33,509 bases of DNA from a virus: the IMG/VR virus record IMGVR_UViG_3300025759_015067, positions 1 through 33,509 of that record. One strand, written 5' to 3'. The translations under genes and the position numbers were made by a program. The notes beneath the pieces are model-generated. The model made no database searches, was not told where the DNA came from, and saw only the letters and a program-made list of their open reading frames with translations. This document shows positions 1 through 33,509 of this stretch, in pieces. Position 1 is the first letter of the stretch. The number at the start of each line of letters is the position of its first letter.

Positions 1-633
1 GCCGATGTTGGTTTTCAACTGATTAGTGAAGACCATAGCAATCTGCTCTTTGCCTAGGGTTTCTGTTACTTTTCTCATTCCCTTGGCTAGGGCTTTGGCG
101 GTAAGACCAATACGGCTGTTGGGATCATAGTCGCCCTCAACCTCAGCCTTGACTGGAGTACCAGCAACGCTGTCCCAAACAATACAAACAAGCTTGTCTG
201 GAGCCTTTTCACGGATCAAGCCGATAAGACGTTCGATATTCTCGAACACCTCTTCGATAGTTCCTGGCTGGACATAGATGAAGTTGTTCTTGGTGTCCAG
301 TCCCAGTTGTGCCATAAAGTCTGGTGAAGCAGCGTTCTCTGTGTCGATGTAAACTGCTAGACCGCCCATCTTTTGTGTGTTGGCTAGAATCTGAGTGACC
401 AAAAGACTTTTACCACTGGCTGATTCACCAGCAATGGTTGTGAGCTTGCCTACAGGAATACCGCCATCTCGGCGGTTAGAAATAACATAATCAAGCAGTG
501 TTGATCCAGTGGAGATCCAAGTCTTTACATCCGTTGGATTGTCTCCGTGTAGGTCGAAAGCAATGTTTTCTTTTGCTGCCTTGTTTAGCTCATTGCGAAG
601 TGAGCTAGCAAGGGTGTTTTTGTCTTTAGCCAT
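1..633 (-). CDS. uvsX: UvsX/RecA-like recombinase (partial, C-terminus cut off)
   Basis: The first 211 codons are visible and the reading frame runs off the left edge of the window. The product is a RecA-family strand-exchange ATPase, which coats single-stranded DNA and drives homologous pairing during phage replication and repair. A Walker A loop GESASGKS lies at residues 69-76. A Walker B strand ending in VWDSVAG is near 152-158, followed by a RecA-like segment VKAEVEGDY and the VFTNQLKTNIG strand, which matches the RecA NQ motif. The ATG at 633 is preceded by GGAG at a normal distance. It follows the single-strand binding protein gene by 58 bases, the usual UvsX/gp32 partnership. Whether it is closer to T4 UvsX or bacterial RecA cannot be settled from the visible part. 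Confidence 0.93.
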   Translation of the reverse strand, partial: MAKDKNTLASSLRNELNKAAKENIAFDLHGDNPTDVKTWISTGSTLLDYVISNRRDGGIPVGKLTTIAGESASGKSLLVTQILANTQKMGGLAVYIDTENAASPDFMAQLGLDTKNNFIYVQPGTIEEVFENIERLIGLIREKAPDKLVCIVWDSVAGTPVKAEVEGDYDPNSRIGLTAKALAKGMRKVTETLGKEQIAMVFTNQLKTNIG

Positions 634-651
634 TTTATCTCCAAAAGTGGA

Positions 652-674
652 GAGGCACCTGTACCCCGTGCCTC
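652..674 (-). promoter_or_regulatory. Hairpin just upstream of the uvsX ribosome binding site
   Basis: Arms GAGGCAC and GTGCCTC form a perfect 7-bp stem with a 9-base loop. The hairpin lies in the gap between the gp32-like gene and uvsX and ends 18 bases before the uvsX ATG, just ahead of its GGAG. No T-run follows, so an ordinary intrinsic terminator is unlikely. It could be an RNA-processing site, a stability element or a modulator of uvsX translation. The structure is seen; the role is inferred. Confidence 0.45.
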
Positions 675-691
675 CCTGCGGGGGCGGTCAA

Positions 692-1483
692 CTACGACAG
701 CAAGTCATCAAACGCTGCGTTGATGTCAGTCACAGCCTCAAGACCACTATCTTTGCTTTGAGTCGTGGTGGTGGCGGCAGCAGTGCTGTTGTTGTAACGA
801 GTAGTTTCGTTACCTTCCGACGAGTCTTCGGTGTCACCCAAGGTCTCAGCTAGGACCTTTTCGCACTGCTCGAATGTAGTGCGTTCGAAGACAGTCTCAA
901 CTGCTGGTAGCGACTGTAGAAGAGTGTTGACTTGCTCTTCACTTTCAGCGAGGACGCTGGTGCGACGCATTGGACGGATATCGGTAGTTGGGAATGATTG
1001 TCCCTGCTTCTTACCGTAGTCAATACGAAGGTCAGTGCCCTTATCTGGGTCGGTGATGTCACCGTACTCTGGATCAAGAACTACATCAAGCAGTGCTTGG
1101 TAGGTGGTGCGGGAAAAGCCCCACCAGCGAACACCCTTGTCCTCTTCACCTCGGACGACGACAGGAGCGAATACTCGCATCTTAGGCCAGAAGCGCTTGG
1201 CTGCTTCCTTTGAACTGTCGGTGCCCTCGTTCCAGAGCTTTGTGCCCCACTCTGCGATTGGGTCATCATCCCCAAAAGTGCGTGGGCTCAAAACGGTCGT
1301 GCGACCTTCAGCACCCATTGCGTAGTGGTAGTATGCCTCAAAGAAAGGATCTCCGCTCTCAGGGCAAACAAGGCGAACTTGGTGTGTTCCCTCTTCTGGT
1401 TTCCAGAAAAAGTCATTGGCATCACCGCCACGGTTAGTCAAGGCAGCGTGCTTTTGACGCATCTTACTTAAGTCAATACCCAT
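692..1483 (-). CDS. gp32-like single-stranded DNA-binding protein
   Basis: The 263-residue protein resembles T4-type gp32 in layout. It has a basic, polar N-terminus (MGIDLSKMRQKHAAL), an OB-fold-like aromatic-rich core (for example HQVRLVCPES and VRWWGFSR), a Ser/Thr/Asn-rich linker around residues 225-245, and an acidic tail ending in AAFDDLLS. Such tails recruit other replication proteins. gp32 proteins cover single-stranded DNA at forks and control access of polymerase, helicase loader and recombinase. T4 gp32 (301 residues) has a zinc site; here only two cysteines are present, so that site is missing. The ATG at 1483 has an AAGGAG-type site. Its own promoter with a palindrome lies directly upstream, and uvsX follows. 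Confidence 0.82.
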   Translation of the reverse strand: MGIDLSKMRQKHAALTNRGGDANDFFWKPEEGTHQVRLVCPESGDPFFEAYYHYAMGAEGRTTVLSPRTFGDDDPIAEWGTKLWNEGTDSSKEAAKRFWPKMRVFAPVVVRGEEDKGVRWWGFSRTTYQALLDVVLDPEYGDITDPDKGTDLRIDYGKKQGQSFPTTDIRPMRRTSVLAESEEQVNTLLQSLPAVETVFERTTFEQCEKVLAETLGDTEDSSEGNETTRYNNSTAAATTTTQSKDSGLEAVTDINAAFDDLLS

Positions 1484-1517
1484 GTTTTTCTCCTTTACTG
1501 GTTAGTTGACCTTGAAC

Positions 1518-1547
1518 ATATAGTAGCACACGTTCAGGACGTGTAAA
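1518..1547 (-). promoter_or_regulatory. Sigma-70-like promoter of the ssb gene with an embedded palindrome
   Basis: On the minus strand there is a TTTACA (1547-1542) and, 16 bases later, TACTAT (1525-1520), resembling -35 and -10 boxes. CTATAT at 1523-1518 is an alternative -10. The predicted start of transcription is about 30 bases ahead of the ATG at 1483. A perfect palindrome, ACACGT-5-ACGTGT at 1528-1544, fills the spacer, which is where a repressor would block polymerase. The regulator is unknown. Confidence 0.5.
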
Positions 1548-1597
1548 GCTTTTTAAGGTTGTTTTTTTGATTCCGTCAAGAAAAGAACGGCTTAGAC

Positions 1598-2038
1598 TTA
1601 CTGATCGTCTTCAGCGGGTTCGTCTTCTACTTGGAAGATCTTGGCTACGGTTACGCTGTGAACTCGTAGATCTTTGCCAGCGGTCAAAAGGATGCTGTCT
1701 CTGTACTGTTCCCAGTCTAGCTTCAAGTGCTTTCCTGTTTGCCCATCGTGCTCAAGAGCGACTGCTTTGTTGAGAGCGTTGATGGTGTACAAAGTGTTGG
1801 TTTGCTTTTTGCGGTGAACACGGATTGTGTACAATCGTGGGTTGTATACTCTGTTTTTAGCAACTATTGCGTTGTAGGACAAAATCTTGTTTGTTGGATC
1901 TTCTTTGTCTTCTAACAAGAAGATGAACTTATTTGTCAAATCGATATTGGAAGCGATGAACTCTACTTCCTCAAGAACTGCCTCTTCACTTTCTGCTTTG
2001 ATGAAGGACGCTAGTAGTACACCTCTTTCTTGTTTCAT
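1598..2038 (-). CDS. Unknown protein in the replication cluster
   Basis: This 146-residue protein is not one I recognise. It begins MKQERGVLLASF, alternates beta-like and helical stretches, has a basic patch IRVHRKKQ near the middle, and ends in a short acidic tail VEDEPAEDDQ, a feature common in phage replication accessory proteins. It sits between the degenerate tubulin-like gene and the gp32-like gene, so a role in DNA metabolism is a reasonable guess but nothing more. The ATG at 2038 has GAGG about 11 bases upstream, rather far. A separate promoter and a palindrome lie in the 60-base gap before it, suggesting it can be transcribed apart from the polymerase genes. Confidence 0.75.
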   Translation of the reverse strand: MKQERGVLLASFIKAESEEAVLEEVEFIASNIDLTNKFIFLLEDKEDPTNKILSYNAIVAKNRVYNPRLYTIRVHRKKQTNTLYTINALNKAVALEHDGQTGKHLKLDWEQYRDSILLTAGKDLRVHSVTVAKIFQVEDEPAEDDQ

Positions 2039-2061
2039 TAAAATGTTTTCCTCAAATGTGT

Positions 2062-2089
2062 TCTATAACTAGTTTCCCAGCCGAGTAAA
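2062..2089 (-). promoter_or_regulatory. Possible sigma-70-like promoter
   Basis: TTTACT (2089-2084) and TATAGA (2067-2062) are separated by 16 bases on the minus strand, each with two mismatches to consensus. The site lies in the short gap before the gene starting at 2038. The match is weak and could be chance in AT-rich intergenic DNA. Confidence 0.3.
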
Positions 2090-2095
2090 ACCCCT

Positions 2096-2109
2096 ATACT
2101 AAATAGTAT
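2096..2109. repeat. Perfect 14-base palindrome at the end of the tubulin-like gene
   Basis: ATACTA and TAGTAT flank a central AA. The palindrome overlaps the TAG stop of the gene at 2099-2959 and lies just upstream of the weak promoter at 2062-2089. Read on the minus strand it also contains ACTATTTA, which overlaps the motif seen ahead of the late genes. It could be an operator or a promoter element. Confidence 0.4.
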
Positions 2110-2959
2110 CCAAAACTGGCTGAATCTTCGAGGAATATGCTGTACACAAAACCATATGGTTCTCAAAGTTTGTTGAATATACTGAAAAGCTTGTTGAGAC
2201 ATCTTCTTCTTTATAGCTCTTGACGTGCTTCTTGATCTTGTTCGTCAAAGAGGGATCTTCGTCTAGATCTGCCTCTGGGATGCCGTAAAAGAAGTGAATA
2301 TCTCTTGTCTCTTCAATCGGATACAAAAGCTTAATGTCACTCTCATCTTCATCAAGTGACGAGACGCCGAAAGTGGCAAGCCTTGCAATGTTGTGGGGCT
2401 CTATCTTGTTGGCAAGAATAGGCTCAGTATGATCAAAGAAGTTAATCATCGCTACGACATACGAAATGAAATAGGAAACGCTGTTCTCATATTCCTGAAT
2501 GGGTACGTCACCGACGAGGTTATCAACCGCTTGGCGGTGGACAAGGAAGATCTTTTCAAACACACCGCTCCGAGCGTACTCCTGCAAGACATTAAAAGCG
2601 ATCTTATCATCACGACGCTGGATCTCTGAGCACATCACTCTGTCGGGAACAATATAAAGAACATTTAGCTTGGAGTCTTTGATTGTTTCCAGTATTTTTA
2701 ATGTTGCCCCAGAAACAGGGTCGCCGCCTTCAAGAACTAGAAGGATCTCATCCTTTTTCTTAATGGAGCGCAGGTAAACAGCAACCGAATCCTGATCCAA
2801 CATATGCTCGTAGTCGTCCATCCCTGAGTATTCCCCAATGGAAAGGCTACCACGCTCATCAATCTCTGAATCTATCTTGTATATTCTATATTCTGGGTAT
2901 GCAGTGAGGTGCTCGACAACAGCGCAACCAAGTTTACCTAGTCCAATGACTTTATCCAA
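2099..2959 (-). CDS. Degenerate tubulin/FtsZ-like protein
   Basis: The 286-residue protein follows the FtsZ order in sequence. An N-terminal glycine loop GLGKLGCAV (residues 6-14) corresponds to FtsZ T1. A strand IYKID comes next, then EGGDPVSGAT (77-86) in the place of the GGGTGSGAA loop. NVLYIVPDR and a long helical stretch (110-175) follow, ending FGVSSL, and then a C-terminal domain-like section HFFYGIPEADL...VSTSFSVYS...VLCTAYSS, resembling the FtsZ beta-sheet domain. The nucleotide loop is altered (GGDPVSG) and the catalytic loop NxDxxD is replaced by something like NKIEPHN, so GTP hydrolysis is doubtful. The start is TTG at 2959: an in-frame stop lies just upstream and the first ATG would remove the T1 loop. 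AAGGA stands 8 bases ahead. The start overlaps the polymerase stop by 8 bases, implying coupled translation. The fold is inferred by eye, not proven. Confidence 0.6.
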   Translation of the reverse strand: MDKVIGLGKLGCAVVEHLTAYPEYRIYKIDSEIDERGSLSIGEYSGMDDYEHMLDQDSVAVYLRSIKKKDEILLVLEGGDPVSGATLKILETIKDSKLNVLYIVPDRVMCSEIQRRDDKIAFNVLQEYARSGVFEKIFLVHRQAVDNLVGDVPIQEYENSVSYFISYVVAMINFFDHTEPILANKIEPHNIARLATFGVSSLDEDESDIKLLYPIEETRDIHFFYGIPEADLDEDPSLTNKIKKHVKSYKEEDVSTSFSVYSTNFENHMVLCTAYSSKIQPVLDTI

Positions 2960-4172
2960 TGTGCATATCCTTCATAGAACCCAGAGTTTTACCTCTTTTT
3001 ATGTTTACCTTGAAAGTCCCAAAGTTTGTTGAACTCATAAGGGCTATCAATGGTTTAATTAGGTTCTCATCCTCTTTTTTCATATCAAGAACGACGGCAT
3101 CGTGGATCAAGAAAGCGATGTTCGAACCAGCAGAGCGAGTACGGAGCAAATACTCTAGCTTTAGAGCCTGCTTTAGCGTCAGTTCTGCCGCAGTAGATTG
3201 AACCAAGTAGTTCAGAGCGTGATGCTCGCTTGTATCGGCTATTTGCTTCCTAAATGGCGTTCTAACTGTGTTGCCATCCCAATATTCTTCGAGTAGTCGG
3301 TCCTTTTCGTAGAAACTAGCCAGTTTTTGCATATCTTTCTGACTTACAGCAGTCTTTGACCCATAAAGCCAAGCAAAAAACGCCACTTTTGCGTCATTTC
3401 TGGTGCTGATGTTTGTAAAAACGTTTTCTAAGTGAAAATCGTGGACATCTTCTTCTGGTTGTGGCTTGCCGAGGAGTCCCAACAGCGTTCTGACCTCTGC
3501 TCCGTTGAAATCTAGCTCAATGAAGTAATCATTCTGAGGCAGAATCGCTGATCGGAAGTCTTTATTGAGCGTCAAGATGGGAAATGATCCCTTCTTGGTT
3601 GTGAGTCTGCCTGTTTTTGTCCCGAACTGATTGTAGTCAACGTATGGTTTGTTGTCTAGGATCATCTTTGCTTGATTCTTTAGCTTGGGAGAGGTCATAT
3701 AGGACTTGACAAGCTTTGGATCGATCTTGACCCTTTTTGTTGCGATGTCTCCCAGCATCATAGAGACGTGCTTATAGAACTCATATCGATCAGGCTTTTC
3801 AATGGTCTTCACGATGTGTTCACATATTTTATTTTTTACCTCGCAAAAGTCCACCAAGAACCTTTCGGGAACCAGATCAAAAAAGCAGTTGTCGTAGGTG
3901 TTGACCTGCGAGATAGCCAAGGACCTCTTGAAAGCCTGAATCTTCTTAGAAACGTCTTCCCAGTCATCTTGTAGATACTCTGGGATGTTATCACTAATCT
4001 TGCCACCCTCCAGATACAACGACACATAATCTACATCGATATCACGTAAGTACGGAGCGTACTTCCAAGTCATTGTTAGATCGTCTGGGAACTGCTCTAA
4101 GTCAAACAGTAGCTGATTATGTGTATAGATTCCTACGCACTCGGTTTTGTCGTCTAGTGTTTGGAAGATCAT
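2952..4172 (-). CDS. Family A DNA polymerase, polymerase domain only
   Basis: This 406-residue protein carries the palm and finger motifs of DNA polymerase I-type enzymes: TGRLTT (187-192), motif A ELDFNGAEVR with catalytic Asp221, motif B with the spacing R-x3-K-x3-F-x3-YG (258-271), the NYLVQSTAAEL helix, and motif C LIHDAVV with catalytic Asp358. Motif C has HDA where family members have HDE, and motif A has FNGAEVR in place of YSQIELR. The roughly 180 N-terminal residues show no DEDD proofreading signature, so exonuclease activity is absent or encoded elsewhere. T4 itself uses a family B enzyme; the T4-like Rhodothermus phage RM378 is recalled to carry a split family A enzyme. I chose the ATG at 4172, with AGAGG just ahead, over a TTG seven codons earlier. 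It overlaps the upstream gene by 56 bases. Confidence 0.9.
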   Translation of the reverse strand: MIFQTLDDKTECVGIYTHNQLLFDLEQFPDDLTMTWKYAPYLRDIDVDYVSLYLEGGKISDNIPEYLQDDWEDVSKKIQAFKRSLAISQVNTYDNCFFDLVPERFLVDFCEVKNKICEHIVKTIEKPDRYEFYKHVSMMLGDIATKRVKIDPKLVKSYMTSPKLKNQAKMILDNKPYVDYNQFGTKTGRLTTKKGSFPILTLNKDFRSAILPQNDYFIELDFNGAEVRTLLGLLGKPQPEEDVHDFHLENVFTNISTRNDAKVAFFAWLYGSKTAVSQKDMQKLASFYEKDRLLEEYWDGNTVRTPFRKQIADTSEHHALNYLVQSTAAELTLKQALKLEYLLRTRSAGSNIAFLIHDAVVLDMKKEDENLIKPLIALMSSTNFGTFKVNIKRGKTLGSMKDMHIG

Positions 4173-5634
4173 CTGTTTCCTCTTCAGCGCCAATTATATC
4201 CCCGACTGTTCTCAATGTTAAAGGGTCGGTATCATAGGGTCCAATATATTCTTCCTGTGCGTATCGGAGCGATCTCATATATTGATTTTCTGTGCTTAGG
4301 TTGTAGATGTTCATCATCTGTTGAATCTCTCTTCTTCTTATCCTTGATGTTCGCTCAGGGTCACGCTCTGTTAGCCTAGAGAGATAAAATGTTTTTAGTT
4401 TCCAGCGATCACCGAATCTAGCCACAAACTCTTCTTCGGTTATCTGCTCTCTGGTCATAACTTCTGTCTTGGGAACACAATCAACCAAAGTGTATTCGTC
4501 ACGCATAGAGACGGTTGGTGCCGTAGCGACATAGGTGTTGTAGAATCCTAAAATATAAGTCTCAAGCAGATCAACGTCTGTCTTCCAGGTTTCATCATAG
4601 GCTGTTTCAAACAAAATCTCAAACACCTCTTCCTGAGAGGATGCATCCTTGGCTGGCTGATATTCTTGATATCCAGGCTGGATGTTACCTTCGCTGTCAA
4701 AGTGAGTAGAGATACGGCGCTTAACAGTTTCCAACCCTGGGACCTGAGAATAGCCGAAAGCCATAGGAGCCAACTCTTTATCCAAGAGTGTGGGATCACA
4801 AGGAAGAGGATCAGGATAAGAATCCTCAAACCCTTCAATGGGGACGCCATACATATATTCTTGCATAGCTTGGCTTCTTAGGTCTGCTACGAGTCTCCAA
4901 GGAATGTTCCTATCAATAGAAAAACCATACTGCGCTACGATGTTAGATACAAGCTCAAAGTTTTGATCCAAGTATTCATAAGACTTTGTAAGATCTTCAG
5001 AGTATTTGTCATTGGATATCTCAATCATCAATCCAGACATTAATGGAGAGACACTGACACCTTCGATGTAACCGCTCAAAGTAGTGGGTCCCACTAGGGA
5101 AACAGCAACATCTATGTACTCATCAAACACTGATAGGAAGTTGTCTATGTTTTTTATTCTTCTCTCTTTGTTCCCTGTAATCAAGAACTGTTCAACAAAG
5201 AATCGATATACAGTTTCTCTCATATACTCATCATATTGAACTGTTATTGGATTCCAAGCCTTTACAATAGTAGGTTCCGCCCAGGGACTGTTTCTGTAGA
5301 TTATGTTTTGATCGGCTAGCTCTCTCAACCTTGTGGATAGATCGTACCAAGCGTCTGCCACGAAGTTCATAGCAAACTGGCTCTGATTATCTGCAAAGTA
5401 TAATGACTTTAGAAATCTCTGGTCGGGAATGACTGTATTGCCCTTTGTGTTTACAATGCCATAAAACCTGTCAGCAGACCAAGTGCTGGTCGAGTTCACA
5501 ATCAAACCTTCGGGAAATATAAAGCGGCGATAAAGATCTCTCTCAATAAAAATCTGTGAAGAGTTTAGCTCGTTCGAACCATAAGAGTAAAGCTCTGGAT
5601 TGTTTACGGGAGAGGGTCTAAGTTGGTCTGCCAT
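4117..5634 (-). CDS. Large unidentified protein at the end of the baseplate gene run
   Basis: I do not recognise this 505-residue protein. It is rich in Tyr, Asp, Glu and Arg, lacks signal peptides or membrane segments, and has a charged C-terminus rich in Arg (RRQNRVRRNLYT). Long segments such as the 60-150 region are aromatic-rich, as in baseplate and neck structural proteins. Its start overlaps the stop of the hub-like gene by a TAATG junction, so translation is coupled to tail genes, while its 3' end overlaps the DNA polymerase start. The context makes a virion, probably baseplate-associated, protein most likely, but no motif proves it. Confidence 0.7.
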   Translation of the reverse strand: MADQLRPSPVNNPELYSYGSNELNSSQIFIERDLYRRFIFPEGLIVNSTSTWSADRFYGIVNTKGNTVIPDQRFLKSLYFADNQSQFAMNFVADAWYDLSTRLRELADQNIIYRNSPWAEPTIVKAWNPITVQYDEYMRETVYRFFVEQFLITGNKERRIKNIDNFLSVFDEYIDVAVSLVGPTTLSGYIEGVSVSPLMSGLMIEISNDKYSEDLTKSYEYLDQNFELVSNIVAQYGFSIDRNIPWRLVADLRSQAMQEYMYGVPIEGFEDSYPDPLPCDPTLLDKELAPMAFGYSQVPGLETVKRRISTHFDSEGNIQPGYQEYQPAKDASSQEEVFEILFETAYDETWKTDVDLLETYILGFYNTYVATAPTVSMRDEYTLVDCVPKTEVMTREQITEEEFVARFGDRWKLKTFYLSRLTERDPERTSRIRRREIQQMMNIYNLSTENQYMRSLRYAQEEYIGPYDTDPLTLRTVGDIIGAEEETDDLPNTRRQNRVRRNLYT

Positions 5635-8384
5635 TAGTTCCTTCTCCTATTTGCCTCTGCCAGAGATCCAATGTTTATCTTCCCGCTGTTGGTTCGATGC
5701 TGGAATACCGCATCCACGGTCGTTGTGAAACCTCTATTAGATATCTGGTTTGATGACCTAACAACTCTGTAATATCCCCCAAGAGCCAAAACTTCATTAG
5801 CAAACTCCCCTAGGGCTGCTCGACTATCAATATAGATTAGGTCGCCATTTTTATGTATTGCGTTCCCAAACATCTCAAGAGAAACATTCTGAGGAAGTAT
5901 GAGTGCTTGAGCAAAGTTGGCAGCGTTTGGTCCGCTGTATATTGCCTCGATGTTCAAAGCCTTAAACTGTGGCACATCCTGTTTGGAGAAGTTAAAGTTT
6001 TTGACAATGCCTCGATCAGCACCTAAGGTGTAATGTTTTATCCCACGCTTTTCATCGTAAGCCCTATCGCCACTGTACTTCTCGTTAGTTTGTCGAACAA
6101 AAAGAATATAATAGCTATTGATCTTTCTGTTGTCAGTTAGTACTTTATTTTTAAAGTTACCCTTGAGATTAGCCGATAGTCCGTTTAGAGTATCCCTTGT
6201 TATCAAAAGTGTACTGTCCCTGACTACAGTTGCCTTTCCTTCGCTGAGAGCCTTCTCTCCCTCGGTCCTGATTAGGGTATCAGTCATATAGACTGTGTAA
6301 TCAAAACTTATTCTGAACTTGAAAGAGGTAAGATTGTTCAAAAGCCTGGACACCGCTGAAATAAGAGTGTCTAGGAACTGACGGAATGGGTACTCATCAA
6401 TTTCCCTAGAGATAATATTATCGTATACAAACTGAGCCAGGTAGTCAAGTGCAATTGGGATGTCATATATTGGAAAGTTGCTATCATCTTTTTCAAAGCC
6501 TGGAATGCCCAGTTTCTTGGGGCAATAAGTTCCAAGCAAAAATTTGATGTCATCTCTCATATCTGCGTTCTGCATTGCTGCCAAGATTATATCCCCAAGG
6601 AACACAAAAGGTATTTTTATGTACTTTTCTTCCTCGGTCTTATCTTCAGACTCAATACTTCCGCCACGCTTGAAAGTGTACTCAGACGATATCTTATTAC
6701 TCTCTAGGAATTCTTTACGTTCATCTTCAGAGAGTTCTGCCAGTTTTTTAAGGTTGTCTGCTGCCTTTCGGGCAGCATCGGCTCTCGATGATCCAACTAT
6801 TGGTGGCTTGAGATCAAAAATAATATCTCCCCCAGAGGACCTTGCAGCAGTGCCCATATAGACCCTACTAGCATTACCTGTTCCACCAATCAAATTGTTT
6901 ATGAGAGATGCATATCGAGAAGATCGCAAACCACGCTGCGCTCTTTTATAGACAGTCTCAACCAAATTCATCTGTTCATCTATGACCTCTAGTTGTTTAG
7001 TCACTGCGGTTTTTGGTCTTGACCCTTCACTTTTTAGTTTTAGATATTCCCTAACACCTGAAAGGTATTGGTGCTCTCTATTTAACCTATCCAGGCGGAC
7101 AGGTACTATCTCCAGACCTTTTGGGATAAAATTATCAAGCTGAAATTTTAGGTACCCCTCTTTGAGAAGTGCGCTCTTCTTTATGTCATCTATTGACACC
7201 ATCACTTGTTGGCTGTTTAGGTTCCCTTTGGAAAAGTTATTTTGTCCCAACACATCAGATTGTGGCGATCCCAAGTAACTATCAGTTGAGCCGACGTACT
7301 CAAGCTTCAAAGTAACTGGACCCTCTTGTGAGAAGTTAACATCGTAGTTTACTAGGTTCAGCAAAATAACTCTTTGAGTTGCCTCTACGGCAGCTAGAAA
7401 ACTGTCTCTTCTTTTTGTTCCCCCGTAAAGTCTAGCAAGAGCCCCTGGGTCGCCCTGTGGCTTAGCCCACCCAACTACTACCTTTAGTTGCCTAAAGTCA
7501 TTGCTCACCTTGTCGTCAACTTCGATCTTTGATCCTGGCAAAAGTGACTTGAGGAGCTTTTCGTTCTCAACCTTTAGTTCATTGAGTCTATCTTCTTTGC
7601 TGTACCGACCTTTATTTTTATTGATCTTCGGAGCAATCGCTGACTTTCTTCCATTCGTGAACAAAAAGGACAAATAGTTCAGGTTTATAAGCTCAGACAA
7701 TGTTCCAAAATAAAGCTCTAGATCAGCGTTGATAATCTTATCACCTTCGTGCTTGTTGTGGTATTTCCAGTTAAAAGACTTTATACCAGCCTCTGAGCCT
7801 CCCCTGGTCAATGTTTCGCTTACAGTCTTTGCTGCTCTGGCATTTGCAAGTTTTACGATTCTATCGACTCTGGTAAAGTCACTGAAGTATACCTCTTCCT
7901 GGACCTGTCTGCCTGTCTTTTCAAAAACTTTAACTTTCTTAGTTTTGCCGTTTTCATCTTTAATGCTCTTGGTGCCGACGAGCTTCTCTTCGGGAGAGAC
8001 AATGAAGAATCTTAAAGTAGGTTCCAGTGAAGCTAACTCTGCTGGGGTTGCATCGTGAAATGGCTTCATATCTGTTGGGTCGGTCAATAATGAAACAATA
8101 TCTTCTGGAGGCATTCCTGCACAAGGTAGAATATATTTGTTTCTCTGTAAGGATTCTGTATTCCTTGAAGAGTCAAGAGTTTGGTTTCTGGTCTGCTGCC
8201 CAATGGGAGATACCGATGTGTGGATTGGGCGCATATTTTGCAAAAGTATCTCTTGCTTGGTTAGAGTTATAGCCTTAGCTTTTGACTCTTCGACTCTGCG
8301 TTGACGACGGAGTTCGTCACGGCGAGCTTCTTCTTCTGCACTGATAGGTCCTTCAAAACCTGGATCGATATCACCCCAAACCAT
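5634..8384 (-). CDS. Large baseplate hub-like structural protein
   Basis: This is a 916-residue protein with a highly charged N-terminus (residues 12-40, Glu/Arg/Lys-rich, probably helical) and mostly beta-like remaining sequence. The C-terminal part, from about residue 830, contains NAIHKNGDLIYID, GGYYRVVRSSNQI and RGFTTTVDAVFQHR, which resembles the end of hub proteins of the gp27/late-control type, where a GYY-V...GF-T pattern is common. It lies between the gp53-like wedge gene and the unidentified 505-residue gene, with TAATG overlaps on both sides. Hub proteins form the centre of the baseplate, linking tube, spike and wedges. The assignment rests on context and this C-terminal pattern. 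At 916 residues it is much longer than T4 gp27 and may fuse several modules. Confidence 0.55.
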   Translation of the reverse strand: MVWGDIDPGFEGPISAEEEARRDELRRQRRVEESKAKAITLTKQEILLQNMRPIHTSVSPIGQQTRNQTLDSSRNTESLQRNKYILPCAGMPPEDIVSLLTDPTDMKPFHDATPAELASLEPTLRFFIVSPEEKLVGTKSIKDENGKTKKVKVFEKTGRQVQEEVYFSDFTRVDRIVKLANARAAKTVSETLTRGGSEAGIKSFNWKYHNKHEGDKIINADLELYFGTLSELINLNYLSFLFTNGRKSAIAPKINKNKGRYSKEDRLNELKVENEKLLKSLLPGSKIEVDDKVSNDFRQLKVVVGWAKPQGDPGALARLYGGTKRRDSFLAAVEATQRVILLNLVNYDVNFSQEGPVTLKLEYVGSTDSYLGSPQSDVLGQNNFSKGNLNSQQVMVSIDDIKKSALLKEGYLKFQLDNFIPKGLEIVPVRLDRLNREHQYLSGVREYLKLKSEGSRPKTAVTKQLEVIDEQMNLVETVYKRAQRGLRSSRYASLINNLIGGTGNASRVYMGTAARSSGGDIIFDLKPPIVGSSRADAARKAADNLKKLAELSEDERKEFLESNKISSEYTFKRGGSIESEDKTEEEKYIKIPFVFLGDIILAAMQNADMRDDIKFLLGTYCPKKLGIPGFEKDDSNFPIYDIPIALDYLAQFVYDNIISREIDEYPFRQFLDTLISAVSRLLNNLTSFKFRISFDYTVYMTDTLIRTEGEKALSEGKATVVRDSTLLITRDTLNGLSANLKGNFKNKVLTDNRKINSYYILFVRQTNEKYSGDRAYDEKRGIKHYTLGADRGIVKNFNFSKQDVPQFKALNIEAIYSGPNAANFAQALILPQNVSLEMFGNAIHKNGDLIYIDSRAALGEFANEVLALGGYYRVVRSSNQISNRGFTTTVDAVFQHRTNSGKINIGSLAEANRRRN

Positions 8385-8722
8385 TAGAAGAACCCTAGCA
8401 CCTCTGAGAGAGGTTGTGGAACAATGTAAATGTCCCCTACTTTGAACTCTGCTTCAGAGGCTCTTTTATTATACCAAGCGATAACCCACCAATACTCTGG
8501 TGAGCCATATGCTTCGTTTGCGATATTGTATAGTTTGTCTGTAGCTTTCCATACTTGTGGAGTGTTTATTAGATTCTGCATAAACTCATTTGTAGGGTAG
8601 GATAGAAATGGAAATTCATATTGAAAGGTTTCATTTATACCTCTACGCCTAAAGAACACATTCTTATAGTTCTTGTCATCATTCAAGAATATTTCTGTTT
8701 TTCCGTACCGTGAATATGCCAT
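8384..8722 (-). CDS. gp53-like baseplate wedge protein with LysM-like domain
   Basis: The 112-residue product has an N-terminal segment with many aromatics and a LysM-like region from about residue 58 to 105. This region has the pattern DKLYNIANEAYGSPEYWWVIAWYN followed by FKVGDIYIVPQ, matching T4 gp53-type wedge proteins (T4 gp53 is 196 residues, so this is a short form). In T4, gp53 helps join six wedges around the hub, and the LysM-like fold mediates protein contacts there rather than proteolysis or peptidoglycan cleavage. It is coupled to the downstream hub-like gene through a TAATG overlap and follows the tube initiator gene by 10 bases. Confidence 0.75.
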   Translation of the reverse strand: MAYSRYGKTEIFLNDDKNYKNVFFRRRGINETFQYEFPFLSYPTNEFMQNLINTPQVWKATDKLYNIANEAYGSPEYWWVIAWYNKRASEAEFKVGDIYIVPQPLSEVLGFF

Positions 8723-8732
8723 TGTTTACTCC

Positions 8733-9563
8733 TTAGTCCTTCTTGCCCAGGACACCAAGAGGGTTCAAGTTGAAAGGACTATTTGGATCTGCACTTGTAT
8801 AAAGCCCTGTTGGGTCTTTTGTTTTTAGTCTTTGTGTCGCTGTTCTCTCAGAACCTTCATCTGTTCTCTCAGTTAAGTATGGGAAAGAAGCGTTACTGAC
8901 CTGGGCAAGGTCTGAGTTGAATGAATAGGAGCCTTTTCCTCTCTTGGCAAAACCAAGTTCGTGCTCATGTAGAACAACCAGTTCAAAGTTTAGTCTGAAG
9001 GTTTTTGGGTAATATTCATTCCACTGCGGATTGAACTTTTGTTTTCCGTCTTTGTCTTTTAGCCTTGGGTCTGAAACAAGAACTCCTCTCCTGTTGAACA
9101 TCCCAAACTCTAATGCTGGATCGAAAGTGAAGCCATTCATAAACCCAAGGAGACCTCTTCCTGTTTTAGCGTTTCTTATTAAGTTCCCAAAACTTACTCG
9201 CATCAAAGGACCCTGATTGATAACAGAAGCTCCGCCATTACGTTTCTTGTCATAAAGAGGATATAAGAAGCTCATCAACTTGTTTACCTTGGCAACGTTT
9301 TCTTCTGCGTGCTCAAAAGAGTCGGCAGGAACGTGCCAAGCAACAGAGATAGCTCGACGAGTATTCATAAATGTTGCAATCGGATCCATACGTCCGTAAA
9401 CGTCTTCTGCGTTCCACTGAGAACTAAAACTGTCACTGAATAAGTCTAGAAAAGCTGGGAAGACTACTGTCTGCCCCGTGGGAACATGAGATATTGTCAA
9501 GTCTTCACCACGATTTTTAAACTGATTTCTGGAACCTTGTGAATAAAAATCATTCTTTGCCAT
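8733..9563 (-). CDS. Baseplate tail-tube initiator/cap protein (gp48/gp54-like)
   Basis: The 276-residue protein has a tail-tube-like section: FPAFLDLFSDSFSSQW, DVYGRMDPIATFMNTRRAI and ISVAWHVPADS within residues 35-82. This pattern is typical of the tube-like proteins that cap the baseplate and start tube polymerisation (T4 gp48 and gp54). A second region with RLNFELVVLHEHELGF resembles another tube strand set. The C-terminal 60 residues are polar and probably flexible. It sits directly after the tape measure gene and before the gp53-like wedge gene, as expected for baseplate-tube junction proteins. I cannot distinguish gp48 from gp54; only one such gene is visible. Confidence 0.72.
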   Translation of the reverse strand: MAKNDFYSQGSRNQFKNRGEDLTISHVPTGQTVVFPAFLDLFSDSFSSQWNAEDVYGRMDPIATFMNTRRAISVAWHVPADSFEHAEENVAKVNKLMSFLYPLYDKKRNGGASVINQGPLMRVSFGNLIRNAKTGRGLLGFMNGFTFDPALEFGMFNRRGVLVSDPRLKDKDGKQKFNPQWNEYYPKTFRLNFELVVLHEHELGFAKRGKGSYSFNSDLAQVSNASFPYLTERTDEGSERTATQRLKTKDPTGLYTSADPNSPFNLNPLGVLGKKD

Positions 9564-9577
9564 ATCTTATCTCTCCG

Positions 9578-11503
9578 TTATGCCATTACAGGGTCGTATG
9601 CTTTGCTGACTCCTGCTCTAACATTTTCATTCTCGCCTATTTCTTTGCCATCCAAAAGAACACTAAGGTTTTTCGCCAGGATCTTTTCATTGATAGCGAT
9701 AAGTTTATCAAGTTTTGCTGCCGTCTGATCCATAGTTCCGCCAGACCTACTAAGAGTTGCTGTATCTCTTGGTCCGCCGACCATAGTTGGTCTGCCAGCC
9801 TGAGAAATAACTGGCCCTGTTTGAGCAGATGATGACGAGGGGCGCACTGCGTAAGCAATCCCGCCAGGACCAGATATTGCATCGTCAACAGGTATAATAC
9901 TAGTAGCAGCAGTTCTGCCTAGTCCGTAGCCAATCGCAGCACCCACAGGACCACCGGCTATAAAGCCTGCAATGCCGCCAACGATGCCGCCAATTGACTT
10001 AAGTGCAGATGACTTTTGTGCTTTAGGGTCGCCACCAGTGCCATACCCAAAAGCCCCTAGTATGTCCTTGATAGCCAAAACAATAGAAAGGACTGGAGCA
10101 ATCTTTGCTGCCAAAGATGTAAGGATGTTAGTCAGACCAGTGCCAGCAACACCAAGTTTAACTAAGACTGCTAAAACTGTGCCAGCAAAGCTGATGACTG
10201 CCCCAAAGAAAGGCAAGGACATCACATCATTGAAAAACTCTGCAATACCACCAAAAAGTGACATCATTCCTGTTAGTAGTGGTTCAAGGTTAATAAACAA
10301 CTGCTCTGATACTGCCCTGAACTTATCCATAGCGGTTGTAAAGGCTTTCACTCTTTCTGCATTATTTTCTTGTTCCTTTTGAAACTTTCTCAATTCCATT
10401 GGGTCGCCTAAAAGGCGCTCAGCGGTCATCACATCCGTCTGTAATATCTCAGCAACCATTTGCCTTTGGCGGCGAGACATCTGATCAAAACGCATACCTT
10501 CCATATCAAACTCTGCACGCAAGATCTTAAGCCTATCTTCAGAAGAGGCTGCCATAAGTTCGACAGAGTTTAGTTGCAAGCCCAACTGTGCGTTCAATTT
10601 GCCAGCAACATCGGCGGAACTCTCAAAAGTATCAAACAATTCCGAAAGGTCAAAAGCCTGACGTGTTGTCAGACCCAGGGTTCTCGCTTGTTCGTTCAAT
10701 CTTGTAAAGACTCGAACACCGTCTGATCCGAACCTGGACATCTGAGGTGCAAGATCTTGAAAGTCGTTGACAACTGAAGCCAGTGGCATACCAGTTCTGA
10801 TAGCCAAGTTTTCCAACTCTGCGGCTGCGGCGATGGCACCTGAGGTGGTCAACCCAAAACCTTCATTAAGCTGGTCGATGACTGTGGCGGTTGCAGAAGC
10901 GTCAACCCCTAGTACCTTAAAGCGCCCAGCTAGATCATTGACTTCTCTACGAGTCTGCTTGTTTTGGGCGTTATACATCCTAAAGCCTGTTGAAAGTGCT
11001 CCGACAACCTCCCTACTTTCAGACATAGAAAGATACAAGCCGTCGTGACTTGATGCAAGGTCAATAACATCTTGCTGTAAAGCTGTGGCAAAGCCTGTTT
11101 GTTTTGCAAGTGCTACGTTAGTCTCTTCAATGGTCGCTGCCATCGAAATCATACTTGCAATAAACGAGTCAGCAGCTTCTTTTCCGTCTATTATCCCTTC
11201 CTCATTCTTCTTGAATGCGGATGTTAATTTATCCATTCCTGGAGCAACCTGACCAATCGTGCTTCCTACTTTGTCTAGAGCCGAGTTATAATCAGATAAA
11301 GCTTTCTTGAGTTTCTCTACCTTTTCGGTTGTCCCCTCTAGTGAATCCTGAAATCCTCTTTGAACCCTTATTGCGTTCTTGTAAAAAATACTGTCTTCAC
11401 CATAGAGACTCTTCATATCTTCAGCGATACGAGACTGATCTTTTAGCTCCTTAGTTTGCTGCTTCAGGAGGGCTAACTGTTCTTTTAAACTTTCGTTTGC
11501 CAC
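9578..11503 (-). CDS. Tail tape measure protein (gp29-like)
   Basis: The 641-residue protein begins with a long charged coiled-coil-like region (about residues 1-75) and contains several Ala/Gly-rich hydrophobic stretches, notably around 425-490 (GAVISFAGTVLAVLVKLG) and 500-535 (IGGIVGGIAGFIAGGPVG), followed by a polar, Ser/Pro-rich tail. That combination is typical of tape measure proteins, which span the tube lumen and set tail length. T4 gp29 is 590 residues. The start is GTG at 11503. It follows the small gene at 11513-11842 by 9 bases, and the gp26-like/frameshift gene pair lies just ahead, the standard chaperone-then-tape-measure order. Confidence 0.85.
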   Translation of the reverse strand: MANESLKEQLALLKQQTKELKDQSRIAEDMKSLYGEDSIFYKNAIRVQRGFQDSLEGTTEKVEKLKKALSDYNSALDKVGSTIGQVAPGMDKLTSAFKKNEEGIIDGKEAADSFIASMISMAATIEETNVALAKQTGFATALQQDVIDLASSHDGLYLSMSESREVVGALSTGFRMYNAQNKQTRREVNDLAGRFKVLGVDASATATVIDQLNEGFGLTTSGAIAAAAELENLAIRTGMPLASVVNDFQDLAPQMSRFGSDGVRVFTRLNEQARTLGLTTRQAFDLSELFDTFESSADVAGKLNAQLGLQLNSVELMAASSEDRLKILRAEFDMEGMRFDQMSRRQRQMVAEILQTDVMTAERLLGDPMELRKFQKEQENNAERVKAFTTAMDKFRAVSEQLFINLEPLLTGMMSLFGGIAEFFNDVMSLPFFGAVISFAGTVLAVLVKLGVAGTGLTNILTSLAAKIAPVLSIVLAIKDILGAFGYGTGGDPKAQKSSALKSIGGIVGGIAGFIAGGPVGAAIGYGLGRTAATSIIPVDDAISGPGGIAYAVRPSSSSAQTGPVISQAGRPTMVGGPRDTATLSRSGGTMDQTAAKLDKLIAINEKILAKNLSVLLDGKEIGENENVRAGVSKAYDPVMA

Positions 11504-11512
11504 GACCTAGCC

Positions 11513-11842
11513 CTATCCCTTGATGGGCCAGTTGATACCAGCTTCTCTTTCGAATCTGTTGATAGCGACCTGAAGCTTGGCTTTTTGCTTGTAGGTCATA
11601 GGGTCGTCTAGACCGTACTTCTTAATGAAGTCAAGATATCTTTTCTCGTTTACCAAGGCGTCAGTAAATCTTTCTACTTCTATTCTGTTCCCTTTAACAC
11701 GTACAGGAACTCGCCTTCCCTTGAACATCTTAGACAAGAGATACTCGATCCAAGCCGCAAAGACGTGGAGAATATTCTCGTTAAGTTGTTTGCCTCGAAA
11801 CTGTGTGAGATCTAAAACATCATTTTCAAAATCGATTTGCAC
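11513..11842 (-). CDS. Small unknown protein ahead of the tape measure
   Basis: This 109-residue protein is unknown to me. It has a hydrophobic central helix (ILHVFAAWIEYLLSKMF), a basic segment GRRVPVRVKGNRIEVERF, and a charged helical C-terminal half. The start is GTG at 11842, with AAGGGGG about seven bases ahead. It is immediately upstream of the tape measure gene, so a role in tape measure folding, tail initiation or length control is plausible from position. It is too small for T4 gp51 and shows no clear match to it. Confidence 0.65.
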   Translation of the reverse strand: MQIDFENDVLDLTQFRGKQLNENILHVFAAWIEYLLSKMFKGRRVPVRVKGNRIEVERFTDALVNEKRYLDFIKKYGLDDPMTYKQKAKLQVAINRFEREAGINWPIKG

Positions 11843-11894
11843 AGGAAAGCCCCCTTAGTACTACGCTTATTAAGTAGTTTGATAAACTATTTCT

Positions 11895-12107
11895 TTACGG
11901 AGTATACTTTCTTCCCCTGCCCTTTGAACTTGATAATGCTTTTGATTGGGCTTCTTGCTCTTGGTTCTTTTGTTCCGCCAAGCGGTTTAGGAACCATACT
12001 CGAACGCTGATAGGGAGGTTGTACGACTCAAAGAAACTCCAACCGCCATAATACTTCAGTTGGAATAGCTGCTCGTAAACGCTCTCTATGTATTGATCAT
12101 CCAGGCC
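11895..12107 (-). CDS. Downstream reading frame without a start, probably reached by frameshift from the gp26-like gene
   Basis: This 70-codon frame is open from GGC at 12107 to TAA at 11895. It encodes a well-formed protein with YEQLFQLKYYGGWSFFESYN, LPISVRVWFLNRLAEQ and a basic Lys/Arg/Ser tail. The frame is closed by a TGA shortly upstream, and between that TGA and the conserved part there is no ATG, GTG or TTG; the first TTG comes about 47 codons in. It lies +1 relative to the gp26-like frame, which stops three codons after a run of seven T. Fusion would add this domain to the FFW end of gp26. Alternatives are a CTG start or a one-base homopolymer sequencing error that split one gene. Confidence 0.65.
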   Translation of the reverse strand, partial: GLDDQYIESVYEQLFQLKYYGGWSFFESYNLPISVRVWFLNRLAEQKNQEQEAQSKALSSSKGRGRKYTP

Positions 12108-12981
12108 AAAAAAAGTCAGTATTCAGCGGAACCTCCATGTCCGCCGAATGACCGCAGTTAGTGCAGTCAAACACCTGTGTCATATCAATATTTGGCACAC
12201 AAGCTGAGTAGGTGTTCCGAAGGATACGACCATCTCTTGCTGGTAGTGCTTGAATGAATGACTCAATGACCAATGGAGATTCTTGTCCGTTGACGCTAAC
12301 AATGTAGCTTCTGAACATATCTGTCATTGTTCCTGTAGCTTGTTTTCTTTTTGCCTTGCGCTCTGACTCTTTGTAGAGTCTTAGTTCATCGGCACCTGTC
12401 AACATCTTACACTCAACGACTGCATTTGTCATTGGTAAAGTTATTAATAGGTTCCCTTCATCTGTGAGGACAGCAGCGTTCTCTTCAATGTTACGCTCAT
12501 ACTCAGTGACTGAAGGCTCTGAGATATCGAACTCAAACTCATCTGTGGTGCCACACGCTGGACAAGTGACTGATGTCTGATAGCCTGGTCCGTACCCTGT
12601 TCTTCTTGCTGCCACCAAAAGAGCGTTCTTGTCACCGATCAAAAGGGTGTCAATGCGAACACCTTCTTCAACAACCAAGCTCTGTAGCATTCTGTCTAGG
12701 GCAACACCCTCTTTTAGCAATGCACGGGAAGTAAGAATGTCTTCTTCCTTTGCAGTCATATACTTGATCTCTACAGAGGTCTTATTATGAAGTGGGTGCC
12801 CTTGTGGGTAGAATCGTCCACCACTTGGCAGTGTTACAAACTCAGTTGGTACTGACCAAGAGAATGTTGGTTGGGCAGCAGGTACACCAGCGCCTACCGT
12901 TGTAGCAACAGCAGGTGTTGGTGTATCGTCTTGGGGAGTAAAATCTTCAGGAAATCCTGTTCTATTTTCGTTGCGACTCAT
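12097..12981 (-). CDS. gp26-like baseplate/tail assembly protein
   Basis: The 294-residue protein carries the pattern seen in T4-like gp26 relatives: FVTLPSGGRFYPQGHPL (residues 48-64), EIKYMTAKEEDILTSRALL (71-89), and ALPARDGR. Two cysteine pairs, CPAC (140-143) and CTNC (273-276), could bind one zinc ion. The first 40 residues are Pro/Thr/Ala-rich and probably disordered. T4 gp26 (208 residues) is needed for baseplate hub assembly. The gene lies between the tail tube gene and the tape measure, the position of tail assembly chaperones in many phages. It ends FFWPG then TGA, right after a T7 run and a +1 open frame. The ATG at 12981 has GAAAGG ahead of it. Confidence 0.75.
   Translation of the reverse strand: MSRNENRTGFPEDFTPQDDTPTPAVATTVGAGVPAAQPTFSWSVPTEFVTLPSGGRFYPQGHPLHNKTSVEIKYMTAKEEDILTSRALLKEGVALDRMLQSLVVEEGVRIDTLLIGDKNALLVAARRTGYGPGYQTSVTCPACGTTDEFEFDISEPSVTEYERNIEENAAVLTDEGNLLITLPMTNAVVECKMLTGADELRLYKESERKAKRKQATGTMTDMFRSYIVSVNGQESPLVIESFIQALPARDGRILRNTYSACVPNIDMTQVFDCTNCGHSADMEVPLNTDFFWPG
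12108..12114 (-). promoter_or_regulatory. T7 run: candidate frameshift or transcriptional slippage site
   Basis: Seven T on the coding strand follow GAC in the gp26-like frame and are read as Phe-Phe-Trp. Slipping +1 (or -2) here leads into the 70-codon open frame that has no normal start codon. The zero-frame stop TGA follows within three codons. Tail genes before the tape measure often use such shifts: phage Mu is known for -2 and lambda for -1. I did not find an obvious downstream pseudoknot. Confidence 0.5.
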
Positions 12982-13028
12982 TTATAACCTTTCGTTTTTT
13001 ATATTGTAACCGATATTATTTCTTCCGT

Positions 13029-13595
13029 TTAGTCAGCAGCAGATGTCTGATCTCTGCCGTTAGCCTTAGTCTGGGTAAGTCGAGCCCAGTCGTATGTGAC
13101 TTCTACGGTTACTTCGTTCATATCGTCAGAAGTATAATCCAAACTTCCACCGAAGTCAACAGAAGTAATGAATGGGTTGATGAGTTCCCAGCGCTCAATG
13201 ATTTCGCCAGCTTCGTCGATCTGGTCGATGAAGACAGAACCGATCTGCTCAGCGAAAAGCTTCTTGCTCAAGCTGAGCTTGGAGCGTGAAGCTGTGGTTG
13301 GGAACTTGTAACCAGCAGCACCGAGAACGTCCAAGAAAGCGTAGGACAAGTCTGGGTCAACTGGGTCTACCAAAGTAATGGAGATTGGATCCCAAGTGAC
13401 ACGACCTGGATACTTGAATGTGTGGTCGATGTACTGGTGTTCAATGGTACTGACGTTAGCCTTTGGCTTGCTGGCTGTTTTGATTGTCCATACTGGAATA
13501 GCGCCTTGCCCTAGGGTGCGGCTACTAAACTTAAGTTCAAACCTAAATCTGCGCTTTGGCTCAGTTCTTACGTCGTTCCAAAATAAGCTTGACAT
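13029..13595 (-). CDS. Tail tube protein (gp19-like)
   Basis: The 188-residue protein matches the usual size and style of T4-like tube subunits (T4 gp19 is 163 residues). It has an aromatic/basic start, RRFRFELKFSSRTLG, then PVWTIKTASKPKANVST, YIDHTFKYPGRVTWDPISITLVDPVDPD, and a C-terminal strand set with NPFITSVDFGGSLDYTSDDMNEVTVEVTYDWA, a pattern characteristic of the tube fold. It polymerises into the rigid inner tube through which DNA is ejected. It directly follows the tail sheath gene, with 42 bases between, as in T4 (gp18 then gp19). Confidence 0.88.
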   Translation of the reverse strand: MSSLFWNDVRTEPKRRFRFELKFSSRTLGQGAIPVWTIKTASKPKANVSTIEHQYIDHTFKYPGRVTWDPISITLVDPVDPDLSYAFLDVLGAAGYKFPTTASRSKLSLSKKLFAEQIGSVFIDQIDEAGEIIERWELINPFITSVDFGGSLDYTSDDMNEVTVEVTYDWARLTQTKANGRDQTSAAD

Positions 13596-13637
13596 TATTT
13601 ATGTTACTCCTTGATATTATATTTTGTTGCCTTTGAA

Positions 13638-16600
13638 CTAGTCTTCAAAAGCTGCCCCACTGTTTGTAACCACGAAGTCGATTGCGAAGTACTCTACGGA
13701 GCGAGTTGGCTTGACAAGCAACTTAGCATAAATAATGTTTCGATCAATGAGGTCTGGAGTTGTTGTTGTTTCGTCTAGGATTAGACGGAAGTCATCAATA
13801 CCAAACTCAGCACGAACACTTTCTAGAACTGGTCCAGCCTGACCCAAGAAGCGATCCCAAGTATCCTTTGCGTTTGGTCCGAAAAGGAGGCGGGAAGCGA
13901 TGAATGAAATCTCACGCTTCAAGAAGATCATCAAACGGCGGACGTTGATGCGATCTAGAGCAGAAGCTGTCTGCTGTAGAGTCTTTTGACCGAAGATTAC
14001 AATACCTTCAGCAGGGAACTTAGCGATTGGGTTAATGTTGTTTTCGTAGAGTCTGTCACGATCATCTGATGTGAGTCTTCTAGAAACATCCAATACTGGT
14101 AGACCAGCAGCACCTTCACTCAAGCCACCTCTGGTGAAGCCAGCAGGAGCGAACCAAGGAGCGTTCAATCTATCTGTTGAAGAGAGAACACCCAAAGCTG
14201 GTACTGTTGGTGGTACCCAAAGGTTCTGGTTTGAGTTTGTGTCTAGGATGCGTACCCAAGGATAGTATGTAGCACCGTAACTGTTGTTGATGCTACGATC
14301 AGCCAAGGTGTTAGCTGCTTGAGTAGGTGTGTTTCCTTCGTTTCTTGTTTGAGCACTACCTGTGTCTTCAGTGTCTGGGGTGTAGCCGTACTCAATGTCA
14401 ACTAGTGCCAAGGCGTCGCCACGCTCTTCAGCAATGTCAAGTAGAGAATCAGTTACTTCAGCCTTCCAGACGCCTGGGATTGTAACAGCATTCATTTCCA
14501 CAAAGTCTTGATCGGAAGCAATGTTGATTGCCTTTCTCAAGCTGAAGAGTTCGTATGAAGCTTCTTCTGTTGAACCGATCTTTCTGTTTGCAAATGGTTC
14601 ACGCTCAGAGATGTCGTAGCCGTCGAAACCACCTTGAAGAGTGGTTGTGAAACGGTCGATTGATCCGCTGAGAACGTCCTTGTAGGAGTTACCAGCCTGA
14701 GCACTGATAGCTGTACCAGCGTTACGTGAGCCGCTAGCGTATGTGAAAACGCCGCTTGATGGTTGTTGAACATCGTCTAGGGAGAATACCCAGGAGATAG
14801 ACAAAGCTGATGTTGTTGCTCTTGTTGGTGTGTCGCCTTCAACATCGTGATCTGTAGATGCTGGGTTAGCGTCTTCGCCTAGAGAAGCTACATCAGCAGA
14901 ACGAACTCTCAAACAATCGTGGATCTGCTGGGAGAAAAAGGTGTCATCACCTGCTCTACCTGTCCAAGCACCCCAGTAGGTGTTGTTGAGAGATCTTGGC
15001 TTGCCCCAACTGCTTTGACCACGTAGTGGTACAGATGGGAACACAATGGAGCCACTGAATTCTGCTGTAGAATAGCCGCCGATAGTTGGTACATCCAAAA
15101 TGTCGATTGTGTTAGTGGCGTGACCAATGTTGCCGTAGTTGGTATCAGAGCCACCGAGAAGCATTGTAAGCATATCACCACGAGAAGATGATAGTGGGGT
15201 TGCAAGATCTTCAGAGAAGCCACTTGAACCGCTAACAATGCCGACGCTGCGGTACTGGAGAGGACCGAAGACGCCGAATGGTAACCAGCGACGCTCACCG
15301 CCACCAGCAGCAACTGTGTCGTTCATTACTACACGAACGAAGTTTGACTTGTTTTCGAACTCGCCATACTCTACAAGGCGTTGTTCGTTTTGGTCGTAGA
15401 CCATGTACTTGTCACCGATGCGCTTAGCAATGTAGCTATCAGCAGCAGGGTTCAAAGTTAGACCATCATAGCGCTCGATGACTACTGGACGGTTGTCTGT
15501 GTCCTGTAGGTCACGGATGAGTACAGAGAATGAACCGTAGTCTTGGTAATCACCTTCTGGTGCTTTGATGTTAGCAATAGATATTTTTACTTCCCTTTGA
15601 GTTGACTCACCAGCACTTAGAGCTTCGAGGCGGAAAAGCTTCTGCATAGCTCTTGCTTGATAAGCAGCGTTGTTGGAACTAAGGTCCTGGGAAATGAACC
15701 AACCTGTGGAAGCTCTTGAAGCAGCACCACGGAAGTTGTTTTGTTGATTGGAAGCATCAAGACCAGCAGCTTCCTGAACAGCCATTGGGACCATAGCAGC
15801 GTAGTACTTGGTGGTTGAGCCGCCATCTAGAACACCAATAGAGCTAGCACCCTTAGTTACCAAAGAGTTTTCGAATGTTTCACCAAGCCAGTAAATACCT
15901 TTTTGGTAGAAGTCTTGAGTCTCTTGCTCTGTGATAGCATCATTTGTGATTGTTGGGTTAGTATTGAGAGCCTTGCGAATGAAGTTCTCTTGGTCTCTGT
16001 TAAGACTGACTGTTACCTCTTCAGAGAACTGACCGCCTGTACTACCTGTGAAAACAAGAGTAATGCTGTTTAGATCATCAATCTCGTAGATTGTGCTACC
16101 AGCTTGGGCTGTGCCGGAACCACCGTCAACACGATCACCCTTTAGAAGGACACGACCACTGTTCATATAAATCTGAGCAGCTACTGAACCTGTAAGGACA
16201 TCGGTTCCAGCGTTTGAGCCAGAAGGCCAAACGCAGAGTGCATAAACACCACCAGCATTGTTTTTAGCTGCCTCGGTGCCTGTGGTAGCAAACTCGCTCA
16301 CTTCCCAACCAGCCTTACCGCCAGCAGAAGCATTGGTAGACTCATCACCCAATACACGGATGAATGTCAATGGAGATCCGTTCTGAAGCCAAGCTTGTGC
16401 AGCATATGCAGCGTAGGTTGGAGCAGTCAAGTTGCCCTCACGCCATACATCGTTGCCTTGGGCACCAGGAACTGGATTGCCGAAAGTCTGAACAAAGTCA
16501 GAAAATGAATCTACAGTAACAGGCTTATCGGCAGGACCTTTTCTGGCTCTACCGATAACTAGTGGACCAACTGCACCTGGTGTGTCAGGTAGCTGGGATT

Positions 16601-16667
16601 GGTCGATCTCGCTAATGAATACCCCTGGGGATATGAATTTGAACTTTCTTGAAGAGTTGTCAGCCAT
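13638..16667 (-). CDS. Tail sheath protein (gp18-like), very large
   Basis: The 1009-residue protein is the contractile sheath subunit. The N-terminus KFISPGVFISEIDQSQL and GPLVIGRARKGPAD is the classic sheath opening. The C-terminus has the conserved sheath core: EGIVIFGQKTL, LDRINVRRLMIFLKREI, SRLLFGPNAKDTWDRF and IDRNIIYAKLLVKPT. Both ends meet in the conserved core, while a long middle part (about residues 150-820), rich in Gly/Ser/Thr and beta-like sequence, forms surface domains. T4 gp18 is 659 residues, so roughly 350 extra residues are inserted there. The ATG at 16667 has AGAAGGA ahead. A late-motif copy and 110 bases of non-coding DNA separate it from the gp15-like gene, suggesting its own promoter. 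Confidence 0.92.
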   Translation of the reverse strand: MADNSSRKFKFISPGVFISEIDQSQLPDTPGAVGPLVIGRARKGPADKPVTVDSFSDFVQTFGNPVPGAQGNDVWREGNLTAPTYAAYAAQAWLQNGSPLTFIRVLGDESTNASAGGKAGWEVSEFATTGTEAAKNNAGGVYALCVWPSGSNAGTDVLTGSVAAQIYMNSGRVLLKGDRVDGGSGTAQAGSTIYEIDDLNSITLVFTGSTGGQFSEEVTVSLNRDQENFIRKALNTNPTITNDAITEQETQDFYQKGIYWLGETFENSLVTKGASSIGVLDGGSTTKYYAAMVPMAVQEAAGLDASNQQNNFRGAASRASTGWFISQDLSSNNAAYQARAMQKLFRLEALSAGESTQREVKISIANIKAPEGDYQDYGSFSVLIRDLQDTDNRPVVIERYDGLTLNPAADSYIAKRIGDKYMVYDQNEQRLVEYGEFENKSNFVRVVMNDTVAAGGGERRWLPFGVFGPLQYRSVGIVSGSSGFSEDLATPLSSSRGDMLTMLLGGSDTNYGNIGHATNTIDILDVPTIGGYSTAEFSGSIVFPSVPLRGQSSWGKPRSLNNTYWGAWTGRAGDDTFFSQQIHDCLRVRSADVASLGEDANPASTDHDVEGDTPTRATTSALSISWVFSLDDVQQPSSGVFTYASGSRNAGTAISAQAGNSYKDVLSGSIDRFTTTLQGGFDGYDISEREPFANRKIGSTEEASYELFSLRKAINIASDQDFVEMNAVTIPGVWKAEVTDSLLDIAEERGDALALVDIEYGYTPDTEDTGSAQTRNEGNTPTQAANTLADRSINNSYGATYYPWVRILDTNSNQNLWVPPTVPALGVLSSTDRLNAPWFAPAGFTRGGLSEGAAGLPVLDVSRRLTSDDRDRLYENNINPIAKFPAEGIVIFGQKTLQQTASALDRINVRRLMIFLKREISFIASRLLFGPNAKDTWDRFLGQAGPVLESVRAEFGIDDFRLILDETTTTPDLIDRNIIYAKLLVKPTRSVEYFAIDFVVTNSGAAFED

Positions 16668-16728
16668 TGATAATCCTTCTCCTCGGTTTTAATCGCTATA
16701 AGGTAGTATAAACATACTAAACGCTAAT

Positions 16729-16738
16729 AATAAATAGT
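16729..16738 (-). promoter_or_regulatory. Repeated motif ACTATTTATT ahead of tail sheath gene
   Basis: On the minus strand ACTATTTATT lies 62 bases before the sheath ATG, in a 110-base AT-rich gap. The same core is found ahead of the neck and scaffold genes. On the opposite strand it reads AATAAATAGT, close to the T4 late core TATAAATA, so orientation is uncertain. A promoter driving the sheath-tube unit is the simplest reading. Confidence 0.45.
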
Positions 16739-16777
16739 AACCTATAAATCCAAACACCCACCAATCTATTATTATGG

Positions 16778-17641
16778 TCAGCGTCTATATTTATCTTTTC
16801 TTTGTGCCTGAAATTCTGGCTTGTCTCCTGTGACTGTTCGCTCTCTGCCTATTGTTACTTCAGCAGCAGATTCTACTACAGCGACATTAGGTGTTTCCTG
16901 GTTCTTGTCGGCACCAATAATGTGTCCGAGAACCTTGATAGTCACAGTTGACTTAAATGTTCTTTCGTCTGTTCCAAGTGCGCCATTGTTGCTTTCGTTA
17001 GCAAAGTCTGGTTCTACAAAAGCTTCGTATGTGTTTCCTTCATAAGTGATGTTGAAAACAGCAGGAGTTGAGAACTCAGACAAAAAGGGAGCCAACATTT
17101 GGTTCATCTGTTGTTGGTAGTTAGAAATCATCTTGACCTGATAGACAAGCTCGACAAAAGTTGGGTTTGGTACGAAGAGTGTCTCGTAAACAACTTTCTC
17201 GTTCTCGAAAGGAAAGGTGTTCTGTCCATATTTTCTGACAGCAGTAGCATTAGCACGCTCTCTAGTCTTTCCTTGCTGAACCTGTCTTGCGATTGGTATG
17301 GAGCCGCCCTTCTTGTAGAAATCAAAGTAAGGGGGAATGTACACACCGTATCTTCCCTTGTTCTGTGGATTTTTGGTCAACGAAGAGCGAATGATTGAGA
17401 TGATTGGATACTCTAGTGATCTTCCATTCTTTCGTAGCTCTTGTTGATTCTTTATTTGAAATGCCCTTTCTGCTCCAGCAAAAATCACAGGCACCTTGGT
17501 GAAGCCTTCATTTGTGTCGCAGAAGACATTTAGAGAATCATTTATGAACTCAAATACAGCAGCGTCGATGTCCTCTAGGGTAGAGGGCTTCAAACTGTAA
17601 TCTGCTTTCAAGTCTTGATCTAACTTTGTCTTCTTTGGCAT
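16778..17641 (-). CDS. Tail completion/sheath stabiliser protein (gp15-like)
   Basis: The 287-residue protein resembles T4 gp15 (272 residues) in size and in two segments. One is TKVPVIFAGAERAF near residue 48, comparable to gp15's VPITYAS section, followed by EYPIISIIRSSL. The other is FVELVYQVKMISNYQQQMNQ with LAPFLSEFS, comparable to the gp15 helix pattern around its Tyr-Glu-Leu. gp15 forms the ring on top of the tail that holds the sheath and binds the neck. The C-terminal 40 residues are charged and probably flexible. Gene order gp13-like, gp14-like, gp15-like, then sheath, agrees with T4 order. Confidence 0.68.
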   Translation of the reverse strand: MPKKTKLDQDLKADYSLKPSTLEDIDAAVFEFINDSLNVFCDTNEGFTKVPVIFAGAERAFQIKNQQELRKNGRSLEYPIISIIRSSLTKNPQNKGRYGVYIPPYFDFYKKGGSIPIARQVQQGKTRERANATAVRKYGQNTFPFENEKVVYETLFVPNPTFVELVYQVKMISNYQQQMNQMLAPFLSEFSTPAVFNITYEGNTYEAFVEPDFANESNNGALGTDERTFKSTVTIKVLGHIIGADKNQETPNVAVVESAAEVTIGRERTVTGDKPEFQAQRKDKYRR

Positions 17642-17651
17642 TTACAAATTC

Positions 17652-18185
17652 CTACATTCTTTTGTTCTGTCCGCCGAGACTGCCGGCAGGGTTGAATATA
17701 CCACTTCGAGTTTGGCGACACACAGCAGTCACTTCCATTGAAGTCCCATCTGCAAAGTCACTGTCTTGTCCAAAAAGGTATCTGGGCTCGAAGGTATCAA
17801 CAACCTCAAAGAACATCTGATCATACTGAACAAAGTCTCCAAGTCTGACAAACAAGTCCTGATCTTCTGTTAGTCTTCTCTTGTGGAAGTGGACGTTGAT
17901 ACTGTACAGGTTATCAAAACCATATTCTTCTTGCACTCTAGTTGGTCCTGCATACTCTACTAGGGAGTATACTCTTACTGGTGGTAAGAATGTTTTATTT
18001 ATTGCTTCCCCATAAACTGGGTGATAATCTGTTCTTTTGTTATCCATTGGAAAGTATAATACCTGTTGTCCAACAATTCGTTCAATGACTTCATCATTGA
18101 TTTGCTTAACAAAGTTTCTTTCTGCTTTCCCTACAAATAGCGGTGGTGGTGGCTGAGTAGGCTGGGTCCATTTATTTTGAGCCAT
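17652..18185 (-). CDS. Neck protein (gp14-like)
   Basis: The 177-residue protein starts with a Pro/Gln-rich segment and continues with KQINDEVIERIVGQQVLYFPMD, YHPVYGEAINKTFLPPVRVYSLVEY and a beta-rich section around HFHKRRLTEDQDLFVRLGDFVQYD. The pattern of a helix with an xQxVLYFP strand then YGE is what I associate with gp14-type neck proteins, which close the filled head and form the connector to the tail. T4 gp14 is 256 residues, so this is a shorter version. Position between gp13-like and gp15-like genes supports the call; sequence alone would not. Confidence 0.55.
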   Translation of the reverse strand: MAQNKWTQPTQPPPPLFVGKAERNFVKQINDEVIERIVGQQVLYFPMDNKRTDYHPVYGEAINKTFLPPVRVYSLVEYAGPTRVQEEYGFDNLYSINVHFHKRRLTEDQDLFVRLGDFVQYDQMFFEVVDTFEPRYLFGQDSDFADGTSMEVTAVCRQTRSGIFNPAGSLGGQNKRM

Positions 18186-18190
18186 CTATC

Positions 18191-19438
18191 TTAACCCACG
18201 TAAATGCCAGTTGGAATCTTCTGGACAACATCGGCGACACTGTTCTGTAGCCTCTGGTCTTGTTCAGCAAGAGCAGCATAGACCATTTGATCAAGAGCTT
18301 CTTTGAGTTCTGTTCTTAGGTTTGTTTGCTCTTCCTTAGCCTCAGATACCAAAGCTGGACCATTCAAAGTGATGTCGTTGTTTGGAATAGGTATTGAAGC
18401 GAGCTTCGATCTTACCTGACCAAGGGTCTCCTTTGCCAAAGACAGAGCAAAGCGGCGGATCCATTGCTTACCAATGCTGTTAATATTCTCGTAAGGAATA
18501 TTGGGGAACGGCAAGGTATTCATATTATTGACGCCGTCAGCACCATACTTGCGATCAGAATCTTCGGTGAATGCATCCTCGGCAACTCGGAAATCTACCC
18601 AATATGTATGAACAACTCCTTTTGGTGCAGGAAATATTCTTAGCTTATTGTTGTTGATCTTAAAAGACTGGTGGGAAGCCCTTACGTGTAAATCTTCTTC
18701 AAAGGCATATGCCTGAAGGACGTTTTGCCAAGCTGGCACCAACTGGAATGCGCTATCGTCAGCATACATTCCGTAGGTTGATAGGTTACCAACTGCGCCG
18801 ATAGCGTAGCCACCATAAAAGTTCCACATTGCAGCAGGAGTTTTATAATAAACTTTTTGAATTGTTATTGCCTTCTTCCCGACTTTGTCATGGAATGGAG
18901 ATGAAGCATCCAAAGAGGCAGTATAAATAATCTTCTGTAGATCATAATCCTGAACATCTTCTGTTGTCTCAAAGGAGGCTGAATATACTGTCTGGTTCCC
19001 GCCAATACCTGCAAGAGTTCCTATACTGTCACCAACATTTCTAATATACCCAAGTTGAAATCTTGGGTATTTCAAGTTTGGCTTCTCATCTGTTCCTGGT
19101 TCGTAATCAGAAAACTCACCGTCTTGATCAAATGAGCCAGTAGTGTTGCCCAAAAGGGAAGAAAGAACATTCTTTGACTGATGGGTGTTTACGAGATATG
19201 AATATTCTAAACAAGCCTCTTCGTAAGCATTGTATACATTTGATGGGGTTATTTCTAGATCTAAAACTTGACCACCTAGCTTTTGATAGGTATATGCAAC
19301 CTGATCTGCCGCACCACTATAGAACGCATCTGTTGTGTAAATATTATAAGCTAAAGCTGCCTGAACATCTCCAGGTGCCCCAGTTGAAGGTAGTACTACT
19401 GCGCTCGTGGTGCTTGATGGTTGTAAATTAGTTGGCAT
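18191..19438 (-). CDS. Neck protein (gp13-like)
   Basis: The 415-residue protein has a region WIRRFALSLAKETLGQVRSK (near residues 327-346) that is the typical gp13 helix, followed by IPIPNNDITLNGPALVSEAKEEQ and a long Glu/Gln-rich helix. An earlier helix VYNAYEEACLEYSYLVN (68-84) also fits. gp13 binds the portal after packaging and starts neck formation. T4 gp13 is 309 residues; the extra length lies in the beta-rich middle. The ATG at 19438 has GAGGG ahead of it. It follows the capsid gene's terminator, and a late-motif copy sits 20 bases upstream, so it probably begins a separate transcription unit. Confidence 0.72.
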   Translation of the reverse strand: MPTNLQPSSTTSAVVLPSTGAPGDVQAALAYNIYTTDAFYSGAADQVAYTYQKLGGQVLDLEITPSNVYNAYEEACLEYSYLVNTHQSKNVLSSLLGNTTGSFDQDGEFSDYEPGTDEKPNLKYPRFQLGYIRNVGDSIGTLAGIGGNQTVYSASFETTEDVQDYDLQKIIYTASLDASSPFHDKVGKKAITIQKVYYKTPAAMWNFYGGYAIGAVGNLSTYGMYADDSAFQLVPAWQNVLQAYAFEEDLHVRASHQSFKINNNKLRIFPAPKGVVHTYWVDFRVAEDAFTEDSDRKYGADGVNNMNTLPFPNIPYENINSIGKQWIRRFALSLAKETLGQVRSKLASIPIPNNDITLNGPALVSEAKEEQTNLRTELKEALDQMVYAALAEQDQRLQNSVADVVQKIPTGIYVG

Positions 19439-19457
19439 ATTTGACCCTCATTTATTG

Positions 19458-19467
19458 TATAAATAGT
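19458..19467 (-). promoter_or_regulatory. Repeated motif ACTATTTATA ahead of the neck gene
   Basis: The motif lies between the capsid terminator and the gp13-like ATG, 19 bases upstream of the latter. Because a terminator ends the previous unit just before it, a promoter is needed here, which is the best support that this repeated motif acts as one. The other strand reads TATAAATAGT, which contains the exact T4 late core. Confidence 0.5.
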
Positions 19468-19493
19468 TTTTGAGATCTATAAAGGTTTATCTT

Positions 19494-19524
19494 AAAAAGA
19501 AAACCCCGTCACAAGGACGAGGTT
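19494..19524 (-). terminator. Intrinsic terminator after the major capsid gene
   Basis: On the coding strand AACCTCGTC, a 5-base loop and GACGGGGTT form a 9-bp stem with one G-T pair, followed directly by TTCTTTTT. It lies 34 bases after the capsid stop and before the neck gene. This is a textbook rho-independent terminator and would isolate the abundant capsid message from downstream tail genes. Confidence 0.88.
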
Positions 19525-19557
19525 CTCTCAATAATATTCAAGATATTATTTTACCGA

Positions 19558-21315
19558 TTAGGAATCAGCAACGTCTCTTACTAGATCCTTGCAGATGACC
19601 AAACCGTACATGTCAGGACGTACCATCTTCTTGGCATAGCGTGTCATGACGCCCTTGCGAGGTACGAAGTCCTCGATACCAAAGATGGTGGGTGTGACTT
19701 GTAGTGGTACGTATGGAGCGTACACATAGCCGCTTTCTAGGAAGCTGCTACCACGGCGACCGACGAGAACGACGGAGCGTGGGAAGTAAGGATCGACGTG
19801 AATGTCCATCTTACGGCTGATAGAACCAACGTTTTGAGCGCCCCAGGAGCCGGCTGTGTCGCTGTCTACTGCTGTAGAAGCACGGAAGCCGCTGGTGAAC
19901 TCAAGGATGGAAGCTACTTCTGGACCACAGACCAAGAAGTTAGCACCACCACGTAGTGTCTTACGGTGAATACGAGCACTTACGTCGTTGACTGTCTCAA
20001 GTAGAGTTTCGTACCATTCGGAAACTGTACCTGTGAAGTCTGGGTAGTTTGTGCCGTTAGCAAGAACGCCGCTTTCACGATCTACGAACTTGCCTGGGCT
20101 GCGTGACCAGTACAATGTACCAGCAGTAGCGCCTTGGACGAGATCGTTGAGGATTTCACGGTCGATTTCAAGAGCGATCTGCTCAGAAAGAATGCTTGTC
20201 AACTCAACTTCAGCGTCGAGGTTGTGATAAGCGTTCAAGTCTTGAGCTAGTTCTGGGGACCACTTAGCCTTGAGCTTCTTGGTGATAGCTGTGACAGCAA
20301 CGGAGTCAACCTTGATGTCGATCTCGTTGAGTTCGTCTTGAGCTTCTAGAGGCCAGCCCTGTGAGCCATTGCCACCAACTACGCCACCGAGAGCGGAAGC
20401 TGGGTCGAATTCGTCTCTCACTGGGTAAACAGCGTCAGCGTTACCAGCTAGAACAGCGTTACCGCCGGCTAAGAAGATTACTAGTTGCATATCACCATCA
20501 GCGTTGAGGTGAGTCAAACGACGGACGCCACGACCACTAGTAGAGGTGTTATCGATATCAAAAGCGATCATGTTATCGAAATCAAAACCTGGCAATGATG
20601 TACCAACGTTTGTTGCTGAGATCTCGTAAAAACGAACAGTTGCTGTAGCGTCGTCTTGAAGAGCAGCAATGATGTCTGGATCGTTCTTGAGGCGAACGTT
20701 CAAAACGTCAGCGGTTTGTGCGTCTGTCAAAGCCAAGATGTTAGCCAATGTCAAGTGAGTGTTCAAAGGTGCTGGAAGAGCATCAACGATAGCATTGATG
20801 TCAAGAGAACGTGATGCCTGAGCAAAACCTTGATTTAGAGCATAGAAGCTTTTTTCTGGGGCATTAGCAGCAGTAGCTGTGCTACCCAAGTCAACACCAC
20901 CAGTCAACTGGCTACCGACAACGCCACCACCGTATAGTGATTCACCGTCTACAGCGCCACCTAGAGCAGGCTGGTTGATTGCTTCGTATGTGAAGTCAAG
21001 GAAGAAAATGAGACCTGATGGAAGGCTCATTGGTTGGACGGATACAAGATCCTGTGCCAATAGGTTGCCGAATACACGACGAACGATTGGGAATGCAACT
21101 GCGGAGAAGCCTTCGACGTCACCAGCAGCCATTGTGCTGGATTCTTTTAGAAGCTGGGCAGCTTGGTTTTCTAGAAGACGAGCCATGTTACTACGTGTAA
21201 CATCGCCAAGACCTTCAAGAAGACCAGTCTTTTCCCACTTCCCGAGAAGTGCTTCACCCTCATTGGCTAAGGAACGAGCCTTAATGCCTTCTGTGAGTGT
21301 TTCTAGTACTGACAT
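19558..21315 (-). CDS. Major capsid protein (gp23-like)
   Basis: The 585-residue protein has a gp23-type architecture: a charged helical N-terminus (first about 65 residues, probably the part removed by the prohead protease), then FPIVRRVFGNLLAQDLVSVQPMSLPSG, the strongly conserved opening of the mature capsid domain. It ends with VYAPYVPLQVTPTIFGIEDFVPRKGVMTRYAKKMVRPDMYG, also characteristic of gp23. T4 gp23 is 521 residues, so the middle Gly/Asn-rich surface region is somewhat expanded. It builds the hexamers of the head; no separate gp24 vertex protein is visible. The ATG at 21315 has AAGGAG. The gene follows the scaffold gene by 29 bases and ends in a strong terminator. Confidence 0.93.
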   Translation of the reverse strand: MSVLETLTEGIKARSLANEGEALLGKWEKTGLLEGLGDVTRSNMARLLENQAAQLLKESSTMAAGDVEGFSAVAFPIVRRVFGNLLAQDLVSVQPMSLPSGLIFFLDFTYEAINQPALGGAVDGESLYGGGVVGSQLTGGVDLGSTATAANAPEKSFYALNQGFAQASRSLDINAIVDALPAPLNTHLTLANILALTDAQTADVLNVRLKNDPDIIAALQDDATATVRFYEISATNVGTSLPGFDFDNMIAFDIDNTSTSGRGVRRLTHLNADGDMQLVIFLAGGNAVLAGNADAVYPVRDEFDPASALGGVVGGNGSQGWPLEAQDELNEIDIKVDSVAVTAITKKLKAKWSPELAQDLNAYHNLDAEVELTSILSEQIALEIDREILNDLVQGATAGTLYWSRSPGKFVDRESGVLANGTNYPDFTGTVSEWYETLLETVNDVSARIHRKTLRGGANFLVCGPEVASILEFTSGFRASTAVDSDTAGSWGAQNVGSISRKMDIHVDPYFPRSVVLVGRRGSSFLESGYVYAPYVPLQVTPTIFGIEDFVPRKGVMTRYAKKMVRPDMYGLVICKDLVRDVADS

Positions 21316-21344
21316 TTTTTTATCTCCTTAAATGATTTATCAGT

Positions 21345-22355
21345 TTACTTGTTAAGACCTGCGAGAGTCGCCCAACGTACTTTTGTTGGGTTGTCTTCAG
21401 CAGTGCGTTCATCTCTACGATTTCCGCCAAGAATAACAGAGGAAGACTTTGTTACGGCTTCAGACAACGATTGTGGAGCAGCCTTCTGGGTGCTCGCCAT
21501 TGTCTTTTGAAGTGTCTCATAGACTAGCTTTGCTTCTTCTACTGATCGTGCCTTATCAACCATCTCAGCAATTTTGGATTTTTGCTGCTCATTCAGGGAG
21601 GAGTCAGATAGTACACGGTTCGCATACAATAATCTTGCGTTATGCAAGTTTATTTTTTCAAATGTTTCTTTAGCTACGTTTAGTGTTTCTGTTAACCTAG
21701 CTACTTGTTCTTTTAGTTCTTCGTTTTCTTTTTCCAATTCTAGCTTGGCGTGAAGATCTTTAACGTCTTCTTTATCCATGCCGTCAGTTGGAGGGGTTTC
21801 CTGAAGCTCATCCTGTTGTAGGTCAGCTTCTGGTTCGTCTTCGAGAGCCATATCGATGTCGCCTTGTGGTACGTCAACAGCAAGGATCTCTTTGAAAAGA
21901 TCAACAAGCTCGTCTTCGTCAAGGTCAAGTTCTTCTTCGATCTGCTCGTCAGGGCGGTTGGCTGGCTCTTCGTCTGCTTCTAGTTCTAGGTTGCTGATCA
22001 TTTCATCACGATCAACACCGTCGTCTTCACTAGCTTCGCCAGACTCTAGTTCTTTTTCTAGAGTAGCGCCAATATCGTCTAGGTCGATGACTACTGTCTC
22101 ATCTTCTGAGAGATGGGCAGCAGGAGCTTGATCAACAATCTCTTCTGTTTCTGGGGTTGGCTCAGTGGAAGCTTCTGTTTCTTCTTCTGTGTCCAAGCCC
22201 AAGCCAAGATCAAGATCGTCTTGCTCTAGGAGGCTGCTAACTGCCTCTCTGACTTCGTCGGAGTATTTCTCCACAACTGCTGTTTCAGCGTTCTTAATCG
22301 CAGCCTCACGCAATGTTTGGGCATCGATGATTGCTTGCTCTAGCATACTAGACAT
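21345..22355 (-). CDS. Prohead core scaffolding protein (gp22-like)
   Basis: The 336-residue protein is extremely acidic in its middle (roughly residues 40-205, rich in Asp and Glu) and helical at both ends. The first 45 residues (LREAAIKNAETAVVEKYSDE...) and the stretch around 205-290 are coiled-coil-like. Such acidic helical proteins lie directly before gp23 in T4-like phages and form the internal scaffold that is later degraded by the prohead protease. T4 gp22 is 269 residues. Position between the surface-protein genes and the capsid gene fits. A late-motif copy lies 36 bases upstream, which would drive scaffold and capsid together. Confidence 0.8.
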   Translation of the reverse strand: MSSMLEQAIIDAQTLREAAIKNAETAVVEKYSDEVREAVSSLLEQDDLDLGLGLDTEEETEASTEPTPETEEIVDQAPAAHLSEDETVVIDLDDIGATLEKELESGEASEDDGVDRDEMISNLELEADEEPANRPDEQIEEELDLDEDELVDLFKEILAVDVPQGDIDMALEDEPEADLQQDELQETPPTDGMDKEDVKDLHAKLELEKENEELKEQVARLTETLNVAKETFEKINLHNARLLYANRVLSDSSLNEQQKSKIAEMVDKARSVEEAKLVYETLQKTMASTQKAAPQSLSEAVTKSSSVILGGNRRDERTAEDNPTKVRWATLAGLNK

Positions 22356-22390
22356 ATAATAATCCCCTTGTCTGATGAAAATACATCAAA

Positions 22391-22400
22391 AATAAATAGT
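22391..22400 (-). promoter_or_regulatory. Repeated motif ACTATTTATT ahead of scaffold and capsid genes
   Basis: The motif lies in a 72-base gap, 36 bases before the scaffold ATG. The same core occurs ahead of the neck and sheath genes. A promoter for the scaffold-capsid unit is inferred; the reverse complement resembles the T4 late core, so direction needs testing. Confidence 0.45.
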
Positions 22401-22427
22401 TGATTATTATGCTAAAAGACTAATTTT

Positions 22428-23099
22428 CTATACCCAAGTGCTAATAGCCACACGCTTCCAGGTATTTGTAGCAACACAGATATAGATGTAGTCTGCGTCC
22501 CAAGCTATTTGACCCTGCTCGCCGTCAGCACCAGCAGATGCTGGGGTTTTAGCAGTTCTTACTCTTATACTGTCGTCGTTGACGTCGAATATTTGAGTTG
22601 GAGAAGTGGTATTGATCCCCATGTAGCCATAGTTACCGTCAATGGTAAGTCTAGCTTTTCGACGCTCGTTAGTAGGGGTTGAAGAAAATGCATTTGTTGC
22701 TATCTGAAAAGGGACAGGTCCACTATAGCCGGCTTGCAGGAACAAAGCGTTTGCCAAAGCGTCATTATAAGGCGAACCGTCAGAGGGACCAGTAGCCTCG
22801 CCGATCAAGCCTATTGCTGCCTGCCTTTGAGTTCTGATATTTCCAGGCCCATCCTGATAAAAATCTATGTATGGGTTATCGTTTTCAACATTATTGTTAC
22901 GATCCGCAGACAGGCGAATACCTACGTCGCCATCGCTGTGAATAGCAAGATATGTATCTGTGTTATCGCCACCAGATCCAGTAATGGTGAGCAACGCACC
23001 TGAGGACCCTGATATTACCAAACTACCGCCAGTGATAGTAGCATCACCTGAAATATGATTTGGTGATGGTCTGTATCCTCCGCCGCTTCCGAATCCCAT
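22428..23099 (-). CDS. Fibre-like or head surface protein
   Basis: The 223-residue protein is rich in Gly, Ser, Asp and Asn and appears beta-structured. The start has repeats typical of shaft-like fibres (GDATITGGSLVISGSSG), and the middle YMGINTTSPTQIFDVNDDSIRVR followed by GQIAWDADYIYICVATNTWKRVAIS is a well-known tail of phage fibre and surface proteins. Its location in the head gene cluster rather than with tail fibres argues for a head fibre or decoration, but this is inference. GGAGG stands ahead of the ATG at 23099. It is next to another predicted surface protein, from which it is separated by 15 bases. Confidence 0.6.
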   Translation of the reverse strand: MGFGSGGGYRPSPNHISGDATITGGSLVISGSSGALLTITGSGGDNTDTYLAIHSDGDVGIRLSADRNNNVENDNPYIDFYQDGPGNIRTQRQAAIGLIGEATGPSDGSPYNDALANALFLQAGYSGPVPFQIATNAFSSTPTNERRKARLTIDGNYGYMGINTTSPTQIFDVNDDSIRVRTAKTPASAGADGEQGQIAWDADYIYICVATNTWKRVAISTWV

Positions 23100-23114
23100 T
23101 TTTATACCCTCCGA

Positions 23115-23540
23115 TTATTCGTCAATGCCTGAGCCGGTCAATGGGAACATTACGCCCTCACCAATACCAGTCAACTCAGCATACATCTCAAAAGTTGCAT
23201 CAGAACCAGGGGCTGACAGGTAAACACTATTGCACTTGATGTTCATTGTTAGCGAAGAGTTCAAACTATCGAGAGTGATATAGTGAATACCAGCAATAGT
23301 TCTGGCAGTATCTTTGGACTGAAAGTGTACTCGAATATCGTCACTGGCTGCATCTTTGTTTATCACGGTGATAGAGCGGGTGACATTTGGAAACTCGATC
23401 TCTACTTCAGTACCAGAAGCGATTGTGCTCCCTGTAATATAAGGAGTACCAGCGATTTGGTATGACCCAACACTTGAAAGCCCTGGGCTCCTATTCACAT
23501 AACCTTGGAAGTGGGCGCTTTGATCTGGTGAGTATCCCAT
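23115..23540 (-). CDS. Small beta-rich virion surface protein, probable decoration
   Basis: The 141-residue protein has no cysteine-rich or enzymatic motif. It shows alternating hydrophobic strands such as EVEIEFPNVTRSITVINKD, IRVHFQSKD, IHYITLDSLNSSLTMNIKC and YLSAPGSDATFEMYAELTGI, as in compact beta-barrel decoration or adaptor proteins. I cannot name a family. It is coupled to the bS21 gene by a TAATG overlap and has a strong GAGGAGG site, so it may be made in large amounts. It precedes the fibre-like gene by 15 bases. Confidence 0.6.
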   Translation of the reverse strand: MGYSPDQSAHFQGYVNRSPGLSSVGSYQIAGTPYITGSTIASGTEVEIEFPNVTRSITVINKDAASDDIRVHFQSKDTARTIAGIHYITLDSLNSSLTMNIKCNSVYLSAPGSDATFEMYAELTGIGEGVMFPLTGSGIDE

Positions 23541-23830
23541 TATCGTTTCCTCCTCTTATACCTGTCCCTAGGTGTAAGTAGTTCATCTCTGCGTCTATTC
23601 ACCTGAGCTACGATTCTTTTCTTTTCTTGCTTCCTTTGTCTGTTTATCTCACTTGGAGCAACAAAGTGCGTTCTGCTACGGAACTCATCAATGATGCCAT
23701 CACGCTTTACTTTCTTTGTAAAACGACGAACCATCTTTTCTGGATCTCCGTTGCACTCCTCTGCATGAACCGTAATACAAGTTTCTATGACTGATGATTT
23801 TCTTGTGTTGAACTTTTTATTTCTTCTCAT
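23540..23830 (-). CDS. Ribosomal protein bS21 homologue
   Basis: The 96-residue, very basic protein resembles bS21 of the small ribosomal subunit. The core is ITVHAEECNGDPEKMVRRFTKKVKRDGIIDEFR (about residues 19-51), comparable to the bacterial segment where a helix RRFKR precedes a Gly and an E-x-R motif. RSRTHFVAPSEINRQRKQEKKR follows, comparable to RREFYEKPTxxRKRK. It then has an extended basic tail to RYKRRKR. bS21 binds near the 3' end of 16S rRNA and helps choose mRNAs at initiation. Phage copies of bS21 are known from environmental phages. This one is joined to both neighbours by TAATG overlaps, so it is made with late head proteins. Cellular bS21 is about 70 residues; the extra length is at the ends. 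Confidence 0.8.
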   Translation of the reverse strand: MRRNKKFNTRKSSVIETCITVHAEECNGDPEKMVRRFTKKVKRDGIIDEFRSRTHFVAPSEINRQRKQEKKRIVAQVNRRRDELLTPRDRYKRRKR

Positions 23831-24270
23831 TATTTTTTACTTTCTATTCTATTTGAAACTTTTCCCCAGTTTTGAAATCCTGGGATACTTGAAATGTCTA
23901 ATCCAGGGTCGCCTTGCGGTACGCCAGATAGCGGGCTACCCTTTCTTCCTGATTCTTGCAAAGGTTGAGTTCCCTCAAAGAATCCTTGGTCAGCGAACTT
24001 GCTAGCTAAACCACTGTAAGCATTTTTCCCAATAGCATCCATCACTTCTTTTCTGTTGCTATCAAGAAGCTTGGCAGCCTCGTTGCTTATTCTAGCAAGG
24101 TCTTTCATCTGGGAGTCCATCTGTGGTGTGGCAGCTTCTCTGACAACACTAGTGTTTGATGCTCTCATTCCTGTTGCAACTTCTGTCACAATATTGGAGA
24201 GTACTCCCTCTTCAAAGATTACTTCTCTTATGCATTCTTTGATAATGTTTTTTAGTTCCGACTTTTTCAT
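23830..24270 (-). CDS. Small helical protein after the prohead protease
   Basis: The 146-residue protein starts MKKSELKNIIKECIREVIFEEG, an N-terminal amphipathic helix seen in many T4-like head-associated proteins and often thought to be a capsid or core targeting element. The middle (residues 50-90) is helical and polar, and the end is Gly/Pro/Ser-rich (GSPLSGVPQGDPG...). It sits between the prohead protease and bS21 genes, the latter by TAATG overlap. I cannot assign a function. Being packaged into the core or acting as a small internal protein are possibilities. Confidence 0.6.
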   Translation of the reverse strand: MKKSELKNIIKECIREVIFEEGVLSNIVTEVATGMRASNTSVVREAATPQMDSQMKDLARISNEAAKLLDSNRKEVMDAIGKNAYSGLASKFADQGFFEGTQPLQESGRKGSPLSGVPQGDPGLDISSIPGFQNWGKVSNRIESKK

Positions 24271-24283
24271 TATAACCTCTTTT

Positions 24284-24880
24284 TTATGTGCCCAAGATGT
24301 CGTTCAGGGCACGATTGATTCGATCTGCTTTTGTTAGGTACTTCTTCAACTCTTTGTTCTCAGCTACCAAGAAAGCTCCTGTTGTGCTTGGCTCTGAAAC
24401 TAGGTCGAAGCACAGTAGTTGGAAGTCGTCCTCTACCATTGTGACTCCGTTCTCTTGACGAGTTGATCCTAGACCACGGCTAGAAATGCCAAGCTGGACT
24501 CCGCCTGAAACAAGCTGCTTAGCAATTTGACCTGCTGGGGTGTCTAGAATTTTGATCTTACCCATCACATCATTGCCCTTCCACCAAACCTGTGTGACAA
24601 GGTGGCTTACATTTGCTAGAGTAACGACTGAGTTATCTGGGTGGTCTAGCTCTCCTGTTGCTCGGCGTTCTTTGACCAACTTCTCATAGTTTTTCATCTC
24701 TCGCTTTAGTAGGCCTTCTGGGTAAACTCTACCGTTTCCATTTGGAGTGTTTGCACACTGGATTTTACCTGCCACAATAAGATGGGTACCATTGCGATTA
24801 CCTTCTCTTTCTTCTTCTGTGAGAAGATTACCACTGTAATCTAGATCCATAAACTCTTGTAAGACATATTTGTTATTCAT
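24284..24880 (-). CDS. Prohead maturation protease (gp21-like)
   Basis: The 198-residue protein is a serine protease of the T4 gp21/herpes assemblin type. The catalytic His lies in GELDHPDNS (His80). A second conserved feature is NVSHLVTQVWWKGNDVMGKI, and the catalytic Ser is in the GISSRGLGS motif (Ser133 or 134). The N-terminal NGTHLIVAGKIQCANTPNGNGRVYP also matches this family. T4 gp21 is 212 residues. It digests the scaffold and trims the capsid protein after prohead assembly. AAGGAG is seen before the ATG at 24880. The order portal, core proteins, protease, scaffold, capsid is T4-like, interrupted here by accessory genes. Confidence 0.88.
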   Translation of the reverse strand: MNNKYVLQEFMDLDYSGNLLTEEEREGNRNGTHLIVAGKIQCANTPNGNGRVYPEGLLKREMKNYEKLVKERRATGELDHPDNSVVTLANVSHLVTQVWWKGNDVMGKIKILDTPAGQIAKQLVSGGVQLGISSRGLGSTRQENGVTMVEDDFQLLCFDLVSEPSTTGAFLVAENKELKKYLTKADRINRALNDILGT

Positions 24881-24921
24881 TTTTATCTCCTTAGAGTGCG
24901 GGCGCTACCCGCACGATACTG

Positions 24922-25266
24922 CTACCCCTGCAACAATTGGTTACGGGTCTGAGCATCCACTTCTGTGTCCACACTCCTAATATTTCGGTTCTCATATTGA
25001 AAGCCTCCATCTGAGATGAGCGAACATAATGCATATGATGTCCCAGATGATAGGCAACCTAGGAGCAACGCATTAGTTACGCTTACACCATAGGTAAATA
25101 GTTCTGTAAATGGGTTTAGGAGCACTAGAATGACTCCGACCCAAAAGCCCATACACATAGGGCAGCTAAAAAAGTACGACTTTGGACGAATGGGAGAAAG
25201 GATTTTTGAGTAAACTAAAATCTGTGTTAGCCCATAAGAGCACAGTATAAAGTATAAAAGCTGCAC
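24922..25266 (-). CDS. Small membrane protein with CPMCMGFW motif
   Basis: The 114-residue protein has an N-terminal hydrophobic helix (LLYFILCSYGLTQILVY), a motif SCPMCMGFWVGVILVLL with a Cys-x-x-Cys pair at a membrane boundary, and a third hydrophobic segment ending in SYALCSLI, followed by a polar tail. The CPxCxGFW feature is known from small DUF1360-type membrane proteins in bacteria and phages; the function is not known. The start is GTG at 25266 with AGAGG ahead. It lies between core-like and protease genes of the head operon, an unusual place for a membrane protein. Confidence 0.68.
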   Translation of the reverse strand: MQLLYFILCSYGLTQILVYSKILSPIRPKSYFFSCPMCMGFWVGVILVLLNPFTELFTYGVSVTNALLLGCLSSGTSYALCSLISDGGFQYENRNIRSVDTEVDAQTRNQLLQG

Positions 25267-25277
25267 TTTGCCTCTTT

Positions 25278-25820
25278 CTAGTAAAGGTATCCGTAACCAG
25301 CGAAACTATATGTTGGGTCGCCGATCTGGTATGCTTCTGGATTGTCTTCGTATGGTGGGATCTCGCCAGCCTCTGTTGTCTCTGCCTCAGAAGGATCAAC
25401 AAATCTGTCTTCGACGTGCTTATCATACTCTTTAGCGAACTCATCATCGCCAGCACTCTTCTTGACATACTCGCTGATCAAAAGCAATACAGCCTGCAAA
25501 GAGTTGACACCGATGGTGCTTTCTTTAATGTAAGGAGTCTCCATCATACCGAAAGCAACGCCACCCTTAGGATTAGCTGCTTCAGTTACACCACCTTTGA
25601 ACAAGTGGTACATAAGCTCTCTTTGATATTCGTAAACATCCTTTTCAGCATATGGCTTAGGCAAAGAAACTACCTTGCCCTCAGTTGGGTTCACAACGAT
25701 GTCCATATACTCGTGATCATCAATGATGAGGTTGCCATCAAGAGTCTTGGTTATCTTGAGTGGAATCTGAGCCTGTGGTGGCTGCTTTTGTGGGATGTTT
25801 AGTTTTATCTTAATTGTCAT
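25278..25820 (-). CDS. Unknown protein in the head gene cluster
   Basis: I do not recognise this 180-residue protein. It begins with a short basic beta-like stretch (MTIKIKLNIPQKQ), followed by IVVNPTEGKVVSLPKPYAEKD, a helical middle (INSLQAVLLLISEYVKK is similar to what is present), and an acidic, Tyr/Pro-rich end finishing GYGYLY. It overlaps the upstream core-like gene by 11 bases and is 11 bases from the membrane protein gene. In T4 this interval between portal and protease holds the prohead core genes 67 and 68; a core or internal head role is possible from position only. Confidence 0.6.
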   Translation of the reverse strand: MTIKIKLNIPQKQPPQAQIPLKITKTLDGNLIIDDHEYMDIVVNPTEGKVVSLPKPYAEKDVYEYQRELMYHLFKGGVTEAANPKGGVAFGMMETPYIKESTIGVNSLQAVLLLISEYVKKSAGDDEFAKEYDKHVEDRFVDPSEAETTEAGEIPPYEDNPEAYQIGDPTYSFAGYGYLY

Positions 25821-26634
25821 CAGATTGGTACTCGTCTACTAGCTTCTGTAACTTTAAGATCTTGAGGATGTCTTCCTGTTGTAGGTTAGAGACATTTATA
25901 TTTTCTATTTCTTCCAAAACTTTCTGAGTAGCTTTGACCATTTCCTTGTCTTGCTTTACCTCTTCTAGTTCAACGGACTTTTCGATCTCTTCTTTGATGC
26001 GTCGTAGTTCTGTGCCGACGTGAATGCGGAAGTCTACTTCGTTTGATCCGAAAGAGACAACATACTTTCCTAGAAGTTCTTTCTGCTCCTTGAGCAATCC
26101 AGTATACTGGCTGTTAAAGCGCTCAGCAAACTTCTTGACCACCAAGGAGTCCACTGGCTGCATCTCTTCTTTCTCTTCTTTGATTGTTGTCATCTCTTCG
26201 ACAACTGTCTGCTCCATCAACACACGGCTCTTGATTGTGCCTTTTGTTCCGAAGACCTGGGCGATGGTTGCGAAGGATCTATAGTTTGGAACAAAGTTGT
26301 TATATACAGAGCGACCAAGATGAGTGTTGATCTTCTTGATGACTTTAGATTGTTCGGAGAAGATTTCCTGGGAGTCTAGCTCGTTGTATGACTCTTTAGC
26401 TACGGACAAAATCTTTTCGGCAGTCTCTTTGTCAAGTCCCTGCTCAGCAACGATAGAGTTGTAACACTCTACTTCTTTGTTGAGGGTCTTCCCTTTGGAG
26501 AAGTGTTCTGCTAGGATGCCTTTGGCAATCTTAGTTCTTTCGTTATCTCTTTTGACAACTGACTTTGTTACTTCTCTTACAAGAGCTTCAAACAAAAATG
26601 CTGTGTTTCTTTTCTTGTTATGCTTGACCTTCAT
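25810..26634 (-). CDS. Charged helical protein next to portal, possible prohead core component
   Basis: The 274-residue protein is almost entirely helical and charged, with a basic N-terminus (MKVKHNKKRNTAFLFEALVREV) and Glu/Lys-rich coiled-coil-like stretches from about residue 140 to 270. No enzyme motif is visible. It overlaps the end of the portal gene by 17 bases and the next gene by 11 bases, so it is part of the head operon. T4 has its small core proteins gp67 and gp68 in this interval, and a scaffold-related job is a fair inference; the sequence itself does not prove it. Confidence 0.62.
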   Translation of the reverse strand: MKVKHNKKRNTAFLFEALVREVTKSVVKRDNERTKIAKGILAEHFSKGKTLNKEVECYNSIVAEQGLDKETAEKILSVAKESYNELDSQEIFSEQSKVIKKINTHLGRSVYNNFVPNYRSFATIAQVFGTKGTIKSRVLMEQTVVEEMTTIKEEKEEMQPVDSLVVKKFAERFNSQYTGLLKEQKELLGKYVVSFGSNEVDFRIHVGTELRRIKEEIEKSVELEEVKQDKEMVKATQKVLEEIENINVSNLQQEDILKILKLQKLVDEYQSDDN

Positions 26635-28513
26635 CTTTTGTCCCTAATTGTTCTATCAGTCTGTCGATCTCATATTGGTTACTAAACAATATTTGTTCTT
26701 CTCTATCAACAGATTCTCTAGTTCTTATAACACCATTCCCTAAAGAGCTAATTGGTCTAGCAAGATTATTCATCTCACTTTGCGCAATAGTAAATAGTCT
26801 TCTTTTGTTCTTAGTTCCTGGCTTAGCTGATTCGCCACCAGCAGCAGCAAGGTCTGCTCTTTTTCTAGCTCCACGTTTTTGGCGTCCACGAGGCTTGCCA
26901 TCATCACGTTGCCCTGGTTCTGGCTCTGCCAAAAGTGGTCCTTCTTCTGCTGGTTCTTCTGGCGTTTCTTCTGCTGGTGTTTCGCCACCAAGACCTAAGT
27001 CAAGGTCGTCACCACCTGCACCGCCTTCTGTTTCTGGGATTGTACCAGCCTCTTCAATAGCAGCGCCGAACTGAGCGTCACCATACATTTCGATCTGGAT
27101 TCTGTCGATCTCTTCGTTGTCAAGCTTGAAGATGTTTTTGTATACCCAGTGCTTGGAGAAGTAGCCATCTGTTGCTGCGCCTGCAATGTCGAACTTAGTG
27201 CGGAGGTGCTCAAGCTCTTGAAGCTCAGCAATCTTGGATGGGTTGTTAAGAGTAATGCTGAAAGATGTCAAGTCGGAGTCTCTGTACCCAAGGGTGTAGA
27301 GGTGAATGATAGCCATCTTTTCTAGCTCAGCAATAACAGTTCTCTGAAGTCTTTGAATAGTTCTTGCAAAGCGAATGTCTTTTTGTGATAGAGTTGTCTT
27401 GTCTTCGATAGCGTCAGATTGTGCCAAGTAAGCCTTTGGAATCTTAAGCGCTGAGAAGAGTTTGTCTCTCAAGTAGTTAACGTCGTCAATGTCGCCTGTA
27501 AACTGTCCACCAGCCAAGGTTTCGATTCTTGTGTTACTGGCAGCACCACGAATAGGAATGTAGTAGTCCTCATCGACGCTCATTGCATTGTAGCGCAAGT
27601 CAACACGACCGCTGTCTTCGTCAACAATCTGGTTGCGCTTCATTTGTGTCTTGACTTGCTCGATGTAACCTTCAACATCTTCTGGAGAAATGTTACCAAC
27701 GTCAATGTAGAATACTCGTCGCTCAGGAGAGCGGACAATACGATAAGCCATCATAGCATCTTCGAGCAGAGTTAGCTGACGCCAGATACGGCGTGATGGC
27801 TCAAGCACTGAGGTTCCGTTTGGAACGTACTTGTCATTACCAATAACTCTGAAGTGGCATACCTGCCAGTTCTCAAAGGTTACACCCTTATTGCCTTCAG
27901 CACCTGTCCAGAAGTATTGGATGTAATTTGGATTTGTTTTATCTGTTCCCTCGATTCGCTCGATCTCACGAACTGGGAGCGGGATCACGTTTGTGATGCC
28001 CAAGCTATCGTCGATGTCCAAATAGAGATAATAGTCACCGTACTTGCACATACCTCGTGACCAGCCGAAAAGGTTTGCCTCGATATTCAAAACGGTGAAC
28101 ATCAAGGTGTTGATGATCTCTTTGATCTCACGGTTAGCACAATCAATCGAAATGATTGGATTAAGAGCAGTTGATGTTGTTATCTCATCAGCGTAAATGT
28201 CGAGAGTAGAAGCAATCTCTGGCATATACTCCATCTGGTCGAAGTCAGTATACCTGATCTGCTTATTTCTTGCATTGAGAACTTGGTTGCTAAGGTTCCC
28301 AAAAGGATTGTGATATTCTTTCTTCTTAAACTCACGACCAGTGCCAGTAGTAAAAGTGTACTTTGTGACATCTCTTCTACTAGAACGACTGAATGATGGT
28401 CGATCGTAGTTTACGATTGGACCACTGAAAAGTCGAGTGAGTCTCTTGAAAAGAGGTGACTGCCTGTTGCGTGGGTTGTTTCCGTCATTATTTGAGTTAT
28501 AATCGTCTGCCAT
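26618..28513 (-). CDS. Portal protein (gp20-like)
   Basis: The 631-residue protein is the dodecameric portal through which DNA is packaged and ejected. Diagnostic parts are YTDFDQMEYMPEIASTLDIYADEITT (about residues 87-112), GDYYLYLDIDDSLGITNVIPLP, RAPERRVFYID-like text at RSPERRVFYIDVGN, and PKAYLAQSDAIEDKTTLSQKDIRFARTIQRLQRT, the conserved wing/stem section of gp20. T4 gp20 is 524 residues. The added length is mainly a C-terminal linker (about 505-580) rich in Glu, Pro, Gly and Arg, followed by a short helix. It lies directly after the large terminase gene (3 bases apart) and overlaps the following gene. Confidence 0.92.
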   Translation of the reverse strand: MADDYNSNNDGNNPRNRQSPLFKRLTRLFSGPIVNYDRPSFSRSSRRDVTKYTFTTGTGREFKKKEYHNPFGNLSNQVLNARNKQIRYTDFDQMEYMPEIASTLDIYADEITTSTALNPIISIDCANREIKEIINTLMFTVLNIEANLFGWSRGMCKYGDYYLYLDIDDSLGITNVIPLPVREIERIEGTDKTNPNYIQYFWTGAEGNKGVTFENWQVCHFRVIGNDKYVPNGTSVLEPSRRIWRQLTLLEDAMMAYRIVRSPERRVFYIDVGNISPEDVEGYIEQVKTQMKRNQIVDEDSGRVDLRYNAMSVDEDYYIPIRGAASNTRIETLAGGQFTGDIDDVNYLRDKLFSALKIPKAYLAQSDAIEDKTTLSQKDIRFARTIQRLQRTVIAELEKMAIIHLYTLGYRDSDLTSFSITLNNPSKIAELQELEHLRTKFDIAGAATDGYFSKHWVYKNIFKLDNEEIDRIQIEMYGDAQFGAAIEEAGTIPETEGGAGGDDLDLGLGGETPAEETPEEPAEEGPLLAEPEPGQRDDGKPRGRQKRGARKRADLAAAGGESAKPGTKNKRRLFTIAQSEMNNLARPISSLGNGVIRTRESVDREEQILFSNQYEIDRLIEQLGTKDEGQA

Positions 28514-28516
28514 TTT

Positions 28517-30088
28517 TTATCCCTTTATAATCCATCCTAAGTCGTGCATTCTTCCGTCTGTTCCTCTAAACTTTGAAGGCTGTGATTGATATCCGTGTTG
28601 CCCTTGTATCTTTGTGTTTAGAACTTTGTTACTTTTTGATATGCTGCTTAGTAAGGCTTTTTTGTAGGTCTCCTCCCGCTTATTTGCAGTCAGTGCTGTT
28701 CCTCTAACCCAGCAACCAATAGAAGCAGCTATAACAAGATCATCATTATAACTTCTCATTGCTTGTGGTCTTCCATTGTGCCACACAAATGTTTTGATTT
28801 CATTTGCAAGGCGCATGGAATTAATGGTAATTAGTTTATTTCTAACGAATTCCTCAAACTTCGCAATAACAAGTGGTCGAGTTTTCATAGACATAGTGAA
28901 CCCAGGTACGCCACCAACTGCCTCTGCGGTAACTTCATCAACATATTCATGAGTAGATTTTATACTATAATACAGATTTTTATAGTCTAAGTCCTGAAGT
29001 CTATTCAAAACTCCAATACCCAATGAGTTGTTCTCGATCACAAGCAGCGCATTGTTGTACTCTCCAGCTATTGAATACAATAAAGGAGCAAACATATCTG
29101 GAGTTACTTTACCTTGGTATTCAGCAACCTGTTCCATACTGTGAGTATCAAAAACGTGCGCTACACTAAAGTCTGATCCGTCTCCTCTAGCAACGTCAGC
29201 TACTAGAACATATTCGTGCCCTTCTCTTGGCTCTTTCCAGATCCAGTAGTTTCTATCAAAGCCAGTTCTTCTTTCTGGTTCTCTTACATTTTCTAAGATT
29301 ACTTTTAAGTCGTCCCCGTGAACTACGGTTTCACCTGAAGCATTGAAGTTGCACTCAAGCTCCTGTGCGATTTCACGCCGTGACATATTCCTGGTCTCTT
29401 TGTCAAACCATTCTTGATCACGCTCTGGGTGTACATCCCAAGGAAGACAGATAGTATGGAAGTCGTTCTTACCTTCTTCTGCCTCTGTATATGTTTTGTG
29501 GAACCAGTTACCAACACCGTTGGGTGTTGACAGGGCAATGCAGCGACCACCAGTTGATAGGGTAGGGTAAAGACCAGCCCACAACTCTTCCATACCATCG
29601 ACGAAAGCAGCTTCGTCAACAACGAGCAGTGACAAGGCTTCCGAACGACCAGCGTCGCCAGAAGTAGATGAAGCTTTTACTTGTGAGCCATTAGATAACT
29701 CAAAAGAGGTTCGGTTGTCAATAGAAATGTTTGCAATCTTCAACCAGCTTGGTAAATTTTTGTGGATTGCTTTTATCTTCTTGACTAAGTTAGTTGCAGT
29801 CTGTAGCTTTGTGGCGACGATAAGAACATTCTTATCTCGATGAAAAAGCATCATCCAGCAAACATATGCGGCGACACTAGTAGAGATACCTAGCTGTCGA
29901 GCCTTTAAGATAACACTGAATCGGTTATCTTTGAAATCCCTTAGAGCGTCTTCCTGAAACTCGTACATATCAAAAGGGATGAGCCCTTTGAGTGGGTGCG
30001 AGATCTTTGCGTGCTGATTACAAAAGTAGACTGGGTCTTTCCCACAGCGGACAATCTCCGCCATTATCTCCTTTTTGTTGGATGGCAT
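28517..30088 (-). CDS. Terminase large subunit (gp17-like)
   Basis: The 523-residue protein is the packaging motor ATPase/nuclease. A Walker A-type loop KARQLGISTS is at 62-71, and a Walker B strand LLVVDEAAF is near 154-162. A coupling motif ALSTPNGVGNWF follows. The nuclease domain has VLVADVARGDGSDFSVAHV, VIENNSLGIGVL and YNDDLVIAASIG, giving the acidic metal site. T4 gp17 is 610 residues. The ATG at 30088 overlaps the previous stop (TAATG). A second ATG eight codons later has a better AAGGAG and may be the true start. Gene order is terminase then portal, without sheath and tube between them as in T4. Confidence 0.93.
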   Translation of the reverse strand: MPSNKKEIMAEIVRCGKDPVYFCNQHAKISHPLKGLIPFDMYEFQEDALRDFKDNRFSVILKARQLGISTSVAAYVCWMMLFHRDKNVLIVATKLQTATNLVKKIKAIHKNLPSWLKIANISIDNRTSFELSNGSQVKASSTSGDAGRSEALSLLVVDEAAFVDGMEELWAGLYPTLSTGGRCIALSTPNGVGNWFHKTYTEAEEGKNDFHTICLPWDVHPERDQEWFDKETRNMSRREIAQELECNFNASGETVVHGDDLKVILENVREPERRTGFDRNYWIWKEPREGHEYVLVADVARGDGSDFSVAHVFDTHSMEQVAEYQGKVTPDMFAPLLYSIAGEYNNALLVIENNSLGIGVLNRLQDLDYKNLYYSIKSTHEYVDEVTAEAVGGVPGFTMSMKTRPLVIAKFEEFVRNKLITINSMRLANEIKTFVWHNGRPQAMRSYNDDLVIAASIGCWVRGTALTANKREETYKKALLSSISKSNKVLNTKIQGQHGYQSQPSKFRGTDGRMHDLGWIIKG

Positions 30089-30639
30089 TATGCCTCCGGC
30101 GTTTCAGGATTCTTGGGCGCTGTGTCGTTTGATGGACGCTTCTCGGAAGCTAGTTCAAGAAAATCACGAAACTTTTGCTCGTGTGGGCGATCATCTGGCT
30201 GACCAGATGGGCGACGAACAGCCACTACACCGTCAAGCTGACCGATGCTGTATTGCTTAGAAGCCTGAACCCAAGAGCGAACTCTAGAAGTGCTTTGGAC
30301 CATCATATCAGCAGGAGCTACTTCTGTAAGGGTTACGCTTTCATTTGTAATGTTTTTATATTCTTTCTTGAGAAACTTTACAATGTCAACAAACTTTCTT
30401 TCTATTTCGTTTTCAAACTGATTTCTGGGGTGAAGTTCCTGAAGAGCTACTTCGCCCTGATATGATACGATCATCTTGTCAGCAGAAAAACGAACACGAA
30501 AGCCGTCCATTACACGACTGTCAAGGATTGGATCACCTTCTTCTCTGTTCAAACCAATATCTTCAGATAGTTCTGCACCATCATAAGCATTAGAGGCTGC
30601 CTGGTTCAAACCTTTGATTACATCTAAGACTGTTGCCAT
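30088..30639 (-). CDS. Unknown protein in the small-terminase position
   Basis: The 183-residue protein starts MATVLDVIKGLNQAASNAYDG, has a beta-like middle (SRVMDGFRVRFSADKMIVSYQGEVAL) and a helical section FENEIERKFVDIVKFLKKEYKN, then a disordered, Pro-rich end. I chose the ATG at 30639, with AAGGAG about 9 bases ahead, over a TTG seven codons upstream that lies within that very site. It overlaps the large terminase start by TAATG. Small terminase subunits usually precede the large one, but no clear DNA-binding helix-turn-helix or ring-forming pattern is evident, so a gp16 role is suggested by position only. Confidence 0.65.
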   Translation of the reverse strand: MATVLDVIKGLNQAASNAYDGAELSEDIGLNREEGDPILDSRVMDGFRVRFSADKMIVSYQGEVALQELHPRNQFENEIERKFVDIVKFLKKEYKNITNESVTLTEVAPADMMVQSTSRVRSWVQASKQYSIGQLDGVVAVRRPSGQPDDRPHEQKFRDFLELASEKRPSNDTAPKNPETPEA

Positions 30640-31055
30640 TTCTTTCTTCTCCTTAAGCAAGTTTGCAAATGCTCGTCATCGGGTCTCCACCCCTCGTTCC
30701 ATCGCCCTGTTCTATCTTCAACAAAGTCAATGTAACATTTATAACAGCATTCAAACCTATTCATATATAGGTCGTCCTTCTGTGAAAATGAATATGTTTT
30801 ACAGACTGGGCAAGTTCTGTCTGCCGCTTTGTCTTTGACTGGCTTTCTTATCTGTACAGATCCATCTTCTATAGTAGTATATTTTTTATTTCTTGTTCCC
30901 TTGAGAGCAGAGCGTTCTTTTAGCTGCTTGAGGTAATCTTTCTCTTTGTCTTCTTCCCATTCATTGCGGAAGTCCTGCACTGTATTCTTGCCGTACTTTT
31001 CGGCGATTGCACGCTCTACCGCAGCAAGGTAGTTTGGATCTTTCTTGCTTTTCAT
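30624..31055 (-). CDS. Zinc-ribbon protein of unknown function
   Basis: The 143-residue protein has a highly charged helical N-terminal half (rich in Lys/Glu/Arg) and a C-terminal zinc-ribbon-like part: CPVC at about 82-85, then CCYKC near 103-107. The aromatic/acidic stretch YIDFVEDRTGRWNEGWRPDDEHL follows. The four spaced cysteines are likely to hold one zinc ion. I cannot name its partner. It overlaps the upstream secreted-protein gene by ATGA and the downstream gene by 16 bases, joining the tubulin-like operon to the packaging genes. DNA- or RNA-binding regulation is possible. Confidence 0.68.
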   Translation of the reverse strand: MKSKKDPNYLAAVERAIAEKYGKNTVQDFRNEWEEDKEKDYLKQLKERSALKGTRNKKYTTIEDGSVQIRKPVKDKAADRTCPVCKTYSFSQKDDLYMNRFECCYKCYIDFVEDRTGRWNEGWRPDDEHLQTCLRRRKKWQQS

Positions 31056-31435
31056 TGTGATGGTTGTACCGCCTTAACAATTGCTATAGAAGTCCCTACT
31101 CCAATAACAAGACCAGATAAAAGACCCAAAGCACCCTTGTTCCTTCTGAACCAAGTGTTGTCTTTATGGATTGTTTCCTGAAGACTTTTGATGGATAGTT
31201 TGTACTGCTCTTGGAGTTGAGTGCAAACCTTTTTATCCACATCGCACTCTGCAACTTTTGCATTGGTGTCGATCTTGTCTTGTAGGAGTTTGCGGAAGTC
31301 TTCTTCGCTTAATAGAATGCCGACATAGGTGTCGCTGCCTTCCTCAACTGCTGCTGGGCGAGGTTTGAACTCAGTGACCTCGCCAGCAGTAGCATTGAGG
31401 GAAAACAATAATAATGTTATAACCAGTAATCTCAT
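31052..31435 (-). CDS. Secreted protein with C-terminal membrane anchor (spanin-like topology)
   Basis: The 127-residue protein begins with a signal peptide (MRLLVITLLLFSLNATA, likely cut after Ala17; no lipobox Cys). A soluble part follows with two cysteines (64 and 71) that could form a disulfide, and a helical stretch VCTQLQEQYKLSIKSLQETIH. A membrane segment is at about 101-122 (GALGLLSGLVIGVGTSIAIV), and a short tail ends the protein. That gives a periplasmic protein tethered to the inner membrane. The topology resembles unimolecular spanins in part, but those carry a lipoprotein signal. The start codon follows the stop of the tubulin-like GTPase after one base, so they are co-translated; it may equally be a partner of that GTPase. 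Confidence 0.62.
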   Translation of the reverse strand: MRLLVITLLLFSLNATAGEVTEFKPRPAAVEEGSDTYVGILLSEEDFRKLLQDKIDTNAKVAECDVDKKVCTQLQEQYKLSIKSLQETIHKDNTWFRRNKGALGLLSGLVIGVGTSIAIVKAVQPSQ

Positions 31436-31436
31436 T

Positions 31437-32573
31437 TTACTTCTTTAGGAATTTCTTTAGTCCTTCGATGCGCTTGGCAGGACGCTTAAGCCCACTGACC
31501 AAAGTGTAAGTTACGAGCTTATCTTTCTTGTCGTCCTCGTAGATACCACGGTGAACCATAGCACCACCAGTCAAGGCAGCCAAAGTATCAAAGCCAAACT
31601 CAATGTTGTCCATCAAGCCGACAGTCTCTTCAAAGATTTCTTCGCTACCAACAACAATACAAGCAGCACCTGTAGCAGTTGTTAGGTCGAAACCTTCAGC
31701 GAGAAGTGTCTTCTCTAGGTTCTTCTTAAGAGCACTTGAGACAGCAGTTTCATTCTCAAGGTTCTTGACGCTGGTTACACCCATAATCATACAGCCGGGC
31801 TGCTTCATAATACTGTCGTAGTCTGTAGCATCAAAGGTTGTGTATTCTGAGTCTTGGTTTGCTAGAACGTTAAAGACGTGGAACAAGCCAGCGACTGTGT
31901 TGTTGATTGTGGTCCAGAACTTCTTGACTGTAAGTTTTGGATATAGTTTTTTGATCTTCTCGTTGTCCACCATAATGAGTGGAGCGATCTTTCCTTTTTC
32001 TGCGAGCCCGCAAAGTTGGGTAATGCGAGTGTGAGCGTTCTTGGCTACGGTTGGGGAAGCAGACTCGCCAGCAGTTGGAAGGGAAGCAATAACACCAACA
32101 CGCTCATCAACGTTCTCAACGCCGATGTAGGTGAAGTACTTCTTGGCTACCTTGATGAGGGTATTGACTGTGCCGCCACCTGAACCGCCAGATACACCGA
32201 GGCAGATCAAAATGCGATCAACGTTGCTGCCGAATACTTCACGGAACTTGTTGAACACTTCTTGCTCTTTGCGCTCGATGGCTGCTTCGGCTTTGGCTTG
32301 ATCTTTACCAGCACCCTGCTCGCCGTGCTCGTCAACCAAGAACTTTTGGTTCTCTGGAATGTCTAGACCGTTAAGGTCAGAGCGGGCTGTATTCACAGCA
32401 ACGGTTTTTGTGTAGCCCATATCGTAAAAGGCTTTAGCCATACGACCACCGCCTTGACCTGCGCCAACAATAGCATAAGTTAGGGCACCACCCGACTTAT
32501 CTTCAACCGTTTCCTGTTCCTCGTTGAGGTCTGGATCGTAATCTTCAATGTCTAGTGTAGGGATATCTACCAT
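31437..32573 (-). CDS. FtsZ/tubulin-like GTPase
   Basis: The 378-residue protein is a tubulin-superfamily GTPase. After an acidic 30-residue extension comes VGAGQGGGR (36-44, FtsZ T1), then TVAVNTARSDLNGL (57-70), matching the FtsZ NTDxxxL strand. The G-box LGVSGGSGGGTV is at 125-136 (compare GGGTGSG). The catalytic T7 loop TFDATDYDSIM (247-257) keeps both Asp of NxDxxD, and IMGVTSV follows, as in the FtsZ strand S7. The end is basic (KRIEGLKKFLKK). Such proteins polymerise with GTP; phage relatives (PhuZ, TubZ) move or centre DNA and capsids. AAGGAG lies ahead of the ATG at 32573. It sits between two membrane-protein genes, which could be its anchors. Confidence 0.85.
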   Translation of the reverse strand: MVDIPTLDIEDYDPDLNEEQETVEDKSGGALTYAIVGAGQGGGRMAKAFYDMGYTKTVAVNTARSDLNGLDIPENQKFLVDEHGEQGAGKDQAKAEAAIERKEQEVFNKFREVFGSNVDRILICLGVSGGSGGGTVNTLIKVAKKYFTYIGVENVDERVGVIASLPTAGESASPTVAKNAHTRITQLCGLAEKGKIAPLIMVDNEKIKKLYPKLTVKKFWTTINNTVAGLFHVFNVLANQDSEYTTFDATDYDSIMKQPGCMIMGVTSVKNLENETAVSSALKKNLEKTLLAEGFDLTTATGAACIVVGSEEIFEETVGLMDNIEFGFDTLAALTGGAMVHRGIYEDDKKDKLVTYTLVSGLKRPAKRIEGLKKFLKK

Positions 32574-32586
32574 TTTACTAGTCTCC

Positions 32587-32901
32587 TTATAAATCTAGTT
32601 CTTCGTGTAATCTTATTAGAGCTTTCAATCTTTCTTCACGGTCTTGTATTTCTTTTGTTTCCTCAAGTTTTTGATCGTAAATCTTTTTGATTGCTCCGAT
32701 TTTGTCCTTTTCAAGTTTAGCACGGATTTGATTTTCTTTTATAGCAGTGTTGATTTTTGCTTGCACACCCTCAAGATACTGGGTCTTGTTCTTTGTTGGG
32801 CGAACAATGTTATAAACAAACCAGGCTAGTCCGAGAACCATAACAACCAAGAAAGCCAGTGACCAAGCACTGCTTTTTACTTTGTACCAAAGTGCTTTCA
32901 C
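32587..32901 (-). CDS. Single-pass membrane protein with coiled coil (ZipA- or i-spanin-like topology)
   Basis: The 104-residue protein has one N-terminal membrane helix (about residues 12-33, AWSLAFLVVMVLGLAWFVY) followed by a charged coiled coil from about 45 to 102. This shape fits an inner-membrane spanin (Rz-type) or a membrane anchor such as ZipA or a bitopic filament adaptor. The start is GTG at 32901, overlapping the holin-like stop (GTGA). The tubulin-like GTPase follows 13 bases later. No sequence motif decides between lysis and cytoskeletal roles; the holin-like neighbour favours lysis and the GTPase neighbour the alternative. Confidence 0.6.
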   Translation of the reverse strand: MKALWYKVKSSAWSLAFLVVMVLGLAWFVYNIVRPTKNKTQYLEGVQAKINTAIKENQIRAKLEKDKIGAIKKIYDQKLEETKEIQDREERLKALIRLHEELDL

Positions 32902-33089
32902 TTACCGTGTCTCCAAGTTGCAGCGATATCAGCAGCCCCTTGTAATCCGATATAAGCTAGTGATACAGCAACCCAGTCGCTACTAGTCAAAGAACCAGAT
33001 GCTAAAAAACCTGTGGCTGTGCCCCAAACAATAAGTTTGCGAGATGCCCATTTACCTAATGCTTTGTCGATTCTTTCTTGCATTGTCAT
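32898..33089 (-). CDS. Holin-like small membrane protein
   Basis: The 63-residue protein has a polar N-terminus (MTMQERIDKALGKWASRK), a hydrophobic segment around 19-34 (LIVWGTATGFLASG), a short loop and a second one around 38-55 (DWVAVSLAYIGLQGAADI), then a basic end (TWRHGK). This is the layout of class II holins and other small phage membrane proteins. I chose the ATG at 33089 because GGAGG lies 4 bases ahead; a second ATG two codons later has 10 bases of spacing. A longer frame upstream is rejected. It overlaps the coiled-coil membrane gene by GTGA. No endolysin gene is seen in the window. Confidence 0.6.
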   Translation of the reverse strand: MTMQERIDKALGKWASRKLIVWGTATGFLASGSLTSSDWVAVSLAYIGLQGAADIAATWRHGK

Positions 33090-33111
33090 TGGACCTCCTA
33101 AGATGTTATAA

Positions 33112-33315
33112 TTAGTTCTTCTGTTTCCTTTTAGCTCGTTTGTGCAACTGTATGTCTTCGCCACGGACTCTGTATGATTCTCCGCCAAACAATACCGTAC
33201 CCATCTTAGTCCAAGTACTGTACTCAAGCAATAGACCAACTTGCCAGTCAGTGTAACGCTTTGGCTTGATATGCCAAGTGCACTGCCTAAACCTTACAAG
33301 ATCCCCTGCTCTCAC
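33112..33315 (-). CDS. Small beta-rich protein, relative of its upstream neighbour
   Basis: The 67-residue protein begins MRAGDLVRFR and has WQVGLLLEYS, MGTVLFGGESYRVRGEDIQL and a strongly basic tail (KRAKRKQKN). The GDLV...GLL-EY...V.....DI pattern also occurs in the next gene upstream, suggesting a duplicated SH3/KOW-like barrel. The start is GTG at 33315, overlapping the neighbour's stop (GTGA), so the two are translationally coupled. The function is unknown. Confidence 0.6.
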   Translation of the reverse strand: MRAGDLVRFRQCTWHIKPKRYTDWQVGLLLEYSTWTKMGTVLFGGESYRVRGEDIQLHKRAKRKQKN

Positions 33316-33509
33316 GCCCTAGAGACCACCACTAAATCTCTTTCGTGAACTTCATACATTGCAGCAAGGCCGTGAGTCAAGTCCCAATCTGTTGTAGTCC
33401 AACTAACATTCCAATAACCTGGAGTTGGATACTCCCCTATAACAAGCCCATATGGACCTGACCCTGATTTTAAGAAGATATTGCTTTGTACTAAATCGCC
33501 TACTTTCAT
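33312..33509 (-). CDS. Small beta-rich protein at the window edge
   Basis: The 65-residue frame starts exactly at the right end with ATG, and the MKVGDLVQ opening looks like a genuine start, but the ribosome binding site lies outside the window. Its GDLV, GLVIGEY and VHERDLVVVS segments parallel the next gene. This suggests a small SH3/KOW-like barrel of unknown function, common in phage accessory regions. Confidence 0.6.
   Translation of the reverse strand: MKVGDLVQSNIFLKSGSGPYGLVIGEYPTPGYWNVSWTTTDWDLTHGLAAMYEVHERDLVVVSRA

Follow-up and report, generated by a model that had tools for sequence, protein, structure and literature searches.

To our knowledge, the phage tubulins known so far are GTPases that move or segregate DNA. 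PhuZ, for instance, has a catalytic aspartate in its T7 loop (PMC3678025). An overview of jumbo phages distinguishes two FtsZ/tubulin representatives, to which it assigns functions in compartment formation and segregation (PMC7824862), and a 2025 paper includes a less confidently annotated tubulin/FtsZ-like protein among those of Borg elements (PMC12660748). By their titles and the first lines of their abstracts, the open-access papers listed in our literature searches report no polymerase-linked or nucleotide-free phage tubulin, and the words tubulin, FtsZ and cell division are absent from two marine phage genome papers. What is new here, as far as these searches go, is a tubulin-fold family devoid of the canonical GTPase motifs. 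A widespread core phage protein of this kind, encoded beside a DNA polymerase, would show that the tubulin fold is used for something beyond dynamic filaments.

Two tubulin genes in one phage genome

The window, by which we mean the whole stretch of DNA analysed, comprises the 33,509 bases of a single IMG/VR virus record and holds two tubulins, a clear one and a degenerate one (Table 1). The clear one is a canonical TubZ, recognized by the Pfam models Tubulin (E 4.5e-9) and TubZ-like_C (E 4.7e-7) and matched by the TubZ structure 4ei7 in the PDB (E 8.6e-12); its nearest named relatives are Bacillales plasmid TubZ proteins and gp138 of Bacillus phage G. The distance between the two genes is 28-32 kb and they belong to separate operons. 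Between phages whose degenerate tubulins are 50-72% identical, the TubZ proteins are 92-94% identical in spite of a high synonymous divergence (pS 0.55-0.76), so TubZ is held by selection. Among the matches listed (80 loci) TubZ is 84-100% identical, about as conserved as RecA. It lies in an apparent lysis or membrane cassette (31052-33239), downstream of a 104-aa membrane protein (its weak matches are spanin-like) and of a short holin-like open reading frame, and upstream of a 127-aa signal-peptide-like protein; no TubR-like gene is evident in this interval.

The degenerate tubulin gene is transcribed within a series which reads, in order, 916-aa gene, 505-aa gene, polymerase, degenerate tubulin, 146-aa gene, gp32-like SSB and RecA-like recombinase. 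The preliminary description had stressed that its TTG start overlaps the polymerase stop. The overlap of 8 nt is present, but such overlaps are common in the genome, where 12 of 33 pairs of adjacent genes show one, so by itself it is nothing special. An overlap recurs in 37 of 42 loci of the close branch, that is, the window's own branch of the family; in the sister branch a gap of 200-600 nt separates polA from the degenerate tubulin gene in 28 of 44 loci. At about 400 aa, the polymerase is very short; its best Pfam stretch covers the C-terminal part of DNA_pol_A only, it shows no 3'-5' exonuclease domain, and HDA stands in place of the usual HDE motif. The 146-aa neighbour matches no Pfam or PHROG family; it adjoins the gene in the window's branch, is absent from the sister matches listed (E 1e-4), and by eye resembles gp002 of Flavobacterium phage immuto.

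Table 1. Positions of the genes, motifs and residues discussed, in window coordinates; rows are those of the family alignment
Feature	Position	Strand	Remarks
RecA/UvsX-like recombinase	1..633	-	Cut by record end; sequence and homologues
gp32-like single-strand DNA-binding protein (SSB)	692..1483	-	phrog_1192, E 8.9e-17
146-aa conserved protein	1598..2038	-	Downstream neighbour of the degenerate tubulin gene
Degenerate tubulin-fold protein, coding sequence	2099..2959	-	286 aa, TTG start; open reading frame, relatives, fold
C-terminal domain strands and helix, residues 194-276	2132..2380	-	Model, structural alignment
H7-S7 linker, residues 177-193, replacing T7 loop and helix H8	2381..2431	-	No DxxD at the aligned columns
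S162 in H7, at TubZ Asn224 position	2474..2476	-	N in 5/31 close rows, 115/119 others
R142, at TubZ guanine-contact Asn204 position	2534..2536	-	R/K in 27/31 close rows, N in 113/119 others
T4 (G-box) position EGGDPVSGAT, residues 77-86	2702..2731	-	Non-canonical; GGGTGTG-like box in 0/150 rows
T1 loop GxGxxG, residues 6-11	2927..2944	-	Retained, 150/150 distinct rows
Polymerase stop / TTG start overlap	2952..2959	-	8 nt
GAAGGA, ribosome-binding-like site	2968..2973	-	Inside the polymerase gene, 8 nt 5' of the TTG; putative function
Short family-A DNA polymerase	2952..4193	-	413 aa as called; PF00476, E 8.8e-15
Canonical TubZ-like tubulin	31437..32573	-	378 aa; GGSGGGT box, N204, N224, D248/D251

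A conserved family under purifying selection

Scans of IMG/VR, made with the protein and then with alignments, gave 18, 33 and finally at least 586 loci, and the family alignment of 86 rows was drawn from these three scans (from the last, the best 80 of at least 586). With 77 rows added from polymerase-anchored loci we obtained 150 distinct near-full-length rows, 31 of them from the close branch and 119 others. The identities of the relatives go from 99% down to about 30%. No relatives were found elsewhere: in 50,697 annotated phage records the window protein gave a single match at E 6 and two sister proteins gave none, and a search of the GTDB bacterial genomes found none either.

The open reading frame is more than a chance one, being kept in the 150 distinct rows with a dN/dS of about 0.03. 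This value comes from the comparison with an 89% identical relative (L002), the remaining pairs being saturated at synonymous sites; the gene is under strong purifying selection, and a decaying pseudogene is ruled out by the same ratio. In one of ten matched records (G011) a stop falls inside the profile match, yet the frame as read spans the gene, which was not counted as broken. Uncultured tailed phages of a large group have the degenerate tubulin among their core genes.

Predicted fold and kinship to TubZ

Sequence searches by themselves say little about the window protein: no Pfam or PHROG family was found at E up to 1, and the sole NCBIfam match, HydF at E 0.046, is far under the cut-off. 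A shallow AlphaFold2 model made with 16 close rows (pLDDT 60, pTM 0.64), for which the top Foldseek matches were already FtsZ and TubZ, was set aside for one made with the 86-row alignment, which reached a pLDDT of 95.7 and a pTM of 0.92. In VIA-align the latter matched CetZ 3zid (Z 25.3, 264 residues, 3.1 A, 13% identity), TubZ 4ei7 (Z 23.7, 282 residues) and FtsZ 2r6r (Z 23.5); altogether the matches to CetZ, TubZ, FtsZ and tubulin have Z 22-25 and extend over both domains, and all 50 among the matches listed are chains of the tubulin superfamily, covering model residues 1-286. Foldseek gave FtsZ at 3.5e-13 and, as the best match in the viral library, the phage 'FtsZ' A0A6J5RW92 (E 1.1e-10).

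The model has the two-domain architecture of tubulin and FtsZ, with an N-terminal nucleotide domain, H7 and a C-terminal sheet domain. The four segments quoted in the preliminary description (EGGDPVSGAT, FFYGIPEADL, SFSVYST and VLCTAYSS) are present in the 286-aa translation, and the predicted C-terminal elements (E220-228, H229-234, E254-263, E269-276) hold the last three. A plain Rossmann fold would have contradicted the preliminary description; instead, the C-terminal tubulin sheet domain is there, and a tubulin fold along the full length is borne out by the AlphaFold2 model, by structural search and by profile homology with negative controls.

This profile homology is to TubZ. Aligned with hhalign, the family matched the window phage's own TubZ with a probability of 93.9 (E 1.6e-7), a TubZ set including the plasmid and phage G proteins with 94.8 (E 5.4e-8), and, once the window phage's own TubZ was removed from that set, the remaining plasmid and phage G proteins with 79.0; among the controls, probabilities were 0.2 for E. 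coli FtsZ and no higher than 1.3 for eight unrelated phage profiles in three versions of the query. Profiles of close relatives alone (12.6) or of the close branch alone (33.6) were weak, and the TubZ signal therefore needs the sister branch. A tblastn search with the window TubZ matched the degenerate tubulin gene in two sister loci (E 7e-8 and 4e-6). The best sequence matches to TubZ among the sister members are L193:418-1260 and L391:5170-5985. Against easy detection by sequence counts that HMM searches of solved structures, with either alignment, returned no tubulins, and that PF00091 matched only 3 of 86 family members, at best with E 0.011, so that the Pfam family itself is not reached. 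The degenerate tubulin belongs to the tubulin superfamily and is related to TubZ-like tubulins. A recent duplication of the phage's own TubZ is not favoured as its origin, because this TubZ finds plasmid TubZ with E down to 3e-13.

The nucleotide site

The canonical nucleotide loop is replaced by EGGDPVSGAT, and glycine at position 80, inside this stretch, occurs in none of the 31 close rows as against 99 of the 119 others. In TubZ, N204 and N224 are what we take to be the guanine-contact residues of tubulins. Position 162, the counterpart of N224, is mostly serine in the close-branch rows, and the two asparagines occur together in all 15 TubZ rows and in 113 of 119 sister rows, as against 0 of 31 close-branch rows. 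As to the T7 loop, hhalign puts I186 and H189 at its columns, with E187 and N190 adjoining them. Acids stand at both aligned columns in 0 of 150 rows and at both adjoining columns (187/190) in 30 (2 of 31 close rows and 28 of 119 others, the window protein not being among them); a shifted T7 acid pair may exist in that part of the family. Between H7 and S7, the place of T7 and H8 in tubulins, the model shows no helix. The most conserved stretch is found elsewhere, in the H5-S6 turn Q-x-Y-A-R-S-G, whose mean entropy is 0.82 bits versus 1.4-2.7 elsewhere and in which Q126 and R130 are present in 150 of 150 rows.

The absence of a canonical G-box and of the T7 Asp pair, first described for the window protein, thus extends to all 150 homologues compared. 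Judged by these residues, the protein would indeed be a pseudo-GTPase, since G-box, T7 acids and guanine-contact Asn pair are all missing in the window's branch, and it is most likely a nucleotide-free pseudo-tubulin. Part of the degeneration is clade-specific, as the sister branch keeps the guanine-contact asparagines. An ordinary active GTPase with shifted motifs, forming filaments of its own, is the least likely of all the readings we considered: the T1 loop intact throughout and the 30 rows with acids at 187 and 190 would suit it, but it has to face the lack of any canonical G-box, the missing H8 of the model and an Asn pair incomplete in 31 of 31 close rows.

Very unlikely, too, is a change of ligand, in which the GxGxxG loop and an acid ending strand 2 would bind a dinucleotide such as NAD in a Rossmann-like manner. 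Pfam TrkA_N does appear, with E no higher than 1 and 8.8e-6 at best, in 27 of 86 members, and D30 is present in 114 of 119 sister rows; however, only 15 of 31 window-branch rows have D30, the sister branch keeps its Asn pair, and a strand-loop-helix-strand start is common in outline to tubulins and Rossmann proteins.

The loss of T7 and H8 from an otherwise complete tubulin fold could also be read as the mark of a filament cap or decoy, which would bind a TubZ or host FtsZ filament at its growing end and freeze or poison the polymer. Without T7, the active site of the subunit below would stay incomplete, and if the target were host FtsZ, division would be blocked during infection. Phages usually use small early inhibitors of FtsZ, and a core gene in a replication block is unlike these, so we hold this role to be improbable, even if there is a precedent in plant ARC3, a degenerate FtsZ relative which negatively regulates FtsZ ring assembly (PMC5877594).

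Link to the replication genes

A scan starting from the gene itself covered 112 loci, 8 of which repeat contigs already counted. Wherever the sequence reached far enough, the polymerase lay upstream in the same orientation (86 of 86 loci, within 2 kb in 85 of them) and the SSB lay downstream (82 of 82). Starting from the polymerase, the gene was present in 77 of 79 loci and absent from none, the other two being too short to tell; in all 77 that were long enough it directly follows the short family-A polymerase. The tie to replication genes that had been proposed is therefore firm as gene order, while a functional tie is what we would infer from it. A distant relative, a 184-kb sister record, is collinear with the window over all 33 kb of the block, and with gene order frozen to this extent, adjacency to polA argues but weakly for joint function. 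Outside the group, neither Flavobacterium phage immuto, which has a relative of the polymerase, nor 80 related loci have the degenerate tubulin gene; in immuto, PolA is followed by a protein which by eye resembles the 146-aa neighbour, then by SSB and RecA. Thus either the gene entered an old replication block or it was lost from one.

The same gene order bears on a simpler possibility, that the protein is only an accessory subunit of the polymerase, which would aid the short family-A enzyme in processivity or fidelity and have no cytoskeletal role. Such recruitment is familiar from animal mitochondria, whose polymerase accessory subunit is a degenerate aminoacyl-tRNA synthetase. The gene stands behind the polymerase in 77 of 77 loci, also where TubZ is absent, and a gp45-type clamp model gave nothing over the cut-off in 6 large records, but this search recovered only 2 of 14 control genomes, and those under the cut-off, and is too weak to imply that a clamp is lacking. 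The sister branch, moreover, keeps guanine-contact residues that a plain subunit would not need, and on balance we find this possibility somewhat unlikely.

Pocket loss and the second tubulin

For a tree we took 74 rows: the 31 close ones, one in three of the others, and three additional rows from large records. It splits off the window's branch, 34 rows in all, with an SH-aLRT of 100. Among records of 100 kb or more, which are all linear and may be incomplete, a canonical TubZ is found in 3 of 3 from the window's branch and, by profile search, in 0 of 9 from the sister branch. The sole TubZ-profile match in these nine (G036, E 1.2e-5) falls inside the degenerate tubulin gene itself; PF00091 found nothing in the first four of them; of the remaining five, two had matches, all below the cut-off. 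Of 34 window genes looked for in the 184-kb sister record, 28 have a homologue there and their order is kept, with a short gap from which TubZ and its small neighbours are missing; the genes flanking TubZ are also present without it in three further sister records. The loss of the pocket maps to a single branch, as does the presence of TubZ, and their association consequently rests on one event.

The two branches offer a natural experiment, with guanine-contact residues and no second tubulin on one side, and a second tubulin and no such residues on the other. Through them one could test what a tubulin that no longer uses GTP does, and whether a phage replisome is tethered to tubulin polymers.

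Proposed function

We tentatively favour, with a probability of roughly 0.4, the reading that the protein is a static adaptor between the replication machinery and a tubulin polymer, made together with the polymerase and working without GTP. Neither binding nor hydrolysing GTP, the degenerate tubulin would form no dynamic filament by itself. It would be co-produced with the polymerase, and one of its surfaces, for which the near-invariant Q-x-Y-A-R-S-G turn is a candidate, would dock on the polymerase/SSB machinery, the tubulin body docking on a tubulin polymer. In the window's branch this polymer would be the phage's own TubZ, and replicating DNA would be tethered to the filament. Partnership with TubZ cannot be the function common to the family, since the sister branch has none; there a guanine nucleotide is probably still bound, and the protein would do a replication-side job without TubZ. 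For the window protein itself, the adaptor may serve the polymerase or the filament.

A bolder form of the static adaptor, to which we give a little less credence, would be that the replisome of this phage group carries a nucleotide-free tubulin-fold subunit as a permanent partner of the polymerase, and that when TubZ was gained in one branch the guanine pocket decayed, leaving one dynamic and one static tubulin.

Comparison with known systems

The most remote of the systems compared is plant ARC3, an FtsZ relative that can serve only as an example of a protein which may work alike; it acts in chloroplasts, unlike our phage protein, and is a chimera with another domain according to a reference title in PMC5877594. 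PhuZ, the spindle tubulin of nucleus-forming jumbo phages, shares with the window protein a tubulin fold in a phage; the PHROG PhuZ family does not match the window protein and is absent from the 25 families listed for the 86 members. The uncultured-phage protein A0A6J5RW92, named an FtsZ GTPase, is the best viral match in structure, but it has 452 aa and an identity of 11%. With CetZ and FtsZ the likeness is one of fold and similar domain size, whereas the GTPase motifs are missing from the window protein and the profile probability with E. coli FtsZ is the 0.2 given above. As compared with TubZ, the tubulin of plasmid and phage partition, the window protein lacks G-box, T7 acid pair and H8 and has 286 aa versus about 380-450, and its gene lies beside polA and the 146-aa protein, with no TubR-like partner identified. 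It is nevertheless TubZ that gives the best profile match, and the likeness of fold to 4ei7 (Z 23.7) extends over 282 residues.

Follow-up and report, generated by a model that had tools for sequence, protein, structure and literature searches.

A major review treats the G-T frameshift as a conserved trait of long-tailed phages, with T4 as the exception (PMC5009743). According to later papers that cite it (PMC12846349, PMC10885494), the study of Vladimirov, Gautam and Davidson (2022, Virology 566:9-15, doi 10.1016/j.virol.2021.11.003) identified the tail assembly chaperone genes of T4-like phages and frameshifting in several of their groups. As cited from the same study, some T4-like phages have separate short and long chaperone genes (PMC10885494), and T4-like TAC-N genes carry poly-T signals for a -1 shift (PMC12846349). 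A +1 shift in a chaperone gene between the tube and tape measure genes has been proposed for the HF1 group and HSTV-2, which are haloarchaeal myoviruses, with TTT-CGC as the site in HF1 (PMC7230728, PMC5009743). The +1 site of influenza PA-X reads UCC_UUU_CGU (PMC3498833).

The stretch of DNA analysed here (the window) comprises positions 1 to 33,509 of IMG/VR record IMGVR_UViG_3300025759_015067, from an uncultured virus. On its minus strand, a gp26-like gene overlaps a frame that lacks a start codon, and we hold it highly probable that the two form one chaperone gene, from which a +1 programmed ribosomal frameshift at a YUU_UGG site yields both a short product (TAC-N, 294 aa) and a long one (TAC-NC, 361 aa). 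The features concerned are as follows:

9578 to 11503, minus strand: tape measure protein (phrog_167, E 6e-15)
11513 to 11842, minus strand: small open reading frame of 109 aa between TAC-C and the tape measure gene
11895 to 12122, minus strand: start-less second frame of 75 codons, read as TAC-C; 70 aa after the predicted shift, from 12107
11898 to 12981, minus strand: predicted fusion TAC-NC (P0003), 361 aa, translated with a one-base step at the site
12097 to 12981, minus strand: gp26-like gene, read as TAC-N, 294 aa, with its TGA stop at 12097 to 12099 (PF12322, phrog_150)
12103 to 12114, minus strand: putative shift site TTT TTT TGG CCT (TTTTTTTGGCCT), invariant in 71 of 71 relatives and codon-invariant in 52 window-clade sequences
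12109 to 12111, 12106 to 12108 and 12105 to 12107, minus strand: P-site UUU, A-site UGG and +1 A-site GGC, respectively, in the shift-site reading
12115 to 12117, minus strand: GAC codon preceding the T7 run; the codon here never ends in T in relatives
12131 to 12135, minus strand: Shine-Dalgarno-like GAGGT, its GAG codon invariant in the window clade
13029 to 13595, minus strand: tail tube protein, gp19-like (phrog_4542, E 1e-23)

The gp26-like gene ends with GAC TTT TTT TGG CCT GGA TGA, its T7 run occupying positions 12108 to 12114 of the minus strand. In the second frame, which is offset by +1 (or -2) and heads toward the tape measure gene, the same run is read as ACT TTT TTT GGC CTG. A TGA in its own frame closes the upstream end of this second frame, and its upstream half holds no ATG, GTG or TTG. 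An earlier interpretation made without database searches (the sequence-only reading) had described the locus correctly, as a start-less, TGA-closed frame of 70 codons and a gp26-like frame that ends just past the T7 run, and had rightly placed it between the tail tube and tape measure genes. Its proposal that a +1 or -2 shift joins the two frames stands in that the joining is very probable, with +1 rather than -2 as the probable sense of the shift.

Close relatives were collected by searching IMG/VR with the 75-aa second frame, which gave 70 loci, and were completed with Microcystis phage Mel-JY01 from the phage collection (71 in total). In the alignment of relatives that the sequence-only reading had proposed, both the T run and the out-of-frame junction were kept throughout: each of the 71 reads TTTTTTTGGCCT in frame at the end of its gp26-like gene and has its second frame at +1. 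T runs of at least seven are uncommon elsewhere in these loci (the shift site accounts for 71 of the 84 in 391 kb), and the junction is therefore conserved far beyond chance. Differences in the second frame fall on codon positions 1, 2 and 3 at 29, 11 and 60%, respectively; judged by this substitution pattern, with its excess at third and scarcity at second positions, the frame evolves as protein-coding sequence under protein constraint. Within the window clade (52 sequences), 66 degenerate columns were conserved at the protein level, and only four of these were codon-invariant, namely TTT, TTT, CCT and one upstream GAG. The window site is strongly conserved and, from such sequence patterns, probably functions in +1 programmed frameshifting.

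A wider set was assembled with gp26-like proteins of other phages as queries, which added 180 IMG/VR loci and brought the analysable junctions to 256; the Trp motif was present in 238 loci, 192 of them distinct. Among these 192 distinct junctions, the codon before TGG was TTT in 159, CTT in 29 and CTA in 4, and CCT followed TGG directly in 190, although all such counts overstate the independent evidence, as the junction sequences are related. TTC was never found before TGG, compared with 25% of Phe codons elsewhere in the same genes, and in the four CTA cases UUU_C stands just before. The same codon rule was seen in three diverged groups. The shift-prone codon and its successor are thus conserved beyond coding needs, as seen both in the restriction to TTT, CTT or CTA before TGG and in the codon-invariant columns. 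The base preceding T7 was also constrained, being T in none of the 135 codons able to end in T, where codon use predicts 76. With a T at this position the site would become U_UUU_UUU, a classic -1 site, so that the avoidance of T removes the -1 heptamer. Nor does the window resemble the -1 site of T4-like phages (U_UUU_UUC), since its second frame lies at +1 and a T before the run is avoided in its relatives. One contig outside the Trp-motif set, from a Winogradskyella MAG (L399), reads TTT TTT TTC CCT, with an eight-T run and a +1 second frame, and is an exception to the avoidance of T8.

Two frames, a conserved site with its restricted codons, constraint on the protein sequence and missing starts are all properties of the sequence itself, from which we infer the occurrence of the shift and its efficiency. 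Most ribosomes would translate GAC UUU UUU UGG CCU GGA UGA and terminate there, giving a TAC-N of 294 aa. In a fraction of cases, the ribosome would stall while tRNA-Phe occupies the second UUU and the A site holds UGG; the tRNA would then slip one base forward onto the overlapping UUU, and GGC would take the place of UGG. The shifted ribosome would then read 70 more codons to complete the 361-aa TAC-NC, with the predicted junction ...NTDFF-GLDDQY.... The proposed rule is a YUU codon followed by U, which would let the P-site tRNA re-pair onto UUU in the +1 direction. Nineteen fusions of the TAC-NC type align over their full length, end to end.

When 53 sequences of the window clade and 50 others were folded, the mean z was about 0, as in the control, and no conserved RNA structure was found 3' of the site; nor was a Shine-Dalgarno element found at the RF2-type spacing of 3 nt. 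At 19 nt from the P codon, the GAGGT is unusually distant, beyond the range of known stimulators. Its GAG is nevertheless present in 52 of 52 window-clade sequences, compared with a 47% share of GAG among Glu codons elsewhere.

An identical fusion product would be expected from transcriptional slippage, whereby RNA polymerase drops one U on T7 and the shortened mRNA is read in frame. The T7 run on which this depends is found in all 71 close relatives and in 144 of the 192 distinct junctions. The remaining 48 junctions argue, across the family rather than for the window alone, against polymerase slippage as the general mechanism: the longest T run at the site is at most four in 45 (TTTCTTTGG, TTCTTTTGG, TTTCTATGG) and six in 3, with the +1 relation unchanged. 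Moreover, T8, which would be expected to slip more, is avoided through the choice of the preceding codon, and SP-15-like phages use UUU_CGN. We therefore consider slippage improbable, although it is the best of the alternatives to a ribosomal shift.

Less probable still is that the second frame is a separate gene, entered by re-initiation or from a non-standard start (ATA, CTG) with the help of the GAGGT, which lies 9-12 nt before the ATA and CTG of that frame and includes the invariant GAG of the window clade. Separate translation would suit the annotation of Mel-JY01 as two CDSs, as well as two relatives (L179 and L184) in which the second gene starts with ATG. It leaves unexplained, however, both the TTT/CTT codon rule and the avoidance of T before the run, and 46 of the 192 distinct junctions have a second frame devoid of ATG, GTG and TTG. 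In five loci (L021 and L038-L041), the codon immediately preceding ACT TTT TTT is a TAG, which excludes an independent upstream start there. As for the direction of a ribosomal shift, a -2 step would reach the same frame with one extra Phe, and the frame relation by itself cannot separate the two. Such a step is nonetheless very unlikely: at TTT CTT TGG and TTC TTT TGG sites a tRNA moved back by two bases would pair poorly, whereas nearly every junction retains the ability of YUU_U to re-pair onto UUU at +1. Finally, although homopolymers are prone to sequencing errors, there is almost no chance that a continuous frame was misread or that the gene is decayed, since all 71 records share the junction, which is also seen in two cultured phages with T7GG (Mel-JY01 and RM378) and at sites that have no homopolymer, and the six or eight T named by the sequence-only reading as signs of an unbroken frame occur there in none of the 71 relatives.

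The +1 ribosomal frameshift is also consistent with the kind of protein encoded. The gp26-like protein matched PF12322 (T4_baseplate) over residues 51-292 with 55.1 bits (cut-off 24.5) and the baseplate hub family phrog_150 (E 3e-16); a sequence search of the PDB with it gave no relative, and an alignment of nine diverse gp26 proteins was too divergent for use as a query. The TAC-N and TAC-C parts were modelled separately with AlphaFold2. For the gp26-like model (pLDDT 86), the top PDB match was the HK97 tail assembly chaperone 2ob9, which ranked first in Foldseek, if weakly in absolute terms (E 0.76), and also first among 350,542 chains in VIA, with a modest Z of 5.8 (rmsd 4.7, 88 residues; next 3.7). 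The TAC-C model is a three-helix domain (pLDDT 84). A profile of the second frame (ORF2) matched the TAC-C of SP-15 with 82% and that of DSL-LC02 with 70% probability, and other matches were weak; T4 gp51 gave no signal against this profile, and the ORF2 model found only weak three-helix matches in a viral fold library. The gp26-like protein carries CxxC pairs and is larger than the lambda G-type, HK97 and P2 chaperones.

Gene order on the minus strand runs from the sheath through the gp19-like tube, the gp26-like gene, the second frame and the 109-aa open reading frame to the tape measure, and the tube and/or tape measure genes occupy the same places around TAC-N and TAC-C in Mel-JY01, immuto and SP-15. 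Together, the fold match, the three-helix C-terminal part and this gene order fit lambda gpG and gpGT, and both gene place and fold agree with the earlier suggestion of a tail assembly chaperone that has two forms. By analogy with the lambda proteins, in the chaperone role that we infer, TAC-N would cover the tape measure protein, tail-tube subunits would be recruited by the helical C-terminal domain of a few TAC-NC copies, and both forms would depart before the tail is completed. For the 109-aa frame, a Pfam/PHROG-type family search gave no family above noise. The tail sheath protein (13638-16667, minus strand) is unusually long at 1009 aa and ends in the known C-terminal sheath domains. The tail genes are followed directly, also on the minus strand, by genes for a DNA polymerase-like protein (2952-4193), which matches its profile in the late portion only, and a single-strand-binding protein (692-1483).

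Other members of the family use different sites at this place. SP-15, GXN1, BRock and most SP-15-like contigs have UUU_CGN or UUU_CAC with the second frame at +1. In most of this more distant SP-15-like group the site is UUU_CGN, which differs in sequence from that of the window but still allows re-pairing at +1. The second frame lies at -1 in XacN1 and RAS14, with U_UUU_UUU_A, and in PA5oct, Atu_ph07, phiAS5 and cyanophage DSL-LC02, with U_UUU_UUC. Among 78 DSL-LC02-like contigs, the second frame was always at -1 and T_TTT_TTC was present in 77, and 39 of 51 distinct contigs of this kind carry GGAGG exactly 10 nt upstream of the site, a common distance for stimulators of -1 shifts. An ATG in the -1 frame, five bases past the gp26 stop, is also present in many of these cyanophage-type relatives (L305-L384), and a shift and a separate start may coexist there. 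On a rough tree, the deep forks of which are poorly supported, three labels required five changes, implying more than one change of shift direction.

Loss of the shift can also be traced. An ATG of the second frame's own, which the sequence-only reading had set against a shift, was found in two relatives, and these are the ones in which the slip site is destroyed, so that it does not speak against frameshifting in general. The site now reads TTC TTG TAT CCT in L179 and TTC CTT TGG CCA in L184, and in both (1477-2543 in L179) the second part opens with its own ATG just past the gp26 stop. To judge from their sequences, these are natural losses of the frameshift in two lineages that gained an ATG. 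In Pseudomonas phage Cygsa01, the ATG of the second part (L088:2809-2982, annotated as hub assembly catalyst) overlaps the gp26 stop (TAATG), and coupling may stand in place of a shift. T4 has no second frame after gene 26, where gene 25 comes next. Its gp51 matches the TAC-N end plus TAC-C in fusions from Cygsa01 and phiAS5 (pairwise E about 5e-8), a match that a separately encoded long form (TAC-NC) would be expected to give. Overall, the balance tips toward a chaperone family that switched shift direction more than once while keeping its place, its Phe codons and the kind of product. A large uncultured clade would use +1 at YUU_UGG with the -1 heptamer purged, SP-15-like phages +1 at UUU_CGN, T4-like and jumbo phages -1 at U_UUU_UUC or U_UUU_UUU, and some lineages an ATG of their own.

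The abstract of the Vladimirov study reportedly names genes 26 and 51 and describes the frameshift as conserved in several T4-like groups. Indeed, the view of the sequence-only reading that such a shift is not described for T4-type gp26 was wrong, T4-like chaperones with frameshifting having already been published (Vladimirov et al. 2022). Our literature search, the full-text scope of which did not extend to that study, found no paper linking gp26 with a +1 shift. Apparently new here are the YUU_UGG +1 site, its avoidance of the -1 heptamer, the difference from relatives with a -1 site, the change of direction within the family and the two lineages with site loss and ATG gain. T4 gp26 falls in a family of which most members probably shift, although T4 has been listed as the exception (PMC5009743), and in this family +1 and -1 sites at one and the same place can be compared cleanly in nature. 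The site is short, no RNA structure is visible 3' of it, and its rules can be put to a direct test: YUU_UGG would be required, and a T ahead of the run would be forbidden. On this reading, the "baseplate hub" gene of hundreds of contigs, and of cultured phages such as Flavobacterium phage immuto, SP-15 and Mel-JY01, has a second half that has been missed or called a separate gene.

Compared with known systems, the window would share with the chaperones of lambda (G/GT), HK97 and P2 a short and a long form from overlapping frames before the tape measure gene; these systems shift by -1, in contrast to the proposed +1 in the window, and have no detectable sequence similarity to the window protein. 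Closer are gp26 and gp51 of T4-like phages, which share with the window the PF12322 family, a possibly related C-terminal helical domain, two forms (predicted ones in the window) and, in many, a location ahead of the tape measure gene. Those T4-like and cyanophage members that were compared have a -1 site and T4 itself has two separate genes, whereas the window would shift by +1 at UUU_UGG. At the site itself, RF2 (CUU_UGA) likewise slips +1 from a P-site YUU, and CUU_UGG is found in 29 of the 192 window relatives, but the A-site codon of the window is UGG rather than a stop, and its nearest Shine-Dalgarno-like element, GAGGT, is 19 nt away and not 3. In PA-X, YUU slips +1 as proposed for the window, with CGN instead of UGG in the A site, and UUU_CGN is shared with the SP-15-like relatives. 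The HF1 group resembles the window in the proposed +1 shift and in gene place but differs in the site: the window has TTT-TGG, and its SP-15-like relatives have TTT-CGN, as does HF1.

Follow-up and report, generated by a model that had tools for sequence, protein, structure and literature searches.

A tubulin-superfamily GTPase upstream of the terminase gene in far-T4 phages, with relatives on planctomycete chromosomes

What could a tubulin-like GTPase be doing among the head and packaging genes of a T4-like phage? Detailed knowledge of phage cytoskeletons comes from two cases, the PhuZ of jumbo phages that form a nucleus and the TubZ of plasmid-like phages, and these are also the phage tubulins of the literature searched. 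The window analysed here, the whole of a 33,509 nucleotide stretch of the virus record IMGVR_UViG_3300025759_015067 (IMG/VR), encodes a third candidate of 378 residues, referred to here as TUB. An earlier note made from the sequence alone had described this gene as a full-length FtsZ/tubulin-like GTPase. The limits that it gave (31437-32573) are exact, and the strand, which it left unsaid, is minus. The features considered in the analysis are collected in Table 1.

Sequence, active-site loops and predicted fold

The reading frame of TUB starts with an ATG behind a good Shine-Dalgarno sequence (AAGGAG...ATG) and is open over all 378 codons. The Pfam families PF00091 (E 4.5e-9) and PF22453, TubZ-like_C (E 4.7e-7), have been assigned above their curated cut-offs. 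The best sequence match in the PDB is TubZ of Bacillus cereus (4ei7), at 8.6e-12 with the single sequence and 2.3e-21 with the family profile. The matches of TUB to the tubulin superfamily are far beyond chance.

An AlphaFold2 model, for which 43 natural relatives were aligned (alignment A5), has a pLDDT of 90.5 and a pTM of 0.88, and shows the GTPase domain and C-terminal domain of the superfamily. Comparison of this model by Foldseek and VIA-align places TubZ as the best structural match (Z 37.7, rmsd 2.5 A over 333 residues), followed by CetZ2 (Z 36.6, a fold comparison only) and FtsZ (Z about 31). The best match among viral models is A0A6J5RW92 of the BFVD, a protein of an uncultured Caudovirales phage referred to as 'FtsZ Cell division GTPase' (TM 0.85), and models of PhuZ match weakly (TM about 0.55). 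The PDB-structure matches listed for TUB include no PhuZ entry, which is compatible with some similarity to PhuZ. The tubulin fold that had been claimed before, and whose absence would have spoken against the claim, is borne out by the prediction, and TUB is almost certainly a tubulin-fold GTPase.

All the motifs quoted in the earlier note (VGAGQGGGR, NTARSDL, SGGSGGGT and the T7 loop DATDYD with both aspartates) are present in TUB. The GTP-binding loops include the GGxGxG G-box, and the T7 loop has the aspartate pair (xDxxD) characteristic of the superfamily. Besides the residues in Table 1, N61 and T62 of T2, G87-K90 of T3, and P166, T167, G169 and E170 of T5 are invariant among the 43 relatives. 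In FtsZ and tubulin the T7 aspartates work on the GTP of the adjacent subunit; since they are invariant in TUB, we infer head-to-tail polymerisation, in which the aspartates of one subunit would very probably complete the GTP site of the next. Judged from these residues, an active, polymerising GTPase is strongly indicated as the likely state of the protein.

A motif at the N-terminus, P-x-[LI]-x-[LIM]-E-x-[YF], is common to the phage copies of TUB and to proteins of planctomycetes described below. In the phage copies the N-terminus is short and mostly acidic. The acidic N-terminal extension and basic C-terminal end ascribed to the protein have fared differently: the former is confirmed and holds the conserved motif, and the latter is found in the window clade alone, another viral clade ending in ...KLDPYGEE.

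Table 1. Features of TUB and of the genes around it (positions in the window)
Feature	Position	Strand	Remarks
TUB, tubulin-superfamily GTPase, 378 aa	31437..32573	-	motifs, Pfam, PDB match, predicted fold
N-terminal motif P-x-[LI]-x-[LIM]-E-x-[YF] (IPTLDIEDYDP), codons 1-17	32523..32573	-	alignment A5 and motif scan
T1 loop GAGQGGGR region, codons 37-45	32439..32465	-	G37, G39, Q40, G42, G43, R44 invariant in 43 relatives
T4 (G-box) loop GGSGGGT, codons 129-135	32169..32189	-	G129, G130, G132, G134 invariant in 43 relatives
T7 loop FDATDYD, codons 247-253	31815..31835	-	catalytic-type D248 and D251 invariant in 43 relatives
g34, 104 aa, N-terminal TM and charged coil, phrog_1009	32587..32901	-	upstream neighbour, 13 nt gap to TUB
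Downstream neighbour, 127 aa, signal-peptide-like start and C-terminal TM-like segment	31052..31435	-	1 nt gap to TUB
Small conserved gene	30624..31055	-	
Conserved gene directly upstream of terL	30088..30660	-	
Large terminase terL (T4 gp17-type)	28517..30088	-	
Portal protein (gp20-type)	26618..28513	-	
Major capsid protein gp23, far-T4 type	19558..21315	-	

Phage neighbourhood and viral distribution

The phage encodes virion and other T4-type genes of the gp17, gp20, gp21 and gp23 types together with the sheath, UvsX and gp32, and the T4-like packaging and head context proposed earlier is thereby upheld. The gp23 protein finds its best places, by coverage and identity, with Microcystis phage Mel-JY01, Flavobacterium phage immuto and Rhodothermus phage RM378. 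By these sequence comparisons the phage is a far-T4 relative whose gp23 is nearest to the RM378-type capsid proteins. The cultured far-T4 isolates RM378, immuto 2-6A and Mel-JY01 revealed no homologue of TUB even with the family profile, in agreement with the earlier remark that such a gene has no standard precedent in this setting. The T4-like genome also contains a short (413 aa) frame of a family-A-type DNA polymerase (window 2952-4193; phrog_17, phrog_15971).

Upstream of terL the genes are closely packed, and TUB is one of a run in which the gaps measure 13, 1 and -4 nt. Both genes flanking it (32587-32901 and 31052-31435) are small, and their products have charged coils along with segments of TM or signal-like type; both genes evolve fast, and TUB hardly changes. 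The products could be spanin-like proteins or membrane anchors. Expression of TUB probably coincides with that of the late head and packaging genes, a suggestion that rests on operon position, which alone is no proof; no T4-type late promoter was seen and its motifs are not enriched. No tyrosine integrase was found in the 17 viral records searched, namely the window plus 16 further tubulin-bearing records; three of the 17 are 172-190 kb long. This absence fits a lytic life.

Among 80 terminase loci, TUB occurs in all the 54 that have enough upstream DNA, at 1.3-1.5 kb upstream of terL, and is a core gene of its phage clade. With a mean amino acid identity of 92.6% and a dN/dS of 0.026, it is under the strongest purifying selection among the 10 genes compared (terL 79.5% identity, portal 73.0%, protease 84.7%, the rest 51-65%). 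At least 174 IMG/VR stretches encode members of the family. That a host gene was misassembled into, or contaminates, a viral contig would be suggested by the metagenomic source and by nothing more; it is refuted by the gene order, which dozens of independent contigs share, some of them longer than 170 kb, and has practically no probability left.

Other viral clades encode relatives that are 67-69% and about 51-53% identical to TUB; there the position and the neighbours of the gene differ, and the gene is therefore kept though its neighbours change. The gp23 gene has been confirmed in one record (G646/L255) of the about 51-53% group, and the TUB-bearing phage clades are far-T4 wherever the capsid gene can be typed. 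These clades bear on the idea of a non-polymerising GTPase that serves in packaging or in building the head, perhaps in association with the terminase or in the timing of lysis. The constant distance from terL in the window clade and the small TM proteins alongside would suit such a factor, but in the other clades TUB is not beside terL or these neighbours, and the invariant T7 loop acts only across a subunit interface, which makes this role very improbable.

Some genes near the tubulin in other viral clades have been recognised by eye. They include genes resembling those of iron-sulphur assembly, which are IscU-like, IscA-like and ferredoxin-like in one contig (L187:4812-5769) and IscA-like and ferredoxin-like in another (L256:4429-4683, 7550-7903), and, in two viral clades, genes of cytidylyltransferase/RfaE-like nucleotidyltransferases (L251:6099-6539 and L308:9033-9488).

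Planctomycete relatives and the host

A pattern scan of 84,980 species genomes, its matches confirmed by tblastn, has identified cellular relatives of TUB in eight genomes of Phycisphaerae/Planctomycetota alone, at 48-50% identity; divergent relatives in other phyla would escape the patterns, and the limit of the cellular family to planctomycetes is therefore provisional. A first scan of genome contigs with a narrow alignment had given nothing, and the eight loci were obtained with a broader one. All the cellular relatives with a named record come from metagenome-assembled genomes. The two neighbourhoods that were read are ordinary chromosome with metabolic and housekeeping genes. The relatives belong to one order of Phycisphaerae, and their occurrence is patchy: 4 of 392 genomes in the phylum have one, and the figures are 23 of 118 in the order and 8 of 198 in the class. 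No match to canonical FtsZ above the cut-off is found in the eight genomes, and the lack of FtsZ in planctomycetes is known (PMC5147048).

Most planctomycete copies have N-terminal tails of 65-271 residues with 10-42% lysine, acidic residues making up at most 4% in nearly all, and several of the genomes have tandem or second copies. The tails of some, such as L193:7800-9122 and L196:7428-9110, are rich in lysine and alanine and resemble histone H1. The tubulins with lysine-rich tails are possibly DNA-bound cytoskeletal proteins.

In a tree of 81 rows the viral clade is nested among planctomycete sequences. A reduced tree, in which the root is unresolved, has a clean split between viral and planctomycete sequences, and viral monophyly is not rejected (p-AU 0.51). 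In the trees the two groups together stand well apart from TubZ, FtsZ and phage G. Besides the strand, the earlier note had missed the planctomycete relatives, the N-terminal motif and the separateness of the family from PhuZ and TubZRC.

These relatives raise the alternative that phage TUB copolymerises with, replaces or caps a homologous tubulin of the host and so controls its chromosome segregation or division. The Phycisphaerae relatives are 49% identical and share the N-terminal motif, the eight genomes tested have no canonical FtsZ, and the phage form, lacking the lysine-rich tail of most host forms, could bind the polymer and not DNA. The catalytic site of the phage protein is nevertheless fully kept, and the homologue is limited to 23 of 118 genomes in the order and 4 of 392 in the phylum; we consider such control unlikely. 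The interference with host FtsZ suggested by the earlier note has itself become less likely, the catalytic residues being kept and the sole cellular relatives found being those of planctomycetes without canonical FtsZ.

The hosts of far-T4 phages were unassigned in a survey of 2015 (PMC4360716), and the relatives of TUB point to planctomycetes. On these relatives alone a planctomycete host is suggested for the phage. Against it, the relatives of its gp23 infect Bacteroidota and cyanobacteria, and Bacteroidetes hosts have been predicted for a marine far-T4 virus (PMC7198788).

Proposed role and comparison with known tubulins

The best explanation as a whole, to which we give a probability of roughly 0.55, is that TUB forms a late-expressed filament that would position or move the DNA or the capsids of the phage within infected cells. 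The late-type neighbourhood, the lytic T4-like genome, the intact GTPase and the lack of an adjacent TubR or iterons argue together for a filament of lytic growth, and the differing neighbours of TUB between viral clades stand against it. For a positioning or trafficking role as such, taken by itself, the odds appear even. The task would resemble that of PhuZ, performed by another tubulin and with no TubR/tubC partition system.

A filament of TubZ type could instead distribute the phage genome, kept as an episome (pseudolysogeny), between daughter cells. The closest solved sequence and fold are indeed those of plasmid TubZ, and PF22453 passes its cut-off. TubR was not found adjoining TUB: the gene directly upstream, where the plasmids compared have a TubR-like regulator, encodes a TM/coil protein without a DNA-binding match, although a distant TubR is possible. 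No array of tubC iterons is present in 30000-33509, that is, within 3.5 kb, and no integrase was identified. TUB is also placed among head and packaging genes and apart from TubZ in the tree, and the partition of an episome is accordingly rather improbable, slightly more so than control of a host tubulin. In the plasmid of a haloarchaeon, Salinibaculum, an FtsZ-like gene (L315:1105-2799) directly follows a ribbon-helix-helix regulator, which recalls the TubR-TubZ arrangement.

The filament of lytic growth, if true, would be a third, unrelated acquisition of tubulin, in T4-like phages of ordinary size, and tubulin tracks would be a general solution in lytic infection. The broader proposal remains tentative, its chances being somewhat below even: a new tubulin family common to abundant lytic far-T4 phages and FtsZ-less planctomycetes, forming a spindle or track of its own with an origin independent of PhuZ and the phage nucleus, its gene exchanged between phage and planctomycete chromosome, which would be the first indication of a host for this far-T4 lineage. 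The relatives in FtsZ-less bacteria, with mostly lysine-rich tails that might bind DNA, also raise a testable question on chromosome movement or division there.

The literature searched, with most subscription papers outside its scope, gave no paper joining far-T4 phages with tubulin and none on planctomycete phages by name. The fold and chemistry of TUB are known, and its family and setting were not found described in that literature; the deposition of A0A6J5RW92, 26% identical to TUB, indicates that related genes have already been deposited without study.

TUB shares with the superfamily member FtsZ (TIGR00065) the fold and the loops. Its identity with canonical FtsZ was rejected (49.3 bits against a cut-off of 295.2), and BLAST against E. 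coli FtsZ gave no match. Among GenBank phages Bacillus phage G alone matched; its FtsZ-like gp138 is likewise a tubulin homologue of a large phage (profile match 1.2e-27), but is about 20-25% identical to TUB with no N-terminal motif seen. The Phycisphaerae proteins (e.g. L193, L196) are 48-50% identical over the whole core and share the motif P-x-L-x-[LM]-E-x-[YF] and the signatures HRGIYED and TVKxFW; they differ in being cellular, in their mostly lysine/alanine-rich N-tails and in often occurring as tandem paralogues.

Plasmid TubZ (Bacillus thuringiensis 2xka, B. cereus 4ei7) resembles TUB over the full length in fold (Z 37), GTPase loops and TubZ-like C-terminal domain, whereas the identity is about 20-22%, the N-terminal motif is another one, the tree branch is separate, and TUB, not plasmid TubZ, sits in a phage packaging region. 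A search of plasmids gave nothing but distant TubZ-like genes (identity at most 32%), and membership of TUB in the plasmid TubZ group was rejected on its separate clade and the long branches between. The family is a distinct one on the TubZ side of the superfamily, common to several phage clades and some Phycisphaerae chromosomes. PhuZ of the nucleus-forming jumbo phages is similarly a phage-encoded tubulin with a possible positioning role, but its host phages are phiKZ-like and the virion genes of the TUB phage are of T4 type. TUB was rejected as a PhuZ by sequence (phrog_4733 E 0.074, hhalign probability 2.6%), and phiKZ had no match to the family profile. TUB has the look of a phage cytoskeletal filament that differs from both types studied in phages so far.
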